A stretch of DNA of 64,000 bases from Candidatus Pyrohabitans jungbluthii (GCA_002010065.2 MTMD02000011.1:1-64000); one strand, 5' to 3'. Shown: positions 1-64,000, numbered from the stretch's first letter. Notes: generated by a model not told the origin, from the letters alone. A program made the numbers and translations.

Positions 1-72
1 GTCTCCACCGCCATGGTGCTCATACTGCTTTTCAGCATCTTCAAACCCAGCTTTCTTATGGCAGGTGGTTGA
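1..72 (+). CDS. C-terminal tail of a membrane protein (5' end outside window)
   Basis: Frame 1 is open from the window edge and ends in TGA, encoding a hydrophobic stretch of about 23 residues that looks like the last transmembrane helix of a larger protein. The stop is immediately followed by the ATG of the next gene, so the two are probably cotranscribed. The family cannot be judged from so short a piece. Confidence 0.5.
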   Translation, partial: VSTAMVLILLFSIFKPSFLMAGG

Positions 73-705
73 ATGGACCTGGAGACTAGGAGGCAGCTTA
101 TCCACATGAGCGGGGCTGTTACGCCTTTCTACCTTCAGTTCTTCTACGAGCGCTTCTCCTCCTGGCTCGCCCCCGAGGCACTCGTTGCGGGGATGCTGGC
201 AGTGGGCTACTGTATTGCCTACCTGTACAAGCGCGGGGTTCGCATACCAGTGTTTGCGACGCTTGTGGACATCGCCGAGCGTGAGGAGGTTAAGGCGCAT
301 TCCCCCGGCAAGGGTACCTTCAGGTTCTTCCTCGGTGTCCTAGCAACGATGGTGGTATTCGGCTCGCTGCTGGGCGCACCCTTCTTCGTCGTGGGCTCTG
401 GCATTTTAGTGCTAGCACTGGGCGATTCGATGTCCACCCTTGCGGGGAAAAAGTTGGGCAGGAGAAAGCTGCCCTACAACAGGGAGAAAAGCGTGGAAGG
501 CTCGCTTATAGGCGCAGGCTACGCGTTTTTGGGTGTTCTTCTCTACCTGAGCATCTTCCATGGAGTTGGGTTGGGGCATACGGTCAAGCTGGCGCTTGCA
601 GCGGCTGCAGTGGGCATGTTTGTTGAGTCGCTCCCGCTGAAGGTGGACGATAACTTCCTCATCCCCCTCGCGAGCAGCGCTGCGGTGTATGCTGTTTTTC
701 TATAA
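73..705 (+). CDS. Diacylglycerol/polyprenol kinase family membrane protein (SEC59/VTE5-like)
   Basis: A 210-residue polytopic membrane protein. Members of this family are CTP-dependent kinases of dolichol, phytol or related isoprenoid alcohols, or cytidylyltransferase-like enzymes, acting in the membrane. Visible signs are the N-terminal RRQLIH segment typical of the family, several hydrophobic helices, a central GDSMSTLAGKKLGRRKL motif near residues 118-136, and a following KSVEGSL segment, which matches the conserved GD..A...G...G....KS.EG pattern. The ATG directly abuts the stop of the upstream gene. The substrate is inferred: an archaeal isoprenoid alcohol is likely, but the exact one cannot be read from sequence. 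Confidence 0.7.
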   Translation: MDLETRRQLIHMSGAVTPFYLQFFYERFSSWLAPEALVAGMLAVGYCIAYLYKRGVRIPVFATLVDIAEREEVKAHSPGKGTFRFFLGVLATMVVFGSLLGAPFFVVGSGILVLALGDSMSTLAGKKLGRRKLPYNREKSVEGSLIGAGYAFLGVLLYLSIFHGVGLGHTVKLALAAAAVGMFVESLPLKVDDNFLIPLASSAAVYAVFL

Positions 706-765
706 ACCATTACACACGTTACTGCTCTCACAAACCCACATCACATGCTTGTGACGAACCAAACG

Positions 766-778
766 AAATATATATATA
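766..778 (+). promoter_or_regulatory. TATA box of the ribosomal protein operon
   Basis: A run AAATATATATATA preceded by CGA sits about 115 bases before the uL3 start. An archaeal transcript would begin about 25 bases downstream, near 800, giving a roughly 90-base leader. A second TATA-like site, CTTTAAAAG (852-860), could give a short-leader transcript. Confidence 0.55.
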
Positions 779-804
779 CCAGTAATACATCTTTTCAGTA
801 AGCC

Positions 805-833
805 ATCCCCCTCTGAGCCGGAAAGCTCGGGGG
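805..833 (+). promoter_or_regulatory. Hairpin in the uL3 operon leader
   Basis: ATCCCCC (805-811) and GAGC (815-818) pair with GCTC (825-828) and GGGGGAT (829-835), leaving a three-base TCT bulge and a six-base loop, followed by TTTTG. If transcription starts near 800, this structure forms the very 5' end of the ribosomal operon mRNA. It could be a leader control element or an attenuator-like terminator. Confidence 0.4.
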
Positions 834-891
834 ATTTTGTTCTTGGTGCAACTTTAAAAGAGAAGGCACCAGATTGTGATGAGGTGAAGAA

Positions 892-1887
892 ATGGGAAAG
901 AGAGCGCATCATCCGCATCGCGGAAGCCTTGGATTCAGCCCGCGCAAGCGTGCAGCTTCGCCAGTGCCAAAGATAAAGCGCTGGGTAGTTGAAGATAGAG
1001 TGAGAATGCAGGGTTTTGCGGGCTACAAGGCGGGAATGACTCATGTTGTGCTCATTGACGACTACCCGCACAGCCTTACCCATGGAGAGGAGATAACCAA
1101 GCCGGTGACTGTGGTTGAGGTACCGCCCCTTAAAGTTTTCGGGGTGAGGCTCTACGAAAGGAACACCTTCGGGCTGCGCACCCTGAGCGAGGCATGGGCG
1201 AAAGAGCTTGAGAAGGACCTTGCGAGGCGGCTTCCGCTTCCAAAGAAACTGGAGAAGAGTGTTGAAGAGCTTGAATCTTACCTGGATAAAGTAGAGCAGG
1301 TTCGTCTTCTTGTTCATACTCAGCCGAGAGTTACCGGCATTGGGAAGAAGAAGCCGGAGGTTATGGAATACCTGGTCTCCGGTAATGTGAGCGAAGCCTT
1401 TGAGTATGCAAAGGAGAAGCTGGGCAAGGAGCTCAGAATAGGCGATGTGTTTGAGGAAGGCGAATTCGTAGATGTGATGGCGGTTACAAAGGGCAAGGGA
1501 TTCCAGAGCCCCGTGCGCAGATGGGGTGTGAAGATTCTGCACCACAAGACGCGCAAGGGCAGGCGCACCGCGGGTACGCTGGGGCCGTGGCATCCCTCTG
1601 CCATGATGTGGTCAGTGCCCCAGAGTGGTCAGATGGGTTACCATCACCGCACCGAGTACAACAAGCGCATTCTGAAGATTGGCGAGAATGGCGAGGAGGT
1701 AACGCCCAAAGGTGGATTTCTGGGCTATGGTATTGTGCGTGGCGATTACATAATTCTCGAGGGCTCTATACCTGGGCCGAGGAAGAGGCTTGTGCGCTTC
1801 AGGCCTGCGATTCGCCCGCCAGAGCACCTGCCAGAGGGCAAGCCTCAGCTTACCTACATAAGCCTTGAGTCCAAGCAGGGTGTGTGA
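892..1887 (+). CDS. rpl3: 50S ribosomal protein L3 (uL3)
   Basis: A 331-residue archaeal-length uL3, a large-subunit protein reaching the peptidyl-transferase centre. The N-terminal [20 protein letters not shown] stretch is characteristic of archaeal/eukaryal L3, and the central segment around [12 protein letters not shown] corresponds to the rRNA-binding loop. The ATG follows GAGGTGA at 881-887 with normal spacing. It is the first gene of the operon and overlaps or abuts uL4. Confidence 0.97.
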
Positions 1888-1889
1888 AG

Positions 1890-2669
1890 ATGGAAGCTAC
1901 TGTTTATTCTCTCGATGGTAAAGCTAAGGGGAAGGTGACGCTTCCCAGAGTGTTCGCCACAGAGTACCGTCCGGATATTATAAAGCGTGCTGTAATAGTC
2001 CAGCAGTCTCATCGGCTACAGCCTTATGGTAGCGACTGGTACGCTGGTAAGCGCACCTCTGCTGAGTCCTGGGGTCCTGGGCATGGCGTATCTCGCGTGC
2101 CCCGCATGAAGGGCTCCCGCTACCCAGGAGCGGGGAGAGCGGCCTTCGTGCCTCAGGCTGTGGGTGGGCGAAGGGCGCATCCGCCTAAAGTTGAGAAGAG
2201 GATATATGAGAAGATAAACCGCAAGGAGAGGCTCAAGGCCATAGCCTCTGCGATCGCCGCGACCGCAAGGCGAGAACTCGTCTTGGCGAGAGGTCATCGT
2301 GTGCCTGAGGATATAGAGCTTCCTGTTGTGGTTGAGGACGCCTTTGAAAAGCTATCCAAGGTTAAGGATGTAAAAGAGGTGTTTGCCTCCCTCAAGCTTC
2401 TTGACGATGTGGAGCGCGCGTCCAAGCGCAAAGTGCGAGCTGGCGTGGGCAAGCGCCGCGGAAGGCGCTACAAGAATAGAAAGAGTGTTCTCATAGTTGT
2501 TGGTGAGGATAAGGGCGTAGTCAAAGCTGCGCGCAACCTACCAGGCGTGGACGTGATTCTCGCCAGAAACCTGAGCGCCGAAGACCTTGCGCCAGGCACG
2601 CACGCTGGAAGGCTTACGCTTTACACCGAAAACGCCTTAAAGGTGCTGGAAGAGAGGTTTGGAGCATGA
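1890..2669 (+). CDS. rpl4: 50S ribosomal protein L4 (uL4)
   Basis: An archaeal uL4 of 259 residues that lines the exit tunnel. The N-terminus MEATVYSLDGKAKGKVTLP matches the family, and a long basic loop (residues about 50-95, rich in SWGPGHGVSRVPR) is the tunnel extension. An in-frame GTG at 1884, overlapping the uL3 stop, would add two residues; the ATG is preferred because family members begin at MEATVY. The stop overlaps the uL23 start. Confidence 0.95.
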   Translation: MEATVYSLDGKAKGKVTLPRVFATEYRPDIIKRAVIVQQSHRLQPYGSDWYAGKRTSAESWGPGHGVSRVPRMKGSRYPGAGRAAFVPQAVGGRRAHPPKVEKRIYEKINRKERLKAIASAIAATARRELVLARGHRVPEDIELPVVVEDAFEKLSKVKDVKEVFASLKLLDDVERASKRKVRAGVGKRRGRRYKNRKSVLIVVGEDKGVVKAARNLPGVDVILARNLSAEDLAPGTHAGRLTLYTENALKVLEERFGA

Positions 2670-2926
2670 ACCCCCACGAAATAATTATTTCCCCGGACGT
2701 TACTGAGAAGTCGATGAAGATGCTTGAGAATGAGAACAAGCTTGTGTTCGTTGTGAGAAGGGACGCTAACAAGAAGCAGGTGAAGGAAGCCGTGGAGAAG
2801 CTGTATGAAGTAAAGGTGGAAGAGGTTAACACTTCCATAAATCCAAAGGGTGTAAAGAAAGCGTACGTCAGGCTTGCGCCCGAGTATCGTGCCGACGAGG
2901 TGGCTACAAGGATAGGAATATTTTAG
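2666..2926 (+). CDS. rpl23: 50S ribosomal protein L23 (uL23)
   Basis: An 86-residue uL23, which binds 23S rRNA at the tunnel exit and forms part of the SRP docking site. The early DVTEKSMKMLE segment and the central ANKKQVKEAVEKLYEVKVEEVN core are the family hallmarks. The ATG overlaps the uL4 stop as ATGA, implying translational coupling. Confidence 0.96.
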   Translation: MNPHEIIISPDVTEKSMKMLENENKLVFVVRRDANKKQVKEAVEKLYEVKVEEVNTSINPKGVKKAYVRLAPEYRADEVATRIGIF

Positions 2927-2935
2927 GTGATTGAA

Positions 2936-3655
2936 ATGGGTAAGCGTATAATTTCACAGCGCCGTGGAAAGGGAAGCATCGTATTCAGGGCACCCTCTCA
3001 TCGCTATCGCTGCGAACTTAAGTATCGCAAATACGACGAGAAGGAGAAGAATGGAAAAGTTGTAGGGAAGGTAATAGACATACTACACGATCCGGCGCGC
3101 ACTGCGCCTCTGCTAAGAGTGGTGTTCGAGGGGAGGGAAAAGATGTATCTTCTTGCTCAGGAGGGGATTAAGGTTGGCGACACCATTGAGGCTGGTGCAG
3201 AGGCTGCTATTTCTCCCGGTAATGTTCTTCCCCTCGGAAATATCCCAGAAGGTACGCCTGTTTGCAACATTGAGAACCACCCGGGCGATGGTGGCAAGCT
3301 TATAAGGAGCGCAGGTGCCTATGGTCTTGTAGTCTCCCACGAAGGTCCGAGAACCGTAGTTCAGCTCCCCAGTGGTAATCTTAAAATCCTGGACTCGAGA
3401 TGCAGGGCTACAATAGGTGTGGTCGCTGGAGGAGGGCGCAGGGATAAGCCAATTATGAAGGCAGGGAAGCGATTCCACATGCTGCGCTCCAAGGCCAAAT
3501 ACTGGCCTATTGTTAGAAAGGTTGCTATGAACCCTGTGGACCACCCATTCGGTGGAGGTTCGCATTCACCCGGTAAGCCCACTACCATCTCGCGCAGAAT
3601 GCCTCCAGGCAAGAAGGTTGGCCTTATATCTGCGCGCAGGACTGGGAGGCGATAG
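2936..3655 (+). CDS. rpl2: 50S ribosomal protein L2 (uL2)
   Basis: A 239-residue uL2, needed for subunit association and peptidyl-transferase assembly. It begins [14 protein letters not shown] as in other archaea and ends in the glycine/histidine-rich [12 protein letters not shown] segment containing the conserved histidine. An in-frame GTG at 2927 lies inside the AGGTGA Shine-Dalgarno site, so the downstream ATG with five-base spacing is the credible start. Confidence 0.96.
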
Positions 3656-3657
3656 AT

Positions 3658-4053
3658 ATGGCAAGGAAGGAGTTTACATATCGCGGTTACACCCTTGAAG
3701 AGCTCCAGAAGATGAGCTTGGATGAGCTCATAGAGCTTCTTCCCGCGCGGCAGAGGCGATCGCTTAAGCGCGGTTTAACCCCTCTACAGAAGAAGTTAAT
3801 GGAAAAGGTGAAGAAGGCTCTCAACGGCGAGAGGGTTAAGCTTCGCACCCATGCGAGGGATATGGTAATCCTGCCCAACATGGTGGGCTTGACCTTCGAG
3901 GTGCACAATGGCAAAGAGTGGACGCGCGTGGAGGTAAAGCCTGAGATGATTGGTCATTATTTGGGCGAGTTCTCCCTCACGAGGAAGAGGGTGCAGCATG
4001 GCTCGCCCGGTATGGGAGCTACACGAAGCTCAATGTATGTGCCGCTTAAGTAG
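3658..4053 (+). CDS. rps19: 30S ribosomal protein S19 (uS19)
   Basis: A 131-residue archaeal-type uS19 of the small-subunit head. The N-terminal [14 protein letters not shown] extension and the C-terminal [23 protein letters not shown] block are diagnostic. It follows uL2 by two bases and precedes uL22, as in archaeal S10 operons. Confidence 0.96.
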
Positions 4054-4062
4054 GTGATTTCC

Positions 4063-4524
4063 GTGGCGAAGCTGGGCTACTCCTTCAGGGTTGAAAATGA
4101 AGAAAAAATCGCCAAGGCGATGGGCAGAGCTATGCGAATTTCGCCAAAGTGGAGCATAGAGATAGCCCGCGAACTTCGCGGAATGAAGCTAGAAAAAGCC
4201 AAGCGCTATCTTGAGGATATAATAGCCATGCGCCGCCCCCTGCCCCTGCGCAGGTTCAAGAAGGGCGTTGCCCACCGCAGGGGTTTGGTTAAGGCTTACG
4301 CGGGCAGGTATCCTCAAAAGGCAGCGAAACACGTGCTCAAGCTCCTGGAGAGTGCCCAGGCGAATGCCGAGTACAAGGGTTTAGACCCTGAGAGGCTGTT
4401 CATTAAGCACATTGCGGCGCAGCGTGGCCCTGTAATTAGAGGCTGGCTTCCCCGCGCCTATGGCAGGGCTACGCCTCACAACACTCCTACCACGCATATG
4501 GAAGTGATTCTCGAGGAAAGGTGA
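4063..4524 (+). CDS. rpl22: 50S ribosomal protein L22 (uL22)
   Basis: A 153-residue uL22 with the archaeal N-terminal extension. The conserved beta-hairpin that lines the exit tunnel corresponds to the C-terminal GPVIRGWLPRAYGRATP segment. The chosen GTG start gives MAKLGYSFRVENEE. The in-frame GTG at 4054 is part of the AGGTGATTT Shine-Dalgarno site and is rejected. Four bases separate it from uS3. Confidence 0.94.
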   Translation: MAKLGYSFRVENEEKIAKAMGRAMRISPKWSIEIARELRGMKLEKAKRYLEDIIAMRRPLPLRRFKKGVAHRRGLVKAYAGRYPQKAAKHVLKLLESAQANAEYKGLDPERLFIKHIAAQRGPVIRGWLPRAYGRATPHNTPTTHMEVILEER

Positions 4525-4528
4525 TTTC

Positions 4529-5335
4529 ATGGCGCTGGAGAGGAAGTTCATCGAGGACAACATCCGCAAGTTTGAAGTAAAGGAGTTCCTGCAACGCGAG
4601 CTGGAGCGCGCTGGCTGTGGTGAGATAGACATCCAGCGCACACCTCTTGGTACGCGTGTTATTGTGCATGTGCAGCGTCCTGGTCTTGTTATAGGTCGCA
4701 AGGGGCAGGCGATACGCAAGCTTACCACCATACTCAAAACTCGCTTTGGTCTGGATAATCCCCAGATTGAGGTAAACGAGCTCGAAGTACCTGAGCTTAA
4801 TCCAAATGTTATGGCAAGGAGCATAGCCAATGCACTGGAGCGGGGCATACATTTCCGCAGGGCAGCTTATACAGCGCTGCGCAGGATAATGGAAGCCGGT
4901 GCAAGAGGTGCGGAGATAACCATCTCCGGTAAGCTCACAGGCGAACGGGCGAAGACTGTGAAGTTCGTTGATGGTTATCTGAAGCACTGTGGCGAGCCTG
5001 CGATGATGTTCGTGAAGGAGGGCTATGCCGTCGCTGCACCCAAACCAGGGGTTATAGGCGTTAAGGTAAAGATAATGCCTCCGGGCACGCGCTTGCCTGA
5101 TGACATAATATACAAGGAGCAGCCTGAAGTACCCTCTAAGGGTGAAGAGGAAGAGAAGGGTGAGATAGAGGAGATTGTGGAGCAGCTTCAGGAGGAGATT
5201 GCAGAAGAGGGTGAGAGCAAGGAGAAGGTAAGCGAGGAGAGCGCTGAGGAGAAGAAGGCTGCAGAGGAAGCTTCGTCAGAGGCGTCTGAGGAGAAGCAGC
5301 CTGAGGAGAGCAGTGAGGAGACGAAGGAGGCTTAA
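4529..5335 (+). CDS. rps3: 30S ribosomal protein S3 (uS3) with a long acidic tail
   Basis: uS3 shapes the mRNA entry channel. The KH domain is visible as VIGRKGQAIRKL (about residues 50-65), followed by the C-terminal uS3 domain with GARGAEITISGKL. The protein is 268 residues; about 65 at the C-terminus are low-complexity Glu/Ser/Ala/Lys and absent from the minimal family fold. It is preceded by AGGTGATTTC. Confidence 0.95.
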   Translation: MALERKFIEDNIRKFEVKEFLQRELERAGCGEIDIQRTPLGTRVIVHVQRPGLVIGRKGQAIRKLTTILKTRFGLDNPQIEVNELEVPELNPNVMARSIANALERGIHFRRAAYTALRRIMEAGARGAEITISGKLTGERAKTVKFVDGYLKHCGEPAMMFVKEGYAVAAPKPGVIGVKVKIMPPGTRLPDDIIYKEQPEVPSKGEEEEKGEIEEIVEQLQEEIAEEGESKEKVSEESAEEKKAAEEASSEASEEKQPEESSEETKEA

Positions 5336-5337
5336 CA

Positions 5338-5544
5338 ATGGCGATACTCAGGGCAAGTGAGATTAGGGACATGGGCATGGAGGAGCTGAAGGAGAAGCTG
5401 GAAGAGCTGAGAATGGAACTCCTCAGGGAGCGCTCTAAAGCGGCGGCGGTGGGCGTGCCTGACAATCCTGGCAGAGTGCGCGAGCTTCGCAGAACAATCG
5501 CCAGACTACTGACAATAATGAAGGAGAAGGAAAAATCTTCATAG
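5338..5544 (+). CDS. rpl29: 50S ribosomal protein L29 (uL29)
   Basis: A 68-residue two-helix uL29 near the tunnel exit. The pattern EIRDMGMEELKEKLEELRMELLRERSK followed by NPGRVRELRRTIARL is typical. The ATG follows the Shine-Dalgarno site GGAGG located at the end of rps3. Confidence 0.95.
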   Translation: MAILRASEIRDMGMEELKEKLEELRMELLRERSKAAAVGVPDNPGRVRELRRTIARLLTIMKEKEKSS

Positions 5545-5557
5545 TTACTGAGCCGTT

Positions 5558-5821
5558 ATGAATCTCCGGGCAAAGTACATAACAAAACATGAATTAATTG
5601 GCCTCGAATGCGAAATCGTGGCTGCCACCGACCCTACCTTGGTAGGGCTCCGCGGTGTGGTGGTGGATGAGACCAGAAATATGCTCACCCTCGAAATTGA
5701 GGGTAAGCGCAAGAAGGTAGCCAAGGCAATAGCCACATTTCGCTTTCGCGTGGGCAATCGATTGGTTGAGGTTGAGGGCAAGACCCTCGTTGCCAGACCT
5801 GAAGATAGGATAAAAAGGTGA
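5558..5821 (+). CDS. rnp1: Ribonuclease P protein component 1 (Rpp29/Pop4)
   Basis: An 87-residue Sm-like protein that binds the specificity side of the RNase P RNA together with Rpp21 for tRNA 5' maturation. The early ITKHELIGLECEIV segment and the GLRGVVVDETRNMLTLEIEG barrel core are diagnostic. Its place between uL29 and uS17 is the standard archaeal context, but the aIF1/SUI1 gene often found just before it is absent here. Confidence 0.93.
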   Translation: MNLRAKYITKHELIGLECEIVAATDPTLVGLRGVVVDETRNMLTLEIEGKRKKVAKAIATFRFRVGNRLVEVEGKTLVARPEDRIKR

Positions 5822-5827
5822 AAAAGT

Positions 5828-6151
5828 ATGCGCGACATAGGCGTTGACGTCAAGCCTCCGGAAAAAAGCTGCGAGGATAAAAACTGTCCCTTCCACGGGC
5901 ACCTTAAGGTTAGAGGGCAGATTATAGAAGGCAAAGTGGTTAGCAACGGCATGCACAACAGCGTTGTAGTCCAAAAAGATTACCTTCGTTACATTAAGAA
6001 ATACGAAAGATACGAGAAGCGCAGAAGCAGAATACTCGCCCACAATCCACCCTGCATCTCCGCAAAGGTGGGTGACAGGGTAAAGATTATGGAGTGCAGA
6101 CCCATCAGTAAAGCCAAGAGTTTTGTGGTGATTGAGAAGGAGGCAGAGTGA
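5828..6151 (+). CDS. rps17: 30S ribosomal protein S17 (uS17)
   Basis: A 107-residue archaeal uS17, a primary 16S rRNA-binding protein. The N-terminal extension has a [17 protein letters not shown] segment found in archaeal members. The OB-fold core includes [19 protein letters not shown] and ends with the [20 protein letters not shown] block. Six bases separate it from rnp1. Confidence 0.96.
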
Positions 6152-6152
6152 G

Positions 6153-6551
6153 ATGCAGGGCATCAAGGCTAACGTTACAAGGGCACTTCCGAGTGGCGCT
6201 CGTTTGGATGTGGTGGACAACACGGGCGCAAAGGAGATAGAGATAATCCAGGTTATTGGATTCAAGGGTACGAGAAGACGCTACCCCAGTGCTGGTGTGG
6301 GCGACATGGTGGTGGCGTCGGTTAAGAAGGGCACCCCGGAGATGCGCAAACAGGTTGTGCGGGCGGTGATAATACGCCAGCGCAAGGAGTACCGCCGCCG
6401 CGATGGCACGCGCATTAAATTTGAGGACAACGCTGCGGTGATAACCAACGAGAAGGGCGAGCCCAAGGGCAGTGAGATTAAGGGCCCCGTCGCAAAGGAG
6501 GCGGCGGAGCGCTGGTCGAAGATAGCGAGTGTTGCCAGCATAATAGTTTAA
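6153..6551 (+). CDS. rpl14: 50S ribosomal protein L14 (uL14)
   Basis: A uL14 of 132 residues, the usual archaeal length, forming an intersubunit bridge. [18 protein letters not shown] and the C-terminal [21 protein letters not shown] are typical. The ATG begins one base after the uS17 stop; an upstream in-frame start at 6132 would extend into rps17 and lacks support. Confidence 0.95.
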
Positions 6552-6561
6552 GGTGATTGTC

Positions 6562-6912
6562 ATGCCGAGTAAGCAGCCGAGAAAACAGAGGAAGGCGCTG
6601 TTCCGCGCACCTCTCCATCGCAGGCAGAAGCTGGTGAGTGCTCATCTCAGCGAAGAGCTTCGCAAGGAGTATGGCAGGCGAAGCTTACCTGTGCGTAAAG
6701 GAGATACGGTGCGAGTGCTCCGCGGTGATTTTCGCGGGCATGAGGGTTTGGTTGAGAGAGTGGATTTAAAGAGGATGCGCATCTACGTGACCGGTGTAAC
6801 AGTGCAGCGCAGTGATGGAAGTGAGCGCCTCTATCCTGTTCATCCCTCAAATGTGGAGATAGTAAAGCTGGAACTTAAAGACGAGGAAAGAAAGAACGTA
6901 CTTGAGAGGTAG
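6562..6912 (+). CDS. rpl24: 50S ribosomal protein L24 (uL24)
   Basis: A 116-residue uL24, an assembly-initiator protein. It begins [20 protein letters not shown] as archaeal members do and has the KOW motif in [19 protein letters not shown]. The start follows AAGGTGATTGTC; the in-frame GTG at 6553 is part of that Shine-Dalgarno site. Confidence 0.95.
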
Positions 6913-6917
6913 TGCTC

Positions 6918-7652
6918 ATGAGCAAGCATGCAAAGCGTTTAACGGCACCTAAGGCGGTGAAGATTCCGCGCCGTGCGAGCAAGTTCATAGTGAAGCCCCG
7001 CCCAGGGCCACACCCTCAGGAGCGTAGCATGGCCCTTCTGGTAGTGGTAAGAGATATGCTTGGGTATGCGAAGAACTCCCGTGAAGCGAAGAAGATAATC
7101 AAAGCCGGGAAGGTGCTCGTCGATGCGAGGCCGCGCAAGGACCATAAATTCCCCGTGGGTTTGATGGACATAATCCACATTCCCGAGGCGGGGCTCTACA
7201 AAATTGTGCTCTTTGACAGAAAGGGCAGGCTTGTGCTTAAAGACCTGCCTGAAGAGCGTGCAAGTGCGAAGCTGTGCAGGATAAACAACAAGACCATCGT
7301 GAAGGGTGGGCACATCCAGCTTAACCTGCACGACGGCAGGAATGTTCTTATCCGTGTAAAGGATCCCGCTAAGCCGGAGGAGGATGTGTACTCCACCAAG
7401 GACACTGTGCTTCTCGATCTGAATAGTGGTAGCATAGTAAAGCACCTGGAGTACAAGGAAGGAAACCTAGCTTACATTATCGGCGGGAGCCACATGGGCG
7501 AGGTTGCAAAGATTAAAGAGATAAAGAAGGTGCGCTCGCCGCAACCAAACGTTGTTGTGCTCACCAGAGATGGTGAAGAGTTTGAGACCATTGAGGATTA
7601 CGTGTTTGTTGTAGGCGAGGAAGAGCCAGTTCTTCCGGAGGTGCTGAATTGA
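6918..7652 (+). CDS. rps4e: 30S ribosomal protein S4e (eS4)
   Basis: A 244-residue protein restricted to archaea and eukaryotes. It has an N-terminal basic segment (SKHAKRLTAPKAVKIPRR), an S4 RNA-binding domain at about residues 40-105 including AKKIIKAGKVLVDARPRKDHKFPVG read in two parts, and a C-terminal KOW-like section (NLAYIIGGSHMGEVAKI). Its position between uL24 and uL5 is the archaeal order. Confidence 0.96.
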   Translation: MSKHAKRLTAPKAVKIPRRASKFIVKPRPGPHPQERSMALLVVVRDMLGYAKNSREAKKIIKAGKVLVDARPRKDHKFPVGLMDIIHIPEAGLYKIVLFDRKGRLVLKDLPEERASAKLCRINNKTIVKGGHIQLNLHDGRNVLIRVKDPAKPEEDVYSTKDTVLLDLNSGSIVKHLEYKEGNLAYIIGGSHMGEVAKIKEIKKVRSPQPNVVVLTRDGEEFETIEDYVFVVGEEEPVLPEVLN

Positions 7653-8158
7653 ACCCCATGCGCAGGCTTCGTATAGCCAAGGTTACTGTGAACATGGGTG
7701 TCGGCGAGGCAGGTGAGCGCTTAGCTAAGGGAGTCCAGCTTCTGGAGGAGCTTACAGGGCAGAAGCCGGTGCACACCATAGCAAAACGCACCATTCAGCC
7801 CTTCGGGATAAGGAAAGGCTTAGCCATAGGCTGCAAGGTAACTCTTCGCGGCGAAAAGGCGATGAAGTTCCTGCGCGATGCTTTTGCGGCTGTCGATAAT
7901 CGCATTAAGGCGAGCAACTTTGATGAGCAGGGCAACTTCGCTTTCGGTATACGGGAGCACATAGACTTGCCTGGTGTAAAGTACGACCCCATGGTGGGTA
8001 TCTACGGCATGGATGTGTGCGTTGCCATTGAGCGCCCTGGCTATCGCGTGAAGCATCGTAAGCTTAAGAAGAGCAAGGTTGGCAAGAAGCACCTGGTTAC
8101 CAAGGAGGAAGCGATCAACTTTATTAAGGAGACCTTCAACGTTGAGGTGGAGGCGTAG
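7649..8158 (+). CDS. rpl5: 50S ribosomal protein L5 (uL5)
   Basis: A 169-residue uL5 that binds 5S rRNA. The N-terminus [24 protein letters not shown] and the C-terminal [16 protein letters not shown] fit archaeal uL5. A TTG start is chosen because GGAGGTG (7637-7643) lies five bases before it and the NPMR segment is conserved. The ATG at 7658 would delete it. The start overlaps the eS4 stop. Confidence 0.93.
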
Positions 8159-8160
8159 CC

Positions 8161-8304
8161 GTGGTGAAGAAAATAGGCAAAGGAGCGAGGAAGTGCAGAA
8201 GGTGTGGCTCTCATGGCCCGGTGATAAGAAGGTATGGGCTTTACATATGCAGACACTGCTTCCGTGAGGTAGCCCCTGAGATAGGATTTAAAAAGTACGA
8301 ATAG
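8161..8304 (+). CDS. rps14: 30S ribosomal protein S14, zinc-binding type (uS14)
   Basis: A 47-residue protein between uL5 and uS8, starting from GTG after GGAGG. It carries four zinc-ligand cysteines as C-RR-C and C-RH-C, with the conserved stretch [18 protein letters not shown]. The length and order match archaeal uS14, which sits in the small-subunit head. Confidence 0.95.
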
Positions 8305-8316
8305 AGGTGTTTGACG

Positions 8317-8706
8317 ATGCGCTTTGATACTCTGGCGGATGCTCTCTCAACCATAAAGAACAGTGAGTACAACGGTAACTTGAGATGCGTGGTTAAGCCG
8401 GCGTCGAAGATAATAGCGCAGGTGCTGCGCGTCATGCAGGAGTACGGCTACGTCAAGGAGTACGAGTTCGTGGACGACGGCAGGGCAGGGCTGTTCAAGG
8501 TGACGCTTACAGGCAAGATAAACGACTGTGGCGTAATACGCCCGCGCTACGCTGTTGGCAAGGATAATATTGAGAAGTACGAGAAGCGCTTCCTCCCGGC
8601 GAGCGGCTTTGGAGTTATAATAATCTCCACCTCTCAGGGAGTAATGAGTCACTACGAAGCCAAGGAGCGAGGAATAGGCGGCAGACTTCTCGCCTACGTT
8701 TACTGA
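8317..8706 (+). CDS. rps8: 30S ribosomal protein S8 (uS8)
   Basis: A 129-residue uS8, a primary 16S rRNA binder of the central domain. [14 protein letters not shown] at the N-terminus and [20 protein letters not shown] near the C-terminus are the conserved blocks. ATG follows AGAGGTG with seven-base spacing; an in-frame TTG two codons upstream is less likely. Confidence 0.95.
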
Positions 8707-8716
8707 GGTGATGCTC

Positions 8717-9262
8717 ATGGCAATACCGCTGCTTAAAGAGGTCGTGGAAATTCCCGAGGGCGTTGATGTGGAGCTGCGCGGTGAGATAGTGGTGGTTCGT
8801 GGTCCAAAGGGCGAACTTCAGAAGCGCCTTGCTTACCCCGGAATAAGGCTCTACAAGGAAGACTCTACAGTAGCCATAGAGGCGAGCTTTCCAAAGAAAA
8901 GGCAGCGTGCCATGATAGGAACCTTCGCAGCGCATATAAGAAATATGATAAAGGGTGTAACTCAGGGCTTCACTTATAAAATGAAGGTGGTTTATTCTCA
9001 TTTCCCTATAACCGTGAAGGTTCAGGGTAGAGAGGTAATAGTTGAGAACTTCCTTGGTGAGAAGGTTCCTAGGAAGACGGAGATATTTGGGAACTGCACA
9101 GTCAAGGTTTCAGGGCAGGAGATAACCATCGAGGGAATAAACAAGGAAGAGGTGGGTCAAACGGCTGCTAGGATAGAGCAGCTAACCAGAGTGAGGAACC
9201 GCGACCCCCGTGTGTTTCAGGATGGCGTTTATCTCGTGGAGCGCGATGGCGTACCTGTGTAG
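8717..9262 (+). CDS. rpl6: 50S ribosomal protein L6 (uL6)
   Basis: A 181-residue uL6 near the GTPase-associated centre, made of two repeated domains. The N-terminus [20 protein letters not shown] and the second-domain motif [19 protein letters not shown] are characteristic. Of three closely spaced in-frame starts, the ATG six bases after GAGGTGATG is chosen. Confidence 0.95.
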
Positions 9263-9271
9263 GTGGTGCAG

Positions 9272-9625
9272 ATGAGGACAAAGAAAAAGCCGGAGTTTAA
9301 GCGAGTGGATTATCATCGCCACAAGAAGTTGAGCCGCAGCTCTTGGCGGAAGCCAAGAGGTAGGCACAACAAGACGCGCTTACACAAGAAAGGCAAGTTC
9401 CTTTCGCCAAGCATAGGTTATGGTAACGATGCATCGCTTCGCGGCCTTCACCCTTCTGGTTACCGTGAAGTGCTGGTGTACAACGTTAAGGAGCTTGAGG
9501 GAATTGATGCAAGCAGCGAGGCGGTGCGCATCGCCGCTAGTGTGGGTAGAAGAAAGCGCCTGCAGATTCTCGCAAGGGCAAAGGAGCTGAACATTAAAGT
9601 TCTTAATCCACCTGTGGAGGCTTAA
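9272..9625 (+). CDS. rpl32e: 50S ribosomal protein L32e (eL32)
   Basis: A 117-residue archaeal/eukaryal-only protein. [21 protein letters not shown] followed by [20 protein letters not shown] is the diagnostic core. In-frame GTG codons from 9263 fall in the Shine-Dalgarno region, so the ATG is used. Confidence 0.95.
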
Positions 9626-9629
9626 GGTC

Positions 9630-10082
9630 ATGACGCTAAGGACTCAGCGCAGATTGGCGGCAGCACTGCTTAAGGTGGGAGAGAATAGGATATGGATAGA
9701 CCCCGAAACCATAGACGATGTGAGCGAGGCAGTTACCCGGGATGATGTGCGCAGGCTGATCAAAGAGGGTGTTATACGCGCAAAGCAGAAGCGAGGAATC
9801 AGCAGCTACCGCAGGAAGAAGCAGGTGCTCCAGAAGAAGAAGGGAAGGAGACGGGGTCACGGCAGCAGGAAAGGCGCGAAGTACGCAAGGTATGGGAAGA
9901 AGGAGAGATGGATGTCAACCATACGCGCACTTCGAAAAATGCTGCGCGAGCTGCGCGACAGCGGCGAGCTTAAACCCAGAGACTACCGCAAGCTCTACCG
10001 CATGGCCAAGGGTGGTGCCTTCAGGAGCAGGGCGCACCTCCGCAGCTACATAGCGGAGCATAATCTACTAACCAAGAGGTGA
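9630..10082 (+). CDS. rpl19e: 50S ribosomal protein L19e (eL19)
   Basis: A 150-residue, highly basic eL19. [22 protein letters not shown] at the start and the [15 protein letters not shown] linker are signature segments, followed by the long C-terminal helix. It is exclusive to archaea and eukaryotes and sits between eL32 and uL18 as in other archaea. Confidence 0.96.
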
Positions 10083-10089
10083 TTGTTTC

Positions 10090-10662
10090 ATGGCAACTGG
10101 TGCGAGATATCGAGTGCCCTTCAGAAGGAGAAGGGAAAGCAAAACAGACTACAGACGCAGGTTAAAGCTTCTGCTTTCCGGCAAACCCAGGGCGGTTGTG
10201 AGGTTTACAAATAAGCATGTGATTGCCCAGATGGTTGAATACTCACCTAAAGGTGATGTAACAAAGGCGTCGGCTCACTCTAAGGAGCTGGCAAAGTTTG
10301 GCTGGAAGGGTGGAACCTCCAACCTGTGCGCCGCTTACCTGGTGGGCTATCTCCTTGGGAAGCGCGCCCTTGAGAAGGGCATATCTGAGGCGGTGCTCGA
10401 TCTTGGGCTGCTGCACCCCATCGCTGGTGGTAAAGCCTTCGCTGCCCTCAAGGGCATTATCGACGCTGGCTTGGAAGTACCTGCTAACGAGGAGGTGTTC
10501 CCCAGTATGGAGCGTATCCGCGGGGAGCACATCGCAGAGTATGCCAAGCTCCTTGGCGAGGAAAAGCAGAAGCGCTTTAGCGATTATCTTAAGCGCGGTC
10601 TCGACCCGGAGAAGCTGCCGGAGCACTTCGATGAGGTGCTAGCTAAGATAAGAGGTGCATGA
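10090..10662 (+). CDS. rpl18: 50S ribosomal protein L18 (uL18)
   Basis: A 190-residue archaeal/eukaryal-length uL18 that binds 5S rRNA. Core blocks are [22 protein letters not shown], then [21 protein letters not shown] and [14 protein letters not shown]. The start follows AGAGGTGATTGTTTC. Confidence 0.96.
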
Positions 10663-10665
10663 GGC

Positions 10666-11316
10666 ATGGTGGAGGAGCTTGAGTGGGAGCCCCGCACACG
10701 CATTGGGGCGATGGTGAAGAACGGAGAAATTACGAAGATAAGTGAGATTTTTAAGCTTGGCTTGCCCATTATGGAGCCTGAGATAGTTGATATTCTCCTG
10801 CCAGACATCACCGAAGAGGTTCTCGACATAAACATAGTGCAGCGAATGCACAAGTCTGGAAGAAGGGTGCGCTTCCGCGCCACTGTTGCGGTGGGCAACA
10901 AGAATGGTTATATAGGCTTGGGTAAGGGTGTTGCCAAGGAGGTAGGTCCCGCGATACGAAAGGCTATTCGTGATGCCAAGCTCAATTTAATTCAGGTTGC
11001 ACGAGGCTGTGGAAGCTGGGAATGCGGTTGTGGCACTAGTCACAGCGTGCCCTTTGCAGTTACCGGTAGAGCAGGAAGCGTGCGGGTAACTCTCCTGCCG
11101 GCGCCCCGTGGCGTTGGTCTGGTCACCAACAATGTGAGCAAGAAGATTCTCACCCTTGCGGGTATCACGGACGTGTGGAGCAAAACCTTCGGGCAGACAC
11201 GCACTACCATAAACACCGCCAAGGCAACCTATGAGGCACTTCGCAACACCACGCGCATGAAGCTTACAGAGAGCGAAGCCAAAGCAGTGAGCATGGTTGA
11301 GGGCGAGGTGGAGTAG
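10666..11316 (+). CDS. rps5: 30S ribosomal protein S5 (uS5)
   Basis: A 216-residue archaeal uS5 involved in decoding fidelity. The double-stranded RNA-binding-like domain is seen in [21 protein letters not shown], and the C-terminal domain in [20 protein letters not shown]. It begins three bases after uL18 and abuts uL30. Confidence 0.96.
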
Positions 11317-11784
11317 ATGCGCCGTTTGGCTGTGGTTAGGGTGCGCGGACACGTGGGCGTATCGCGAGAGGTTGAAGATACCCTTAGGATGTTAAGACTC
11401 ACCCGCGTAAACCACTGTGTTTTCATAGATGACCGCCCAACCTACGCGGGGATGCTCCAGAAGGCGAAGGACTACATAACCTGGGGTGAGGTCAGTGCCG
11501 AGGAGGTGGCGCTCATCCTTCGTAATAGAGGTGAACTTGTAGGTGGCAAAAAGCTCACCGATGCCTACATTAAGGAGCACACCAAGTTTAAGAGCATAGA
11601 CGACTTTGCCAAGGCTTTTGTGGAGTTCAAGGCAGAGTTGAGCGACATCCCCAATCTGAAGCCAGTGTTTCGCCTGCATCCGCCGCGCAAGGGCTACCGT
11701 GGGATAAAGCGCAGCTTCGTTGAGGGCGGTGCTCTGGGCTATAGAGGCGAGGCGATGAAGGAGCTTCTCAGGAGGATGAGGTAG
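11317..11784 (+). CDS. rpl30: 50S ribosomal protein L30 (uL30)
   Basis: A 155-residue archaeal-length uL30. The short uL30 core VVRVRGHVGVSREVEDTLRML is at the N-terminus, followed by the archaeal/eukaryal extension ending in HPPRKGYRGIKRSFVEGGALG. No gap separates it from uS5. Confidence 0.95.
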   Translation: MRRLAVVRVRGHVGVSREVEDTLRMLRLTRVNHCVFIDDRPTYAGMLQKAKDYITWGEVSAEEVALILRNRGELVGGKKLTDAYIKEHTKFKSIDDFAKAFVEFKAELSDIPNLKPVFRLHPPRKGYRGIKRSFVEGGALGYRGEAMKELLRRMR

Positions 11785-12225
11785 GTGGCGCTGAAAAACA
11801 GGAAGATACGCAAGAAGCGCGGGTCTCGAACCTGCGGGCGTGGATCTCACAAAAAAGCCAGAGGCTCTGGGAATAGAGGCGGTACAGGTATGGCTGGAAC
11901 CCACAAGGGCAAGTGGACATGGGTTATCAAGTATGCCCCCGACTACTTCGGGCGCAGGGGCTTCGACGTGCCCGAGGAAGTTAAGGATGTCTACGAGACA
12001 ATAAATATAGGCGAGCTGGACGAGATCGCCGAAGAGCTCGTAGCAAAGGGCATAGCCAGAGAGGTTGACGGTAGAATAGAGGTGGACGTTACTGCGCTTA
12101 ACGTGGAAAAGGTACTTGGCGCCGGCAAGGTTACCCGAGCGCTAGTGGTTAAGGCGCCGAGGTTCTCTTCGCTTGCTGTTAAGAAGATAACTGAAGCTGG
12201 TGGCGAGGCAATAGTGCTGGAGTGA
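11785..12225 (+). CDS. rpl15: 50S ribosomal protein L15 (uL15)
   Basis: A 146-residue uL15. KKRGSRTCGRGSHKKARGSGNRGG is the glycine/arginine-rich tail threading through rRNA, and the C-terminal fold has VEKVLGAGKVTRALVVKAP. It starts with GTG directly after the uL30 stop and precedes secY, as in most prokaryotes. Confidence 0.95.
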   Translation: MALKNRKIRKKRGSRTCGRGSHKKARGSGNRGGTGMAGTHKGKWTWVIKYAPDYFGRRGFDVPEEVKDVYETINIGELDEIAEELVAKGIAREVDGRIEVDVTALNVEKVLGAGKVTRALVVKAPRFSSLAVKKITEAGGEAIVLE

Positions 12226-12232
12226 AGCCGTA

Positions 12233-13591
12233 ATGGGCATTCTGCACCAATTTGAAGGCCTTTTGACCAGCCTGCCAGAGGTGGAACGTCCTCGTGTAAT
12301 CCTCAGCTTTAAGGATCGCCTCAAGTGGGTGGTTCTTGTCCTGGTAGTCTACCTTCTCCTTGCAAACACTATGCTCTATGGCTTGGATCATGAGCGAGCG
12401 GTGAACTACTTCGCTACGCTCCAAACTATAATGGCGAGCAAGTTCGGCACGCTGATGACGCTTGGCATAGGCCCCATCGTAACGGGCTCGATAATCCTCC
12501 AGATCCTTGTGGGAGGCAAGTTGATCGACCTTGACCTCTCTCAGCCGAGGGATAAGGCAATCTACATGGGCACGCAGAAGCTGCTCTCCCTCTTCTTCAC
12601 GGTCTTTGAGGCTACAGTAATGGTGCTTATGGGAGCGCTGCCCGCGCAGGGCAATGACCCCTTCTACCAGTTTCTCATAGTAGCGCAGCTCGTGGTTGCG
12701 GGTGCGCTGCTCATATACATGGATGAAGTCGTTTCGAGATGGGGTTTCGGTTCAGGTATTGGCTTATTCATCGTAGCTGGCGTGTGCGAGGAGATAGCTT
12801 GGCGCGGCTTTAACCCCTTCTTCAGCGGTGGCGCTCCGGCTGGCATAATACCCAAGTTCTTCTATACCCTATTCAAGGGTTACCCTGACTTTTACTCTCT
12901 CATCCCGCTGCTTGGCACCCTCGTGGTGTTTGGTGTGGTGGTCTACTTTGAGAGCATGCGGGTGGAGATACCCCTCACCTATGGCAGGTTTCGCGGCGCG
13001 CGCGGAAGGTATCCCATAAAGTTCATCTACGCCAGTAACATTCCTGTAATCTTCGCGAGCATTTTAATGGCGAACGTTCAGCTTTGGGCGACAGTGCTCC
13101 AGAGCTTGGGCTACCCGCTGCTTGGCACTGTGGACCAGGCTACGGGGATTGCTACTGGCATAGTTAAGTACTTCACCTTCCCGACGCCTATTTACCGCGC
13201 AGACTTTGACCCTGTGCATGCGATTGTGTTCGCCATCCTGCTCATCTCCCTCTCGGTGCTCTTCTCCATATTTTGGGTTGAAACCGCCGGCATGGACGCC
13301 AAGACCGTGGCGAGGCAGCTCCAGCAGGGCGGGATGAAGATTCCGGGCTTCAGGGGCGATATACGCATAATAGAGCGCGTGCTCCAGCGCTACATACCAG
13401 CGGTTACCGTGCTAGGCGGCGCCGCCGTGGGCGCGCTTGCGGCTTTTGGTGACCTCACCGGTGCTCTCGGTGGTGGCACAGGAGTGCTCCTCACCGTGGG
13501 TATACTCTACCGCTTATACGAGGAGATAGCAAAGCAGCAGATAATGGAGATTCACCCCATGCTTAGAAAGGTGGTGGGCGATCTGTTTTGA
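12233..13591 (+). CDS. secY: Protein translocase subunit SecY
   Basis: A 452-residue ten-helix channel of the Sec translocon in the cytoplasmic membrane. It includes the early LKWVVLVLVVYLLLANTMLYG helix, a plug/pore region near GTLMTLGIGPIVTGSIILQIL (read in parts), the cytosolic ribosome-binding loop RVEIPLTYGRFRGARGRYPI, and the C-terminal GGTGVLLTVGILYRLYEEIAK. Seven bases follow uL15. Confidence 0.97.
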   Translation: MGILHQFEGLLTSLPEVERPRVILSFKDRLKWVVLVLVVYLLLANTMLYGLDHERAVNYFATLQTIMASKFGTLMTLGIGPIVTGSIILQILVGGKLIDLDLSQPRDKAIYMGTQKLLSLFFTVFEATVMVLMGALPAQGNDPFYQFLIVAQLVVAGALLIYMDEVVSRWGFGSGIGLFIVAGVCEEIAWRGFNPFFSGGAPAGIIPKFFYTLFKGYPDFYSLIPLLGTLVVFGVVVYFESMRVEIPLTYGRFRGARGRYPIKFIYASNIPVIFASILMANVQLWATVLQSLGYPLLGTVDQATGIATGIVKYFTFPTPIYRADFDPVHAIVFAILLISLSVLFSIFWVETAGMDAKTVARQLQQGGMKIPGFRGDIRIIERVLQRYIPAVTVLGGAAVGALAAFGDLTGALGGGTGVLLTVGILYRLYEEIAKQQIMEIHPMLRKVVGDLF

Positions 13592-13603
13592 GGAGGTTAA
13601 TGG

Positions 13604-14164
13604 ATGAAGTGCGTTGTAGTTACTGGGATTCCAGGAGTCGGAAAAACCACTGTGCTCAACGCTGCGCTTGAGAAGCTTGAGGAGAAATTTGAGATTATAA
13701 ATTTTGGAGATAAGATGTTCGAAGTAGCTGGCAAGGAAGGTCTTGTGAGCAACCGCGACGAGATGCGGAAGCTCCCGCCCGAGGTGCAGAAGGACATCCA
13801 GAAGCTTGCTGCAATAGCTATAGCCAAGAGGGCTGAGGAGAACAACGTAATAGTGGATACCCATTGCACAGTTAAGACGCCCTCGGGCTACCTTCCTGGT
13901 CTGCCGCGCTGGGTGCTGGAGGAGCTCAAGCCAACCCATATAGTGCTCGTGGAGGCAGACCCTGAGGAGATTCAGAGGCGGCGCACTAGCGATGCGACGC
14001 GCGTGAGGGACGAAGATAGTGTGGAGGAGATAGCGCAGCATCAGGAGATAAACCGCGCTGCTGCCATGGCTTACGCTATGTTTACAGGTGCAACCGTCAA
14101 GATCGTTGAGAACCACGACAACCGCCTTGAGGAGGCGGTGGATCAGCTTGTGAAGGCGATGTAA
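13604..14164 (+). CDS. adkA: Archaeal adenylate kinase
   Basis: A 186-residue archaeal-type adenylate kinase that interconverts ATP + AMP and 2 ADP. The P-loop is GIPGVGKTT at residues 8-16. The sequence then follows the archaeal AdkA pattern (NFGDKMFEVA, DTHCTVKTPSGYLPGLP) and differs from the bacterial Adk. A GGAGG site precedes the ATG. The secY-adk-DUF106 order is conserved in archaea. Confidence 0.95.
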   Translation: MKCVVVTGIPGVGKTTVLNAALEKLEEKFEIINFGDKMFEVAGKEGLVSNRDEMRKLPPEVQKDIQKLAAIAIAKRAEENNVIVDTHCTVKTPSGYLPGLPRWVLEELKPTHIVLVEADPEEIQRRRTSDATRVRDEDSVEEIAQHQEINRAAAMAYAMFTGATVKIVENHDNRLEEAVDQLVKAM

Positions 14165-14165
14165 G

Positions 14166-14678
14166 ATGCCAGCACTTCTTGAGCCTGTGTATGCTGTTAT
14201 GGACGCTACCTTAGGGTTGGTCTTCCATCTCACGGCGAATGAGAAAACGAACTACATGCTGGGCATCTTCATAATCTCCGCTTTGGTTTCCCTGTTCATC
14301 ACTCTGGTCACAGCGCGTGTTGTGGACCAGCGCAAGATGCGCGAGGCGAAGGAGAAGATGAGGGTTCTGCAGGAGCGGCTGAAGAAGGCGCAGAAAGCAG
14401 GAGATTCCAAGGAGATGGCAAAGGTTAACAGGCAGATGCTGGAGATACAGCGCGAGATGATGGGAATCTCCTTCAAGCCTATGTTCTACACCATGATACC
14501 CATATTCCTTGTCTTCTCGTGGCTGCGCTACGCTATACCCCCCAACGTAACTGTGGTAACGCTACCATTTGCGTTGCCCCACTATGGCACCACGCTGGGG
14601 TGGTTCGGCTGGTACATACTTAGCTCCTTTGCTGTTTCACCACTGCTTAAGAAGATTATGAATATAGAAGGACCTTAG
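14166..14678 (+). CDS. DUF106/EMC3-type membrane protein insertase (YidC/Oxa1 superfamily)
   Basis: A 170-residue protein with an N-terminal helix (about 30-50), a charged cytoplasmic coiled coil (about 58-105, MREAKEKMRVLQERLKKAQ), and two C-terminal helices. This is the archaeal DUF106 (Ylp1/EMC3/TMCO1) layout; the family belongs to the Oxa1 superfamily and helps insert membrane proteins. Its place one base after adkA and close to secY fits a role beside the Sec channel. The function is inferred from family membership. Confidence 0.85.
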   Translation: MPALLEPVYAVMDATLGLVFHLTANEKTNYMLGIFIISALVSLFITLVTARVVDQRKMREAKEKMRVLQERLKKAQKAGDSKEMAKVNRQMLEIQREMMGISFKPMFYTMIPIFLVFSWLRYAIPPNVTVVTLPFALPHYGTTLGWFGWYILSSFAVSPLLKKIMNIEGP

Positions 14679-14682
14679 AAAT

Positions 14683-14692
14683 CTTTATATCA
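14683..14692 (+). promoter_or_regulatory. TATA box for the eL34-cmk-eL14-cbf5 operon
   Basis: CTTTATATCA lies five bases after the DUF106 stop and about 50 bases before the eL34 ATG. GGAGG at 14721-14725 provides the ribosome-binding site. Confidence 0.6.
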
Positions 14693-14734
14693 CATAATTG
14701 CAAACAGAAAACTTCTCACTGGAGGTAAAGAGCC

Positions 14735-15001
14735 ATGGAACCCAGCAAAAGGTCACGTTCCGTAAAGAGGATAGCAAAGCGAACACCCGGAGGAAGGGTG
14801 GTAATCCACTTCAGGAAGAAGCGCCCAGGCTATGCGAAGTGCGCTGTGTGCAAGCGCGAGCTGCATGGAATTCCCAGAGGTAGGGTCTCTGAAATTCGCA
14901 AGCTTCCGCGCTCCCAGCGCAGGGTTTCTCGTCCCTATGGCGGCTATCTGTGCTCCGCATGCATGCGTGCTGAGATTAAGAGGCTTGTGAGAGGAGAATG
15001 A
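14735..15001 (+). CDS. rpl34e: 50S ribosomal protein L34e (eL34)
   Basis: An 88-residue eL34 present only in archaea and eukaryotes. The paired cysteines in KCAVCKRELHGIPRG and LCSACMRAEIKRL form a zinc site. Its stop overlaps the cytidylate kinase start. Confidence 0.95.
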   Translation: MEPSKRSRSVKRIAKRTPGGRVVIHFRKKRPGYAKCAVCKRELHGIPRGRVSEIRKLPRSQRRVSRPYGGYLCSACMRAEIKRLVRGE

Positions 15002-15558
15002 TAGTAACCGTTAGCGGCCCCATAGGCTCGGGAAAAACAACCGTAGCTAAGGCCATAGCCTCGCGCTTTAACCTGCGCCACGTGAGCGCAGGAGAGGTTT
15101 TCAGGGCGCTTGCGAAGGAGCGAGGCATGACGCTAGCGGAGTTCTCAAAGTATGCGGAGGAGCACCACGAGATAGACCGCCTCGTGGACGAGCGCCAGGT
15201 AGAACTGGCTAAGCAGGGCAACGCCGTCGTAGATGGCAGGCTTACCGCCTGGCTTCTCCCTGAGGCAGAAATCAAAATATGGCTTAAGGCTCCGCTGGAG
15301 GTTAGGGCGGAGCGCGTGGCTAAGCGCGAGGGTATAAGCTATGAGCAGGCACTCCGCGAAACGAAGCTGCGCGAGAAGAGTGAGGCAAAGCGCTACCGGG
15401 AGATATACGGAATAAACCTCGAGGATCTCTCCCCTTACGATATAGTGCTGAATACCAGCCTTTACGAAGCTGAAGACGTTATCGAGATAATCTCTCTGTG
15501 TATATCATTGTCGCCCTATTATGAGGGTGCAAAAAAACCAGCTCCAGAGCAAGGATGA
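14998..15558 (+). CDS. cmk: Archaeal cytidylate kinase
   Basis: A 186-residue nucleoside monophosphate kinase, CMP/dCMP + ATP to CDP/dCDP + ADP. The P-loop is SGPIGSGKTTVAKAIA at the N-terminus, followed by HVSAGEVFRALAKERGMTL and the archaeal DGRLTAWL block. The last 20 or so residues run past the usual family end and overlap a small downstream reading frame. The ATG overlaps the eL34 stop. Confidence 0.92.
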   Translation: MIVTVSGPIGSGKTTVAKAIASRFNLRHVSAGEVFRALAKERGMTLAEFSKYAEEHHEIDRLVDERQVELAKQGNAVVDGRLTAWLLPEAEIKIWLKAPLEVRAERVAKREGISYEQALRETKLREKSEAKRYREIYGINLEDLSPYDIVLNTSLYEAEDVIEIISLCISLSPYYEGAKKPAPEQG

Positions 15559-15601
15559 ACTCGGAAGGCGACTGAAGAGGGACGAGCTTTGGAAAGAGTG
15601 A
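15521..15601 (+). CDS. Possible 26-residue charged peptide ORF
   Basis: An ATG inside the 3' end of cmk opens a 26-codon frame rich in Lys, Arg, Asp and Glu (ending KRDELWKE). Its TGA overlaps the Shine-Dalgarno site of eL14, giving the same coupled arrangement as the real genes nearby. No family is recognised, and it may be chance. Confidence 0.25.
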
Positions 15602-15611
15602 GGTGATAAAC

Positions 15612-15845
15612 ATGTTTGAAGTGGGAAGAGTTTGTGTGAAGCTTGCAGGCAGAGAAGCTGGTAAGAAGGCAGTTGTGGTTGAGCAGATAGACAAGAACTT
15701 TGTGCTTGTAGATTCGCCTTGGATAAAGCGCCGAAGGTGCAACGTCAAGCACCTTGAGCCTCTCGATGTTGTGGTGAACATAAAGAAGGGCGCTTCCAAG
15801 GAGGAGATTGAGAAGGCACTGAAGGAAGCAGGAATTGAGGCATGA
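15612..15845 (+). CDS. rpl14e: 50S ribosomal protein L14e (eL14)
   Basis: A 77-residue KOW-fold protein of archaea and eukaryotes: [27 protein letters not shown] at the N-terminus (read in parts), then [15 protein letters not shown]. The in-frame GTG at 15603 lies within the AGGTGATAA Shine-Dalgarno site. The stop overlaps cbf5. Confidence 0.94.
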
Positions 15846-16837
15846 ACAAGCTACCTTCCGAAATTGAGAGGAAACTGATAACCCGCGCTAAGGCAAAGAC
15901 CAGCGATAAGTTTGGGAAGCGCCCTGAGGAGCGCACCATAGAGGAGCACATAACCTACGGGTTTGTGAACCTCGATAAGCCCCGTGGCCCCACCTCGCAT
16001 GAGGTTGTTGCCTGGGTCAAGAAGATGCTTAATGTTAAGAAGGCTGGTCACGGGGGCACCCTGGACCCTAAGGTTTCTGGAGTCCTTCCTATAGGTCTCG
16101 AGAAGTCCACCCGCATACTCCAGGTGCTACTCCCAGCGGGCAAAGAGTACATCTGCGTGATGCGCTTGCATGGTGATGTTTCTGAGCAACGCCTTAGGGA
16201 GGTTTTTGCGGAGTTCACAGGTACAATAGTGCAGCGCCCGCCGGTGAAGAGTGCCGTGAAGCGCCAGCTTCGCACGCGAAAAATCTACTACCTTGAGCTT
16301 CTTGAGTTAGATGCTCGAGACGTGCTCTTCCGCGTGGGGTGCGAGGCGGGCACATACATACGCAAGCTGTGCCACGATATGGGCGAGGTGCTTGGCGTGG
16401 GGGCGCACATGCTTGAGCTCCGCCGTACAAAGAGCGGAAGTTTCACCGAGGAAACGCTGGTTACGCTTCACGACCTCTGCGACGCTTACCACTTCTGGCG
16501 TGAGGACGGCGATGAGAGCTTCCTTCGCAAAGTGATTTTGCCAGTAGAATTTGCAGTTAAGCATCTCGCAAAGGTGGTAGTGCGCGACTCTGCCGTAGAC
16601 GCACTCTGCCACGGTGCCGACCTGGCGATACCCGGTATAGCTAAGGTGGACAGCGAGTTAAACCCGGGCGATTTAGTGGCGATGTTCACCCTGAAGGGCG
16701 AACTTATCGCCCTAGGTAAAGCAAAGCTTGACACAAAGACCATACTCACAGAAAACTCGGGAATAGCGGTTAAGACAACACGGGTGCTCATGAGTCCTGG
16801 CACTTACCCGAGGGGATGGAAAGGGAAGGGGGAGTAG
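15842..16837 (+). CDS. cbf5: tRNA/rRNA pseudouridine synthase Cbf5 (TruB family)
   Basis: A 331-residue catalytic subunit of H/ACA RNPs that can also make Psi55 in tRNA. It has the archaeal N-terminal extension, the TruB domain with the catalytic-aspartate motif [18 protein letters not shown] (about residues 69-86), and a C-terminal PUA domain from about residue 245. Partners Nop10, Gar1 and L7Ae are not in this window. The ATG overlaps the eL14 stop. Confidence 0.95.
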
Positions 16838-16910
16838 GCTGTGAGGCTTTATTAACCGGTGTAGCCTAATTTATTTTACCTTTGTTATCCACCGCAATTA
16901 CGTTGAGCAT

Positions 16911-16993
16911 GCCGGGGTAGCCTAGCCCGGAAAGGCGCCAGACTTGAGATCTGGTGCGCTCTGCGCTCAGGAGTTCAAATCTCCTCCCCGGCG
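16911..16993 (+). tRNA. tRNA-Ser (anticodon TGA)
   Basis: A 7-bp acceptor stem GCCGGGG/CCCCGGC with G at the discriminator position. The anticodon stem CCAGA/TCTGG encloses the loop CTTGAGA (anticodon TGA), and the T-arm is AGGAG TTCAAAT CTCCT. The long variable arm with GCGC...GCGC is typical of serine tRNAs. No CCA is encoded and no intron is seen. A TATA-like TAATTTATTTTA lies at 16868-16879. Confidence 0.95.
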
Positions 16994-17115
16994 TTCATTT
17001 TACCTGCATCATCCAACATTGAGGAGACCACTGAGAACTTAAAGATACCAAAAGAAGCGGTTGTTTATGCAACCCTTGAAAAAATAAAAATGTTTATGGA
17101 GGGGTTTATTATTTA
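16991..17115 (+). pseudogene. Open frame without a start after tRNA-Ser: possible gene remnant
   Basis: Directly after the tRNA a frame stays open to TAA at 17113-17115, reading IEETTENLKIPKEAVVYATL and then a hydrophobic end. There is no start codon before the last few residues, and the sequence is AT-rich compared with its neighbours. It could be the 3' remnant of a gene once integrated at the tRNA, or chance. I do not recognise the family. Confidence 0.2.
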
Positions 17116-17122
17116 ATGAAGC

Positions 17123-17797
17123 TCAAATCCCGCTGGCTAAGTCCAGGAGCACCGCTTTTGGGTCCTTAGCTTTAACCACACCACTGGCTAAAAGCACGCC
17201 CTCCGCGCCAAGCTCAATGGCTGCGCGCACATCCTCGCCCGAGCTTATTCCAGCGCCGCACAGCACCGCAATATCCTTGTTGATGTTCTTCACCGCCTCA
17301 ACGCTGCGCTGCACCACCTCGGGCTCAGCCTTTGACACAGGTATGCCGGTGCCTATTAAGTCGGGAGGCTCCACCGCTATGCAACTCGGTCCAAGCTCTG
17401 CGCAGGCCTTGCTGGTGGCGATGTTGTTGGTGCAGACGACGGTGTAGAGGTCCAGCTCTTTCGCCCGGCTAACTATCGCGTCTATATCTGCGATTCGCAT
17501 GCGGTGCTCGCTGTGGTTGACCAGCGTTCCCACTGCGCCAGCTTCCTTAACTGCCTCCAGCACCACATAGCCTGTGTGCGAACCAGGAGAGAAAGCTTCC
17601 ACGTGCTGTGCCAGCACCGGTATGTTAACTTCTCTTGCAACAAGCGCCAGGTCAACCTGCTGAGGGCAGTAGGCTATGCTCACCCCTGTCTCCTCAGCAA
17701 CACTCTCGCAGAGCCTCGCAAGCTCTATATCGCGAGCGCCCATACTTTCGCTGTACGCTTTCACATTGAGCATTATCACAGGCGTTTTTATTCTCAT
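17123..17797 (-). CDS. tpiA: Triosephosphate isomerase (archaeal)
   Basis: A short archaeal TIM of 224 residues that interconverts dihydroxyacetone phosphate and glyceraldehyde 3-phosphate. The conserved asparagine/lysine block is at the N-terminus (MLNVKAYSES), the catalytic histidine region is LVNHSEHRMR, and the active-site glutamate lies in AVEPPDLIGTG. The ATG is chosen over a GTG four codons upstream that sits in the GGGTGAG Shine-Dalgarno site. It is the last gene of a five-gene minus-strand operon. Confidence 0.94.
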   Translation of the reverse strand: MRIKTPVIMLNVKAYSESMGARDIELARLCESVAEETGVSIAYCPQQVDLALVAREVNIPVLAQHVEAFSPGSHTGYVVLEAVKEAGAVGTLVNHSEHRMRIADIDAIVSRAKELDLYTVVCTNNIATSKACAELGPSCIAVEPPDLIGTGIPVSKAEPEVVQRSVEAVKNINKDIAVLCGAGISSGEDVRAAIELGAEGVLLASGVVKAKDPKAVLLDLASGI

Positions 17798-17830
17798 TCG
17801 CTCACCCACATCAATTGGTTGCAGGAGGAT

Positions 17831-18946
17831 TCACTCCACCTTCTCAAAGCGCTTCTCGAGGCGTTTGAGCACGCCTGGCAGAGTGGTGTACTCCATGTCC
17901 TCCAGGGGTAGGCGGTGGGGTTCGAAGGGGCCGTGGCGGCGCATGTATTCGGCGACCTCCTGCGCTTTCCTGCGGGTGTAATCAAAGCCGGGGTCGTCGA
18001 AGAGATCCACTGGTCCAACAAGCTTGCCGTTTGCCACCTGGAAGCCCGCTGCAACTACGCGGGGCGGGCCGTCAAAGCGCGTGCACCTCGCATCTTTAAA
18101 GCTAACCGGCATTATTGGTCCATTGTGCGAACCCCGCATCCACCCGCTCACCAGGTGTGGGAAGGCAAAAGCCTCAAGAACCTCACCCAGCGCGGGCAAG
18201 CCGGACTGCGACCTCACGAGAGCGACAGGATCGTCCTTGCCAACGTACTCGCCTGCGATCTGGTACAGCTTCTCTGTGCTCACAACAGCGACGGCTTCAT
18301 CCTTATCTATCTTGTGCCCTTCCTTGGGGTAAACCCGCTTAATCACATAGCGCGACTTGGCGCCGATTAGTGCCAGAAGGTCATACATCTCCTCAGGGGT
18401 GCTGAGTATTACGCGGCGGTGCTCCATGATATCCCATACCTCAAAGCGGAAGCCCATGTGGCAGCTGGGGTCTATGACCAAGCCTGCGGTGTTGAAGGGG
18501 TCAGCGAATATTTTAAATATGGGCAGATTGAAGGCACCTGGCTCTGTCTTGTCCATCATGAACGCAACAAGGGGCTCAGACTTGCGCTCCTTAAACTCAA
18601 GCTCCGCCACACCCGGACCCATGCCGCGGATGTTGCCTGAGAAGGCGTCGCTCAGCAAATCCTGACCAGCGCCGTACAGCTTCAGCTCCTTGGCTCTAGC
18701 TGTGGCTGCCTCAAAGGCGCGCCACGCCAAGCCGTGCACCTCTTCGCTGTCCACGCCGCGATAGTGGCTCATAACCAGCTCCAGGTCATCGCCAGCACTC
18801 AGCACGTGGAAGTCGGCGATAACACCAGTCTCCTTTCCTTCGCTGAGAACCTTCTCAGCCTCCTGCTTGAGCTCCTCGTGCACTGAAACGTGCCCGGGAT
18901 AGCCACCCACATCTGCCTTAATCAGGCTTACAGTAACCTTGCTCAT
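17831..18946 (-). CDS. fbp: Fructose-1,6-bisphosphate aldolase/phosphatase
   Basis: A 371-residue bifunctional archaeal enzyme that condenses triose phosphates and dephosphorylates FBP to fructose 6-phosphate, making gluconeogenesis unidirectional. The N-terminus KVTVSLIKADVGGYPGHVSVH, the metal-binding DPSCHMGFRFEVWDI block and GSHNGPIMP are diagnostic of this heat-stable class. GGAGGAG precedes the ATG. Upstream TIM and GAPDH supply its substrates. Confidence 0.96.
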   Translation of the reverse strand: MSKVTVSLIKADVGGYPGHVSVHEELKQEAEKVLSEGKETGVIADFHVLSAGDDLELVMSHYRGVDSEEVHGLAWRAFEAATARAKELKLYGAGQDLLSDAFSGNIRGMGPGVAELEFKERKSEPLVAFMMDKTEPGAFNLPIFKIFADPFNTAGLVIDPSCHMGFRFEVWDIMEHRRVILSTPEEMYDLLALIGAKSRYVIKRVYPKEGHKIDKDEAVAVVSTEKLYQIAGEYVGKDDPVALVRSQSGLPALGEVLEAFAFPHLVSGWMRGSHNGPIMPVSFKDARCTRFDGPPRVVAAGFQVANGKLVGPVDLFDDPGFDYTRRKAQEVAEYMRRHGPFEPHRLPLEDMEYTTLPGVLKRLEKRFEKVE

Positions 18947-18958
18947 TCTTATCTCCTC

Positions 18959-19756
18959 CTACTTCTTACCTCCAAAGTATATCTTCTGACCTGCGGCATT
19001 GCGCCAGTATCTTCCAAACTCAGGCGATTTCCTGAGCTCCTTATCCCTGAAGGTGGGCCCCTCCTTGCATACGCGCAGGCCAATTCCATCGAGCACGCAC
19101 TGCCCGCAGATTCCAATACCGCACTTGAAGTAGCGGTGAAGCGAAGCCTGAGTTGGAATCTTCTTCTCCCTCGTAATGTCCAGCACCTTGGCCATCATTA
19201 TCTCGGGGCCGCAGGTAAAGCACTGGTCGAAGGTCTCCTCCTCCAGAAGCTCGCGAAGCACGTCGGTGGTAAAGCCCTTCTTGCCCGCGCTGCCGTCATC
19301 GGTGGAGATAAGCACTCTTCCGCCTGCCTTCTCAATGCGGTCTACGAACAGAAGCTCGCTCTTGGTTATCGCCCCGATTATCGCCGTAACCTCTTTGCCT
19401 TCTGCTAAGGCTTCTTCGGCGAGAGGTGCAAGCGGAGCGACGCCTACACCGCCGCCTACGAGTAAAAGCTTGTCCCCATAAACCTTAAAGCCTCTGCCCA
19501 TGGGTCCGCGTATGCCCAGCATGTCTCCAGGGCTAAGCTCGAAGAGGCGGCGAGTAAAATCGCCGAGGCGGAGCACAGTTATACCCAGGTCGCCTTTTGT
19601 GTATGAAACGCTCATAGGCTTCTCATCCACTCCCGGGAGCCAGACCATTACAAACTGCCCCGGGATTGCGCTCACGTCTAGGTCGAGAATGAACGTCTTT
19701 ATCCGCTTTGTCTCCTTGATAATCTTCTTTATCTTCACAACCTGCATCTCATGCAT
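18959..19756 (-). CDS. pyrK: Dihydroorotate dehydrogenase electron-transfer subunit PyrK
   Basis: A 265-residue iron-sulfur flavoprotein that passes electrons from PyrD to NAD+ or another acceptor. The FAD/NAD ferredoxin-reductase fold shows LLLVGGGVGVAPLAPLAEEAL. The C-terminal [2Fe-2S] ligands lie in FKCGIGICGQCVLDGIGLRVC. An in-frame GTG two codons upstream overlaps the pyrD stop; the ATG after GAGGT is preferred. Confidence 0.93.
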   Translation of the reverse strand: MHEMQVVKIKKIIKETKRIKTFILDLDVSAIPGQFVMVWLPGVDEKPMSVSYTKGDLGITVLRLGDFTRRLFELSPGDMLGIRGPMGRGFKVYGDKLLLVGGGVGVAPLAPLAEEALAEGKEVTAIIGAITKSELLFVDRIEKAGGRVLISTDDGSAGKKGFTTDVLRELLEEETFDQCFTCGPEIMMAKVLDITREKKIPTQASLHRYFKCGIGICGQCVLDGIGLRVCKEGPTFRDKELRKSPEFGRYWRNAAGQKIYFGGKK

Positions 19757-19761
19757 TGCCA

Positions 19762-20667
19762 CTACCTCAGCGCCAGCCCTACTATCTCATCAACGCTACT
19801 GTAACCGTTCTCTTCCAGATATTCCTTAATCTCCTGAGAAACCTTTTTAAAGATGGTTATGCCGCGGTAGAGCACCCCTGTACCTATCTGCACCGCCCTC
19901 GCGCCAGCGAGGAAGAACTCCACTGCATCTTCGCCGGTGGTTATGCCTCCACATCCTATTACTGGAATATCCACCTCCCGCGCTATCTCATAAACGCAGC
20001 GCAGAGCAATGGGCTTGATACACGGCCCTGACAAACCGCCCACCTCGTTGCCAAGTATCGGCTTGCCCGTAATCAGGTCTATCTTCATGGCGCGGAGTGC
20101 GCCTATTGCGGTTATGGCATCTGCGCCAGCGTCTTCACAAGCTTTGGCGATTGCCACTATATCCCCTGCGCCCGCGGTGAGTTTCGCAAACACAGGTAAG
20201 CTCACCCGCTTCTTTACCTCCTTAACCACCTCGTGGCTGAGTTCCTCGCTGTACCCGAAGAAGGCTCCTGCTTTGCCCACATTGGGGTAAGAGATGTTCA
20301 GCTCAATTGCATCGACGCCATACTTCTGCAGCGTCTCAGCAACGGCGGCATATTCACCAAAGTTGAAGCCGTAGACGCTCCCGATTACGGGAACGCCGCC
20401 CTCCTTGGCTACGCGAATCTCGTCGCCGAACTCCTCATAGCCGGGGTTCGCTAAGCCAATTGCGCTTATAAGTCCGCCGTTTATCTCAACTACGGTAGGA
20501 TTCCTGTGCCCCTCCCTCGGCGTGAGCCCTATCGATTTGGTTACAATTGCGCCAGCGCCTCCGCTCAGCGCTACACGCTTCAGGGCAGCGCCGCTTGTGC
20601 CTAAGATACCGGAGGCAAGCATGGTGGGGTTTCTCAGCTTTATTCCGCAGAGCTCAACCTCTAGCAT
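19762..20667 (-). CDS. pyrD: Dihydroorotate dehydrogenase, class 1B catalytic subunit PyrD
   Basis: A 301-residue FMN TIM-barrel oxidising dihydroorotate to orotate in pyrimidine synthesis. Visible are NPTMLASGILGTSG near the N-terminus, ELNISYPNVGKAGAFFG, and the FMN phosphate site VIGCGGITTGEDAVEFFLAGA. Class 1B assignment rests on the adjacent pyrK. It starts six bases after GAPDH. Confidence 0.94.
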   Translation of the reverse strand: MLEVELCGIKLRNPTMLASGILGTSGAALKRVALSGGAGAIVTKSIGLTPREGHRNPTVVEINGGLISAIGLANPGYEEFGDEIRVAKEGGVPVIGSVYGFNFGEYAAVAETLQKYGVDAIELNISYPNVGKAGAFFGYSEELSHEVVKEVKKRVSLPVFAKLTAGAGDIVAIAKACEDAGADAITAIGALRAMKIDLITGKPILGNEVGGLSGPCIKPIALRCVYEIAREVDIPVIGCGGITTGEDAVEFFLAGARAVQIGTGVLYRGITIFKKVSQEIKEYLEENGYSSVDEIVGLALR

Positions 20668-20673
20668 GCTCGC

Positions 20674-21750
<1,077 letters not shown>

Positions 21751-21756
21751 TTCATA

Positions 21757-21945
21757 TAAGGGCGCCGCACCCGCCCTTATCAACCCATCCTCACCAGATA
21801 GGGGCGCCTTCCCCGCCCCTGTTACCCCTTCCGAACCAGATATGGGCGTCGCGCCCGCTTCGTCACCCGGAACAGAGTTCCGGGCAACCTCTATCACACC
21901 TTCCGTACCTTATATGGGGACGCTTACCCCAAGCGGAGCGCAAGC
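21757..21945. repeat. Intergenic cluster of palindromic repeats (left copy)
   Basis: Four units alternate between a conserved spacer and a short palindrome. Spacers read roughly TYACMCCWTCCKNACCWNATA, with variants at 21774-21800, 21820-21842 and 21893-21914. Palindromes differ: GGGCGCCGCACCCGCCC, GGGGCGCCTTCCCCGCCCC, GGGCGTCGCGCCC, CCCGGAACAGAGTTCCGGG and GGGGACGCTTACCCC. The first two full units are 42 bases each. A related cluster in reverse orientation lies at 48155-48300 and shares the 19-base GGGGCGCCTTCCCCGCCCC exactly. Both occupy divergent promoter regions. Confidence 0.75.
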
Positions 21946-21946
21946 G

Positions 21947-21954
21947 TTATATAA
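21947..21954 (+). promoter_or_regulatory. TATA box for the 89-residue hypothetical gene
   Basis: TTATATAA is about 25 bases before the ATG at 21976, so the transcript probably starts at or next to the start codon (leaderless). No Shine-Dalgarno site is present. Confidence 0.6.
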
Positions 21955-21975
21955 CCACGCCACCCAGGGTTATGC

Positions 21976-22245
21976 ATGAGCGAAGGTATAGGAGTATTTC
22001 TGCCAAAAAAGGAGAACGTGAGCGAGGAGGAATTCCTCTTTTCTGTTTTTAAGGCGAAGGAGATTAGGAAGATAGAGGGTGAGGATTACGTCATTCTTGA
22101 TTCGGACGTGGGAGAGCTGAGAATACCAGTAAAAAAGATCTTCGGGTATTTTATTGAGATGTTTGAAACACTTGGTAAGGAGGATAAAGAAAAGCTGCTC
22201 AGGCTTATTAAGGGGTATGTGGAGGAGGGCATCTCTACCCTATAA
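21976..22245 (+). CDS. Conserved-looking small hypothetical protein (89 aa)
   Basis: I do not recognise this family. It is a soluble, charged protein with an N-terminal loop, a beta-rich middle (YVILDSDVGELRIPVKK) and a C-terminal helix (KEDKEKLLRLIKGYVEEG). Transcription appears leaderless. Its 3' end overlaps the convergent COG2107 gene by 11 bases. Codon use looks like that of neighbouring genes. Confidence 0.65.
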   Translation: MSEGIGVFLPKKENVSEEEFLFSVFKAKEIRKIEGEDYVILDSDVGELRIPVKKIFGYFIEMFETLGKEDKEKLLRLIKGYVEEGISTL

Positions 22246-23053
22246 ATTCGGGCTCAACGTATTTCGGGAGTATTCCCTCTTCATAGCCTCTCTTTAAGAA
22301 CAACTTTATAGCCTGCCTGCCCTTTTCGCCGTAGTCGAGGGTGTACTCGTTTACATACATCCTTACGAACTTCCTGTTCTTCTCCCTGTCAAGTCCCCGC
22401 CCAAACTGCAGCGCGTATTCCAGGGCTTCTTCTTCGTGCTCTAGGGCATAGCGTATGCTCTGCTTGAGGTAAGAAGCTACCTTGCGGATAACCTCATCGC
22501 CAAGGTCTCGCCTTATGGCGTTACCACCCAGAGGTAGGGGAAGCGAGGTCTCGCTATGCCACCACTCTCCTAAATCTACCACCTTCACCAGGCCCAGCTC
22601 AGGGTAGGTAAGCTGCCCCTCATGGATGAGCAAGCCAGCGTCGACCTCACCCTTCGCCACTGCCTCGGGGATGCGGTCGAAGGGTACCTCCACAGGCGAG
22701 AAGTTGCGCTCGTACAGCTTCAGGGCGAGGTAAGCTGAGGTGAGCTTCCCTGGTATGGCGATTCGCTTCCCTTCCAGAGAATCCAGCTTTTCCCTGGCGA
22801 CAACGATTGGGCCATAGTTATCCCCCATGCTCGCCCCGCAGTTGAGCAGGGCATAGCGCTCCGCCAGGTAGGGATACGCGTGGATTGATATAGCTGTAAC
22901 CTCGTACTCACCCTGCATTGCCTTTCTGTTCAGCGTCTCTATGTCTGCCATCACATCCACGAATTCAAACTCGCTCTGTATTTTACCTGTCGCGAGGGCG
23001 TAGAACATGAAGGCGTCGTCTGGATCAGGGCTATGAGCTATTGCTACTCTCAT
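22235..23053 (-). CDS. MqnD-like (COG2107) protein, putative 1,4-dihydroxy-6-naphthoate synthase
   Basis: A 272-residue periplasmic-binding-protein-fold enzyme. COG2107 members include MqnD, which converts cyclic dehypoxanthine futalosine to 1,4-dihydroxy-6-naphthoate in menaquinone synthesis. The N-terminal AHSPDPDDAFMFYALATGK motif and PLPLGGNAIRRDLG in the second lobe match that family. No signal peptide is seen, consistent with a cytosolic enzyme. It is cotranscribed with two F420-dependent oxidoreductase-like genes, an association that does not itself prove a quinone role; other futalosine genes are not in the window. Confidence 0.7.
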   Translation of the reverse strand: MRVAIAHSPDPDDAFMFYALATGKIQSEFEFVDVMADIETLNRKAMQGEYEVTAISIHAYPYLAERYALLNCGASMGDNYGPIVVAREKLDSLEGKRIAIPGKLTSAYLALKLYERNFSPVEVPFDRIPEAVAKGEVDAGLLIHEGQLTYPELGLVKVVDLGEWWHSETSLPLPLGGNAIRRDLGDEVIRKVASYLKQSIRYALEHEEEALEYALQFGRGLDREKNRKFVRMYVNEYTLDYGEKGRQAIKLFLKRGYEEGILPKYVEPEFIG

Positions 23054-23925
23054 ACGCCTAGCCTCTCGCTTATGGTATTTATTATTTTCTCAAACGCTGT
23101 GCTCTTAACAAAAGGGGAGCCGAGGATAACCTGCTCCACGCCGAGCTTCGCCAGCTCCTCTATCCTCTCCACCACCTCGTCAACGCTCCCGGAGAGGGTA
23201 AAGTGCTCCAGGAGGAAGCTCTCATGTTCTGCAAGCCCGCTCCATCTGCCTCGCTTCACTATATCTCTGACCTCAGCCACCTTCTCGTCAATGCCCATAT
23301 CTGCGATAAACACGGGATTTGCGCCACTCGCTATGACTGCGGCTGCGCCCCTGAGCTCAGCAATATTTTCCTTATCTGGCAGAACAAGCGCAGGTGCGAT
23401 GCAGGCGATGTATGTCTTCCTCCTTACATGGCGGAGAGCCCACTTTATGAACTCAGGGTGAGCGTAGTTGAGTATCACACCCTCGCTCCTCATGCTGGCT
23501 AACTCTATCAGCTTTGGCCCAGAGGCTCCAACAAAGACGGGTACCACTCCCTCTATTTTGGAGATGCACTTCTCAAGGCGCACCACCACACCCCTGCTCG
23601 CGATGCACTCCACCCTCAGCCCGTGCAAGTCCCCCGGTGCAATGCCTGCGATAAAGCGCTCCCCGTATACTTCCTTAAGCACTGTAAATGCCTTTGCGAT
23701 GTGGAAGCAGCGGTTGCTCATCGCTGAAAGTATCGCAGAGCCTATTGTGGCATGCGTTGTGCTCTCCGCAAGGAGTGTCATTATCGGAAAAGGATGCACA
23801 AGCGGCTTGGATTCGCCCACCCACAGGTAGCGAACACCGCTGCGCTCGGCTGCAGCTGCCCTCGCAGCAGCTTCTTCCCTGCCCAAGTCGCCGTTGAAGT
23901 TAATGCCAAGCTCAGGCGCTGCCAA
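23050..23925 (-). CDS. LLM-class (Mer-like) F420-dependent oxidoreductase, short paralog
   Basis: A 291-residue luciferase-like TIM-barrel protein related to methylenetetrahydromethanopterin reductase. The family pattern appears as RFIAGIAPGDLHGL, PVFVGASGPKLIELASMRSEGVILN and the C-terminal GSVDEVVERIEELAKLGVEQVILGSP read in parts. The best start is a TTG after AGAGGTGG, overlapping the upstream paralog by 14 bases; its stop overlaps the MqnD-like start. The substrate is unknown. F420 as cofactor is inferred from the family. Confidence 0.75.
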   Translation of the reverse strand: MAAPELGINFNGDLGREEAAARAAAAERSGVRYLWVGESKPLVHPFPIMTLLAESTTHATIGSAILSAMSNRCFHIAKAFTVLKEVYGERFIAGIAPGDLHGLRVECIASRGVVVRLEKCISKIEGVVPVFVGASGPKLIELASMRSEGVILNYAHPEFIKWALRHVRRKTYIACIAPALVLPDKENIAELRGAAAVIASGANPVFIADMGIDEKVAEVRDIVKRGRWSGLAEHESFLLEHFTLSGSVDEVVERIEELAKLGVEQVILGSPFVKSTAFEKIINTISERLGV

Positions 23926-24868
23926 AGCTGCGCACCACCTCTATAGCAGAGTCGCCGAAGGGCGGGCCGACAATGAACTCTTCGAAGCCCAGACGGTGGA
24001 GCTCTTCCATCGCATCCAGAATCTCCTCTCTTGTGCCAAAAAAGCAGAACTCCCGCAGGGCTCTGTCCGGCACAAGCTTTGACGCGAGAGCGTAGTCCCG
24101 CCTGAGAAAAGCCTGCTTTATCTCCTCCGCCACCTCTTCCAGCTCCAGCATACGGAGCACCTCTCTGGGGGAGCTTGCAATCATCGTTGCAGTAATATGC
24201 TTCGCTTTTTTTACATCATCGCCAAGTACAAAGCCCTTCCACACCACCCTGTGCATGTTTGCGAACCTTCTCCCTGCCTTTTTCGCCGCTTTTCTAACCA
24301 CTTCAATCGCCTGTCTGAGGTACTCGTTGGGGCCGCTGAAGATTACGCCGTCGCTGACCTCACCTGCGAGGGCAAGGAGCTTTTTTCCGCGCACACCGAA
24401 CAGAATCTCAGGTGTTGCCACGCCCTTTATGCGAAGCCTGTAGCCTCGGAGGCACGCCTTTCTGCCCTCGTATCTGACCTCCTCGCCGCGGAATATTCTG
24501 CGCAGCACCTCAGCGGTTTCCCTCAGCATCGCCACAGCGTTGCGTGGCTCTTTGCCTGTGAGCTTCACAATCTCAGGAATGCCCCCAACACCAATGCCCA
24601 GAGAAAAGCGGTTTCCTGTAATCATCTGCAGCCCCGCCGTGGCTGAGGCGATGAGCACAAGGCTTCTGAGATAGGGGGATAATATTCCAGAGGCTATGGG
24701 TATACCCTGCGTTTTAACGGCGATGGTGGAGAGATACGTGAAAATCTCGCGGGATAGCGCATCTTCGCCCACGAATATTCTTGCATAACTCTGGGCTTCA
24801 GCAAGCCTTGCAAGCTCCACCCCCTGCGTCACGGGCATGCTCGTCGTAAGCCCCAGTGAGATTTTCAT
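23912..24868 (-). CDS. LLM-class F420-dependent protein resembling methylene-H4MPT reductase (Mer)
   Basis: A 318-residue luciferase-like protein. It has the Mer-like sequence GILSPYLRSLVLIASATAGLQ, ITGNRFSLGIGVGG and TPEILFGVRGKKLLALAGEVSDGVIFSGP (read in parts). Mer reduces methylene-H4MPT with F420H2, which fits the ftr gene nearby. However, two paralogs sit side by side and either or neither may be the true Mer. It precedes the short paralog in the same operon. Confidence 0.75.
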   Translation of the reverse strand: MKISLGLTTSMPVTQGVELARLAEAQSYARIFVGEDALSREIFTYLSTIAVKTQGIPIASGILSPYLRSLVLIASATAGLQMITGNRFSLGIGVGGIPEIVKLTGKEPRNAVAMLRETAEVLRRIFRGEEVRYEGRKACLRGYRLRIKGVATPEILFGVRGKKLLALAGEVSDGVIFSGPNEYLRQAIEVVRKAAKKAGRRFANMHRVVWKGFVLGDDVKKAKHITATMIASSPREVLRMLELEEVAEEIKQAFLRRDYALASKLVPDRALREFCFFGTREEILDAMEELHRLGFEEFIVGPPFGDSAIEVVRSFGSA

Positions 24869-24901
24869 TGCCCCGTATCCCCAAAGATGACATGGAAAAA
24901 G

Positions 24902-25411
24902 CTAAATTATTGTTAGCCTCTTTACCCCCTCGAGCGCCTTTAGCTCCTTTATAAGCTCCCCCGGCAGCTCCCCCTCGGTTATTATGGTTAGCTTGGGTTC
25001 CTCGAAAAGGTATGGGTCGTCTGCTATGGCTTGCCTTATTGGTATGCCCCACTCAGATATCTTCGACGCCACGCTGCCTATTATCCCGGGCTTCGATGCG
25101 TCGTCCGGCGTTATTATCACCACACTGAGCCCCAGCATGGGCGCCACGTCGCGGAGGAATGCCACGCAGCTAAGGTTGCTGAATATCCTGTAGAGGCTCT
25201 CTTCCTTCTTAATCCTCTCCGCCGTAGCGTCTACCACGCGGCGATCTATGCCCAGCTCTTTCGCAATCTGGGTATGGGGTATCTCTATCCCGCCCACGCA
25301 GACACGGGCTTGCTCATTCACCTGGAAGCCCTTGCGAAGAAGAAAAAGTGCTACCCGCTTCTGCATCGGAAATTTTTTGAAGTGCTTCTCTATCTCGCTC
25401 CACATTGGCAT
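24902..25411 (-). CDS. HTH-ACT transcriptional regulator (COG2150-like)
   Basis: A 169-residue protein with an N-terminal winged-helix-like segment (HTQIAKELGIDRRVVDATAERI, about residues 47-68) and two C-terminal ACT-type folds (VAPMLGLSVVIITPDDASKPG, LTIITEGELPGELI). ACT domains bind amino acids or similar small ligands, so this is probably a metabolite-sensing regulator. An 11-base perfect inverted repeat lies just upstream of its TATA-like AAATTTATTAATCC and may be its operator. It could control the Mer-like/COG2107 operon that follows. Confidence 0.8.
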   Translation of the reverse strand: MPMWSEIEKHFKKFPMQKRVALFLLRKGFQVNEQARVCVGGIEIPHTQIAKELGIDRRVVDATAERIKKEESLYRIFSNLSCVAFLRDVAPMLGLSVVIITPDDASKPGIIGSVASKISEWGIPIRQAIADDPYLFEEPKLTIITEGELPGELIKELKALEGVKRLTII

Positions 25412-25441
25412 CTATTAATTGTCGGAGTGTGGATTAATAAA

Positions 25442-25472
25442 TTTATCTGTTTTTGGGCAGTAAACAGATAAA
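25442..25472. promoter_or_regulatory. Perfect 11-bp inverted repeat upstream of the HTH-ACT gene
   Basis: TTTATCTGTTT (25442-25452) and AAACAGATAAA (25462-25472) are perfect inverted copies with a nine-base spacer. The site lies just upstream of the regulator's TATA and 24 bases past the stop of the DUF420 gene, so it could be an operator or the terminator hairpin of that gene. Confidence 0.5.
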
Positions 25473-25495
25473 GCGGGAGGCACCTTTTATGAGGG

Positions 25496-25963
25496 TTAGT
25501 ACAGGACATATAGAAGGAGATAAACTGCTATACCAGACATGAATGAGAGGACCCATGTGGTCAATGTTATCTTCCCGAACTTCCGATGCTTTAACACATT
25601 TTCTGTTCTCATAGTCATTGTTTTTTTATCAAAGTTTTTTATTCCATTGTAAACCATGAAAGCCGCCAATAAAAGAACAACTATGGATATTATGGAGTGA
25701 AATACTACCGTTGGCAGGTATACAAACTTATAAACTCCAGGAGGTCCCATGAATTTTGTTCTTCCTTCGACAAGGGATTTTATCATATAGCTTACAAGGA
25801 AGGCGATGTCGAGCACAAAAGCAGTTCCCATGAACTTCGGGTGCAGAGAAAAATTCCTTTTTCTGGCAAAATAGTATCCAGCCAGAAACATAGCTGTTAC
25901 GAGAAATTCCAATGTTAAGGATAAATCAGAGTATAAGCTGGCTTTTGTTCCGTATATCCCCAT
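25496..25963 (-). CDS. DUF420-like four-helix membrane protein
   Basis: A 155-residue membrane protein with an N-terminal helix and three or four further helices (about residues 20-34, 47-63, 82-103 and 132-153). Conserved-looking histidines in LHPKFMG, VVFHSI and KHRKFGK resemble DUF420/YozB (CtaM-like) proteins, some of which assist heme-copper oxidase maturation. The function here is inferred weakly. The gene is AT-richer than the chromosome around it, suggesting transfer. Confidence 0.6.
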   Translation of the reverse strand: MGIYGTKASLYSDLSLTLEFLVTAMFLAGYYFARKRNFSLHPKFMGTAFVLDIAFLVSYMIKSLVEGRTKFMGPPGVYKFVYLPTVVFHSIISIVVLLLAAFMVYNGIKNFDKKTMTMRTENVLKHRKFGKITLTTWVLSFMSGIAVYLLLYVLY

Positions 25964-26141
25964 GGTTAAATTATAAATTAGGTTCGGTATTTATAGGTTT
26001 CAGCTTCGCGGTTTTGGGTGTTCCAAAAGGAACCTCTTTTCTGAACAAAAGTGTAAAATTTACTGATGTCACGTTTCAATTATTAAACGTTATAAAGGGG
26101 GTTTGGCCTGAGACTCTATATTACTTTGCCTGAGTGGTAGT

Positions 26142-26564
26142 ATGGTTAAAATCAGAAAAAATAAGAAAGGAGATAAATATATAATAATAGAAAAGGAAAA
26201 AAATGGACTTCATATATCTGTTCATAAAAGCGGTCATGTTCACGTAAAAAGTGACAAACTAGGCATTCATTCCGATGTAAAAAGCGAAACTGTCAGAAAA
26301 TTCTTATTACATCCACAGACAGAACCGCTAATATTAGACCACACCCTAAAAACGACACCGTGTGATAAGTATCCAGAGTGTATCTGTGTCCATTTGGAGA
26401 TGAATCCCCAACTCATTGAAAGTGGAGAATATGGGAAACTGTGTATAAAACTAAAAAAATTGATTGGTGGGGGCCCATGTCCAGAATATGGTGGCACATT
26501 TTGTATGTGGGCAGGATTTTGCCGTCGTGGCATTGACCCAACACCATATGTTAAGATGCTATGA
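26142..26564 (+). CDS. Cys/His-rich hypothetical protein (140 aa) in an AT-rich patch
   Basis: I do not recognise the family. The N-terminal half is Lys/His-rich beta-like sequence (HISVHKSGHVHVKSDK). The C-terminal half holds seven or so cysteines in two groups (PCDKYPECICVH and GPCPEYGGTFCMWAGFC), which suggests a metal site. The AT-rich codon use and position beside tRNA-Arg suggest acquisition by transfer. Confidence 0.55.
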   Translation: MVKIRKNKKGDKYIIIEKEKNGLHISVHKSGHVHVKSDKLGIHSDVKSETVRKFLLHPQTEPLILDHTLKTTPCDKYPECICVHLEMNPQLIESGEYGKLCIKLKKLIGGGPCPEYGGTFCMWAGFCRRGIDPTPYVKML

Positions 26565-26704
26565 TCTATCTATATACATACCTGACGGTCAACATTCACT
26601 TTCTTTTTATTCTCCTCCGTCCCGGTGGTTTTGTTGCTGGCAGCCTAAGATCTTATGGAGTACTCGTGCACAATCCTACAAAGGCAACGGAAAAAGAAGG
26701 TGAG
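26565..26704. other. Intergenic stretch with no recognised feature
   Basis: I find no gene, hairpin or clear promoter between the Cys/His-rich gene and tRNA-Arg. A short frame running into the tRNA only translates the tRNA sequence. Confidence 0.5.
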
Positions 26705-26779
26705 CGGGCCCGGGGGGATTTGAACCCCCGATCTACAGCTTAGGAGGCTGCCGCCTTGTCCAGGCTAGGCTACGAGCCC
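26705..26779 (-). tRNA. tRNA-Arg (anticodon CCT)
   Basis: On the minus strand the acceptor stem GGGCTCG pairs with CGGGCCC, with discriminator G. The anticodon stem GCAGC/GCTGT encloses the loop CTCCTAA, giving anticodon CCT. The T-arm is GGGGG TTCAAAT CCCCC. A TATA-like TTCTTAAAAACGG lies about 25 bases upstream (26801-26813). No CCA is encoded. Confidence 0.94.
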
Positions 26780-26856
26780 TACTCGCGAAGGGTGATGTTC
26801 CCGTTTTTAAGAATATCTAAAGATACCTTTTTATTCATGTCCGCAGATTTTTTTTC

Positions 26857-27768
26857 ATGACAAAGCTTGAGCTTAACGGCATAGAGGTTGAGGACACATA
26901 CTGCGAGGCCTTCGACGGGCTCTTTGTGAGGATGATAATCACCGCGAAGAATGAGCGCTACCTTCGCCGCGCCGCCTTCGGCGCAACCTGCCTCCCAAGC
27001 ACTGTGGTTGGAAGGACTGAGGGTGGAGTCGAGGCGTGGCTAAGTGAATCTGAGACACCAGACCAGCGAATAGGCGCTGTTGTGCAGGTGTGGGGCAACG
27101 CTGGCGGGAAAAGCGCTCTGGAAAAGTTTGAGTATGAGCTTTCCCTGCGCATTCGCCAGGGTGTGCTTGTGGTGCCCACAACGCGGATTTTCAACGCGTG
27201 GGAAGGTGAGGAGTTTATAGACACAATGCGTCGCGTTGGTCACTGTGGCGACGGCTACGAATGGGTGGAGACGCGCTTCGGCAGGGAGATGATTAATGTG
27301 CCCCTCATGATGGGGGAGTGGCTGATTGAGCGCAGGCTTGGCGTTGGTAAGGGCGTCGCTGGCGGCAACGTGTGGTTCTTCGCAACCAGTGAGGACGCCG
27401 CGCTGGAAGCGGGAGAACGCGCCGTCGAAGCCGTTGCCAGCGTGGAGGGTGCCGTCACAACCTTCGATGTCTGCAGCGCAGGCTCCAAGGTGGAGACGAA
27501 CTACCCTGAAATTGGTCCCACGACGAATCACCCCTACTGCCCCACGCTGCGCGGCAGGATTCCCGACTCCCGCGTACCCGAGGGCGTGGTCTCAATACCC
27601 GAGGTGGTTATAAACGGCATTAATCTTGAGGCTGTAGAGCGAGCGATGCTGGCGGCGATGAAGGCGGGGAGTGAGGTTGAGGGCATAGTAAAGATAAGTG
27701 CCGGCAACTACGGCGGGAAGCTGGGGAAGCACAAGATTTACCTGAGGGAGCTTCTGAAAAAGCGGTAG
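26857..27768 (+). CDS. ftr: Formylmethanofuran:tetrahydromethanopterin formyltransferase
   Basis: A 303-residue cytosolic enzyme moving the formyl group between methanofuran and H4MPT, the second step of the archaeal C1 (methyl-branch) pathway. ELNGIEVEDTYCEAFDGLFVR at the start (read in parts), LYS-free core TRIFNAWEG, and PYCPTLRGRIPDSRVPEGV near the C-terminus fit archaeal Ftr in length and order. A TATA-like CTTTTTATT is at 26827-26835. No other C1-pathway genes adjoin it except the Mer-like pair 2 kb away. Confidence 0.95.
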   Translation: MTKLELNGIEVEDTYCEAFDGLFVRMIITAKNERYLRRAAFGATCLPSTVVGRTEGGVEAWLSESETPDQRIGAVVQVWGNAGGKSALEKFEYELSLRIRQGVLVVPTTRIFNAWEGEEFIDTMRRVGHCGDGYEWVETRFGREMINVPLMMGEWLIERRLGVGKGVAGGNVWFFATSEDAALEAGERAVEAVASVEGAVTTFDVCSAGSKVETNYPEIGPTTNHPYCPTLRGRIPDSRVPEGVVSIPEVVINGINLEAVERAMLAAMKAGSEVEGIVKISAGNYGGKLGKHKIYLRELLKKR

Positions 27769-27823
27769 TCACCAGGCTTTACCCGCCGCTAAGACACCTT
27801 TCGCTCTCAATAGGCACATGCAG

Positions 27824-28051
27824 CTATTCTTTCCCTCCAATCCTGTAGTACTTCCAGGTTTTAACCAGTATATATCCCATAATACCAAAAAAATTAAAGG
27901 TAAACATCGTCATAATCCAGAAGGTTTTTTCAAGGTCGGAGATGTCCCTCCTTCTAACAGCGTCGTGCACATAGAAGGCGAGCAGAAGAAAGTAAAGAAG
28001 AGTTAGAGAAAATAAGACAAATTCTGAGGCACCCAATACCACCCTGCTCAC
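27824..28051 (-). CDS. Small two-helix membrane protein, PLDc_N-like
   Basis: A 75-residue protein with two hydrophobic helices (about residues 10-29 and 45-63) separated by a charged loop, ending WKYYRIGGKE. This resembles the phospholipase D-nuclease N-terminal (PLDc_N) small membrane proteins, whose function is unknown. Start is a GTG about 25 bases downstream of a TATA-like GTTTTTATAGG on the minus strand, suggesting a leaderless mRNA. Confidence 0.55.
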   Translation of the reverse strand: MSRVVLGASEFVLFSLTLLYFLLLAFYVHDAVRRRDISDLEKTFWIMTMFTFNFFGIMGYILVKTWKYYRIGGKE

Positions 28052-28150
28052 CCCTTTAACCTCTAAGCGTAAATCCTATAAAAACTTAGTGTGGAGTACA
28101 TTCTGGTTAGTTGCTCAACGATTTTATATCTACCCTCATATATAGTACCG

Positions 28151-28591
28151 ATGTGGAAGGCGGAGGCGCTGAAGATGATGCAGGAGGAGAGAGAAGGGCC
28201 AGCTCTGGTGATTATTTTATCTCTGATCTACATAATACTTTCCTATGCGATTTCTAAAAGTTTAGGTGGTGGCTTGATGGAATTTATTGCTCTCCTGCTT
28301 CTTCTCATCCCAGTCCCAGGCGTGGCTGCCTTCCTATACGGTATGCGGAAAGGCAGCAGCCTTGGTTCATTCCTGGTGGGTTTCGTGCCGGTCTTTATAT
28401 TCTTCATGTCAGGTGCACTTTTTGGAGGGTTTGAGCGTGTTCCCCTCTTTTCCGGACTATTTCTGGGGATTTGCTCCGGTGTGGTGGGCTACAGCGGAGC
28501 GGTAAAAAAGAGAGGGGAGAGGGACTGGATTGTTTTTGCACTCATCGCCGTGTTGCTTTGGATATTTGTGATGCTGGGCGGCATGCTGTGA
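28151..28591 (+). CDS. Hypothetical polytopic membrane protein (146 aa)
   Basis: I do not recognise this family. About four or five transmembrane helices follow a short charged N-terminus (MWKAEALKMMQEEREG), with a conserved-looking GSSLGSFLVGFVPV loop. The ATG is chosen because a TATA-like TTTATATC at 28123-28130 is about 25 bases upstream, making an upstream start at 28091 unlikely. It may be divergently regulated with the PLDc_N-like gene. Confidence 0.6.
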   Translation: MWKAEALKMMQEEREGPALVIILSLIYIILSYAISKSLGGGLMEFIALLLLLIPVPGVAAFLYGMRKGSSLGSFLVGFVPVFIFFMSGALFGGFERVPLFSGLFLGICSGVVGYSGAVKKRGERDWIVFALIAVLLWIFVMLGGML

Positions 28592-28631
28592 TAAAATCTT
28601 AACTCCAGCGCGGGAGTTTAATCCGAAGACG

Positions 28632-29873
28632 TTATATGCACAGCACCAGCGGCTTGGCTAGGTGGCGCATCGCTATGGGCGGCACAGAGTAAAGCTTCTC
28701 TTCGATGCTTCTCTCCAGCTTTTCCCTCACCTTTTCTTTAGCCTTTGTCTTGCACCGCCTGCAACGATAGCCCTGACCTCTGCCGGCGCTCTCCATGCGC
28801 TTTCCGCACCTCTCGCAGCGAGGGTTGGCTAGTCTCTCTCTCTTGAGCTTGAGCACCTCAAGCTTTTCAAGATTTATCGTCTTACTCTCGTCCACGCCCC
28901 CGTATACCTTCACTCTGTCGCCCGGAATTAAGGCGCGCACCACGTTGCGAAATTGCTTCGTGGGCTCGTAGGCGGCGCAGGTAATCTCCTCGCCATAGGC
29001 ATCGCGAAGCTGGAAGAAGACGTGCCCACCCGGTATTACTCTTGGCACAGAAGCAACCTCACCGGTGAGGATAACTGAGGAGAAGGGTTCAACCTCTGCC
29101 ACGCGGGAGACTTCCTGGAGATGCGCGTCGGTGCCCTGGTTAGTTTTGTAAATAACGCTCAGCGCAATCTCTTCGCCGGGCAGTACCATCTTCGCCGCCT
29201 CTTCCACAACCTGCGCGCTAACCCCGCGAATGCCGAAGAGCACTGGGCAGGGCGTGTGTGGAGCGATAAGCATGCGACGCTCGCGGTAATCGAAGTTGTT
29301 GAAGGTGAGGGGGAAGGTAAGGGCGTCCATCTTGAGCACAGAATCAACGTCGAGGTTACGAGGTGTACCCCAGCGCTGGCGCGTGCGGTAGGCGATGTAC
29401 TCGTAGGTGGCCTGGGTTAGCTCGGCGCCTATCGCCGCGAGGGCACCTACAATACCTCGACCTAGCTTGTACTTGACATATTCAGCACCGTATGCCTCGA
29501 GAAGCTTCTCTGCTTCGTCAATCTCAACAACGCTGTGTAGGGCGCGGTGATAAAATTCATTAAACTCCTTCGGGGGTTTGCCCTCGTAAAACACTATGCC
29601 TGGGTTTGTGTTCGCATCGTCAAAAACTGCGAATTCCTCAACCGTTCGTTTTGCGATGCGCTTTGCTTCCTCGACCTTCTTCGTTCTAACCGTGAGCGCC
29701 ACCGCAGCGTTGCCTCGGGTTTTGTATTTGATGTTTGGGTTGAGACGCACCAGCTTGGCTTCTTCAACCTCACCAACCTTGGCCAGACGCTTGATGAGCA
29801 GGGCACCTATATAGGTGGTGCACATTCCATGCTTAGCCGAATCTGTGTCGTCAATGCCTATGTGGAGGAGCAT
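28632..29873 (-). CDS. tiaS: tRNA(Ile2) 2-agmatinylcytidine synthetase TiaS
   Basis: A 413-residue ATP-dependent enzyme that couples agmatine to C34 of tRNA-Ile(CAU) so that it reads AUA. It carries the N-terminal IGIDDTDSAKHGMCTTYIG motif, the kinase-like THUMP-adjacent fold with RGNAAVALTVRTKK, an OB-fold from about residue 270, and a C-terminal zinc ribbon (CERCGKRM...CRRCK). A TATA-like site near 29907-29915 lies between it and the divergent regulator gene. Confidence 0.94.
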   Translation of the reverse strand: MLLHIGIDDTDSAKHGMCTTYIGALLIKRLAKVGEVEEAKLVRLNPNIKYKTRGNAAVALTVRTKKVEEAKRIAKRTVEEFAVFDDANTNPGIVFYEGKPPKEFNEFYHRALHSVVEIDEAEKLLEAYGAEYVKYKLGRGIVGALAAIGAELTQATYEYIAYRTRQRWGTPRNLDVDSVLKMDALTFPLTFNNFDYRERRMLIAPHTPCPVLFGIRGVSAQVVEEAAKMVLPGEEIALSVIYKTNQGTDAHLQEVSRVAEVEPFSSVILTGEVASVPRVIPGGHVFFQLRDAYGEEITCAAYEPTKQFRNVVRALIPGDRVKVYGGVDESKTINLEKLEVLKLKRERLANPRCERCGKRMESAGRGQGYRCRRCKTKAKEKVREKLERSIEEKLYSVPPIAMRHLAKPLVLCI

Positions 29874-29942
29874 GTCCTATTCACAGCAAGATAACGGGGG
29901 TAAGCGATTTATAGGAGAAAGAATAAAAGAGATGCGGTGAAA

Positions 29943-30881
29943 ATGCAGGAGAGGCTGAATTTATTCCTCAGGGTGCTGGAAATTTTTGAGAATCGTGGCT
30001 ATGAGATTTCTGAGGCGTGCGTGTTGAGCAACTCCTGCTTTGACTTTTTTGCTCGCAAAGGGGAGCAACTCCTTCTTGTAAAGGTGCTGAGGAACATAGA
30101 CAGCCTGACAGAGACGCAGGCTGAGGACATAACCAAAGTTGCAGCTACGCTGGGCGCCGCCCCTGTGATTGTGGGTGAGAGGAAGACGGCTGAAGCCCTG
30201 CATGAAGGCGTGGTGTATCTGAGGCATGGCTTAGCCTGCATCAGCGAGGAGACGCTGGAAAATGCCTTGGATAGCGAGTATCCGGCGTTGTTATGCTATC
30301 GAGGCGGGTATTATGCCAGCATCGACGGCGCGCTATTGAGAAACCTGAGGCAGGCTCACAAGCTGAGCAGGCCTGCTCTGGCGAAGCTCGTCGGGGTCTC
30401 GCCGAAGGCTATTTACAAGTACGAAGAGGGCGAAGCCAGCGCCACCTTTGAAACAGCGCTGAAGCTTGAGGATATTTTCGGCACCCCGCTGGTAAAGCCT
30501 CTCAACATCTTTCGCGTGCCTGAGATGAAGGTTCATGCTACGCCGTCAGCAAGCTTAGCCACGCTTCGCAGCCTGGGCTTCGACGTGCTCCCCGTCAAGA
30601 AGGCACCTTTTTCAGCGCTTACGAAGGGCGAGGGTGAGGTGCTTTTAACAAAGGTTGCGAGGTGCTGCACCCGGGAAGTGGTGGAGAGAGCGAAGCTGCT
30701 TCGGAGCATCTCCGCCACGGTTAAGCGTGAAGCATTTATTCTGCTCGATTCTGGTAGAGCTAAAAATATCGCTGGCGTAGCCACGGTTACTAAGCGGGAA
30801 GTTGAAGAGATGGAGGATCCGCGCCACCTGCTGGAGCTTATCGAGGAAAGGGCTACGCAAGACCGAGATGCTGGCGGATAA
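29943..30881 (+). CDS. Archaeal HTH transcriptional regulator (COG1395-like)
   Basis: A 312-residue protein. The N-terminal half (to about residue 115) has a nuclease-like/restriction-fold flavour (FFARKGEQLLLVKVLRNIDS), and a central XRE-type helix-turn-helix reads LRQAHKLSRPALAKLVGVSPKAIYKYEEGEA (about 133-163, read in parts). The C-terminal domain is less conserved. This layout matches a widespread archaeal regulator family with unknown targets. The ATG follows GCGGTGA; a GTG two codons upstream is within that site. Its 3' end overlaps the convergent radical SAM gene by 29 bases. Confidence 0.8.
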   Translation: MQERLNLFLRVLEIFENRGYEISEACVLSNSCFDFFARKGEQLLLVKVLRNIDSLTETQAEDITKVAATLGAAPVIVGERKTAEALHEGVVYLRHGLACISEETLENALDSEYPALLCYRGGYYASIDGALLRNLRQAHKLSRPALAKLVGVSPKAIYKYEEGEASATFETALKLEDIFGTPLVKPLNIFRVPEMKVHATPSASLATLRSLGFDVLPVKKAPFSALTKGEGEVLLTKVARCCTREVVERAKLLRSISATVKREAFILLDSGRAKNIAGVATVTKREVEEMEDPRHLLELIEERATQDRDAGG

Positions 30882-31878
30882 GCGCCTTGTCCTCCTCGTT
30901 GGGGAGGAAGGGGAAGTTTCTGAGCACCTCGCTGGGGCGCTCATTGCCGTATGGACGGTTGCACGCAACCTCGCCGTCTCTACCTCTGCACCCGGAGGTC
31001 ATGAAGGCCTTACCCTCTTCTATAACCTCTTCCAGCACCTCTCGGCTTACTCCAAAATCCACAACCTCGCCTCTGGTAGAGAAGCGCATATCCTCGTATC
31101 GCGCCAGGTTGCGGTGGATTAAATATCGCGCAAGCTGCACTCTGCGGTACTGCTCAACACTCGGACGCTCGTGCTCCTGCATCGGCGAGCCCGCCTCAGG
31201 ATAAAAAGCGAAGAGGTGAGCCTCAGCTCCCGCGTCGTAAGCGCGCTGTATTGTTGCGAGCATCTCCCGCTCGCTTTCGCCGAGTCCAACTATCAGATGA
31301 ACGCTAACGTTGTATCTGCCAAAGCTCTCCACAGCCCAGTCCACAACGCGCCAGTAGTGGTCCCACCTGTGAGGTCCACCCATCCCACGCCCACGAAGTG
31401 CGTCGAAGAGCTCCGGCGTTGCGCAGTCCACAGCTATGCCACACATATCTGCGCCCGCCCGCTTCAGCTCAGCTACCATCTCTCTGCTCTTCATGAGCGT
31501 AGGCGAGATAAGCGTGGATATAGCGAGGGGCGTCTCCTCGTGGAAGCGCCTCACTAAGGTGAGGGTGTCCTCATACGCCCGGCGATGGGTTATCATTGAG
31601 ATGCACACCCTCTCAAGGGAAGAGCCGTACATATTTACCCGGGCGATTATCTCGTCCGTGGCGAAGACTGGCCAGTCTACGCGGATGAATGTTTTGCTGC
31701 TGACTGGCACACGCTTGCTGCTCAAACCACAGTAGGCACAGCTTGCCTTGCATCCATCGCTATAGGTGAGGAGGAGGTTCAGAGCCTTGAGCTTGGCGCC
31801 ACGATAAAACCTGCCCGGGAACAGCTTAAGCGTCATCGCCGCCGCCGTGGAGGTCTGCACATACTCAGGGCTCTCCAC
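30853..31878 (-). CDS. Radical SAM protein, LipS1/LipS2-type lipoyl synthase component (downstream)
   Basis: A 341-residue radical SAM enzyme. The cluster motif C-x3-C-x2-C is CKASCAYC at residues 43-50. Near the C-terminus, cysteines in TSGCRGRDGEVACNRP could hold an auxiliary cluster, as expected of a sulfur-inserting enzyme. It is the last gene of a four-gene operon with a lipoate ligase, a lipoyl carrier and a second radical SAM protein. That context matches the two-protein LipS1/LipS2 lipoyl synthases known from Thermococcus and sHdr gene clusters. Which of the two proteins is LipS1 I cannot decide. Its start overlaps the carrier's stop. Confidence 0.7.
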   Translation of the reverse strand: MESPEYVQTSTAAAMTLKLFPGRFYRGAKLKALNLLLTYSDGCKASCAYCGLSSKRVPVSSKTFIRVDWPVFATDEIIARVNMYGSSLERVCISMITHRRAYEDTLTLVRRFHEETPLAISTLISPTLMKSREMVAELKRAGADMCGIAVDCATPELFDALRGRGMGGPHRWDHYWRVVDWAVESFGRYNVSVHLIVGLGESEREMLATIQRAYDAGAEAHLFAFYPEAGSPMQEHERPSVEQYRRVQLARYLIHRNLARYEDMRFSTRGEVVDFGVSREVLEEVIEEGKAFMTSGCRGRDGEVACNRPYGNERPSEVLRNFPFLPNEEDKALIRQHLGLA

Positions 31879-32330
31879 TACTCTTCCTCCAGCCTTGCTA
31901 TCTCTTCCTCAATCCAGGCAGTGAGCTTCTCCCTGTCGCTGAGCAGGTCCTCTTGCTTCAGCTCGTCCTCGCTGGCAAGCTTTACCCTTACTATCCACGC
32001 CTCGTAGGGCGACTCATTTATAAGCCTAGGGTTTTCTATTACCTCCTGGTTAATCTCCAGGATTTCCCCACTTACAGGCGAATAAAGCTTGCTCACAAAC
32101 TTGGCTGACTCCACATTTGCAAAAGCTTCGCCCTTCTCAAGCTTCTCCGCGGTTATTGAAAGGTAGTTGAGATAACCAGCGCTCTCCGCAAGGAAGGCGT
32201 CTATCCCAATAAGCGCAGTCTCACCTTCCCGCTTCACCCACAGGTGGGCATTTCTCCCTTTGTAGTAAAGCCTGTCCAGAGGAAATTCATACTCCTTAAC
32301 CTTCAAAACCTGCTCTGCCTTGAGTTCCAT
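31878..32330 (-). CDS. Lipoate-binding GcvH-like protein (LbpA-like)
   Basis: A 150-residue GcvH-fold protein. The presumed lipoyl-lysine is K77 in NVESAKFVSK, followed by the conserved LYSPVSGEILEIN hairpin. No glycine-cleavage P or T protein is nearby. The gene sits among lipoate-assembly genes, the arrangement described for LbpA, the carrier of sulfur-oxidising heterodisulfide-reductase-like systems. A role in classical glycine cleavage remains possible, since the P and T genes may lie elsewhere. Confidence 0.75.
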   Translation of the reverse strand: MELKAEQVLKVKEYEFPLDRLYYKGRNAHLWVKREGETALIGIDAFLAESAGYLNYLSITAEKLEKGEAFANVESAKFVSKLYSPVSGEILEINQEVIENPRLINESPYEAWIVRVKLASEDELKQEDLLSDREKLTAWIEEEIARLEEE

Positions 32331-33335
32331 TCAGTTACCTCCTGCAATAACCCTGGCTGCCTCTTCCACGCTGGGGCTATATTCTAAGGACTCCCTCAGG
32401 ATATTTAAGATTTTCTCGTAGCTCGCGCTTTCTCCGGTGAGGCTCTCCTCAAGCTTGCTCATTCGTGCGCCATTTATCGTGGCTCTTACCCAAGCTAGCT
32501 CGCCCTCTCTGCGCTCTGCGATTATCTCCACCTCACCCACGGGAGCGAAAACCAGGTAGCAGCCTTCGGCAATTTTAAGCTCTCTACCATTTACTCCCCT
32601 TCCCGGCATGTTCAGCCACTCCGGCGAGAGATACTTCTTCTCCAGGCGGCGCATCTCCCGCTCTATCTCAGGCGTAAGTTCAGCCTTCTCAAGGCTTCCG
32701 AAAAGACTCTCAAAATTTTCAATGAGAATGCGCTTCACTTCGCTGGCTGAGAAGCTTCCAAGCTGCTCCCTAAGCGTGGTGAGCCTCTCCTCCATGAGTT
32801 CTTTCGCACGGGCTCTGAAAACCTCATTGGGCAGACGCAGCACTCGCGCCATGAGCTCGCGGTTGAAGTCGAAGAGGATACTGCCGCTCAGCACCTTGCA
32901 CTCGCCGATTAAACCAGCGCCGTTGCCTGAGATTTTTCTCTCCCCGACCACGAGATCGTTCGCAGGCTTGTAGCGTGCCTCTAAGCCGAGCTCTTTATAC
33001 GTTGCAATTACTGGGGCTAAAAACTTCCTGTAGAAAGAGTCGGTTTTAACCGGCGTGTGGGCGCTGTCCCTGTGAACAATAACATGGTAGAAAAGCTGCT
33101 CGCTATCGAGGAGAACTATGCCACCACCTATCTCGCGCCTGAAGTAGGGTATCCCATGGCTGCGCATGTATTCCAGGTCAAGCTCCTGCGGGGTGTTGAA
33201 CAGCCCCAGGGAGACGTAGCACTCGCGCGTGCGCTGCACCACGAGGGCTTCGATTCCCAGCTTAGCGAGAGCGTGATACACAAGCTGTGTGTCCTTCCAG
33301 GGCATAAAACCAAGGTCAAAGAGTTTAACCGCCAT
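32331..33335 (-). CDS. Lipoate-protein ligase, sLpl-type
   Basis: A 334-residue ligase expected to attach lipoate or octanoate to the neighbouring carrier. The BPL/LPL catalytic domain has the substrate motif RREIGGGIVLLD (about 66-77) and the catalytic lysine motif GERKISGNGAG (K134). A C-terminal accessory domain follows from about residue 235. Having both domains in one chain and lying directly upstream of the carrier fit the sLpl group reported with LbpA. It abuts the carrier gene and starts three bases after the next gene upstream. Confidence 0.8.
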   Translation of the reverse strand: MAVKLFDLGFMPWKDTQLVYHALAKLGIEALVVQRTRECYVSLGLFNTPQELDLEYMRSHGIPYFRREIGGGIVLLDSEQLFYHVIVHRDSAHTPVKTDSFYRKFLAPVIATYKELGLEARYKPANDLVVGERKISGNGAGLIGECKVLSGSILFDFNRELMARVLRLPNEVFRARAKELMEERLTTLREQLGSFSASEVKRILIENFESLFGSLEKAELTPEIEREMRRLEKKYLSPEWLNMPGRGVNGRELKIAEGCYLVFAPVGEVEIIAERREGELAWVRATINGARMSKLEESLTGESASYEKILNILRESLEYSPSVEEAARVIAGGN

Positions 33336-33338
33336 CGC

Positions 33339-34298
33339 CTACACCAGTGTACAGCACAGCTCTGAGAATCTCAGCTCAAGTCCGCGCTCCTCAGCGTAGC
33401 TTAGCGCCTCCTCGCTGGGGTATGCGATGGTGTTAACACCAGCGTCTATTGCGAGAGTCTCAATCTCAGCTTTTGCTTTAGCAGGCTTTGCACATCCCAG
33501 GTTCAGCTTTGCGCGCGGATTTAAAATTCTCGCAATTGCTATTAGCCTGGCAATCTCTCGAGGTGGAGGTGGAGCCACGCCTTCGAAGGGTGTTCCATAG
33601 AGCGGTGAGAGCACCACTATAACGATAACCTCAGCATTCGCTTCTGTTATCATGCGAAGCGCCTCATACTCGCCGCGAATCTCTCCGCGATGCAAGCCAA
33701 CGACGATGTGCGGCGCTATGCTGAGCCCTTCTCGCTTCAAATGCTCAAGGGCTCTGGAGTAGTCCGCTGGCTTTTTGTTTAGATGGTAAACCTCGGTTAT
33801 CGTGGCTGAGTCGCCTATAATGTCGAGGAGCACCTGCTCCACGCCAGCGCGCTTCAGAGAGAGAGCGTCTTCTTCACCAACCAAACCAGAGTGCACAATC
33901 ACCTTAAGCCCCATCTCTCTGAGTTTTTTCATTGCCTGTGCAAAGCGGCGCAGAGGTACGCGCCCTTCGCTATCCGCACCGCCACTTATCAGCATGCCCT
34001 CACATCCCTGCTCAATGAGCCTCTTTCCTAGGATTAGGAGTTCTTCAGGGCTTGTCACGTGGTGCATGCTCTCCAGGAGCTTTCCCTGACAGTGCTCGCA
34101 CTTTAGCGCACATGCGCTGCCTGTGATGCTCACATTCACAAATCTGCGGGGAGAGTTTTTAAAGCTGGCAATTTCATAACGCTTTGCGCTTGGTGCAGAG
34201 ACGTAGAGCACATCCTCAAAATTATCCTGTCTCAGCTGCCATGCCCTTTGCAAAAGCTCATCAAGGGGCTTTTCCCTGAGCTCTTCCAAAGCGATCAT
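33339..34298 (-). CDS. Radical SAM protein, LipS1/LipS2-type lipoyl synthase component (upstream)
   Basis: A 319-residue radical SAM enzyme with C-x3-C-x2-C as CALKCEHC at residues 63-70. It has a partial barrel reading LISGGADSEGRVPLRRFAQA, a GC motif in NLGCAKPAKAK, and a CC pair four residues from the C-terminus. As first gene of the lipoate operon it probably forms a pair with the downstream radical SAM protein, together inserting two sulfurs into octanoyl-carrier. The operon placement supports this; direct function is inferred. Confidence 0.7.
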   Translation of the reverse strand: MIALEELREKPLDELLQRAWQLRQDNFEDVLYVSAPSAKRYEIASFKNSPRRFVNVSITGSACALKCEHCQGKLLESMHHVTSPEELLILGKRLIEQGCEGMLISGGADSEGRVPLRRFAQAMKKLREMGLKVIVHSGLVGEEDALSLKRAGVEQVLLDIIGDSATITEVYHLNKKPADYSRALEHLKREGLSIAPHIVVGLHRGEIRGEYEALRMITEANAEVIVIVVLSPLYGTPFEGVAPPPPREIARLIAIARILNPRAKLNLGCAKPAKAKAEIETLAIDAGVNTIAYPSEEALSYAEERGLELRFSELCCTLV

Positions 34299-34329
34299 CG
34301 CCAGAAGCTATGCAGGAGTAGTTAAATAT

Positions 34330-35040
34330 TTATCGCAGCAGGTAGAGCGCAGCGCCGGCTCCGAAAATTCCGCCAGCCATGCTGGAAATGAAGTTAACCC
34401 CAGCGTTGCTGAGCAAGCCGCGGCGTTCAAAGGTGGCACCGAGGAGGCTGTCGAAGTTGAAGCCCAGAATGCCACCGACTAGCGATGAGATCAAACAAAG
34501 CGCAAGGGAGCCCATGCCCAGGGCGTAGGCTACGATGCCAATAAACAGCGCCCCCCCAATGCCTGCGAGTTCTCCGAGAAGGGTTACCCCACCGTTTGTG
34601 CCATGGGGCACTTCCTTGAGGGTGGTTATGAGCACAGGATTTCTCCTGCTCAGCACCCCAAGCTCAGACGATAGTGTGTCTGCGGTTACTGTAGCAACAC
34701 TGGCGAGGTAGCCCGCAAGAAAAAAGGTAGAAGAGCTGTCCAGATAATAAAGCCCCGCGAAGACTGTGGGAAGCGCCCCATTGGCGATCACATTAATCGC
34801 CTTTCTCCGCCCCCCATGGGGCTCAGAAACGTTGAGCTCCTTCTTGTAGGAGTATTTGTACTTCGTGGTGGCAAAGCCAAGAAAAAGAAAGCACAGCAGG
34901 AGAGTCAGCCACTTGTATCCGGCGAAAAAGTAGACAAGAATGCCCATGAGCACAGCAACGGCAGTGCCGAGGGCGTCCAGCACCCTCTTTTTGTATATCA
35001 AAACACCTAAGGCAAGGCAAATTAAAAGGGCAAGATACAT
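34330..35040 (-). CDS. DUF92 family membrane protein (VTE6-like)
   Basis: A 236-residue protein with about six transmembrane helices. SVATVTADTLSSELGVLSR, TLKEVPHGTNGGVTLLGELAG and SLVGGILGFNFDSLLGATFERRG are the conserved DUF92 blocks. A plant relative (VTE6) is a phytyl-phosphate kinase, so an isoprenoid-phosphate role is plausible but unproven. The Shine-Dalgarno GGAGGT lies in the 3' arm of a stable hairpin (35047-35065) between this gene and eS1. Confidence 0.8.
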   Translation of the reverse strand: MYLALLICLALGVLIYKKRVLDALGTAVAVLMGILVYFFAGYKWLTLLLCFLFLGFATTKYKYSYKKELNVSEPHGGRRKAINVIANGALPTVFAGLYYLDSSSTFFLAGYLASVATVTADTLSSELGVLSRRNPVLITTLKEVPHGTNGGVTLLGELAGIGGALFIGIVAYALGMGSLALCLISSLVGGILGFNFDSLLGATFERRGLLSNAGVNFISSMAGGIFGAGAALYLLR

Positions 35041-35046
35041 AATTAT

Positions 35047-35065
35047 AACCTCCGTAGCGGAGGTT
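35047..35065 (-). promoter_or_regulatory. Hairpin sequestering the DUF92 ribosome-binding site
   Basis: On the minus strand AACCTCCG-CTA-CGGAGGTT is a perfect 8-bp stem with a three-base loop. The GGAGG ribosome-binding site of the DUF92 gene, six or seven bases before its ATG, is in the 3' arm, so pairing would block initiation. It follows the eS1 stop by a few bases. Confidence 0.6.
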
Positions 35066-35069
35066 TGTT

Positions 35070-35705
35070 TTACGCTTCGGCTGCAGAAGCCTCTTGCGAA
35101 ACCTGCTGCACCTGCTGCGCAGGATACTCCAGAACCTTTATCTTTCTTACCTCAACCCGCTTAAGCGGGTATATCTTGCTTGCTTCCCGGTACATGCTCG
35201 CGGAGATCTTACCAGCCACAACCTCCTGCACAAAGGTATCGAGGTCCCTCTCCTCAGCCGCAGCCTTTACCATGTCCACCAGTATTTTCCTTATGGCGCG
35301 CTCCTGCGATGTCTGTGCTCTGCCAAAGGCAAGGGCGATGACACGAATTCTGAGCTTATGACCGTCTTTGGTTGTCACATCCACTATACCTTCGACGCGC
35401 GTACTCTTCCTGCGAATCTGGCTGCGCATGTACTCCCGTGAAAGGCTCTGGCCCTTGAAGCGCGTGTAGGCGTTGTTTCCGCGAACCTCTGTAATCTGGA
35501 ACCTGAGCTTGATGTGCTGCTTTGTGAAGTCACCGGAGATGTCCTTCATTGTGGTCTCTATAACTCTCCCTATAAGCTGCTCGGGGCTGCTTGCGAGGGT
35601 TTCGCCGACCTTTACCTCACCAAACATCTTTGGAGCTAAGATATCATACCACTTCTTTGTCTTCCAGGTATCTATCTTCCTTCTCTTTACCGCAACTCTT
35701 GCCAA
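35070..35705 (-). CDS. rps3ae: 30S ribosomal protein S3Ae (eS1)
   Basis: A 211-residue archaeal/eukaryal protein at the mRNA exit. Blocks RRKIDTWKTKKWYDILAPKMFGE (read in parts) and GQSLSREYMRSQIRRKSTRVEG are diagnostic. The start is TTG: GGAGG precedes it by seven bases and the resulting MARVAVKRRKID is the expected N-terminus. The last 15 residues are Gln/Ala/Glu-rich. A TATA-like ATTTTTATCT sits at 35731-35740. Confidence 0.95.
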   Translation of the reverse strand: MARVAVKRRKIDTWKTKKWYDILAPKMFGEVKVGETLASSPEQLIGRVIETTMKDISGDFTKQHIKLRFQITEVRGNNAYTRFKGQSLSREYMRSQIRRKSTRVEGIVDVTTKDGHKLRIRVIALAFGRAQTSQERAIRKILVDMVKAAAEERDLDTFVQEVVAGKISASMYREASKIYPLKRVEVRKIKVLEYPAQQVQQVSQEASAAEA

Positions 35706-35867
35706 TAAAATTCCTCCATCAGAGTGATTCAGATAAAAATCTCTTAAGGTCTTTACTGCCCTACCGTTAAAAAAGTTTTTGGAGAGGCTTGGTATGTTTG
35801 AGTGGTAGCCAAAGTTAAAAAACTCTCAAATGATACAAAATATATAAATAAGTGTTAAGTAAAACCC

Positions 35868-35877
35868 TATATATACA
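35868..35877 (+). promoter_or_regulatory. TATA box for the sensory island
   Basis: CTATATATAC precedes the ATG at 35909 by about 32 bases, with the ribosome site GGGGGTGAGG (35896-35905) between. A second TATA-like run, AAAATATATAAATA, lies at 35837-35850 and could provide another start. Confidence 0.5.
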
Positions 35878-35908
35878 TGCATATTATTGGATAATGGGGG
35901 TGAGGGAA

Positions 35909-36463
35909 ATGGAAGATTCCACTGAAAATGCGGCTGTTCAAGCCTGCGAGGTGAGGAAGAAAACTCAGTGGCGTGTTTTTTGGGCGCTTGTGATTCTTGT
36001 AGTGGGTCTTGTCCTATTTATGCCGGTGAAGCTTATAACAACTGAGCGGGGCTACCCTGCTTTGTGGTTCATTGCCTACACAGCATTTGCGATTTCAGCC
36101 TTCATAGTTCTTGGCGGGCTTATAATGAAAAAGCGCTGCCTGCCTGCGGTTCCACCTCCTTTTATTAAGAGCGTGAGTGAGGTGGAACAACCTTTACCTG
36201 GCGATGTCGAAGTGGAGCTTTCACCTGAGGATAGGGAACTCCTTTACAGCATAAAGGAGCTTATTAACTGGTTTGAAGAGGAAAAAATCAGGAAAGCAAG
36301 GTACCACGATTACCGTGCTCGCGTTGCCGAACTTGAGCGCTGGTTGAGGATGGGTATAAAGAAGGACATCGAGATAAGAAATCTCAGAAAGGAACTAAAG
36401 CAGCTTAAGGAGGAGCTTGAGAGGGTGAGGGCAGCCCACAATGAAGGTAGAGAAACTTCTTGA
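35909..36463 (+). CDS. Two-TM/coiled-coil membrane protein, paralog A of the sensory island
   Basis: A 184-residue protein with a short cytoplasmic N-terminus, two helices (about 25-45 and 58-79) and a cytoplasmic coiled-coil tail. The tail contains SPEDRELLYSIKELINWFEE and ELERWLRMGIKKDIEIRNLR. It is clearly paralogous to the minus-strand gene at 41300-41860. The ELERW..M/L pattern also matches the signalling helix ending the next gene. No known family name. ATG after GGGGGTGAGG; overlaps the globin-sensor start by 23 bases. A sensory or scaffold role is inferred from context. Confidence 0.75.
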   Translation: MEDSTENAAVQACEVRKKTQWRVFWALVILVVGLVLFMPVKLITTERGYPALWFIAYTAFAISAFIVLGGLIMKKRCLPAVPPPFIKSVSEVEQPLPGDVEVELSPEDRELLYSIKELINWFEEEKIRKARYHDYRARVAELERWLRMGIKKDIEIRNLRKELKQLKEELERVRAAHNEGRETS

Positions 36464-37472
36464 AAAAGACTGGGAGACTCTTAAAAGCTACCTTGAAATC
36501 ACTAGAGAGGATGAAAAGAGGCTGGAGAAAATAGGTGAGGTGCTGCTCAGGCAACATAAGGAGATACTCGATCTTTTTTATGAGCACCTCTTGAGCTTCG
36601 ACGAGACATCGCGTTTTTTCCCCAGGGAGGTGAGCGTAGAGAAGGTTAAACTCAAGCAGATGGAATACTTCAAGAGACTGACTCAGGGCAACTACGACTT
36701 GGAATACCTTAGGGATAGAACCAGAGTTGGCATAGCCCACGACCGCATCACCTTGCCTGCGCGTTGGTACCTTGGCGCCTACAGGAAGTACCTGGAGCTG
36801 CTGATGCCCCAGATATGTAAAGCTCTGTTTCCGGGCAGTGAAAAGGTGCTCCATTATATTGAGAGCCTGCTGAAGGTGATCTTCCTCGACATGGTTGTTG
36901 CGATAGAGACCTACATCGCTCTGCGCGAAGGCAAGCTGCAGGAAAGCAGGGAGCACTTCAAGAGGATATTCGAAGGCGCAAACGATGCTATATTCCTCAT
37001 CCGCACCGATTATGTAATAGAGGATGCAAATCCCGCCGCACTAAAATTGCTGAAGCTTGACAGAAGCGACGTGGTGGGAAAGAAATGTTATGAGATTATC
37101 CACGGGAGTAAGAGCATGTGCACTCAGGTGCCATGCACAATTAAAGAGGTGCTGGAGAAGGGTGAGGTGCATGGAGTTATACACAAACATTACGACTGCG
37201 ATGGCAATGCAATAACCGTCGAGATATCCGCCTCAGGGATAAGGGACAGCGAGGGCAACATAGTAAAAGTGGTTGAGTCTGCAAGGGATATAACTCCGAG
37301 GGAGATGGTGAGGAAGGAACTTGAAAAGCACATCGCCGAGCTTGAGCGCTGGCAAAAGATGACCGTGGAAAGGGAATTGAGGATGGTTGAGCTTAAGGAG
37401 GAGAACCGCAGGTTAAGAGAGGAGCTGAACAGGCTGAAGAAGCTGTGTGCCAATATAGAAGGGGATGAGTAG
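36441..37472 (+). CDS. Globin-coupled sensor: protoglobin-PAS protein
   Basis: A 343-residue cytosolic sensor. Residues 1-165 form a protoglobin/HemAT-like globin fold. H100 in RVGIAHDRITLPARWYLGAY is the expected proximal heme ligand, so it should bind O2, CO or NO. A PAS domain spans about 170-290 with cysteines 216, 227 and 232, and a helix (ELERWQKMTVERELRMVELK) ends the protein. There is no kinase, methyl-accepting or cyclase output. It is likely to signal to the adjacent histidine kinase, whose start overlaps its stop. Confidence 0.85.
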   Translation: MKVEKLLEKDWETLKSYLEITREDEKRLEKIGEVLLRQHKEILDLFYEHLLSFDETSRFFPREVSVEKVKLKQMEYFKRLTQGNYDLEYLRDRTRVGIAHDRITLPARWYLGAYRKYLELLMPQICKALFPGSEKVLHYIESLLKVIFLDMVVAIETYIALREGKLQESREHFKRIFEGANDAIFLIRTDYVIEDANPAALKLLKLDRSDVVGKKCYEIIHGSKSMCTQVPCTIKEVLEKGEVHGVIHKHYDCDGNAITVEISASGIRDSEGNIVKVVESARDITPREMVRKELEKHIAELERWQKMTVERELRMVELKEENRRLREELNRLKKLCANIEGDE

Positions 37473-39495
37473 CACGCCGACCCAGAGAAGAAGTACCGAA
37501 AAGGAGATTCTTAAAAGGATGTACGCCACCCTGAGCGGGATAAACCATGCGATTATCCATGCGAAGACGCGAGAAGAACTCTTCGAGGAGGCGTGCAGAG
37601 TAGCGGTTGAAAAGGGCAGGTTCAGGATGGCATGGATTGGCGTGGTAGAGGGAAGCGTGGTCAAGCCGGTTGCAGTGCGTGGACATGTGGCTGGTTACCT
37701 TGACAAAGTAAAAATTTCTTTAGAAGCTGTGTCTTCAGGGAGAGAACCTACGGGAAGGGCGATAAAGGAAGGCAGGATAGTTATAAACCCGGACACCAGA
37801 ACCAACCCCGAGGTGGGGCCATGGAGGGAGGAGATGCTCAAGCGGGGCTATCTCTCCTCTGCGGCTATCCCTCTCAGGGAGGGGGACAGGGTAATAGGCG
37901 CTTTCAACCTCTATGCCTCTGAGCCTGGTTTTTTCGATGAGGAAGAGGTTGCCCTGGTTGAGCAGCTCGCCCAGGACATATCCTTTGGTCTGGACCATAT
38001 TAAAAAGCTGGAGGAGCTCAGGGAAAGCGAATTAAGGTACAGAATGCTGGTGGAAACCTCACCCTTCGCTGTGGTACTCTTCTCTGAAGGCAGGATTGTA
38101 TATGCCAATCCGGCGGCAGTGAAGCTTGCGGAGGCATCGAGTTTGGAGGAGCTTCTGGACAAGCATGTGCTTGAGTTTGTACTCCCCAAATATCATTCCC
38201 TTGTTCAGGAGAGAATCAAGCGGGTGGGAAGGGGTGAGATTGCCCCTCCTGCGGAGATGGAGCTACTAACGCTGAGGGGCAATGTTGTTGTGGCTGAGGT
38301 GATGGGTTCGCCTGTAATCTACCAGGGAAAGCCTGCGATTCAGTTAGTTATCCGCGACATCACCGAACACAAAAAGGCGGAGGAGAGGATTAAGGAGCTA
38401 TCCCAGTTTCCTGAGAAGAACCCAAATCCAATTTTCAGGGTGAGAAAAGACGGCGAAATTCTGTACCACAACCCAGGGGTGTTTAACTATGTCAGCGACG
38501 CCAAGGATGTCAGGAACCTCCTGCCCCCCAACTACGAAGAGCTGGTGAGAAGGGCATGTGACTCAGGAGAGGAAATCAGAGCAGAGCACAGGTTCGGAGA
38601 CAGGTACATCGATTACATCATTTTACCTGTTTCTAAAACAGTGGCTCATATTTATGGGAGGGATATAACCGAGAAGAAGCGAGCCGAAGAGGAGCTAAAG
38701 AGGTATGCGGAGGAGCTTGAGAAGAGCCAGAAGGCTCTTCTGAACATACTCGAAGATGAGCGTGAGGCAAGGGAGAAATTGGAGAAGGCTTATGGGGAAC
38801 TCAAGACGCTGGATACGCTGAAGGATGACATCATCGCCAACGTGAGCCACGAACTTCGCACTCCGATGACCATAGCCAAGGGTTTTGCGGAACTCGCCCT
38901 AGATGAGCAGAATGAAGAGGAACGCAAAAAAGAGCTTATGAAGATACTCGAGGCACTTGAAAAGCAGAACGCAATAATAGGCGACCTCATTGCCATGGCA
39001 GAAGCATCCAAAGAAAAGCTTAAGCTTCGCAGTTCCCACTTCTCCATTAAAGATTTAATTTCGCATGCCATTGTGGAGAAAAAGAAGGACATATCCAAGA
39101 AGGGCATTAAACTGGAGCTTCAGGTGGAAGATTTTGATGTTAAGGGAGATTTCGACAAACTCAAGCATGCGCTTATAAATCTCATAGACAACGCCATAAA
39201 GTTTAACCGTCCGCAGGGTAAAATATTAATAAAAGCCCGAAAGGGGAAGAACAGTGCAATTATCTCGGTGAGCGACACGGGTATAGGGATACCTGAGAAC
39301 CTCTTACCAAAGATCTTTGAGCCTCTCTTCCAGGGTGATGCCTCCATAAAGCGCAAGTATGGAGGCACGGGAATGGGGCTTGCAGTGGTAAGAACCATAG
39401 TCGAGGCACATGGCGGTGAAGTTTATGCGGAGAGCACCCCTGGTGAGGGTTCAACATTTACACTGGTGCTCCCTTTGGGGGCTGGAGGTGGATGA
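37465..39495 (+). CDS. GAF-PAS-PAS sensor histidine kinase
   Basis: A 676-residue soluble kinase: GAF about 20-180, PAS1 about 187-305, PAS2 about 308-405, coiled coil to 450, and a HisKA domain with phosphoacceptor H462 in NVSHELRTPM. The HATPase shows an N-box NLIDNAIKF (572-580), G1 DTGIGIPE, the F motif FEPLFQGDAS and G2 GGTGMGLAV. There are no transmembrane segments, so input is cytosolic or comes through the globin sensor. It overlaps its neighbours on both sides, implying coupled expression. Confidence 0.93.
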   Translation: MSSTPTQRRSTEKEILKRMYATLSGINHAIIHAKTREELFEEACRVAVEKGRFRMAWIGVVEGSVVKPVAVRGHVAGYLDKVKISLEAVSSGREPTGRAIKEGRIVINPDTRTNPEVGPWREEMLKRGYLSSAAIPLREGDRVIGAFNLYASEPGFFDEEEVALVEQLAQDISFGLDHIKKLEELRESELRYRMLVETSPFAVVLFSEGRIVYANPAAVKLAEASSLEELLDKHVLEFVLPKYHSLVQERIKRVGRGEIAPPAEMELLTLRGNVVVAEVMGSPVIYQGKPAIQLVIRDITEHKKAEERIKELSQFPEKNPNPIFRVRKDGEILYHNPGVFNYVSDAKDVRNLLPPNYEELVRRACDSGEEIRAEHRFGDRYIDYIILPVSKTVAHIYGRDITEKKRAEEELKRYAEELEKSQKALLNILEDEREAREKLEKAYGELKTLDTLKDDIIANVSHELRTPMTIAKGFAELALDEQNEEERKKELMKILEALEKQNAIIGDLIAMAEASKEKLKLRSSHFSIKDLISHAIVEKKKDISKKGIKLELQVEDFDVKGDFDKLKHALINLIDNAIKFNRPQGKILIKARKGKNSAIISVSDTGIGIPENLLPKIFEPLFQGDASIKRKYGGTGMGLAVVRTIVEAHGGEVYAESTPGEGSTFTLVLPLGAGGG

Positions 39496-39866
39496 AAATG
39501 CCAAAGGTTCTGGTGGTGGATGACGAGCGTGACATGCTGAGGCTCGTAAAGAATATACTTAGTGGAGAGTTTGAGGTAATTGAGGCTGAGAGTGGAGAGA
39601 AAGCCCTGAAGCTTGTAGAAAAGGAGATGCCTGACATAATCCTTCTCGACATAATGATGCCGGGCATGGACGGGTGGGATTTTCTGGAGAAGTTCCGCAG
39701 GCTCGAAGGCGCGGAGCGTGTGCCTGTGATAATGTTCACTATACGCAGTGAAGCCAGCGAGGTGCTCTCAGGCATGGCTGTGGAGGGTGTGGTGGACTAC
39801 ATAACAAAGCCCTTTGACCCTGAAGACCTTAAGATGCGCATTAGGCGGGCGATAAAAAATGAGTGA
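39492..39866 (+). CDS. Single-domain response regulator
   Basis: A 124-residue CheY-like receiver. The acidic pocket is D10/D11, the phosphoacceptor is D53 in LLDIMMPGMDGW, and the conserved Lys lies in YITKPFDP. There is no output domain. It is the probable partner of the upstream kinase. Its 3' end overlaps the secretion-type ATPase by eight bases, so the two are produced together; direct interaction is conjecture. Confidence 0.93.
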   Translation: MKMPKVLVVDDERDMLRLVKNILSGEFEVIEAESGEKALKLVEKEMPDIILLDIMMPGMDGWDFLEKFRRLEGAERVPVIMFTIRSEASEVLSGMAVEGVVDYITKPFDPEDLKMRIRRAIKNE

Positions 39867-41322
39867 TATTGAGTCGCGGGTAGTTACTGTGGGAAACAGA
39901 TATTTCTACAAGATTGAATTTCCCACCCTCACGCCTAAAGAGATGAAGTTTCTGAAGAAGGTGAAAGAGGCAGCGATAAAGGAGGCGAGGGTTGATCTGC
40001 AAGGTTTAACGAAGGAGCAGATGAAGCAGCGCATGCTATTCGCAGTGCTTGAGATAATGGACAGGCTTAATGGCGACCTGGAGCTCTCGCCAGAGAAGAG
40101 GCAAAAGCTTGCGGAGCTTATTGTCAATGACATGGTGGGCTACGGCTTGCTAGAACCCATTCTCGAAGACGACGAGATTGAGGAGATAATGGTAATTGGC
40201 CCCAAGCGCCCGGTGTATGTGTTTCACAGGAAGTACGGAATGCTTGAAACGAACGTGGTTTTCCAAGATCCCAGGGAGATTGTGAACATCGTACAGCGAA
40301 TAGCTTCCAGCATTGGCAGGCGCATAGACGCATCTTCGCCTCTCCTGGATGCTCGTCTTCCAGACGGCTCCCGCGTCAACGCCACTCTAAGCCCACCCGC
40401 CCTTGATGGACCAACAGTAACCATAAGGAAGTTCAAAAAGGATCCGCTCACGATAGTTGACCTGCTGAAGTTCAACACCCTCAATAGCGAGGTCGCAGCC
40501 TTTTTGTGGCTCATGGTCGAGGGGATGGGGGTATGGCCTAAGAACATCCTTGTGGCTGGCGGCACCGGAAGCGGAAAAACCACTACTCTAAACGCCCTTG
40601 CAATTTTCATCCGCGAGCGCGAGCGCGTTATTACCATTGAAGATACCGCAGAGCTTCAGCTTCCAATAAAGCATCTCATAAGGTTTGAGGTACGCCCCCC
40701 GAGCATAGAGGGGAAGGGCGAGATAGACATGGACACCCTGCTTAAAAACACGCTGCGAATGCGCCCCGATAGAATAATCATAGGCGAGGTCCGTGGAAGT
40801 GAGGCAAAAACGCTTTTCACAGCCATGAACACTGGGCACAACGGCACCCTAGCGACGCTTCATGCAAACAGCGCGAGAGAATGCATTACGCGCTTGACAA
40901 ATGAACCCATGGGTGTTCCAATGATAATGATTCCTGCACTGGATTTGATTGTGATGCAGGCGAGGTACGCCCATGAAAAGAAAGGGTTAATAAGAAGAGT
41001 AACAGAGGTAACAGAGGTTGGTGGGATTACTGACAGTACCGTGGCTCTCAGCAAAATTTACGAGTGGGACCCGGGCAGTGATGTTATAAGGAGCACTGGC
41101 ACGCCAAGCACGCTGAAGCAGGAGCTTGCCAAGCAGGTTGGCATCTCCATAGAGGAGGTGAATGAAGAGTTTGAGAAGAGGAGGCTTGTTCTGGATTACC
41201 TGCTTGAAAACAACATTAGGGAGATTTACGAGGTGCGCAGGTGGGTGGAGAGCTATTACACCAACCCTGAGGCCACGCTGAAGAAGATTGAGGAATCCCT
41301 TAAGGCTTCGACTCGCTCATAG
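39859..41322 (+). CDS. Type II/IV secretion-family ATPase (CpaF/TadA-like)
   Basis: A 487-residue hexameric-type ATPase that powers pilus assembly, archaellum rotation or secretion in relatives. It has an N-terminal domain (about 80-200), Walker A GGTGSGKTT (234-242), an Asp box near EDTAELQLP, Walker B RIIIGEVRG (305-313) and a His box TGHNGTLATLHA (325-336). No platform protein (FlaJ/TadC) or prepilin gene is nearby, so it is an orphan here. The last 23 bases overlap the convergent paralog gene. Confidence 0.88.
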   Translation: MSDIESRVVTVGNRYFYKIEFPTLTPKEMKFLKKVKEAAIKEARVDLQGLTKEQMKQRMLFAVLEIMDRLNGDLELSPEKRQKLAELIVNDMVGYGLLEPILEDDEIEEIMVIGPKRPVYVFHRKYGMLETNVVFQDPREIVNIVQRIASSIGRRIDASSPLLDARLPDGSRVNATLSPPALDGPTVTIRKFKKDPLTIVDLLKFNTLNSEVAAFLWLMVEGMGVWPKNILVAGGTGSGKTTTLNALAIFIRERERVITIEDTAELQLPIKHLIRFEVRPPSIEGKGEIDMDTLLKNTLRMRPDRIIIGEVRGSEAKTLFTAMNTGHNGTLATLHANSARECITRLTNEPMGVPMIMIPALDLIVMQARYAHEKKGLIRRVTEVTEVGGITDSTVALSKIYEWDPGSDVIRSTGTPSTLKQELAKQVGISIEEVNEEFEKRRLVLDYLLENNIREIYEVRRWVESYYTNPEATLKKIEESLKASTRS

Positions 41323-41860
41323 ACTTCGACTCGTGCTTCTTACTAAGCTCCCTTACCTTTCTTTTCAGGTTGCGTATTGTTATGTCCTTGCTTATCCCCA
41401 GTCTGTACCACCGCTCTATCTCTTTAATCCTCTCCTGTGGATTTCTGAGTCGAATTTCCTTTATCAACGCCTCCCGATACCAGCGCTCAAGCTCCTTTAG
41501 GCTTTCCAGAAGTTCTTGGTCTTCCGGGTCGAGCCTAATCTTCTCGTATCCATTCCCTGCGGCTCTCTTTTCTAGGTCCTCTATCTGCTTTCTTACATTG
41601 TAGAGGGATTCTCCTGCGATGTGCATGTGACTTCTTACCATACCTCCGTAAAGTAGAAATGTTCCAAAAGCAATGGCGGTGTAGACAACAAACCAGGTTT
41701 TAACCTCACCCCCTGCTATTACGGCATCGAGGGGTAGAAGGAGCAAAAGTCCTATAAAGATTGCTACATTCAGCCAGAAAATTCGCCATATAATCTTTTT
41801 CTTTCTTTCCACTCTTCTTAGCTCTTTTTCAAGTATAAGTTCTGCTGCATCTTCACCCAT
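41300..41860 (-). CDS. Two-TM/coiled-coil membrane protein, paralog B of the sensory island
   Basis: A 186-residue paralog of the gene at 35909. It has two helices (about 25-45 and 58-78), then DPEDQELLESLKELERWYRE and IKEIERWYRLGISKDITIRN, which align with paralog A. It closes the island from the other side in reverse orientation. MGEDAAELI is taken as start; seven codons upstream an alternative exists. A perfect 7-bp palindrome at 41930-41945 lies between its promoter and the divergent next gene. Confidence 0.75.
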   Translation of the reverse strand: MGEDAAELILEKELRRVERKKKIIWRIFWLNVAIFIGLLLLLPLDAVIAGGEVKTWFVVYTAIAFGTFLLYGGMVRSHMHIAGESLYNVRKQIEDLEKRAAGNGYEKIRLDPEDQELLESLKELERWYREALIKEIRLRNPQERIKEIERWYRLGISKDITIRNLKRKVRELSKKHESKSMSESKP

Positions 41861-41929
41861 TATCCCACACCTTCTGGTCACCTATGTAGGTTATGGTATT
41901 TAAAAATTTTCGTATAGCTATTTCTTTCT

Positions 41930-41945
41930 GTGAACATGTGTTCAC
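41930..41945. promoter_or_regulatory. Palindrome between divergent promoters
   Basis: GTGAACA-TG-TGTTCAC is a perfect 7-bp inverted repeat with a two-base centre. It stands midway between a TATA-like element for the minus gene (about 41893-41905) and CTTTATATGG (41964-41973) for the plus gene, where an operator would be expected. Confidence 0.5.
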
Positions 41946-42005
41946 GAAATCAGGTATGAGAAGCTTTATATGGAGATAATAAGTAAATTACTTTGAGGCC
42001 TTGAG

Positions 42006-42602
42006 ATGAGAGTGGTGCGCGCTGTTGGGGTTCTCAATCTTCTGCTGGGCTTGGTGGCGCTTTTAGCTCCGGTTAAGTTTTACTCCTTTGCGATGCGTCT
42101 CTTTACGCCAGACGTCTCTCCGCCCTTTGGTGTTGGTGCAATCCGCCTGACCACCTTTATGCTCTTTATTCCCAGCTTGGTGCTAATAGCCAACGGCGTT
42201 GCACTGCTTTTCTTGAGCTACAGACTTGAAACTCCTGCTAAGACCGCTTCACCCGCAACGCAGGAGTATTTGAGAAGGTTGAGGAAAGAGGAAGGTTTAG
42301 AGCCTGGCGAAGCTGAGAAGGATTTTGAGCTCTTTGAAGGAGAAGCGAGGGAGGAGCTTGAGGAGACCCCGGGCTATGCACTCTCCCAAGGCGAGGAGTA
42401 CGTGAAGGTCAGGCACGAGATGATAGGGAAGGAAGTATACGACAGAAGGGGCAACTACTACGGCAAGGTTGTGAGCGTTACCCTGAGCGAGGAGGGCGAT
42501 GTGAAGGAGTTTCTGGTCAAGCGTGGTGAAAGGAAAAAGGTTTTCAGTGGTGAAGACATAGAGAGCAACAATGGTGTGATTCTGGTTAGGCGTCAGGAGT
42601 AG
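42006..42602 (+). CDS. Two-TM protein with C-terminal PRC-barrel domain
   Basis: A 198-residue protein: N-terminal helices at about 7-24 and 48-73, an acidic linker, then a PRC-barrel (about 130-198: HEMIGKEVYDRRGNYYGKVV). PRC-barrels occur in RimM and in archaeal proteins including CdpB-type division proteins; the role here is unknown. A TATA box CTTTATATGG is about 33 bases before the ATG. Confidence 0.7.
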   Translation: MRVVRAVGVLNLLLGLVALLAPVKFYSFAMRLFTPDVSPPFGVGAIRLTTFMLFIPSLVLIANGVALLFLSYRLETPAKTASPATQEYLRRLRKEEGLEPGEAEKDFELFEGEAREELEETPGYALSQGEEYVKVRHEMIGKEVYDRRGNYYGKVVSVTLSEEGDVKEFLVKRGERKKVFSGEDIESNNGVILVRRQE

Positions 42603-42612
42603 CTTCCGCATA

Positions 42613-42624
42613 CTTTTTATATCC
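42613..42624 (+). promoter_or_regulatory. TATA box of the gatCAB operon
   Basis: CTTTTTATATCC lies about 32 bases before the gatC ATG, after the stop of the PRC-barrel gene. Confidence 0.55.
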
Positions 42625-42655
42625 CTTTTGCATTACACTGAGCAGAGGCTTTACC

Positions 42656-42889
42656 ATGGAGGAAAAGGAGGAGATTCGTCGCGAGGCGGAGCGCGTGCTC
42701 AAAGAGCTTTCTGAAGCCCTGGGAGAGATAAGCCTGGAGGAAACATACTACGTGGTGGAGGAGATTAACGTTACCCGCGGTGACGCTGAACCAGAGCTAA
42801 GGCCGGAGTTCCGCGAGGCGGCGCTGAAGATTGCACCTCGCAAAGACGAGGAGGGCAACTACATCGCTGAAGTAGGAAGCTGGGTGTAG
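42656..42889 (+). CDS. gatC: Asp/Glu-tRNA amidotransferase subunit GatC
   Basis: A 77-residue GatC that wraps around GatA and GatB. The C-terminal PEFREAALKIAPRKDEEGNYIAEV segment (read in parts) is characteristic. It is the first gene of a gatC-gatA-gatB operon that amidates Asp-tRNA(Asn) and, where present, Glu-tRNA(Gln). Archaea use GatDE for glutamine, so Asn-tRNA formation is the likelier role. Confidence 0.88.
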   Translation: MEEKEEIRREAERVLKELSEALGEISLEETYYVVEEINVTRGDAEPELRPEFREAALKIAPRKDEEGNYIAEVGSWV

Positions 42890-42895
42890 TTAGCC

Positions 42896-44245
42896 ATGAG
42901 CGCTGTGGAGGAGCTAAGGAGTGGAGCGCTGACTGCAGAGGAGAACGTGGCGCGCTACTTAGAGGCGATTGAGGCTAGAGATAGGGAGATAAACGCCTTC
43001 ATCGAGGTTAATCTGCGCGCAATTGAAGATGCCCAGGCGGTGGATAAAAAGATAGAGCGCGGTACCGCCGGGAAGCTCGCTGGCTTAGCTATAGCTGTGA
43101 AGTCCAACATCAATGTCCGTGGGCTTCGCGCCACCTGCGCTTCGAAAACCCTGGAGAACTACGTCTCGCCCTACGATGCTACGGTGATAGAGCGCATACG
43201 CCGCGAGGATGGGGTTATCATAGGCATGACCAACATGGATGAGTTCGCGTGCGGTAGCAGTGGCGAGACCTCATACTTTGGGCCAACGCAGAATCCTGCC
43301 GCAATGGGGAGAATACCGGGTGGCTCCTCCTCGGGAAGCGCCGCCGCAATAGCCGCGAACTTCGCAGACGTTGCTCTTGGAAGCGACACTGGGGGGAGTA
43401 TCCGCAATCCGGCATCGCATTGCGGAGTTGTGGGAATAAAGCCCACATATGGCTTGGTGCCCCGCTATGGCTTGATAGACTTGGCCATGAGCCTCGACCA
43501 GATAGGTCCCCTCGCCAAGGATGTTTACTCTGCAGCCCTTCTCCTTGAGGTGATCGCGGGATATAATCCAAAAGAGGCGACGACGCTGCGCGTTGAGAGT
43601 GTGGACTACACCTCAAAGCTAAACGCCGACCTCTCGGGCTACACCATAGGCTTCGCAAGGGAGTTCGAGGAGTACACCTCCCCTGAGATAATCCGCGAGG
43701 TTAAGCACGCGCTGGCAAAGCTCGAGGCGCAGGGTGCCAGCGTGGTGGAGGTGGAGCTTCCAAACCTTGCAAAAGCCCTGCCCACCTACTATCTGACGGT
43801 CTTCGTGGAGTTCTTCTCAGCAACTCGCCGCTATGATGGTCGCCGCTACGGTTACCGCATTGAAGAGGTGTGCGGCGAGGAGGTGCTGCGCAGGATAATG
43901 CTGGGGCGCTATATAAGCCAGAAGGAGTACTCTGGCAAATACTACAAGAAAGCCCTCCAGTTCCGCTCGCTTATCAAGAAGGAGTTGCTCGAGGCTTTGA
44001 GCGGCGTCGATTTAATCGCAGGTCCGACGACGCCCAAGCTTCCCCACAGGCTGGGAGAAGAGATTGATCCCCTGGCTATGTACGCCTACGATTTGCTCAC
44101 AGTGCCTGCGAACTTAGCCGGGATACCCGCAGGCGTCATAAAATCCGGCGAGGTAAAAGGCATACCCGTGGGTTTGCAGCTCCAGGCAAAGCCGCTGGAT
44201 GAGCAGAAGATACTCAATGCCATGTACGCGCTTGAGGGTGGCTGA
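42896..44245 (+). CDS. gatA: Asp/Glu-tRNA amidotransferase subunit GatA
   Basis: A 449-residue amidase-signature glutaminase that supplies ammonia to GatB. The catalytic Ser-cisSer-Lys triad is supported by AVKSNINVRGLRATCASK and the serine-rich GGSSSGSAAAIAA and GSDTGGSIRNPASHCG motifs. It starts six bases after gatC and ends three bases before gatB. Confidence 0.95.
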   Translation: MSAVEELRSGALTAEENVARYLEAIEARDREINAFIEVNLRAIEDAQAVDKKIERGTAGKLAGLAIAVKSNINVRGLRATCASKTLENYVSPYDATVIERIRREDGVIIGMTNMDEFACGSSGETSYFGPTQNPAAMGRIPGGSSSGSAAAIAANFADVALGSDTGGSIRNPASHCGVVGIKPTYGLVPRYGLIDLAMSLDQIGPLAKDVYSAALLLEVIAGYNPKEATTLRVESVDYTSKLNADLSGYTIGFAREFEEYTSPEIIREVKHALAKLEAQGASVVEVELPNLAKALPTYYLTVFVEFFSATRRYDGRRYGYRIEEVCGEEVLRRIMLGRYISQKEYSGKYYKKALQFRSLIKKELLEALSGVDLIAGPTTPKLPHRLGEEIDPLAMYAYDLLTVPANLAGIPAGVIKSGEVKGIPVGLQLQAKPLDEQKILNAMYALEGG

Positions 44246-44248
44246 ACT

Positions 44249-45619
44249 ATGAAGGTAACCATCGGCTTCGAGATTCACGAGCAGCTGGCAACGAAGACAA
44301 AGCTATTCTGTAGGTCGCCCACGAATTACCGCGACGCACCGCCCAACACCAACATCTGTGAGGTATGCACAGGCATGCCCGGGGCAAAGCCGATGCCGGT
44401 AAACCAGGAGGCGGTGGATGCGGTAATTGCGATAGCTCTCATGCTCAACTGCGAAATCGTAAAGGAGCCCATCTACATCCTGCGAAAGCACTATGATTAC
44501 CCTGACCTGCCCAGCGGCTACCAGCGCACCTCCATGCCCATTGGCAAAAATGGCGAGCTCGCCGGCGTAAGAATATGGGAGGTGCACCTTGAGGAAGATC
44601 CGGGTAAATACGACCCCACCACTGGCAAGGTGGACTACAACCGTTCCGGCGTGCCCCTGGTGGAGATAGTAACCGCCCCCGATATGCACTCACCGGAGGA
44701 GGCGAGGGAGTTTTTGAAAGAACTCGTGAAGGTGCTGCGCTACACTCAAAGAGTGCGTGAGGAAGGCGGAACAATGCGCGTTGACACCAACGTGAGCATC
44801 GAGGGCGGAGCACGCGTGGAGATAAAGAACATAAACAGCATCCGCGGTGCCTACCGCGCGCTGAAGTTTGAGATTACCCGCCAGAAGAATTTGATGAAGC
44901 GGGGTAAGGTGGTGAAGCGCGAGACCCGCGCCTATCTCGAGGCGCAGATGATAACCAAAGGGATGCGAACAAAGGAAGAGGCTGAGGATTACCGCTACAT
45001 TCCAGACCCGGACATTCCACCCCTGCTCATCACCGAGGAGAAAATCGCAGAAATAAGGGCTACCCTACCCGAGGCTCCCCACCTCAAGGAAAAGCGCTTT
45101 ATAAAGCAGTACGGCATCAAAAGCGATGACGCCAAGATAATAGCTAGCGAGCTTGAGCTGGCGAACGCCTTTGAGGAGGTTGCCAAGGTAATCCCACCGC
45201 AGCTTGCTGCGACGTGGATACGCGACGAGGTGAAACGCGTACTCGAGTACAACGGCATTACCTTTAAGGAGAGCGGGATAACGCCTGCTCACTTAATAGA
45301 GCTGCTCCAGCTTGTGCTCAATGACGAGATTACTCTTAAGACAGCGAAGAAGGTGATGGAACTCCTGCCCGAGAAGCGCACCTCGCCGAAGAAGATTATC
45401 GAGGAGCTTGGTCTTAAGAAGCTCCGCGAGGACAGCGCCGTCGCCAAAGCTTGCGAGGAGGCAATAGCTGAGAACCCCAAGGCAGTGGAGGACTACCTCT
45501 CGGGCAAAAAGGAAGCCCTGAACTTCCTTGTGGGGCAGGTGATGCGCAAGACTCGAGGCAGGGCAGACCCTGCCAAGGTTCTGGAGATGCTGAGGGAGAG
45601 GGTGGAAGGGAGGGAGTGA
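44249..45619 (+). CDS. gatB: Asp/Glu-tRNA amidotransferase subunit GatB
   Basis: A 456-residue kinase/transamidase that activates misacylated tRNA. The N-terminus has IGFEIHEQLATKTKLFCRSP; the cradle domain has YDYPDLPSGYQRTSMPI and RSGVPLVEIVTAPDM. The C-terminal YqeY-like tail (about 400-456) binds tRNA. Confidence 0.95.
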   Translation: MKVTIGFEIHEQLATKTKLFCRSPTNYRDAPPNTNICEVCTGMPGAKPMPVNQEAVDAVIAIALMLNCEIVKEPIYILRKHYDYPDLPSGYQRTSMPIGKNGELAGVRIWEVHLEEDPGKYDPTTGKVDYNRSGVPLVEIVTAPDMHSPEEAREFLKELVKVLRYTQRVREEGGTMRVDTNVSIEGGARVEIKNINSIRGAYRALKFEITRQKNLMKRGKVVKRETRAYLEAQMITKGMRTKEEAEDYRYIPDPDIPPLLITEEKIAEIRATLPEAPHLKEKRFIKQYGIKSDDAKIIASELELANAFEEVAKVIPPQLAATWIRDEVKRVLEYNGITFKESGITPAHLIELLQLVLNDEITLKTAKKVMELLPEKRTSPKKIIEELGLKKLREDSAVAKACEEAIAENPKAVEDYLSGKKEALNFLVGQVMRKTRGRADPAKVLEMLRERVEGRE

Positions 45620-45759
45620 AGCAAACTTTTGACAACTTCATGGAACTACCCTTTTTCCTTGAAGAGTTATTCGGAAGGAAAGTCGATTTAATCACCACCA
45701 AGGGGCCGGGGATTATAAAGATTAAAATTTTAATGTTGATGAAAGTAGAACCTCATTAA
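45616..45759 (+). pseudogene. Remnant of an MNT-type nucleotidyltransferase antitoxin
   Basis: A frame overlapping the gatB stop reads FDNFMELPFFLEELFGRKVD, then LITTKG, before drifting into AT-rich sequence and a stop after 47 codons. The F..FMEL..FLEELFGRKVDL pattern is the C-terminal half of minimal nucleotidyltransferases of MNT/HEPN toxin-antitoxin pairs. The N-terminal GSFARGE-type catalytic motif is missing, so it is a fragment. A formal GTG start at 45616 exists. Confidence 0.6.
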
Positions 45760-45916
45760 GGTAGAAATTTTTATTAATTATAGAAAAAATTTTGAATAAT
45801 CCAGATGATGAAGAATACAAGAGAAATATAAGAAAAAAGATTTTAAGTTGTGTAGGAGACTTTAATCCTGATTAATGCTCCTTTCACGACTTATGGAAAT
45901 AGCTTTTTCTACATAA
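45760..45916 (+). other. AT-rich stretch with a second small degenerate frame
   Basis: Much more AT-rich than the genes on both sides. One frame, without a start, reads ILNNPDDEEYKRNIRKKILS and ends in TAA about 25 bases before thiC. It is not recognised; it may belong to the same decayed insertion as the MNT fragment. Confidence 0.3.
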
Positions 45917-47191
45917 CTATTTCCCACCCAGAAACTCCTGCGTCAGCTTCATCGCGCAGAAGCTGCCGCACATTGTGCACGCGTCGCTTTTCTTGGGCAG
46001 TCTTCGCCTGCGGTACTCCATCGCTCGCTCAGGGTCCAGGCAAAGCTTGAACTGCTTCTCCCAGTTGAGCTCAACCCTCGCCTTGGACATCTCTTCGTCT
46101 ATCTCTCTGCCTCTTCCCCTCGCCAGGTCCGCTGCGTGGGCTGCGATTTTGCTCGCCACAACGCCAACGCGCACATCCTCGACGCTGGGCAAAGCGAGGT
46201 GCTCCGCGGGCGTAACGTAGCACAGGAAGTCTGCGCCCGCGTAGGCGGCGATTGCCCCGCCTATCGCCGCTGCTATATGATCGTAACCGGCGGCGATGTC
46301 GGTAACCAGGGGGCCGAGCACATAGAAGGGTGCGCCGTCGCAGAGGCGCTTCTCCAGCAAGACGTTTGCCTCAATCTGGTTCAGAGGCACATGCCCTGGC
46401 CCTTCAACCATGCACTGCACTCCCGCTTCTCGGCAGCGCTTAACCAGCCTGCCCAGAATCATTAGCTCGCGGAGCTGCGCCTCGTCGGTAGCGTCGGCTG
46501 TGCTACCCGGGCGCAGGGCATCGCCAAGGCTTAGGGTAACGTCGTGCTCCCTGGCTATCTCCAGCAGGTAGTCGAAGTTCTCATACAGGGGGTTCTCCCT
46601 TTCGTTGTGCTTCATCCACGCTGCCAGAAAGCTTCCGCCCCTGCTCACTATCCCAGTTACGCGGGGGCTCTTCTCGAGCGCATCCAGAGCTTCTCGCGTA
46701 ATTCCGGCGTGCACCGTCATGAAGTCCACGCCTTCTCTCGCCTGAGCCTCTATAACTGAGAAGAGCTCATCCTCGCTCATATCTACGACGCTACCTCGCT
46801 TCGCCGCGAGCACGCCAGCCTCGTAAATAGGCACAGTGCCCAGAGGTACAGGAATCTTGAGAATCTCCCTCCTTATCTTCTTCAAATCCCCGCCGGTGCT
46901 CAGGTCCATAAGCGTGTCCGCGCCATATTTCACCGCCACTCTAGCCTTTTCCAGCTCCTCTTCTATGCTAACATGCTCCGGTGAGGTACCGATGTTGGCA
47001 TTCACCTTCACCCTAAGCCCTTCGCCTATTCCAACTGGCGCAAATTCTCTCCCTGAGCTGTTCTTGGGTATAACCACCCTTCCCTTCGCCAACCTTCGGA
47101 GCAGAACCTTCTCGTCTATTCCCTCTGCTCTGCTCACCTGGCGTATTTCCTCGCTGACAACGCCTCGCCTTGCCTCAAGCATTAAAGTCAT
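45917..47191 (-). CDS. thiC: Phosphomethylpyrimidine synthase ThiC
   Basis: A 424-residue non-canonical radical SAM enzyme turning aminoimidazole ribotide into HMP-P for thiamine. The C-terminal cluster motif is CTMCGSFCAMK (C-x2-C-x4-C). NANIGTSPEH near the N-terminus and MVEGPGHVPLNQI are family hallmarks. The leader shows a TATA-like CCTTTATAAATG on the minus strand and no evident THI-box. Confidence 0.95.
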   Translation of the reverse strand: MTLMLEARRGVVSEEIRQVSRAEGIDEKVLLRRLAKGRVVIPKNSSGREFAPVGIGEGLRVKVNANIGTSPEHVSIEEELEKARVAVKYGADTLMDLSTGGDLKKIRREILKIPVPLGTVPIYEAGVLAAKRGSVVDMSEDELFSVIEAQAREGVDFMTVHAGITREALDALEKSPRVTGIVSRGGSFLAAWMKHNERENPLYENFDYLLEIAREHDVTLSLGDALRPGSTADATDEAQLRELMILGRLVKRCREAGVQCMVEGPGHVPLNQIEANVLLEKRLCDGAPFYVLGPLVTDIAAGYDHIAAAIGGAIAAYAGADFLCYVTPAEHLALPSVEDVRVGVVASKIAAHAADLARGRGREIDEEMSKARVELNWEKQFKLCLDPERAMEYRRRRLPKKSDACTMCGSFCAMKLTQEFLGGK

Positions 47192-47238
47192 GTGTTCCTA
47201 CTCCAATTATAACATTTATAAAGGGTTGTGAGACATAG

Positions 47239-48093
47239 CTAATACTCCTTCAGTATCCTGTAAATTACAGAAAAGTCAAGGCTGTCCATATTTTTTGGGA
47301 ACGTCATGGCAAAAAGCTCTTTGGCAATGCTTCCCATAAATAAGGGTCTTTTTAAGGTTCTTGCCAAATCCTGCAGGTAGTGAAGGTCCTTGTAAATTAG
47401 CGCAGAGGAGAAATGCGTCGTAAAATCCTCCTTGAGCAGTTTTTCTTTCTTGGCATTTAAAACCATGGAATTTCCTGCGCCTGCGGAAAGAATCTCCAGC
47501 ACCTTCTCCTTGCTTAGCCCAACGGCCTCGCCGAAGGCGAGAGCTTCTGCAATGGTTGCCATGAATGAGCCGAGGGCAAGGTTATTAATAAGCTTCATCT
47601 TCGTTGCCAGGGTTGGCTCGCCCAGGTAGAAGATGTTCTCGCCTATCTTTTCAATATATGGCAGAGCTCTTTCGTACGCTTGTTTCTCACCGCTAACCAG
47701 AACCGTAAGCTTCCCCAGGGATGCAGGTATAACACTCCCGAGCACAGGAGCCTCAAGATAATAGGCGCCATGCTCTTTAAACACCTCGTGGAAGTATGTC
47801 ACCGCCTCAAAGTGGTTTGTTGTGGTATCAATTATAACTTTTCCTTCACACTCGCCCTCCAGAAGCCCGTCCTTGCTTGTGGCGACTGATTTAACAGCAT
47901 CGCTATCAAAGAGGCACAGAAAGACAAAGTCAACCTCAGATAAGAGCGAAGCCGGGCTTTCTGCTATCTCAACCCCCAGCTCCTGAGCTTTCTCCCTGGT
48001 TCTGTTCCAGACAACCAGCTCCACGCCCTGAGAAATCAGCCTCTTTGCCATCGCCTTGCCGAGGTTACCAAGACCGATAAATCCTGCCTTCAT
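47239..48093 (-). CDS. NAD(P)-dependent beta-hydroxyacid dehydrogenase family protein
   Basis: A 284-residue enzyme of the 3-hydroxyisobutyrate dehydrogenase/glyoxylate-succinic semialdehyde reductase family. The Rossmann motif GFIGLGNLGKAMAKRL is at the N-terminus, the substrate motif is EAPVLGSVIPASLGKLTVLVSG (read in parts), and the catalytic lysine is in KMKLINNLALGSF. The ATG six codons inside the longest frame follows GGAGG. The substrate cannot be read from sequence. Confidence 0.85.
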   Translation of the reverse strand: MKAGFIGLGNLGKAMAKRLISQGVELVVWNRTREKAQELGVEIAESPASLLSEVDFVFLCLFDSDAVKSVATSKDGLLEGECEGKVIIDTTTNHFEAVTYFHEVFKEHGAYYLEAPVLGSVIPASLGKLTVLVSGEKQAYERALPYIEKIGENIFYLGEPTLATKMKLINNLALGSFMATIAEALAFGEAVGLSKEKVLEILSAGAGNSMVLNAKKEKLLKEDFTTHFSSALIYKDLHYLQDLARTLKRPLFMGSIAKELFAMTFPKNMDSLDFSVIYRILKEY

Positions 48094-48154
48094 GTCAGCG
48101 CCTCCTGTCACCTATATCCAAGCGGTAACGTAATAATTTCTGATTGCTTCCTTA

Positions 48155-48300
48155 CTGGTACGGAAGGGGTAATAGGGGCGGGGAAGGCGCCCCTATATAG
48201 CTGAGAATCATGAGGTTCCTGGAGGGAATGGGAACCCGGTGGAGGTTCCCGTTATAGGTGAGGATGGGGTAATAGGGGCGGGCGTGGCGCCCCTATCTGC
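48155..48300. repeat. Intergenic cluster of palindromic repeats (right copy)
   Basis: Two units, GGTACGGAAGGGGTAATAGGGG and GGTGAGGATGGGGTAATAGGGG, begin 100 bases apart. Each is followed by a palindrome (AGGGGCG...CGCCCCT). Between them is a different palindrome, GGGAACCCGGTGGAGGTTCCC. On the opposite strand these match the cluster at 21757-21945, with one 19-base palindrome identical. It lies between divergent genes. Confidence 0.75.
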
Positions 48301-48337
48301 AAAAAGGTTATATTTTCAGCAGTGCTAAAGCGTGAGC

Positions 48338-49270
48338 ATGACCCTGACCACGGTTATACTCAACGACCCTGAGCTGGGCAGACTTCTGGGTAAGCGGGGC
48401 ACCGCCAGCGACATAACCCTGTACAACCGCAAGATGGGCGAGGAGATTTTCATTTTCGTGGAGCCTAATCAGGAGAAGCTCGGAGCAATGCTTCAGGCTA
48501 TAGCAATGGCCGACGCGGCAATAGTGCGAATAGATGCTCTCACCCCAGAGATTGGTGAGATGCTCCTTGCTCTGGATATGCTCGGAAAGAGGCAAGGCTT
48601 AGTTATCCTTGAGGGCTTGGTAAGGGAGCAGGTGCTTCCTGTGCTCAAGGGCACAGTGACTGAGGGCTATGCAGTAGTCGAGAGAGACTTCAACGCGATA
48701 ATCTCTAAGCTCAGAGGCTTTTCCCATGAAAGCAAGCCACCTACCCACGTGGAGGTGGACCACGCCTTCACAGTGAAGAGCGTTGGTACTGTGGTTCTGG
48801 GCTGTGTAAAGGGTGATAGGATAGAAAAACATGCAAAGCTCACCCTTTTGCCTCAGGGCAAAGAGGTGCTCGTCAAGTCGATTCAGATTCAGGATGAGAA
48901 TGTAGCCTACGCGGAGGCAGGCGACCGTGTGGGGCTTGCGCTTAAAGGGGTGAGCAGTGATGAGATTGAGAGGGGGAGTGTGCTAACACCTGAGCCTGAA
49001 AGCTTCAGCGTGACAAGGGAAGTGGAGCTGGACTTTGTCATGTGTCCCTACTTCAAGGGCGAGCTGAAAGCTGGCATAAAATGCATGCTCAGCGCGGGGC
49101 TGAGCTACAGGGCTGCGGTAATAAAAGATATATATGAAGCGGGTGACAATAAACTTAGGTTAGTGGTGGAAACTGAGAAGCCTGTTGTGTTAACACCAGG
49201 CGATACCGTTGTGATTGCCCGCCCAGAGGTTCGTGGACTGAGGCTTGCTGGCAGTGGAAGCGTGATTTAA
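48338..49270 (+). CDS. EF-Tu/SelB-like pseudo-GTPase
   Basis: A 310-residue protein. Residues 1-125 resemble a cut-down G domain without a GxxxxGK(S/T) P-loop. From about 135 it follows elongation-factor domain II (HAFTVKSVGTVVLGCVKGD, then YAEAGDRVGLALKGVSSDEIERG read in parts) and domain III. It is unlikely to hydrolyse GTP. Related proteins occur in methanogens and similar archaea, where their role is unclear. A TATA-like TTATATTTT (48308-48316) suggests a leaderless transcript; GTG at 48332 is an alternative start. Confidence 0.75.
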   Translation: MTLTTVILNDPELGRLLGKRGTASDITLYNRKMGEEIFIFVEPNQEKLGAMLQAIAMADAAIVRIDALTPEIGEMLLALDMLGKRQGLVILEGLVREQVLPVLKGTVTEGYAVVERDFNAIISKLRGFSHESKPPTHVEVDHAFTVKSVGTVVLGCVKGDRIEKHAKLTLLPQGKEVLVKSIQIQDENVAYAEAGDRVGLALKGVSSDEIERGSVLTPEPESFSVTREVELDFVMCPYFKGELKAGIKCMLSAGLSYRAAVIKDIYEAGDNKLRLVVETEKPVVLTPGDTVVIARPEVRGLRLAGSGSVI

Positions 49271-49281
49271 GAGGTGCTCTT

Positions 49282-49989
49282 ATGGAGGTGGTCAAGACTG
49301 GGATTCCGGGGTTGGATAATCTGTTCGCGATTGGAGGGTTCCCAAAGGGGAACACCATCCTACTTATAGGTGGCCCCGGAAGTGGGAAGTCCATATTCGG
49401 GATGCAATACCTGTATTCTGGAATAACAGAATACGACGAGCCCGGGATATTCATAACCTTTGAAGAGACCCCGGAGAAGATAAGGAGGAACATGCTCTCT
49501 TTTGGCTGGAACCTTGAGGAGCTAGAAAATCAGGACAAGCTCATAATAATGGATGCGGTAACTTACAGGATCTCAGGCGAAGCGGATGAAGAAACGCTCC
49601 GCTCGGGCTTGGATGTGGACAACCTAATCGCCAATCTCGATGACGCTATCTCTGCGATAAGCGCTGAGCGTGTGGTCATAGACTCGCTTTCTGTAATGGG
49701 TCTCTACGCCCATGACGAGTTTGAGAAGCGCACGAAGTTGCTACGCCTCTCCAACCTGCTGAGCATGCGCAATGTCACAAGCCTAGTGATCACAGAGGCA
49801 AGGAGTGCGGATATAGGCATAAAGGAGTTTCCCATCGAAACCTTCATGTTCGACGGAGTAATAAGCCTTCGCCTTGACACAGAAACCCAGGAGAGGAAGA
49901 TTTCAATAAGAAAGATGCGCGGTACAAAGCATGTGATTGGCTCCTTCAAGTTCTCGATAACCGACTACGGAATAGAACTTTCCCCCTAA
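49282..49989 (+). CDS. Single-domain KaiC-like RecA-family ATPase
   Basis: A 235-residue KaiC-type ATPase of a kind common in archaea. Walker A is GGPGSGKS (30-37), the FITFEETPEKIRRNM segment carries the catalytic glutamates, and Walker B is RVVIDSLSV. Some relatives regulate taxis, gas vesicles or circadian processes; the job here is unknown. It follows the pseudo-GTPase by 11 bases and precedes the ACT protein. Confidence 0.85.
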   Translation: MEVVKTGIPGLDNLFAIGGFPKGNTILLIGGPGSGKSIFGMQYLYSGITEYDEPGIFITFEETPEKIRRNMLSFGWNLEELENQDKLIIMDAVTYRISGEADEETLRSGLDVDNLIANLDDAISAISAERVVIDSLSVMGLYAHDEFEKRTKLLRLSNLLSMRNVTSLVITEARSADIGIKEFPIETFMFDGVISLRLDTETQERKISIRKMRGTKHVIGSFKFSITDYGIELSP

Positions 49990-49998
49990 GGTGTCTCT

Positions 49999-50661
49999 AT
50001 GGAAGAGAAAGAGATTATAGGCATAAGTGTGTTTGCGAACGACCGCAAGGGCCTGCTTCGCGATGTGAGCACGGTTATAGCTGAGCATGATGTGAACATA
50101 ACCTACATCCAGCAGTTCATGCAGGATGACGTGGTGCAGATATACTTTGAGCTTGATGGCGTGCGTGACTTAGATAAGCTTAAGGCAGACCTGCTCAGGG
50201 TTAACGATGTCATTGAGGTTGAGGTGCACAAGCCCTTCGAGGAGATCTACGGCAAGCGCGTTATAGTTATAGGAGGCGGCGCTCAGGTGGCGCAGGTGGT
50301 GCTCGGCGCTGTGAGCGAGGCAGACCGCCATAACCTTCGTGGCGAAAGGATAAGTGTTGATACAATTCCGCTGGTGGGTGAGGAGAAGATTGCCGAAGCC
50401 GTGCGCGCAGTTGGTCGCCTCCACCGTGCAGCCATACTGGTGCTAGCGGGCTCCCTTATGGGCGGCGAAGTCACAGAGGCGGTGCAGGAGCTTAAGGCAG
50501 ACTATGGCATACCCGTAATCTCCCTGAACATGGCAGGCTCTGTGCCCGAGGTGGCTGACCTGGTTGTTACTGACCCTGTACAGGCAGGGGTCATGGCTGT
50601 TATGGCAATAGCAAAAACAGCGAGCTTCGATCTGGAAAAAGTGAAGGGGAAGAGGTTTTAA
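49999..50661 (+). CDS. ACT-domain protein with DUF5612-like C-terminal domain
   Basis: A 220-residue protein: an N-terminal ACT domain (IGISVFANDRKGLLRDVSTVIAEHDVNITYIQ read in parts) and a C-terminal Rossmann-like half (GKRVIVIGGGAQVAQVVLGAVSEADRHN, read in parts; later LVLAGSLMGGEVTEAVQEL). This pairing is widespread in methanogens and related archaea; function unknown, ligand sensing by ACT is inferred. Confidence 0.75.
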   Translation: MEEKEIIGISVFANDRKGLLRDVSTVIAEHDVNITYIQQFMQDDVVQIYFELDGVRDLDKLKADLLRVNDVIEVEVHKPFEEIYGKRVIVIGGGAQVAQVVLGAVSEADRHNLRGERISVDTIPLVGEEKIAEAVRAVGRLHRAAILVLAGSLMGGEVTEAVQELKADYGIPVISLNMAGSVPEVADLVVTDPVQAGVMAVMAIAKTASFDLEKVKGKRF

Positions 50662-50677
50662 AGACAGAGTGAGGAGT

Positions 50678-53305
50678 ATGAGAAAAGGAGAGCTGATTCT
50701 TTACCTTGCGGTGCTTGTGGCGCTTCTCTCCACGAGCTTCGTAGGCATCGCCACCGATTATCTATGGTTCAGCAGCCTTGGCTATGCGCAGGTTTTTATT
50801 AAAATCTGGAAGACGAGGCTTCTGCTCGCATTTCTGGTGGCGTTGCTCTTTTTCACCGCGGCCTACATAAACCTTCTCGCCTCGAGGAAGTTCTCAGGCG
50901 TAGCGCCACCGCGAGCGCTCTACACGGCTGTTTCCCTCCTTCTCAGCCTTTTCCTTGCCCTAGCTGCGTCGCGAGGGTGGGAGCTTTTCCTGTGGTACTC
51001 GCAAGCGACGCCTTTTAACATAGCTGACCCCGTTTTTCAGAAGGACATCTCCTTCTATGTGTTTCGCTTACCCTTCTATGAATTTCTCTGGAACCTTGCC
51101 TTTCTCTTCCTCGTTTTCATAGCAGCGCTTACGGCGCTCATATACCTCTATGGCGCAGGTGCTGTGCTGCGCGAGCGCATTTTCGGCGAAATCGTGGCGC
51201 TGCTTCCCATCCAAGCGAAGTTTCACGCAGGTGCAATCGCTGGCTTGTTTGCTCTGCTCTTCGCCACCAAATTTTACCTCTCCCGCTACCGCGTGCTCTT
51301 CACAGCTAAAGACACCTTCTTTGGCGCTGGTTATGCCGAGATTAATGTGTACCTCCCTGTGCTTTCTCTCTTAGCTGTAATAGCCGTGGCTGTGGCGGTG
51401 CTCTTCTTTGCAGCGAGGTGGGTGGGCTTTAAGATACCTGTTGCCATGGTTGCGCTTGCTGTGATAGTAGCGATAGGAGGCAGCTTTTTAACAGGCACAG
51501 TGCAGCACTACCAGGTGGCGCCAGACGAATTCAACTATGAGCGCCCGTATATAGAGCAGAGCATAAAGTTCACCCGCATTGCGTACAACCTGGATAAAAT
51601 AAAAGAGGTGGAGTTTCCTGCCACGCAGAATTTAACCATTGAGGACATTAAAAATAACGAGGAGACCATAAGAAATATCCGCCTGTGGGACTACCGCCCG
51701 CTGAAGCGCACCCTGGAGCAGCTTCAGCTCATCCGCACCTACTATGCCTTCCAAGACGTCGACGTCGACCGCTATGTTTTGAACGGGGAATACAAGCAGG
51801 TTATGCTGGCTGCGAGAGAACTCAACACAGAGCTTCTGGCTGAGCAGTCCCTCACCTGGATAAATAAGCACCTATTTTACACCCACGGTTATGGCATAGC
51901 GATGAGCCTTGTTAATGAGGTTTCAAGCGAAGGCTTACCCGTGTTTGTGGTGAAGGATATCCCGCCAAGGTCGCCATACATTAATATCACCAGACCTGAG
52001 ATATACTACGGGGAGCTTATCGATACCTACGTGATAGTTAAGACTAAGACGGAGGAGTTTGACTATCCAAAGGGGGATGAGAACGTCTACACCACCTACG
52101 AAGGCGAGGGTGGGGTAGTGCTTGACTCAGGCTTAAAGAGGCTCGCCTATGCCCTGCGCTTTGGAAGCGCTAAGATATTTCTTAGCAACTCAATAACCCA
52201 TGATAGCAGGATAATGTACCACAGGAACATAAGGGAGAGGGTGGCCAAGCTCGCCCCATTCCTGGTCTACGACAGCGACCCCTACCTTGTTGTTGCAGAG
52301 GGCAAGCTGTACTGGATAATAGACGCATATACGGTTAGCAGCGACTTCCCCTACTCAGAGCCCACGAGGGGGATAAACTATGTGCGCAACGCTGTAAAGG
52401 CGGTGGTGGACGCGTATTCAGGTAAGGTGAACTTCTACATCGCTGACCCCAGCGATGCGATAATCAAAACCTATGCAAAAGCCTTCCCGGAGCTCTTTAA
52501 ACCCCTTGAAGAGATGCCCCCCGAGCTAAGAATGCACCTCCGCTACCCTGTAGACTACTTTTTGATACAGGCAAATAAGTACGCCACCTACCATATGCTG
52601 GATCCGCGAGTGTTCTACAACCGCGAGGACGTGTGGAACATCCCAGAGGAGCTTTACGAGGGTGACAGGGTAAAAATGGAGCCGTATTATCTGATAACCA
52701 AGCTACCTGGCGAGGAGAAGGCGGAGTTCATTCTAATGCTGCCATTTACACCCAGGAATAAAAACAACCTCGTTGCCTGGCTCGCTGCCAGAAGCGATGG
52801 CGAGCACTACGGCGAGCGCATAGTGTATATCTTCCCTAAGGATAAGCTCATCTATGGACCGATGCAGATTGAGGCGAGGATAGACCAGAATCCGGAGATT
52901 TCCCAGTACTTCACTCTCTGGGATCAGGCAGGCACCCGGGTTATAAGGGGCAACCTGCTTGTCATACCAATTCGCGAGTCGCTCCTCTATGTTGAGCCAG
53001 TGTTCCTGCGGGCAGAGCAGCGCGACTCTCTGCCAGAGCTCAAGCGGGTTATCGTAGCCTTTGGGGAGAGGATTGCCATGGAGGAGACGCTGGATGCTGC
53101 AATAGAGAAGGTGTTCGGCAGGGCTCCGGAGGAGGTTGAAGAGGTGGCTCTACCACCCACCACCGGAGACAGGGAGGAAATAATAAGGCAGCTACTCCAG
53201 CACTACTCCGCCGCCAGGGAGGCGCTCCGCAACGAGGATTTAGTTGGCTTTGGAAAGGAGTTTGAAGCAATAGGCAGGCTACTTGAAGAGCTTGAAGGGA
53301 GGTAG
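50678..53305 (+). CDS. UPF0182 (COG1615) large membrane protein
   Basis: An 875-residue protein with about seven transmembrane helices in the first 290 residues and a large extracytoplasmic domain to the end. DYLWFSSLGYAQVFIKIW, FQKDISFYVFRLPFYEFLW and the tail NPEISQYFTLWDQAGTRVIRGNLLVIPI (read in parts) are UPF0182 signatures. Function unknown. An upstream GTG (50669) is part of GTGAGGAG; the ATG is used. The last 22 bases overlap the longest frame of the next gene. Confidence 0.9.
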   Translation: MRKGELILYLAVLVALLSTSFVGIATDYLWFSSLGYAQVFIKIWKTRLLLAFLVALLFFTAAYINLLASRKFSGVAPPRALYTAVSLLLSLFLALAASRGWELFLWYSQATPFNIADPVFQKDISFYVFRLPFYEFLWNLAFLFLVFIAALTALIYLYGAGAVLRERIFGEIVALLPIQAKFHAGAIAGLFALLFATKFYLSRYRVLFTAKDTFFGAGYAEINVYLPVLSLLAVIAVAVAVLFFAARWVGFKIPVAMVALAVIVAIGGSFLTGTVQHYQVAPDEFNYERPYIEQSIKFTRIAYNLDKIKEVEFPATQNLTIEDIKNNEETIRNIRLWDYRPLKRTLEQLQLIRTYYAFQDVDVDRYVLNGEYKQVMLAARELNTELLAEQSLTWINKHLFYTHGYGIAMSLVNEVSSEGLPVFVVKDIPPRSPYINITRPEIYYGELIDTYVIVKTKTEEFDYPKGDENVYTTYEGEGGVVLDSGLKRLAYALRFGSAKIFLSNSITHDSRIMYHRNIRERVAKLAPFLVYDSDPYLVVAEGKLYWIIDAYTVSSDFPYSEPTRGINYVRNAVKAVVDAYSGKVNFYIADPSDAIIKTYAKAFPELFKPLEEMPPELRMHLRYPVDYFLIQANKYATYHMLDPRVFYNREDVWNIPEELYEGDRVKMEPYYLITKLPGEEKAEFILMLPFTPRNKNNLVAWLAARSDGEHYGERIVYIFPKDKLIYGPMQIEARIDQNPEISQYFTLWDQAGTRVIRGNLLVIPIRESLLYVEPVFLRAEQRDSLPELKRVIVAFGERIAMEETLDAAIEKVFGRAPEEVEEVALPPTTGDREEIIRQLLQHYSAAREALRNEDLVGFGKEFEAIGRLLEELEGR

Positions 53306-53309
53306 CTGC

Positions 53310-53666
53310 ATGCTATTTCTGCTACGCATCGCAATTTTTGCTCTCGCCTTGTTCCTGCTCTGGCGGATTCTGCGCGAATACTACGATACTCTGAAGGAAC
53401 GACTGCCAAGAAGGGCGGAGAAGGGAAAGAAAGTGGTTGAGCCGAGGGTGGAGAGCTTCAAAAAGGGCGAGAAGATGGTCATGCGCATCTACCTGCCGGG
53501 CGTGACTTCTGAGAGGGATATAAGCCTGAGGATACTGCAGGAATCCATAGAGGTGCGCGCAGATGGCAGGCAAGAATCCTTCTTCAAAATTATACCCATA
53601 AATTCGAAAAACAGGGTGCACTCAAAAAAATTTGAGCCGCCAGTACTTGAAATAGAGATGGGGTAA
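53310..53666 (+). CDS. Membrane-anchored Hsp20/alpha-crystallin-like protein
   Basis: A 118-residue protein with an N-terminal transmembrane helix (about 2-21), a charged juxtamembrane segment, then a beta-rich C-terminal domain resembling an Hsp20 core (MVMRIYLPGVTSERDISLRI, then SIEVRADGRQESFFKIIPIN). ATG follows GGGAGG four bases after the UPF0182 stop. Hsp20 assignment is tentative because the usual A-x-x-x-N-G-x-L strand is not clear. Confidence 0.5.
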   Translation: MLFLLRIAIFALALFLLWRILREYYDTLKERLPRRAEKGKKVVEPRVESFKKGEKMVMRIYLPGVTSERDISLRILQESIEVRADGRQESFFKIIPINSKNRVHSKKFEPPVLEIEMG

Positions 53667-53688
53667 AATAATAAAATAAAAAAGGGAG

Positions 53689-53859
53689 CTACCACCAGCT
53701 TATAACCTTGTCCGCTGCGAATATCTCATCCACAAGAGCGTCGTAGTCTTTATTCTTGTAAAGCTCAAAGATTTTCACATCGTGCTCCTTCTTGTGCACC
53801 TCTATTATCTCCTTCACCCTGTCGCTGGGCTCTGACCTGAGAATCTCCAGTATCTTCAT
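53689..53859 (-). CDS. Small protein (56 aa) of the sulfur-relay cluster
   Basis: I do not recognise this family with certainty. It is a 56-residue charged protein: helix (KILEILRSEPSDRVKEIIEV), strand (DVKIFELYK), and a tail DEIFAADKVISWW. The final DKVISWW resembles the end of DsrH/TusB and similar sulfur-relay proteins. There are no cysteines. It is last in a three-gene minus operon with two DsrE-like genes. Confidence 0.6.
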   Translation of the reverse strand: MKILEILRSEPSDRVKEIIEVHKKEHDVKIFELYKNKDYDALVDEIFAADKVISWW

Positions 53860-53869
53860 CTACATCACC

Positions 53870-54166
53870 TCAGTAGGGTATAATCACATCGAACTCCAGC
53901 ATCTTCTTTGCCATTTCCTCAACGCTCATCTCTTCGATGTACTCGCTCTTCTCGACGTTCTTTGGATTGTTGGAAACCACCAGCCCGTCGTTGTCTCTTA
54001 TCCACTCCAGGTTCTCTGCTGTATCTCCGCGATCAACATCGTAGTCCACATCTATAATCATTAAGCTTGGGTCATTACCGCCGAGCATTGTTCCAAGGGC
54101 TGAGCGGCTTGCCTCTTCCTGAACATATCCATCCTCGCTATTGGTTATAAACACTACAGAGACCAT
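53870..54166 (-). CDS. DsrE/DsrF-fold-like protein without cysteine (98 aa)
   Basis: A 98-residue protein with alternating strands and helices (SVVFITNSEDGYVQEEASRS, LMIIDVDYDVDRGDTAEN, DGLVVSNNPKN) compatible with a DsrE-type Rossmann-like fold. No cysteine is present, so it could not carry a persulfide itself. Start follows AGGAGGTGAAGAGG. It lies between a Cys-bearing DsrE-like gene and a small DsrH-like gene, so a structural subunit role in a relay complex is plausible. Confidence 0.55.
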   Translation of the reverse strand: MVSVVFITNSEDGYVQEEASRSALGTMLGGNDPSLMIIDVDYDVDRGDTAENLEWIRDNDGLVVSNNPKNVEKSEYIEEMSVEEMAKKMLEFDVIIPY

Positions 54167-54178
54167 CCTCTTCACCTC

Positions 54179-54481
54179 CTATAGCACCACATACCTATCC
54201 ACATTCTTCAGCATGTCTGCATTGTAGTCCTGGCTACTCTTCTTTATCCCTTCTGGAACCTCGTCCTCCTTGAAACCAAGTTCCTCAAAGCTGTGGAGAC
54301 ACATCGCAACGTCTGCCCCTGCTTTGACCAGTTCCTTCGCCTGCTCTGTAGGAACAAGCTTAACCCCTGGACCTGTGAAGAAAACTCTAACCTCATGCCC
54401 CTTGGCTATTGCAGCCTTGGTCAGGCCCACCAAATCTTCCGCATGCCTGTCGGTGCACACAAATATGCCAAGCTTTCCCAT
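54179..54481 (-). CDS. DsrE family protein (Cys-bearing)
   Basis: A 100-residue DsrE/F-fold protein. LGIFVCTDRHAEDLVGLTKAAIAKGHEV and GADVAMCLHSFEELGF follow the family, with cysteines at residues 9 and 61; C61 is in the position of persulfide-carrying cysteines in relatives. ATG after GGTGATT is used; the longer frame only adds Shine-Dalgarno bases. First gene of the minus-strand half of the cluster. A TATA-like TTTAAATAAA is at 54511-54520. Confidence 0.75.
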   Translation of the reverse strand: MGKLGIFVCTDRHAEDLVGLTKAAIAKGHEVRVFFTGPGVKLVPTEQAKELVKAGADVAMCLHSFEELGFKEDEVPEGIKKSSQDYNADMLKNVDRYVVL

Positions 54482-54600
54482 GTCAATCACCGATTACAAC
54501 TATGCTTGCTTTTATTTAAACTTTATTTTCACAAAAATCGAACTCTGTTCAGGTTGTGCTTTCGCTTATACTACGCTTGTGATTCTCCGTCCTGAAGTAA

Positions 54601-54610
54601 AATTTAAATA
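54601..54610 (+). promoter_or_regulatory. TATA box of the plus-strand sulfur-relay operon
   Basis: AATTTAAATA lies about 34 bases before the start at 54644, with AGGACGAGGTGG as ribosome site. It forms one half of a divergent promoter region with the minus-strand DsrE operon. Confidence 0.55.
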
Positions 54611-54643
54611 TCTCAACCACGAGGACAAGGACGAGGTGGTAGG

Positions 54644-54940
54644 ATGAAGCTGGGTGTCTTTATCAGTGACTTTAAATACGACGCAGAGCTTTTCGACCGC
54701 ATAGCAAGCGATGAGACAGGCGTATTTCTGGTGCACGATGGGGTTTACAATGCCGTTGTTAAGGAGAACGGCAAACCCTCACCGCTTCTCGAGAAGGTGT
54801 CCAAAATCTTTGTGCTGAAGGACGACCTCAAGCTTCGCGGCTTCACCGAAGATGCCGTGCCAAGCAATGTGGAGGTTGTGGACTACGGTGATATTGTGGA
54901 CAAGCTCATGGAAGAGTACAAGAGGGCGATATGGCTTTAA
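54644..54940 (+). CDS. DsrH/TusB-like sulfur-relay protein
   Basis: A 98-residue protein. TGVFLVHDGVYNAVVKEN matches the DsrH/TusB core (usually ..LL..DGVYA...), and the C-terminus is a helix ending in a tryptophan. Relatives form heterohexamers with DsrE/DsrF (TusD/TusC). It is first of three plus-strand genes; cysteines are absent, so it would be structural or partner-binding. Confidence 0.7.
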   Translation: MKLGVFISDFKYDAELFDRIASDETGVFLVHDGVYNAVVKENGKPSPLLEKVSKIFVLKDDLKLRGFTEDAVPSNVEVVDYGDIVDKLMEEYKRAIWL

Positions 54941-54955
54941 GGAGGAGGTAGGAGA

Positions 54956-55315
54956 ATGGGAACCCTGACAATAGGACTTCTTACCAGACCGTACGGCTCA
55001 AAGAACATAGCTTTTGTTCTCAGGTTGGCGAAGGCTGCTCTGGAGAAGGGGCACAGTGTCAAGCTCTGGCTGAGTGGTGATGCAACCACGGTTGCGAAGA
55101 AAGGGCAGCACAAGTACCAGAAGAGCTTCAACTTCGAGGCAGACCTCAAGGAGCTTATAGAGAGGGGCCTCGAGGTGGTTAACTGCGAGAGCTGCGTTTA
55201 CATCCGTGGAATAAACGATGAGGAGATGATTGACGGGGTGCAGGTAAAGACCATGACTTGGTTCATGGAGAACGCGCTCTCAAGCGATGCTGCGCTTATG
55301 ATAGGAGAGGAGTGA
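54956..55315 (+). CDS. DsrE/TusD-like sulfurtransferase subunit
   Basis: A 119-residue DsrE-fold protein with LTIGLLTRPYGSKNIAFVLR at the start and the cysteine motif VNCESCVYIRGI (C77, C80). The position matches the persulfide-forming cysteine of DsrE/TusD. It probably receives sulfur from a TusA- or rhodanese-type donor not in the window. GGAGGAGG precedes its ATG. Confidence 0.78.
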   Translation: MGTLTIGLLTRPYGSKNIAFVLRLAKAALEKGHSVKLWLSGDATTVAKKGQHKYQKSFNFEADLKELIERGLEVVNCESCVYIRGINDEEMIDGVQVKTMTWFMENALSSDAALMIGEE

Positions 55316-55316
55316 A

Positions 55317-55709
55317 ATGGCGGATAAGAGTGTATTCTTTCTGGTAAGGAAGACGTTCAAGGAGGAGGTTCCCAACACTGCCATTGACCACGCCCTCGGC
55401 TGCCTCACAGTGCTGGAGTTCGAGGTTGAGCCCATCGTAGCTTTCATTGAGGAAGGTGTGCTTAACTGCCTTCGCGGGCAGGATGGGCTAGGCACTTACG
55501 GCATTGAGAGCCCTGAGGACCGCATAAAGATGCTGCTTATGAGCGAGGTAAAGGTGCTCGCGTGCAAGGAGGACATGGAGCGCTATGGCATAACCGAAGA
55601 TATGCTCTGCGATGCCAAGGAGTTCGACGTAGAAGAGACCATTCAGCCGGTGAGCTTCGAAGAAATCAAGAAGGGCATGGAAAGCGCAGACATGGTGATG
55701 GTTTTCTAA
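55317..55709 (+). CDS. DsrF/TusC-like sulfur-relay protein
   Basis: A 130-residue DsrE-superfamily protein. VEPIVAFIEEGVLNCLRGQDGLG fits the DsrF/TusC segment where the conserved acidic-hydrophobic loop precedes a helix (read in parts). A cysteine is in NCLRGQ and others occur later. It begins two bases after the DsrE-like gene and is followed by a T-rich terminator. Confidence 0.72.
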   Translation: MADKSVFFLVRKTFKEEVPNTAIDHALGCLTVLEFEVEPIVAFIEEGVLNCLRGQDGLGTYGIESPEDRIKMLLMSEVKVLACKEDMERYGITEDMLCDAKEFDVEETIQPVSFEEIKKGMESADMVMVF

Positions 55710-55718
55710 GCCCTCCAG

Positions 55719-55735
55719 GTTTTTTGCTTTTTGTG
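55719..55735 (+). terminator. T-rich terminator after the DsrF-like gene
   Basis: GGTTTTTTGCTTTTTG begins ten bases after the stop codon, typical of archaeal termination. A TATA-like GTATTTATATTA (55775-55786) then starts the next operon. Confidence 0.5.
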
Positions 55736-55816
55736 GAGATGCAACAGAAAAAGGGACTGTTAAAAAATAGTAAAGTATTTATATTAAATTTAAAAACATC
55801 TGAGTGAGGTGGTACT

Positions 55817-56554
55817 ATGGGAGTCCTGGCAAACTTTGTTGTGAATGTGTTGCCGTATATAACCTTCATAGTTTTTGTCGTGGGGGTTATATACCGCATT
55901 GCGGTGTGGTGGAGCAGACCATCGCCGATACCCATTGCCGTCTTCCCGGGACAGCGAAGCGTTGGCAGCGCAATAGTGAGGGTGCTAAGCGATGTGATTT
56001 TCTTCCGCTCTCTGCTGCAGTTCAAGGGGAATCAGATCCTGTGGCTTGGCGCGTGGCTATTCCACATAAGCTTTGGCCTCATTCTGCTGCGCCACCTGCG
56101 ATACTTCCTGGGTGCTGAGGCGGTGCCCGGCTGGGTGGCAGCGGTTCAGGGAATAGGCATAGCTGCTGCGCTTGTGATAAGCATACCCTTGCTCTACCTG
56201 CTGCTACGCAGGATAGTGCACGCGGACATAAAGTGGATTTCTACGCCCGCTGACTACTTCGTGCTTCTGCTGATACTCAGCGTGGTGCTCTCAGGGTTAT
56301 ACGCCAAGTACTTTGCCCGCCCCTTCGTGGTCGACGTTAAGTACGTGATACGCAGCTTGATGGCGCTCAAGCCAGTGGACCTAAGCACCGTGACCCTGAA
56401 CACAGCATTCCTGGTGCACTTCTTCTTGGTGCAAGTGCTGGCGATGTACATACCCTTCAGCAAGGTGATGCACTTCGGCGGGATATTCTTCTCGCCCACG
56501 CGAACCCACCACTTCGGTGGTGAGGCGCACACCAAGCAGCTTGAGGAGGCGTGA
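55817..56554 (+). CDS. DsrM-like cytochrome b subunit (NarI family)
   Basis: A 245-residue membrane protein with about five helices (around 8-27, 77-94, 113-135, 150-168, 197-217). Histidines in WLFHISFGLILLRHLRY (read in part) and VHFFLVQVLAMYIPFSKVMHF are candidate heme b ligands. Together with the next gene it matches DsrMK/HmeCD modules that move electrons between the quinone pool and a cytosolic thiol-disulfide site. The stop overlaps the dsrK-like frame. Confidence 0.85.
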   Translation: MGVLANFVVNVLPYITFIVFVVGVIYRIAVWWSRPSPIPIAVFPGQRSVGSAIVRVLSDVIFFRSLLQFKGNQILWLGAWLFHISFGLILLRHLRYFLGAEAVPGWVAAVQGIGIAAALVISIPLLYLLLRRIVHADIKWISTPADYFVLLLILSVVLSGLYAKYFARPFVVDVKYVIRSLMALKPVDLSTVTLNTAFLVHFFLVQVLAMYIPFSKVMHFGGIFFSPTRTHHFGGEAHTKQLEEA

Positions 56555-56556
56555 GA

Positions 56557-58173
56557 ATGGGAGAGGAGCTTGATAAAGTATATAATGTGGAGCTCAAGCC
56601 TGGCGCTGGCGAGAATTACGTTTGTCATCTCACAAAGCCAGAGTTCGCTGAGAAGATGGCCAACAAGATGCCCACCGAGCCCCTGCCAGACGACCAGATG
56701 GTGGAGGTAGCGTTAAAGCGCCTTGACCAGCTACGCAAGGAGAGGAAGAGCCTGCAGCTTTACCTTGACATATGCGTGCGCTGCGGTGCCTGCGTGAAGC
56801 AGTGCCACTACTTCCTTGGTACGGGTGACCCGAAAAATACGCCTGTGGGCAGGGCAGAACTCCTGCGCAAGGTTTACAGGGCGCACTTCACCATAAGCGG
56901 TAAGCTGTTTGGCTCGCTGGTGGGCGCCCAGAAGCTTACCCCTGAGGTTCTGAAGAACGAGTGGTACAAATACTTCTACCAGTGCTCAGAGTGCAGGCGC
57001 TGTTCAGTTTTCTGCCCCTACGGTATAGACCAGGCGGAAATAACGATGGCGGGCAGAGAGGTGCTGAACAGCGTGGGCCTAGCCACGAAATACATCACCC
57101 AGGTTATATCCCAGGTTTACAAGCACGGCAACAACCTTGGTATACCCGAGGCGGCGTTTAAGGCAAACTGTGAGTTCCTTGAGGAGGAGATTAAGGAGCT
57201 TACTGGAGTTGATGTGAAGATACCTGTGAACAAGGAGAAGGCGGAAATCCTCTACCTCCCTCCGAGCGCAGACCTCTTCACCAACACTGACACCATGATG
57301 GGCGTGGCCAAGGTGTTCCACGCCGTTGGTGCCGACTGGACAATGAGCACCTACGCCAGCGAGGCTGCCAACTTCGGTCTGTTCTTCAGCTACGACGATA
57401 TCAAGGCGATAAACCTGCGCGTTGTTGAGGTTGCGAAGAAGATAGGCGCTAAGCTGGTGATCTTCGGTGAGTGTGGCCACGCATGGCGTGCTGCGAGGCA
57501 GTACATGGAGGCGATGAATGGCCCGTTGCCCTTCAAGTTCATGAATATTCTGGAGTACACCGCAGAGATGATACGCCAGGGCAAGCTCAAGTTAGACAAA
57601 TCACGCAACGACGACGTTATCGTCACAATGCACGACCCATGCAACATGGCGAGAGCTGGTGACCTTGTGGAGGAGGGCAGATTCATAATTAAATCTGTGT
57701 GCAACAACTTCGTGGACATGGACCCCAATGCAATTAAGGAGAAGACCTTCTGCTGCGGTGGCGGCGGTGGCCTGCTCACAGAGGAGATAATGGAGCTCAG
57801 AATGAAGGGCGGCCTGCCGCGCGCAACGGCTGTGAAAGAGGTGGTCAAGTCGCACAACGTCAACTACCTCGCTGCTCCCTGCGCCATAGACAAGGCTCAG
57901 CTACCGCTGGTTATGGAGCATTATGAGATTCCAGTGCAGGTTGGCGGAATCCATGACCTGGTGGGCAAGGCGCTCATCCTTGAAGGTCAGGAAGAGTTCG
58001 AGGCAGAGCAGGCAGCAAAGGCAGAGGCTGAGGCAGCCGCTGCAGAGGGACCAAGCGTCTGCGGTCTGTGCGACGCGGAGTTCGCTACCATGGAAGAGTG
58101 CTGCGAGCACGCGGAGAAGGAGCACAAGATTTCAAAGGCGCAGTGCGACATGGCATGTGAGCCGAAAAAATGA
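56557..58173 (+). CDS. DsrK-like iron-sulfur protein with a C-terminal C2H2-type finger
   Basis: A 538-residue HdrD/DsrK-family protein. Cluster 1 cysteines are 73, 76, 79, 83 (CVRCGACVKQC) and cluster 2 cysteines are 143, 146, 149, 153 (CSECRRCSVFC). The CCG-type region has HDPCNMARAG and FCCGGGGGLL (C399-C400). A downstream PCAID segment has Asp where HdrB-type motifs end in Cys. After an Ala/Glu linker (about 478-498) residues 502-523 form C-x2-C-x12-H-x4-H, a classical C2H2 finger. This domain is unexpected in DsrK. The in-frame GTG two codons earlier is discounted. Confidence 0.88.
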   Translation: MGEELDKVYNVELKPGAGENYVCHLTKPEFAEKMANKMPTEPLPDDQMVEVALKRLDQLRKERKSLQLYLDICVRCGACVKQCHYFLGTGDPKNTPVGRAELLRKVYRAHFTISGKLFGSLVGAQKLTPEVLKNEWYKYFYQCSECRRCSVFCPYGIDQAEITMAGREVLNSVGLATKYITQVISQVYKHGNNLGIPEAAFKANCEFLEEEIKELTGVDVKIPVNKEKAEILYLPPSADLFTNTDTMMGVAKVFHAVGADWTMSTYASEAANFGLFFSYDDIKAINLRVVEVAKKIGAKLVIFGECGHAWRAARQYMEAMNGPLPFKFMNILEYTAEMIRQGKLKLDKSRNDDVIVTMHDPCNMARAGDLVEEGRFIIKSVCNNFVDMDPNAIKEKTFCCGGGGGLLTEEIMELRMKGGLPRATAVKEVVKSHNVNYLAAPCAIDKAQLPLVMEHYEIPVQVGGIHDLVGKALILEGQEEFEAEQAAKAEAEAAAAEGPSVCGLCDAEFATMEECCEHAEKEHKISKAQCDMACEPKK

Positions 58174-58532
58174 AAGAGATTAGCGAAGCAACCTGGTTCA
58201 CAGAGGTGACCTGTTCAAGTACACCCGTGGCGGTGCACTTCTACGCGGAGTGGTCGCCAGCGTGCAGGGACATAGAATGTCTGCTCGAGGAGTACGAGCA
58301 GCGTTTCGCGGGCAAGCTCAAGTTCGTGAAGATAGACATCGACGCGAATGAGGCGGTGCGTATTGCTAACAGGATAATTGCACCGCCCACCTTAATAATT
58401 TACTACAAAGGCATACCTGTGAACGGCGTACCCGGACCGCAGCCAAGATGGGTGTACGAGAACAGGATCCTTCGCGCTATTAGACTTTACGAGAGAAGGC
58501 TGAAAAATAAGATGGCAAACAGGAGGAGGTAA
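58170..58532 (+). CDS. Monothiol thioredoxin-like protein
   Basis: A 120-residue thioredoxin-fold protein. The active site reads AEWSPACRD (W28, S29, C32), so the first cysteine of the usual WCxxC is a serine; the cis-proline segment is IIAPPTLIIYYKG. It cannot form the usual intramolecular disulfide; it could form mixed disulfides or a persulfide. Its ATG overlaps the dsrK stop and it precedes the heme lipoprotein, so it probably serves that complex. Confidence 0.78.
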   Translation: MKEISEATWFTEVTCSSTPVAVHFYAEWSPACRDIECLLEEYEQRFAGKLKFVKIDIDANEAVRIANRIIAPPTLIIYYKGIPVNGVPGPQPRWVYENRILRAIRLYERRLKNKMANRRR

Positions 58533-58534
58533 AC

Positions 58535-59071
58535 ATGAAAAAGGTGTTGATATTCATTGCGATGCTGGGCATCCTTCTGCTCAGCGGATGTGTGGCACCA
58601 CCGGAGAAGCCTGTTAAGGATACGTCGCTGAAGGAGCATCCCTCGCCTAAGGTGGACATGGTATACTGGAAGGCGAACCACGGCAACGAGATCGCCAGCG
58701 GCAAGGCGAGCGAGGAGAACTGCAAGAACTGCCACCAGCCAGATAAGTTCTGCAACAAATGCCACGCCTACGTGGGAGTTAAGCTGATAGAGGGCGGCGC
58801 TCCCGCCGCTGCAGCACCTGCGCAGGAGGAGGTGGCTGAGGAGAAAGCGACTGAAGCCAAAGAGGAGGCAGGTGAAACAAAGGCAGCAGCGCTCCACGGC
58901 GAGGGCAAGTGCGATATGTGCCACGACGCTCCTACCTTAGCTGACATGCGCACAGGCTTGCACAAGCAGGCGTTTGAGAAGTTCGACGGGCACAAGAACT
59001 TCTGCAGTGAGTGTCACGATATCCAGACGACCTGCACCAAGTGCCACGAGCTTCCTGCAATAATGCAGTGA
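58535..59071 (+). CDS. Five-heme c-type cytochrome lipoprotein
   Basis: A 178-residue exported lipoprotein: signal helix and lipobox LLLSGC (C19). Five CxxCH heme motifs (CKNCH 63-67, CNKCH 73-77, CDMCH 126-130, CSECH 157-161, CTKCH 167-171) are separated in the middle by an Ala/Glu-rich linker (about 88-118). Hemes are thus 2 + 3. It is a candidate electron carrier on the outer face for the DsrM-like subunit, standing where a three-heme DsrJ would be in DsrMKJOP. Confidence 0.9.
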   Translation: MKKVLIFIAMLGILLLSGCVAPPEKPVKDTSLKEHPSPKVDMVYWKANHGNEIASGKASEENCKNCHQPDKFCNKCHAYVGVKLIEGGAPAAAAPAQEEVAEEKATEAKEEAGETKAAALHGEGKCDMCHDAPTLADMRTGLHKQAFEKFDGHKNFCSECHDIQTTCTKCHELPAIMQ

Positions 59072-59073
59072 AG

Positions 59074-59099
59074 TTCTTTCCCCTCTCTTCTTCTTTTTT
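59074..59099 (+). terminator. T-rich terminator after the DsrMK-like operon
   Basis: A pyrimidine-rich run ending CTTCTTCTTTTTTG starts three bases after the cytochrome stop. The rest of the interval to 59227 shows no gene. Confidence 0.5.
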
Positions 59100-59227
59100 G
59101 GTTTAGTTTTAATCTATTAAAGAGATGCTTTTTCGGATAATTTCACTTTAGAGACTCTAGGTCTCCAATGTCGTAACGGAGGGAGATGTTCTACAGCTTT
59201 AGCTGGTTACTATCTTCGTATAATACA

Positions 59228-60343
59228 TTACACCCTCAAATTCTCCTTATACTCAAGCAGCTTCTCCCCAAATATCAGCGTTACAATTGCCGTAAGGGCA
59301 AGGAGCGCAAAACCCGGGAGCACCTCCCTTAAGGGAACCGCTGGATTCGAGGCGAGCTTTGCAATAAGGTTTACTGGTGAAATTTCGTAAAGCGTATTTT
59401 TAAGGGAAACGGGGGCGAAAAAAGCGAGGGAGGCGACTATCAGCAACACCGTAACCCCGACGTTGGCATCCTTTATGCTGTCTGAGAGCGCGGAGAGAGC
59501 AACACCCAAGGCAATAAAGAGGATGTCAAGGAGGGCGAGCAGGAGTAAGAGCAGGGGGAGGTTGTACACGGGAATCCCTCTGAAAATAAGTAGCAGCGCC
59601 CAGAGCAGAGCCTGCACAAGGGCGATGCCAGCGATGGGCAGGGCTTTGCCCAGGATTATCTCGCGATAGCTCAGGGGCGCAACCACCAGCAGCTCGTAGG
59701 TTCTGCGCTCCTTCTCGCCCACAATCGCGTCGGTGGTCATGTTGGTTGCGAGAAAGGTGGGGAGAAGGAGAATAAAGGGCACAAGCAAGCCGTACATGAG
59801 TTCAACAAATTCCGCTGGTCTCTGAGATGGGCTGCCTACAATCTCAAGCTTAATTGGGTTAAGAATCGCCTCCGGAGAGCCCGCAAGCTTTGCCGCAGTC
59901 TCCCGCCTGAGGTTCTCCTCTAGCTTAACAATCGCCCTCGTTACAATTGCGTCTGCATAGCCAGATAATACGTTGGTGTTGTCTATGTAGAGCGTCAGCT
60001 CAGCTTTGCCCTGAGCTATTGCCGCGCTCAGATTCGCTGGTGCTACAAGCACAGCCACAAGGCGCTTTGTCTTCAACGCGCGCCAGTAATCTTCGTCCTC
60101 GCTGAGGCTCACAATTCTGAGGTTTTCAAGCTCCAGAAGCGACGCATCGCCCGCTATACCGAGGCTCACCTGCTGGGGTGGCACATACCTTTGCATCACC
60201 TCTGGGTTTGCGATTGATGTGTAGAGCAGAGCCACGAAGGTTACGCTCACAACAATAAAAAGCTGCACCACGAAGGCGAGGAGGTAGAGCCTCTCATTGA
60301 GAATGTCCTCAAGCTCCTTTCTTGCTAGGGCGAGGAGCCTCAC
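59228..60343 (-). CDS. ABC-2 type exporter permease
   Basis: A 371-residue permease: an N-terminal helix (about 20-44), a long extracytoplasmic domain (to about 170), then five or six helices. The conserved cytoplasmic GEKERRTYELLVVAPLSYREIILGKAL (read in parts) is characteristic of ABC-2/NatB permeases. Its start overlaps the stop of the fused permease, and with it and the ATPase gene it forms one exporter. Substrate unknown. Confidence 0.85.
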   Translation of the reverse strand: MRLLALARKELEDILNERLYLLAFVVQLFIVVSVTFVALLYTSIANPEVMQRYVPPQQVSLGIAGDASLLELENLRIVSLSEDEDYWRALKTKRLVAVLVAPANLSAAIAQGKAELTLYIDNTNVLSGYADAIVTRAIVKLEENLRRETAAKLAGSPEAILNPIKLEIVGSPSQRPAEFVELMYGLLVPFILLLPTFLATNMTTDAIVGEKERRTYELLVVAPLSYREIILGKALPIAGIALVQALLWALLLIFRGIPVYNLPLLLLLLALLDILFIALGVALSALSDSIKDANVGVTVLLIVASLAFFAPVSLKNTLYEISPVNLIAKLASNPAVPLREVLPGFALLALTAIVTLIFGEKLLEYKENLRV

Positions 60344-62034
60344 AGCACCACCCCCGCAATTGCGATGTTGAAGAGGGCGTGAGCTGCTACAGCGAGGGTA
60401 AACAACGCAATGCCTACCCTTCCTCTGTGGTAGAGCCCCACGCCGGCTATAGAGCTTGCTGCGAGGTGCATTACAAGCGTTGTGGCAACCCTCTGGTAGA
60501 GCAGCGATGTGAAGGGTATTCTGAAGAGCATGCTGGCGAGCACGCCAGCTAGTAAAGTTTCCACGAGGAAGAATCCAGCTCCCGCTGTAGCTGCAATCAG
60601 CGCGATGCTCCTTATATTAACCCATTCCCGCTTTCTCCTGAGAATTAAAAATATAGGGAGCAGTTTTAGGCTCTCCTCGACTGCGGTGGAGATGAAAATC
60701 AGAAGATAGAGGCTTGGCAGAGAGTATCCAAGCAGCCAGATTAAACCCACTGCCACAGCCACTTCTATTGCCGCGGATGCCAAAAATACAGCCGGAGACA
60801 GGAGCAACGCAGTAGCTATGCCAGCTATGCGCGGGTGTTTATAGGCAAGCATCGCCTCTATGGCGTCTTCGAGGAGTTTTATCACGCTCGGTCTGGGTCC
60901 GAATATTACATCGTCACGATAGCTCAGTCTGGCGGCTACGCCAACGACGCTCAGAGCCGCTACGCTAAGCACACTGAGCAAAAGGGCAAAGGCACTGTTT
61001 GAGAATGTCTCACCCGAAACGGCCCGCGAGAGCAGGTTGAAGGGCACATAGGAGAAAAACTCCCTCGGGGAGAAGAACTCTATGGTAAGCGCATATATTA
61101 AGGCTACAAAGAGAGGAACGTAGAAAACCATTAGAGCTATGTTTGCCTCCTTGAGGTTTCGTGAGTATAAAGCGAGGGCGGTGGCGATGGCGATTACAAG
61201 AGCGTTAAGCGCGGCGAGCAGCAGAAAGGCTTCCACAGGCTTTGCAATAGGGATACCGATTGCTATAATGCCGACTATCCACACAGCACATTCTGCGGTG
61301 ACAAAGCTCCAGAGGGAGAGAAACTTCCCAGCGATAATCTCGTACCTGTGGAAGGGCGCTGCAATGAGCGCTTCTATTGTCTTGCGATCCTTCTCACCCA
61401 CTATCGCATCTATAACCAGCCCGCCGGACATGAAGAGGGGGAAGAAGAGCACTAAGGGCACGAGGTAGGCGAGGAAGAAGCTGGAAAACTGCTCACCTCC
61501 ACGCTGCACCACCACTGGCTTGAGAAACTCCCTTTTGAGAGTAACTAAATTTCCCAAGTTTGCTCTCAACCTCTCCTGCCTCTCTCTTGAAAGTTCTGCG
61601 CTTGCCGCCTCAACACTCTCCCTCACCGCATCAAGAGCACTGGAGCTTTTCACTCTATCTGAGAGGAAGAGCCAGACCTCTTGCGCTGAGAGTTCGCTCT
61701 CCCTGTAATTTCGCGGAATTAGAAGGTAACCTGCAATTAACCCCTTGCTCAGCTCTTCATCAGGTGGCTTAGCGTATCGGTAAAGCTTCAGCCTCTCATT
61801 CCTCTCCAGAGATGCGAGAAGCACCTCGCAGTCGTCGCTCTCCACCACCACGCCAAGGGGAATAAACTCGCGCAGGGATGGTGTGGGAAGGGCGAGGTTA
61901 CCCTCGGCGAAGAGATTTCCAAAGGCGGGAAGCAGCGCGAGAAGAAGCAGCGTCTGAGCAATGAAGGCGATCATAAATTTTCTGTTGCTCAGTATCTCCC
62001 ACAGCTCCCGTTTTGCGATTGCGAGGACTCTCAA
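60340..62034 (-). CDS. ABC-2 permease fused to a PrsW-like intramembrane protease
   Basis: A 564-residue protein. Residues 1 to about 380 are a NatB-type permease with the GEKDRKTIEALIAAPFHRYEIIAGKFL motif (read in parts). The C-terminal 180 residues hold helices carrying STAVEESLKLLPIF, GAGFFLVETLL, VMHLAASSIAG and AHALFNI. The EE..K, E, H and H..N set is that of PrsW-type glutamic intramembrane proteases. The fusion suggests export linked to membrane cleavage. It overlaps both neighbours by a few bases. Confidence 0.8.
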   Translation of the reverse strand: MRVLAIAKRELWEILSNRKFMIAFIAQTLLLLALLPAFGNLFAEGNLALPTPSLREFIPLGVVVESDDCEVLLASLERNERLKLYRYAKPPDEELSKGLIAGYLLIPRNYRESELSAQEVWLFLSDRVKSSSALDAVRESVEAASAELSRERQERLRANLGNLVTLKREFLKPVVVQRGGEQFSSFFLAYLVPLVLFFPLFMSGGLVIDAIVGEKDRKTIEALIAAPFHRYEIIAGKFLSLWSFVTAECAVWIVGIIAIGIPIAKPVEAFLLLAALNALVIAIATALALYSRNLKEANIALMVFYVPLFVALIYALTIEFFSPREFFSYVPFNLLSRAVSGETFSNSAFALLLSVLSVAALSVVGVAARLSYRDDVIFGPRPSVIKLLEDAIEAMLAYKHPRIAGIATALLLSPAVFLASAAIEVAVAVGLIWLLGYSLPSLYLLIFISTAVEESLKLLPIFLILRRKREWVNIRSIALIAATAGAGFFLVETLLAGVLASMLFRIPFTSLLYQRVATTLVMHLAASSIAGVGLYHRGRVGIALFTLAVAAHALFNIAIAGVVL

Positions 62035-62786
62035 CTCACAACCCCTCTTGTATACTTCAGGAAGACATCCTCAAGGGTTGGAGACTCATATCCCTCTTTT
62101 TTGAGTTCTGCCTTAAGCTTCTCAGGCTCACCCAAAGCTACAAGCTCGCCCCGCTGGAGTATCCCCAGCCTGTTGCACAGCTGCTCCGCCTCGGGCATGT
62201 AGTGGGTGCACAGCAACACAGTCTTCCTCCCGCGCAGGGAGGCGATGAACTCCCGTATCTCCCTCGCGGTTAGAGGGTCAAGCCCCATGGTGGGCTCGTC
62301 CAGAATAAGTATCTCCGGGTCGTGGAGAAGGGCGCGCGCTATTGCGATGCGCTGCCTCATACCCTTAGAAAAGGTGGCTATCCTCACGTCGGCTTTGTCC
62401 TGCATACCCACCATGGCGAGGAGCTCCTCTATCCTTGCCTCTGCATCCTCAACGCCGTAAAGCGAGGCAAAGAAGCGCAAAAGCTGCTTTGGGGTCATGC
62501 GTTCATAGAGGTTTGGCTCTTCTGGTAAGTAGCCGATGAGGCGCTTCACTTCAAGACTACGCTTTCCAACCTCCATGCCCGCGACGAGCACCCTTCCTGA
62601 GCTTGGTCTGAGGGCTCCGCATAGAATGCGAATCGCAGTGGTCTTGCCGGCACCGTTCGGTCCAACCAAACCAAAAATCTCCCCCTTCGCGATACTCAGT
62701 GTGAGCTCTCTAAGTGCCGTTAGGCTGCCAAACCTCTTTGTCACGCGCTCAAACTCGATCATCGCCTTTTTTTTCAAAGCTAACAA
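62031..62786 (-). CDS. ABC exporter ATPase subunit
   Basis: A 251-residue ABC ATPase: Walker A GPNGAGKTT, signature FSKGMRQRIAIARALL (with F before SKG), Walker B EILILDEPTMGLDP and the H-loop in LLCTHYMPEAEQL. GGAGG at the ligase end fits the TTG start given; an ATG at 62762 giving MIEFERVTKRFG is the alternative and matches usual family N-termini. It energises the two permeases downstream. Confidence 0.92.
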   Translation of the reverse strand: MLALKKKAMIEFERVTKRFGSLTALRELTLSIAKGEIFGLVGPNGAGKTTAIRILCGALRPSSGRVLVAGMEVGKRSLEVKRLIGYLPEEPNLYERMTPKQLLRFFASLYGVEDAEARIEELLAMVGMQDKADVRIATFSKGMRQRIAIARALLHDPEILILDEPTMGLDPLTAREIREFIASLRGRKTVLLCTHYMPEAEQLCNRLGILQRGELVALGEPEKLKAELKKEGYESPTLEDVFLKYTRGVVS

Positions 62787-64000
62787 CTATAACCTCCCCT
62801 TTCTTCTAAGCTGCCTTTCGTATATTTCTCTCAGAGTGCTCAGGGTATCAACCTCCTCCACACCCTTATCGCGGCGAAGGCGCTTAACGCGGGCAAATCG
62901 CAGCGCGAAGCCACTCTCATAGCGCGGAGAGCGCTGCACCTCATCGAAGGCTACCTCTACCACAAGCGTGGGGGTAACCCTAACCACGTTGCCCTCCTGG
63001 GCAATCTTATGCTTGAGAAGCTCTCGGGTTATCTCCTCCAGCATGGCTTCGCTCAAACCTTTAAAGGTCTTCCCAACCATCACAAAGCGCTCAGTAGCGT
63101 CGTCGCGTACCGCTAAATGAAGGTTGCTAAGCCAACCTCGCCGCTTACCGTGCCCCCACTCCGCGGCGATAACAGCGAGATCAAGGGTTACGAAGGGCTT
63201 TACCTTGAGCCACGCGCGGCTGCGCTTCCCTGGCTCATACTCTGCATCCAGCTTCTTCACCACGACGCCTTCATGACCCTCACTAAGGGCCTCTTCGTAG
63301 AATCGCTTGGCTTCAGCTACATCGTCGCTCACCACTTGCCTTGAGGCGAGAATTTCTCTACTGGCTATTTCCTCCAGCTTCGCCCACCTCTCCTTGTAAG
63401 CAATGTTGAGCAGGTCTGTGCCATTGATGTGCAGGATGTCAAAAAGGAAGAGCCTGAGCGCTGGCTTGACTTCTTTATCCATGGCAAAGGCACGCATGAT
63501 GTCCTGAAAGGGTAGAGGTTTTCCATCTCTATCAAGCGCTATAACCTCGCCCTCCACCACAAGCTGCTCCGCTTCAAGCTGCGCTATGGTGCTCCTAACC
63601 TCCTCCAGGCTTAGCTCGCGCAGCCTTCGCGAGAATATTTTCACCTTATTGCGACGCTTGTGAATCTGCACCCTCGCTCCGTCGTATTTATACTCCAGTG
63701 CCACCTCGCCTTGTAAGGCTTCTTCGATGCTTGCCGCAGACTCCGCGAGCATGGGCTTAATTGGAGTAAAAAGCCTTATCTTTGCCTCGGGCAGCCTGCC
63801 TTTGCGAGCAAGCATGTCTGCAACTTCGCTCAGGTCGCTGAGCAGCGCATGGGCGAGGCGCACATTCTCCGGCTTTGCTCTGAATGCCCTCGCTATAGCT
63901 TCCACCATTAAACCCTCGTTTACGCCAGTTCGCATCTCCCCGAGAATGCTCCTCGCAAGGTATCTCACCTCCCTATCGCTAGCTCTTGAAAAGAGCCCCA
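62787..64000 (-). CDS. lig: ATP-dependent DNA ligase (N-terminal part outside window)
   Basis: A replicative/repair ligase, of which about 404 C-terminal residues are visible; archaeal ligases are about 560, so the frame runs off the window end (the GTG at 63968 is internal). The adenylation lysine motif is EYKYDGARVQIHK, followed by EGEVIALDRDGKPLPFQ, EGVVVKKLDAEYEPGKRS and the OB-fold with WLKVKP. It lies upstream of the ABC exporter with no gap. Confidence 0.94.
   Translation of the reverse strand, partial: GLFSRASDREVRYLARSILGEMRTGVNEGLMVEAIARAFRAKPENVRLAHALLSDLSEVADMLARKGRLPEAKIRLFTPIKPMLAESAASIEEALQGEVALEYKYDGARVQIHKRRNKVKIFSRRLRELSLEEVRSTIAQLEAEQLVVEGEVIALDRDGKPLPFQDIMRAFAMDKEVKPALRLFLFDILHINGTDLLNIAYKERWAKLEEIASREILASRQVVSDDVAEAKRFYEEALSEGHEGVVVKKLDAEYEPGKRSRAWLKVKPFVTLDLAVIAAEWGHGKRRGWLSNLHLAVRDDATERFVMVGKTFKGLSEAMLEEITRELLKHKIAQEGNVVRVTPTLVVEVAFDEVQRSPRYESGFALRFARVKRLRRDKGVEEVDTLSTLREIYERQLRRKGRL

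Follow-up and report, generated by a model that had tools for sequence, protein, structure and literature searches.

Five overlapping genes from a Hydrothermarchaeota species, a member of a genus of hot-vent archaea, encode a membrane hairpin protein (parA), a kinase-less protoglobin-PAS sensor, a soluble histidine kinase (HK), a single-domain receiver (REC) and a CpaF/TadA-type ATPase, and we found this set kept in 5/5 genomes of the genus. The sensor and the par proteins share a C-terminal coiled-coil tail. We give about even chances to the reading that the set is a phosphorelay, in which the tails of the kinase-less sensor and the par proteins would dock on the separate HK and REC would control a type IVc (Tad/CpaF-type) pilus motor.

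Gene layout and protein families

The window, by which we mean the whole analysed stretch of 64,000 nucleotides, is contig 11 of a 1.99 Mb genome (G000). Six genes at 35909-41881, the five above and a convergent paralog of parA, are all present where the original prediction had placed them, in overlapping order and with the two paralogs in opposite orientation:

35840 to 35849, plus strand: TATA-like promoter element ATATATAAAT, picked by eye on its consensus match alone
35909 to 36463, plus strand: parA, membrane hairpin (two TM helices) and cytosolic coiled coil; tail at 36299-36430
36441 to 37472, plus strand: kinase-less protoglobin-PAS sensor; protoglobin at 36462-36917, PAS at about 36981-37295, tail at 37308-37436
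37465 to 39495, plus strand: HK, soluble; GAF-PAS-(PAS-like)-HisKA-HATPase_c
39492 to 39866, plus strand: REC, single-domain receiver with the DD, D and K signature residues
39859 to 41322, plus strand: CpaF/TadA-type pilus motor ATPase (T2SSE, 174 bits)
41300 to 41881, minus strand: parB, paralog of parA, convergent; tail at 41324-41449

From parA through the sensor, HK and REC to the ATPase, each gene overlaps the next in the same direction by 4-23 nt, which suggests a translationally coupled operon, and the 3' end of the ATPase gene overlaps parB by 23 nt. The TATA-like element lies within an A+T-rich stretch about 60 nt 5' of the parA ATG. For parB, the ATG at 41860 is the likelier start. 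Downstream of the cluster, a gene for a PRC-barrel membrane protein (42006-42602 in the window) is found in 5/5 genomes.

HK and REC carry the sequence hallmarks of a two-component system. HK combines HisKA (53 bits) and HATPase_c (111 bits) in one protein together with GAF_2 (83 bits), its H-box NVSHELRTP contains the phospho-accepting His, and no TM segment is evident in it. REC, with 124 aa, matches Response_reg at 100 bits and presents the Asp in LLDIMMPG and the Lys in TKPF. The window sensor matches the Pfam families Protoglobin (120 bits) and PAS_9 (63.5 bits) and lacks a kinase domain. The His of its protoglobin domain is present in a VGIAHDRI..WY motif; heme binding, like the ligand, is a prediction. 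G003 yields a partial protoglobin match and G002 none, the proximal His also being missing from G002; the PAS domain, the tail and the operon persist in both. Gas sensing would therefore be a trait of some species and not of the system, and the idea of gas or redox sensing as a constant part of it was not supported. A second protoglobin protein (300 aa) is encoded elsewhere in the genome (G000:C1:33382-33840; L063 5942-6844), and no tail was detected in it.

The ATPase has Walker A (GGTGSGKTT), Walker B (RPDRIIIGEVRG) and His box (TLATLHANS) motifs. It had been described as a secretion-type ATPase; the kind is CpaF/TadA rather than a generic secretion ATPase. Its best solved relatives are CpaF (8rkd, 1e-87) and 2oap, ahead of FlaI, and within its own genome it is 56% identical to a tandem ATPase encoded beside TadB/TadC and 33-34% identical to two ArlI proteins. 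In the tree, the ATPases of the window genus form one clade (100/100) with those of G006 and G008, and the tandem and ArlI clades are separate. The ATPase stays below the cut-off of the NCBIfam TadA-type model TIGR03819 (256 vs 373 bits), to which the tandem ATPase of the genome scores 514 bits over two domains. We rejected an assignment as ArlI/FlaI, for which it reaches 329 of the 550 bits needed and from which it is separate in the tree; the true ArlI pair (G000:C6) scores 707-711 bits against the FlaI model. The operon holds no TadB/TadC platform, pilin or prepilin peptidase gene, and T2SSF occurs in the genome only at G000:C2 and C6.

Several other loci were noted. At G000:C2 (L048 7061-10315), two TadA-type ATPases are fused head to tail into a protein of 1084 aa beside TadB/TadC-like genes, a fusion also found in most genomes of the phylum. 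G000:C6 (L047 5809-9125) holds ArlH, ArlJ and two adjacent ArlI genes, each of the two ArlI scoring above the curated cut-off. Stand-alone CpaF-type ATPases of other Hydrothermarchaeota (L115, L116, L117, L120, L114) adjoin KaiC-family genes, a pairing that recalls ArlH beside ArlI. At G000:C1 (L108 6353-12668), an MCP gene precedes genes for two HEAT-repeat-like proteins and one MinD-like ATPase.

The C-terminal tail and the par family

The tail is a C-terminal coiled-coil module of ~40 residues with the consensus ELERW..L.VGREL.M.ELK..I.EL. The original prediction had pointed to a resemblance between the par tails and the end of the globin-PAS protein, and an HMM built from the par tails alone indeed gave sensor C-termini as its top-ranking matches outside the par family (E 3.7e-6, 9e-4, 0.015). 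Four globin-PAS orthologs of the genus align over nearly the whole par-tail model with 3-7.5 bits, the best reversed sequence reaching 3.7 bits. These scores alone are marginal; the position, the ungapped length and the stronger tails of other sensors show that the likeness is more than chance. Against a joint model, which includes that tail by construction, the window globin-PAS tail scores 63 bits.

The joint model detected the tail in 11/23 genomes of the phylum and in 30/394 archaeal genomes sampled, and none was found in plasmids. The 56 sensor proteins with a tail comprise PAS, GAF-PAS, REC-PAS, CBS and HAMP-type proteins as well as EB_dh membrane proteins. The tail forms the end of the protein in all 56 (median 3, maximum 17 residues beyond), and an HK domain is present in none of them. 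The next co-directional gene encodes an HK for 14 of the 56, and an HK is encoded within the next three genes for 23. After removal of orthologs, about 10/52 have an HK next, against about 1.5% expected (binomial 4e-9), a value that overstates the linkage because PAS sensors cluster with kinases anyway; the expectation is based on 28 HK-type genes among an assumed 1,900 genes, and the sample mixes species. Half or more of the tail sensors, above all those of family f6, have no adjoining HK. The ERT motif of an S-helix directly precedes the tail in about 10/56, so that the tail stands where a kinase domain normally follows. The simplest reading of the tail, drawn from these sequence features, is a putative docking module for a separate kinase.

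We also considered the tail as an S-helix itself and rejected this assignment, as ERT is found in the core of 0/56 sensor tails and the tail is terminal in 56/56 instead of lying between two signalling domains. Loci in which the ERT motif is followed by the tail include L062, L175, L178, L206, L208, L210, L211 and L214; at L210 (G275:C13), a single contig encodes five tail proteins, of which four are clustered within 6 kb. In parB and its orthologs, a degenerate second copy of the tail motif lies just before the tail (41441-41518, minus strand, ELERWYREALIKEIRLRN). Tail strings were not found in open-access papers, where a description in other words is possible.

The two proteins framing the cluster are true paralogs, as had been proposed, with 34% identity across 176 aa (pairwise E=6e-26) and with two TM helices and a coiled coil in both. 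The sequence of each predicts a membrane hairpin with a helical, cytosolic region after it, and the positive-inside rule places both ends of parA inside. Neither matches any Pfam or NCBIfam family above cut-off, and a Pfam search found no MCPsignal domain in them, true MCPs being encoded elsewhere. AlphaFold models of the par family contain four to five helices only, with a mean pLDDT of 69 and a pTM of 0.42, a confidence too low for use as a structure-search query. No relatives outside the genus were found in 84,980 species or in viral contigs.

The par family consists of five copies in three loci, with orthologs in the genus: parA/parB in the window, parC (G000:C8) and the tandem parD/parE (G000:C9). 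Each locus adjoins HK or CheA; by a rough estimate based on the 28 HK-type domains in the genome, the chance of one locus lying <2 kb from such a domain is ~8% and that of three ~6e-4. The original prediction had named paralogs lying mostly far from sensors as the finding that would speak against it, and every par copy was found beside an HK or in a chemotaxis operon. The parC operon reads HK-CheY-CheA-CheC-CheD-parC-ArlC/D/E-ArlF/G-like (three)-ArlB (G000:C8 ~363-373 kb, L045), where parC separates CheD from the ArlC-D/E fusion in G000, G001, G002 and G004, and follows CheD in G003. The parD/parE pair (L059) adjoins a GAF histidine kinase and a receiver, with no motor there. The window type of ATPase is thus present at one of the three par loci, another holding archaellum filament and chemotaxis genes and the third HK and REC only, and a general tie of par to this ATPase was not supported.

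The proposed phosphorelay and competing explanations

The conservation of the set that the original prediction required was found throughout the genus, where parA-sensor-HK-REC-ATPase is flanked in 5/5 genomes by eS1 on one side and the PRC-barrel protein and GatA on the other; REC of G003 was counted from an HK-ATPase gap of fitting size, the ORF call there being a spurious frame. The predicted bracketing by two paralogs was confirmed in part, as parA is present in 5/5 genomes and parB in three (G000, G001, G004), being absent from G002 and G003. The output end is better conserved, with genus identities of 81-90% for the ATPase and 73-86% for REC, than the input end with 40-76% for globin-PAS and 52-77% for parA. 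A two-component link to this ATPase, as predicted, also recurs outside the genus. In another genus of the same family (G006; L112), REC (65%) precedes the ATPase (61%) by 2 nt, with no HK, sensor or par near the pair, and in G021 the gene immediately upstream of a related ATPase (57%) encodes an HK; for the ATPase of G008, the upstream side is a contig end. REC is the most persistent partner of the ATPase and more conserved than par. Because G006 keeps the REC-ATPase pair without HK, sensor or par, and HK adjoins the ATPase in G021, this pair is the oldest visible part. The sensor, HK and par appear to be input that was acquired later or is specific to the lineage, and par, missing at the G006 pair, cannot be needed for the core link. 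An ATPase adjoining a CBS-tail protein in G014 (L061) was rejected as a second case and taken as chance, because the intervening genes belong to unrelated metabolism and the ATPase to another clade.

In the phosphorelay that we propose, the C-terminal coiled-coil tail of the sensor would act in trans, docking on the coiled-coil region of the separate cytosolic HK from the adjacent gene. As membrane hairpins with a divergent copy of the sensor tail, parA and, in the species that have it, parB would recruit HK or the sensor-HK complex to the membrane, or compete with the sensor for HK. HK would phosphorylate REC, and phosphorylated REC might bind or position the adjacently encoded ATPase, thereby switching the pilus motor on or off. 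As no platform is encoded in the operon, we infer that the ATPase presumably serves the distant TadB/TadC platform at G000:C2. REC could, however, act on another target than the ATPase.

It is rather unlikely, in our estimate, that the cluster is an ordinary two-component operon with a passenger, in which the sensor, HK and REC have other targets, the ATPase does no more than share their transcript, and the par proteins are tethers or pseudo-receptors for the kinase. REC-only proteins make up about 40% of archaeal response regulators, mostly without a known target (PMC5847659), and par occurs at two other loci without this ATPase, as such an operon would allow. Against it stand the second genus, which keeps the REC-ATPase adjacency without HK or sensor, the HK-ATPase adjacency in G021, and the position of REC and the ATPase as the best conserved parts.

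We regard as distinctly doubtful a broader combination of two claims: that the par proteins are lineage-specific membrane adaptors joining two-component signalling to pilus and archaellum motors, with parC replacing CheF, and that the tail is a general undescribed plug docking archaeal kinase-less sensors on separate HKs. An improbable explanation is that the par proteins are membrane adaptors on the motor side, through which pilus and archaellum motors would receive signals, parC taking the role of CheF in connecting CheY with the ArlC/D/E ring. CheY-P is known to be linked to ArlCDE by CheF (PMC9126983), and CheF (PF04283) was detected in 0/5 genus genomes by a search that was positive in three control archaea, despite the MCPs, two che clusters and archaellum motor genes of the genus. 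The position of parC near ArlC-D/E and the parA/parB flanks of the motor ATPase also fit motor-side adaptors. However, parD/parE accompany HK and REC without a motor, and the association of the tail family is with sensors and HKs rather than with motors. In addition, the par proteins have no PF04283 match and do not resemble CheF, the genus could have adaptors of another, diverged kind, and most of the phylum likewise gave no CheF match, in a survey that did not extend to archaellum content. That the ATPase drives secretion or DNA transfer instead of a pilus is very improbable: the T2SSE family does include GspE, VirB11 and TrbB, and the NCBIfam models TrbB and VirB11 give 177 and 165 bits, both under cut-off, but CpaF is the best solved relative, no conjugation genes lie near and the nearest ATPase relatives in the genome sit with TadB/TadC-like platform proteins.

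If the proposed phosphorelay is true, it would represent direct two-component control of a pilus-type motor in archaea, with the target of the receiver encoded alongside, where most archaeal lone receivers lack an assigned target (PMC5847659). The tail would allow kinase-less sensors to be assigned to kinases in archaeal genomes. The apparent absence of CheF despite archaellum and chemotaxis genes makes the route from CheY to the motor testable with one candidate, parC.

Comparison with known signalling systems

Each part of the set is of a known kind, and we found no description of the set, of par or of the tail in the open-access literature, a search that leaves most subscription papers outside. 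In the H-NOX/HnoK and NosP/NahK systems, the heme sensor is a protein of its own that acts in trans on an HK encoded alongside. The set described here differs from them by the protoglobin-PAS sensor, the conserved C-terminal tail and the putative output to a pilus-type ATPase. The globin-coupled histidine kinase (PDB 5ohe) and HemAT (1or4) likewise sense through a protoglobin-type domain in two-component or chemotaxis signalling, whereas the window globin is not fused to a kinase or MCP domain. The S-helix, like the tail, is a coiled coil of about 40 residues adjoining PAS domains. It has a central ERT and sits between two domains (PMC1592074), whereas the tail lacks ERT, is C-terminal and is preceded by an S-helix where one is present.

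In the archaeal CheY-CheF-ArlCDE pathway, the signal of a receiver reaches a FlaI-family motor (PMC9126983), as that of REC might reach the ATPase. Unlike in that pathway, no CheF was detected in the genus, the window ATPase is not ArlI, and CheF works via the ArlCDE ring. In the Pil-Chp system of Pseudomonas (ChpA, PilG/PilH, PilB), an HK with single-domain receivers controls a type IV pilus ATPase (PMC12632253), as is proposed for the present set; no direct PilG-PilB contact had been reported for it (PMC11656802). Pil-Chp features a CheA-type kinase, an MCP and the cofactors FimX/PilZ; the present set has instead an ordinary HK, a CpaF-type ATPase, a kinase-less sensor, par, and overlapping REC and ATPase genes. 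Among working systems, Pil-Chp comes closest to a receiver that acts on a pilus ATPase.
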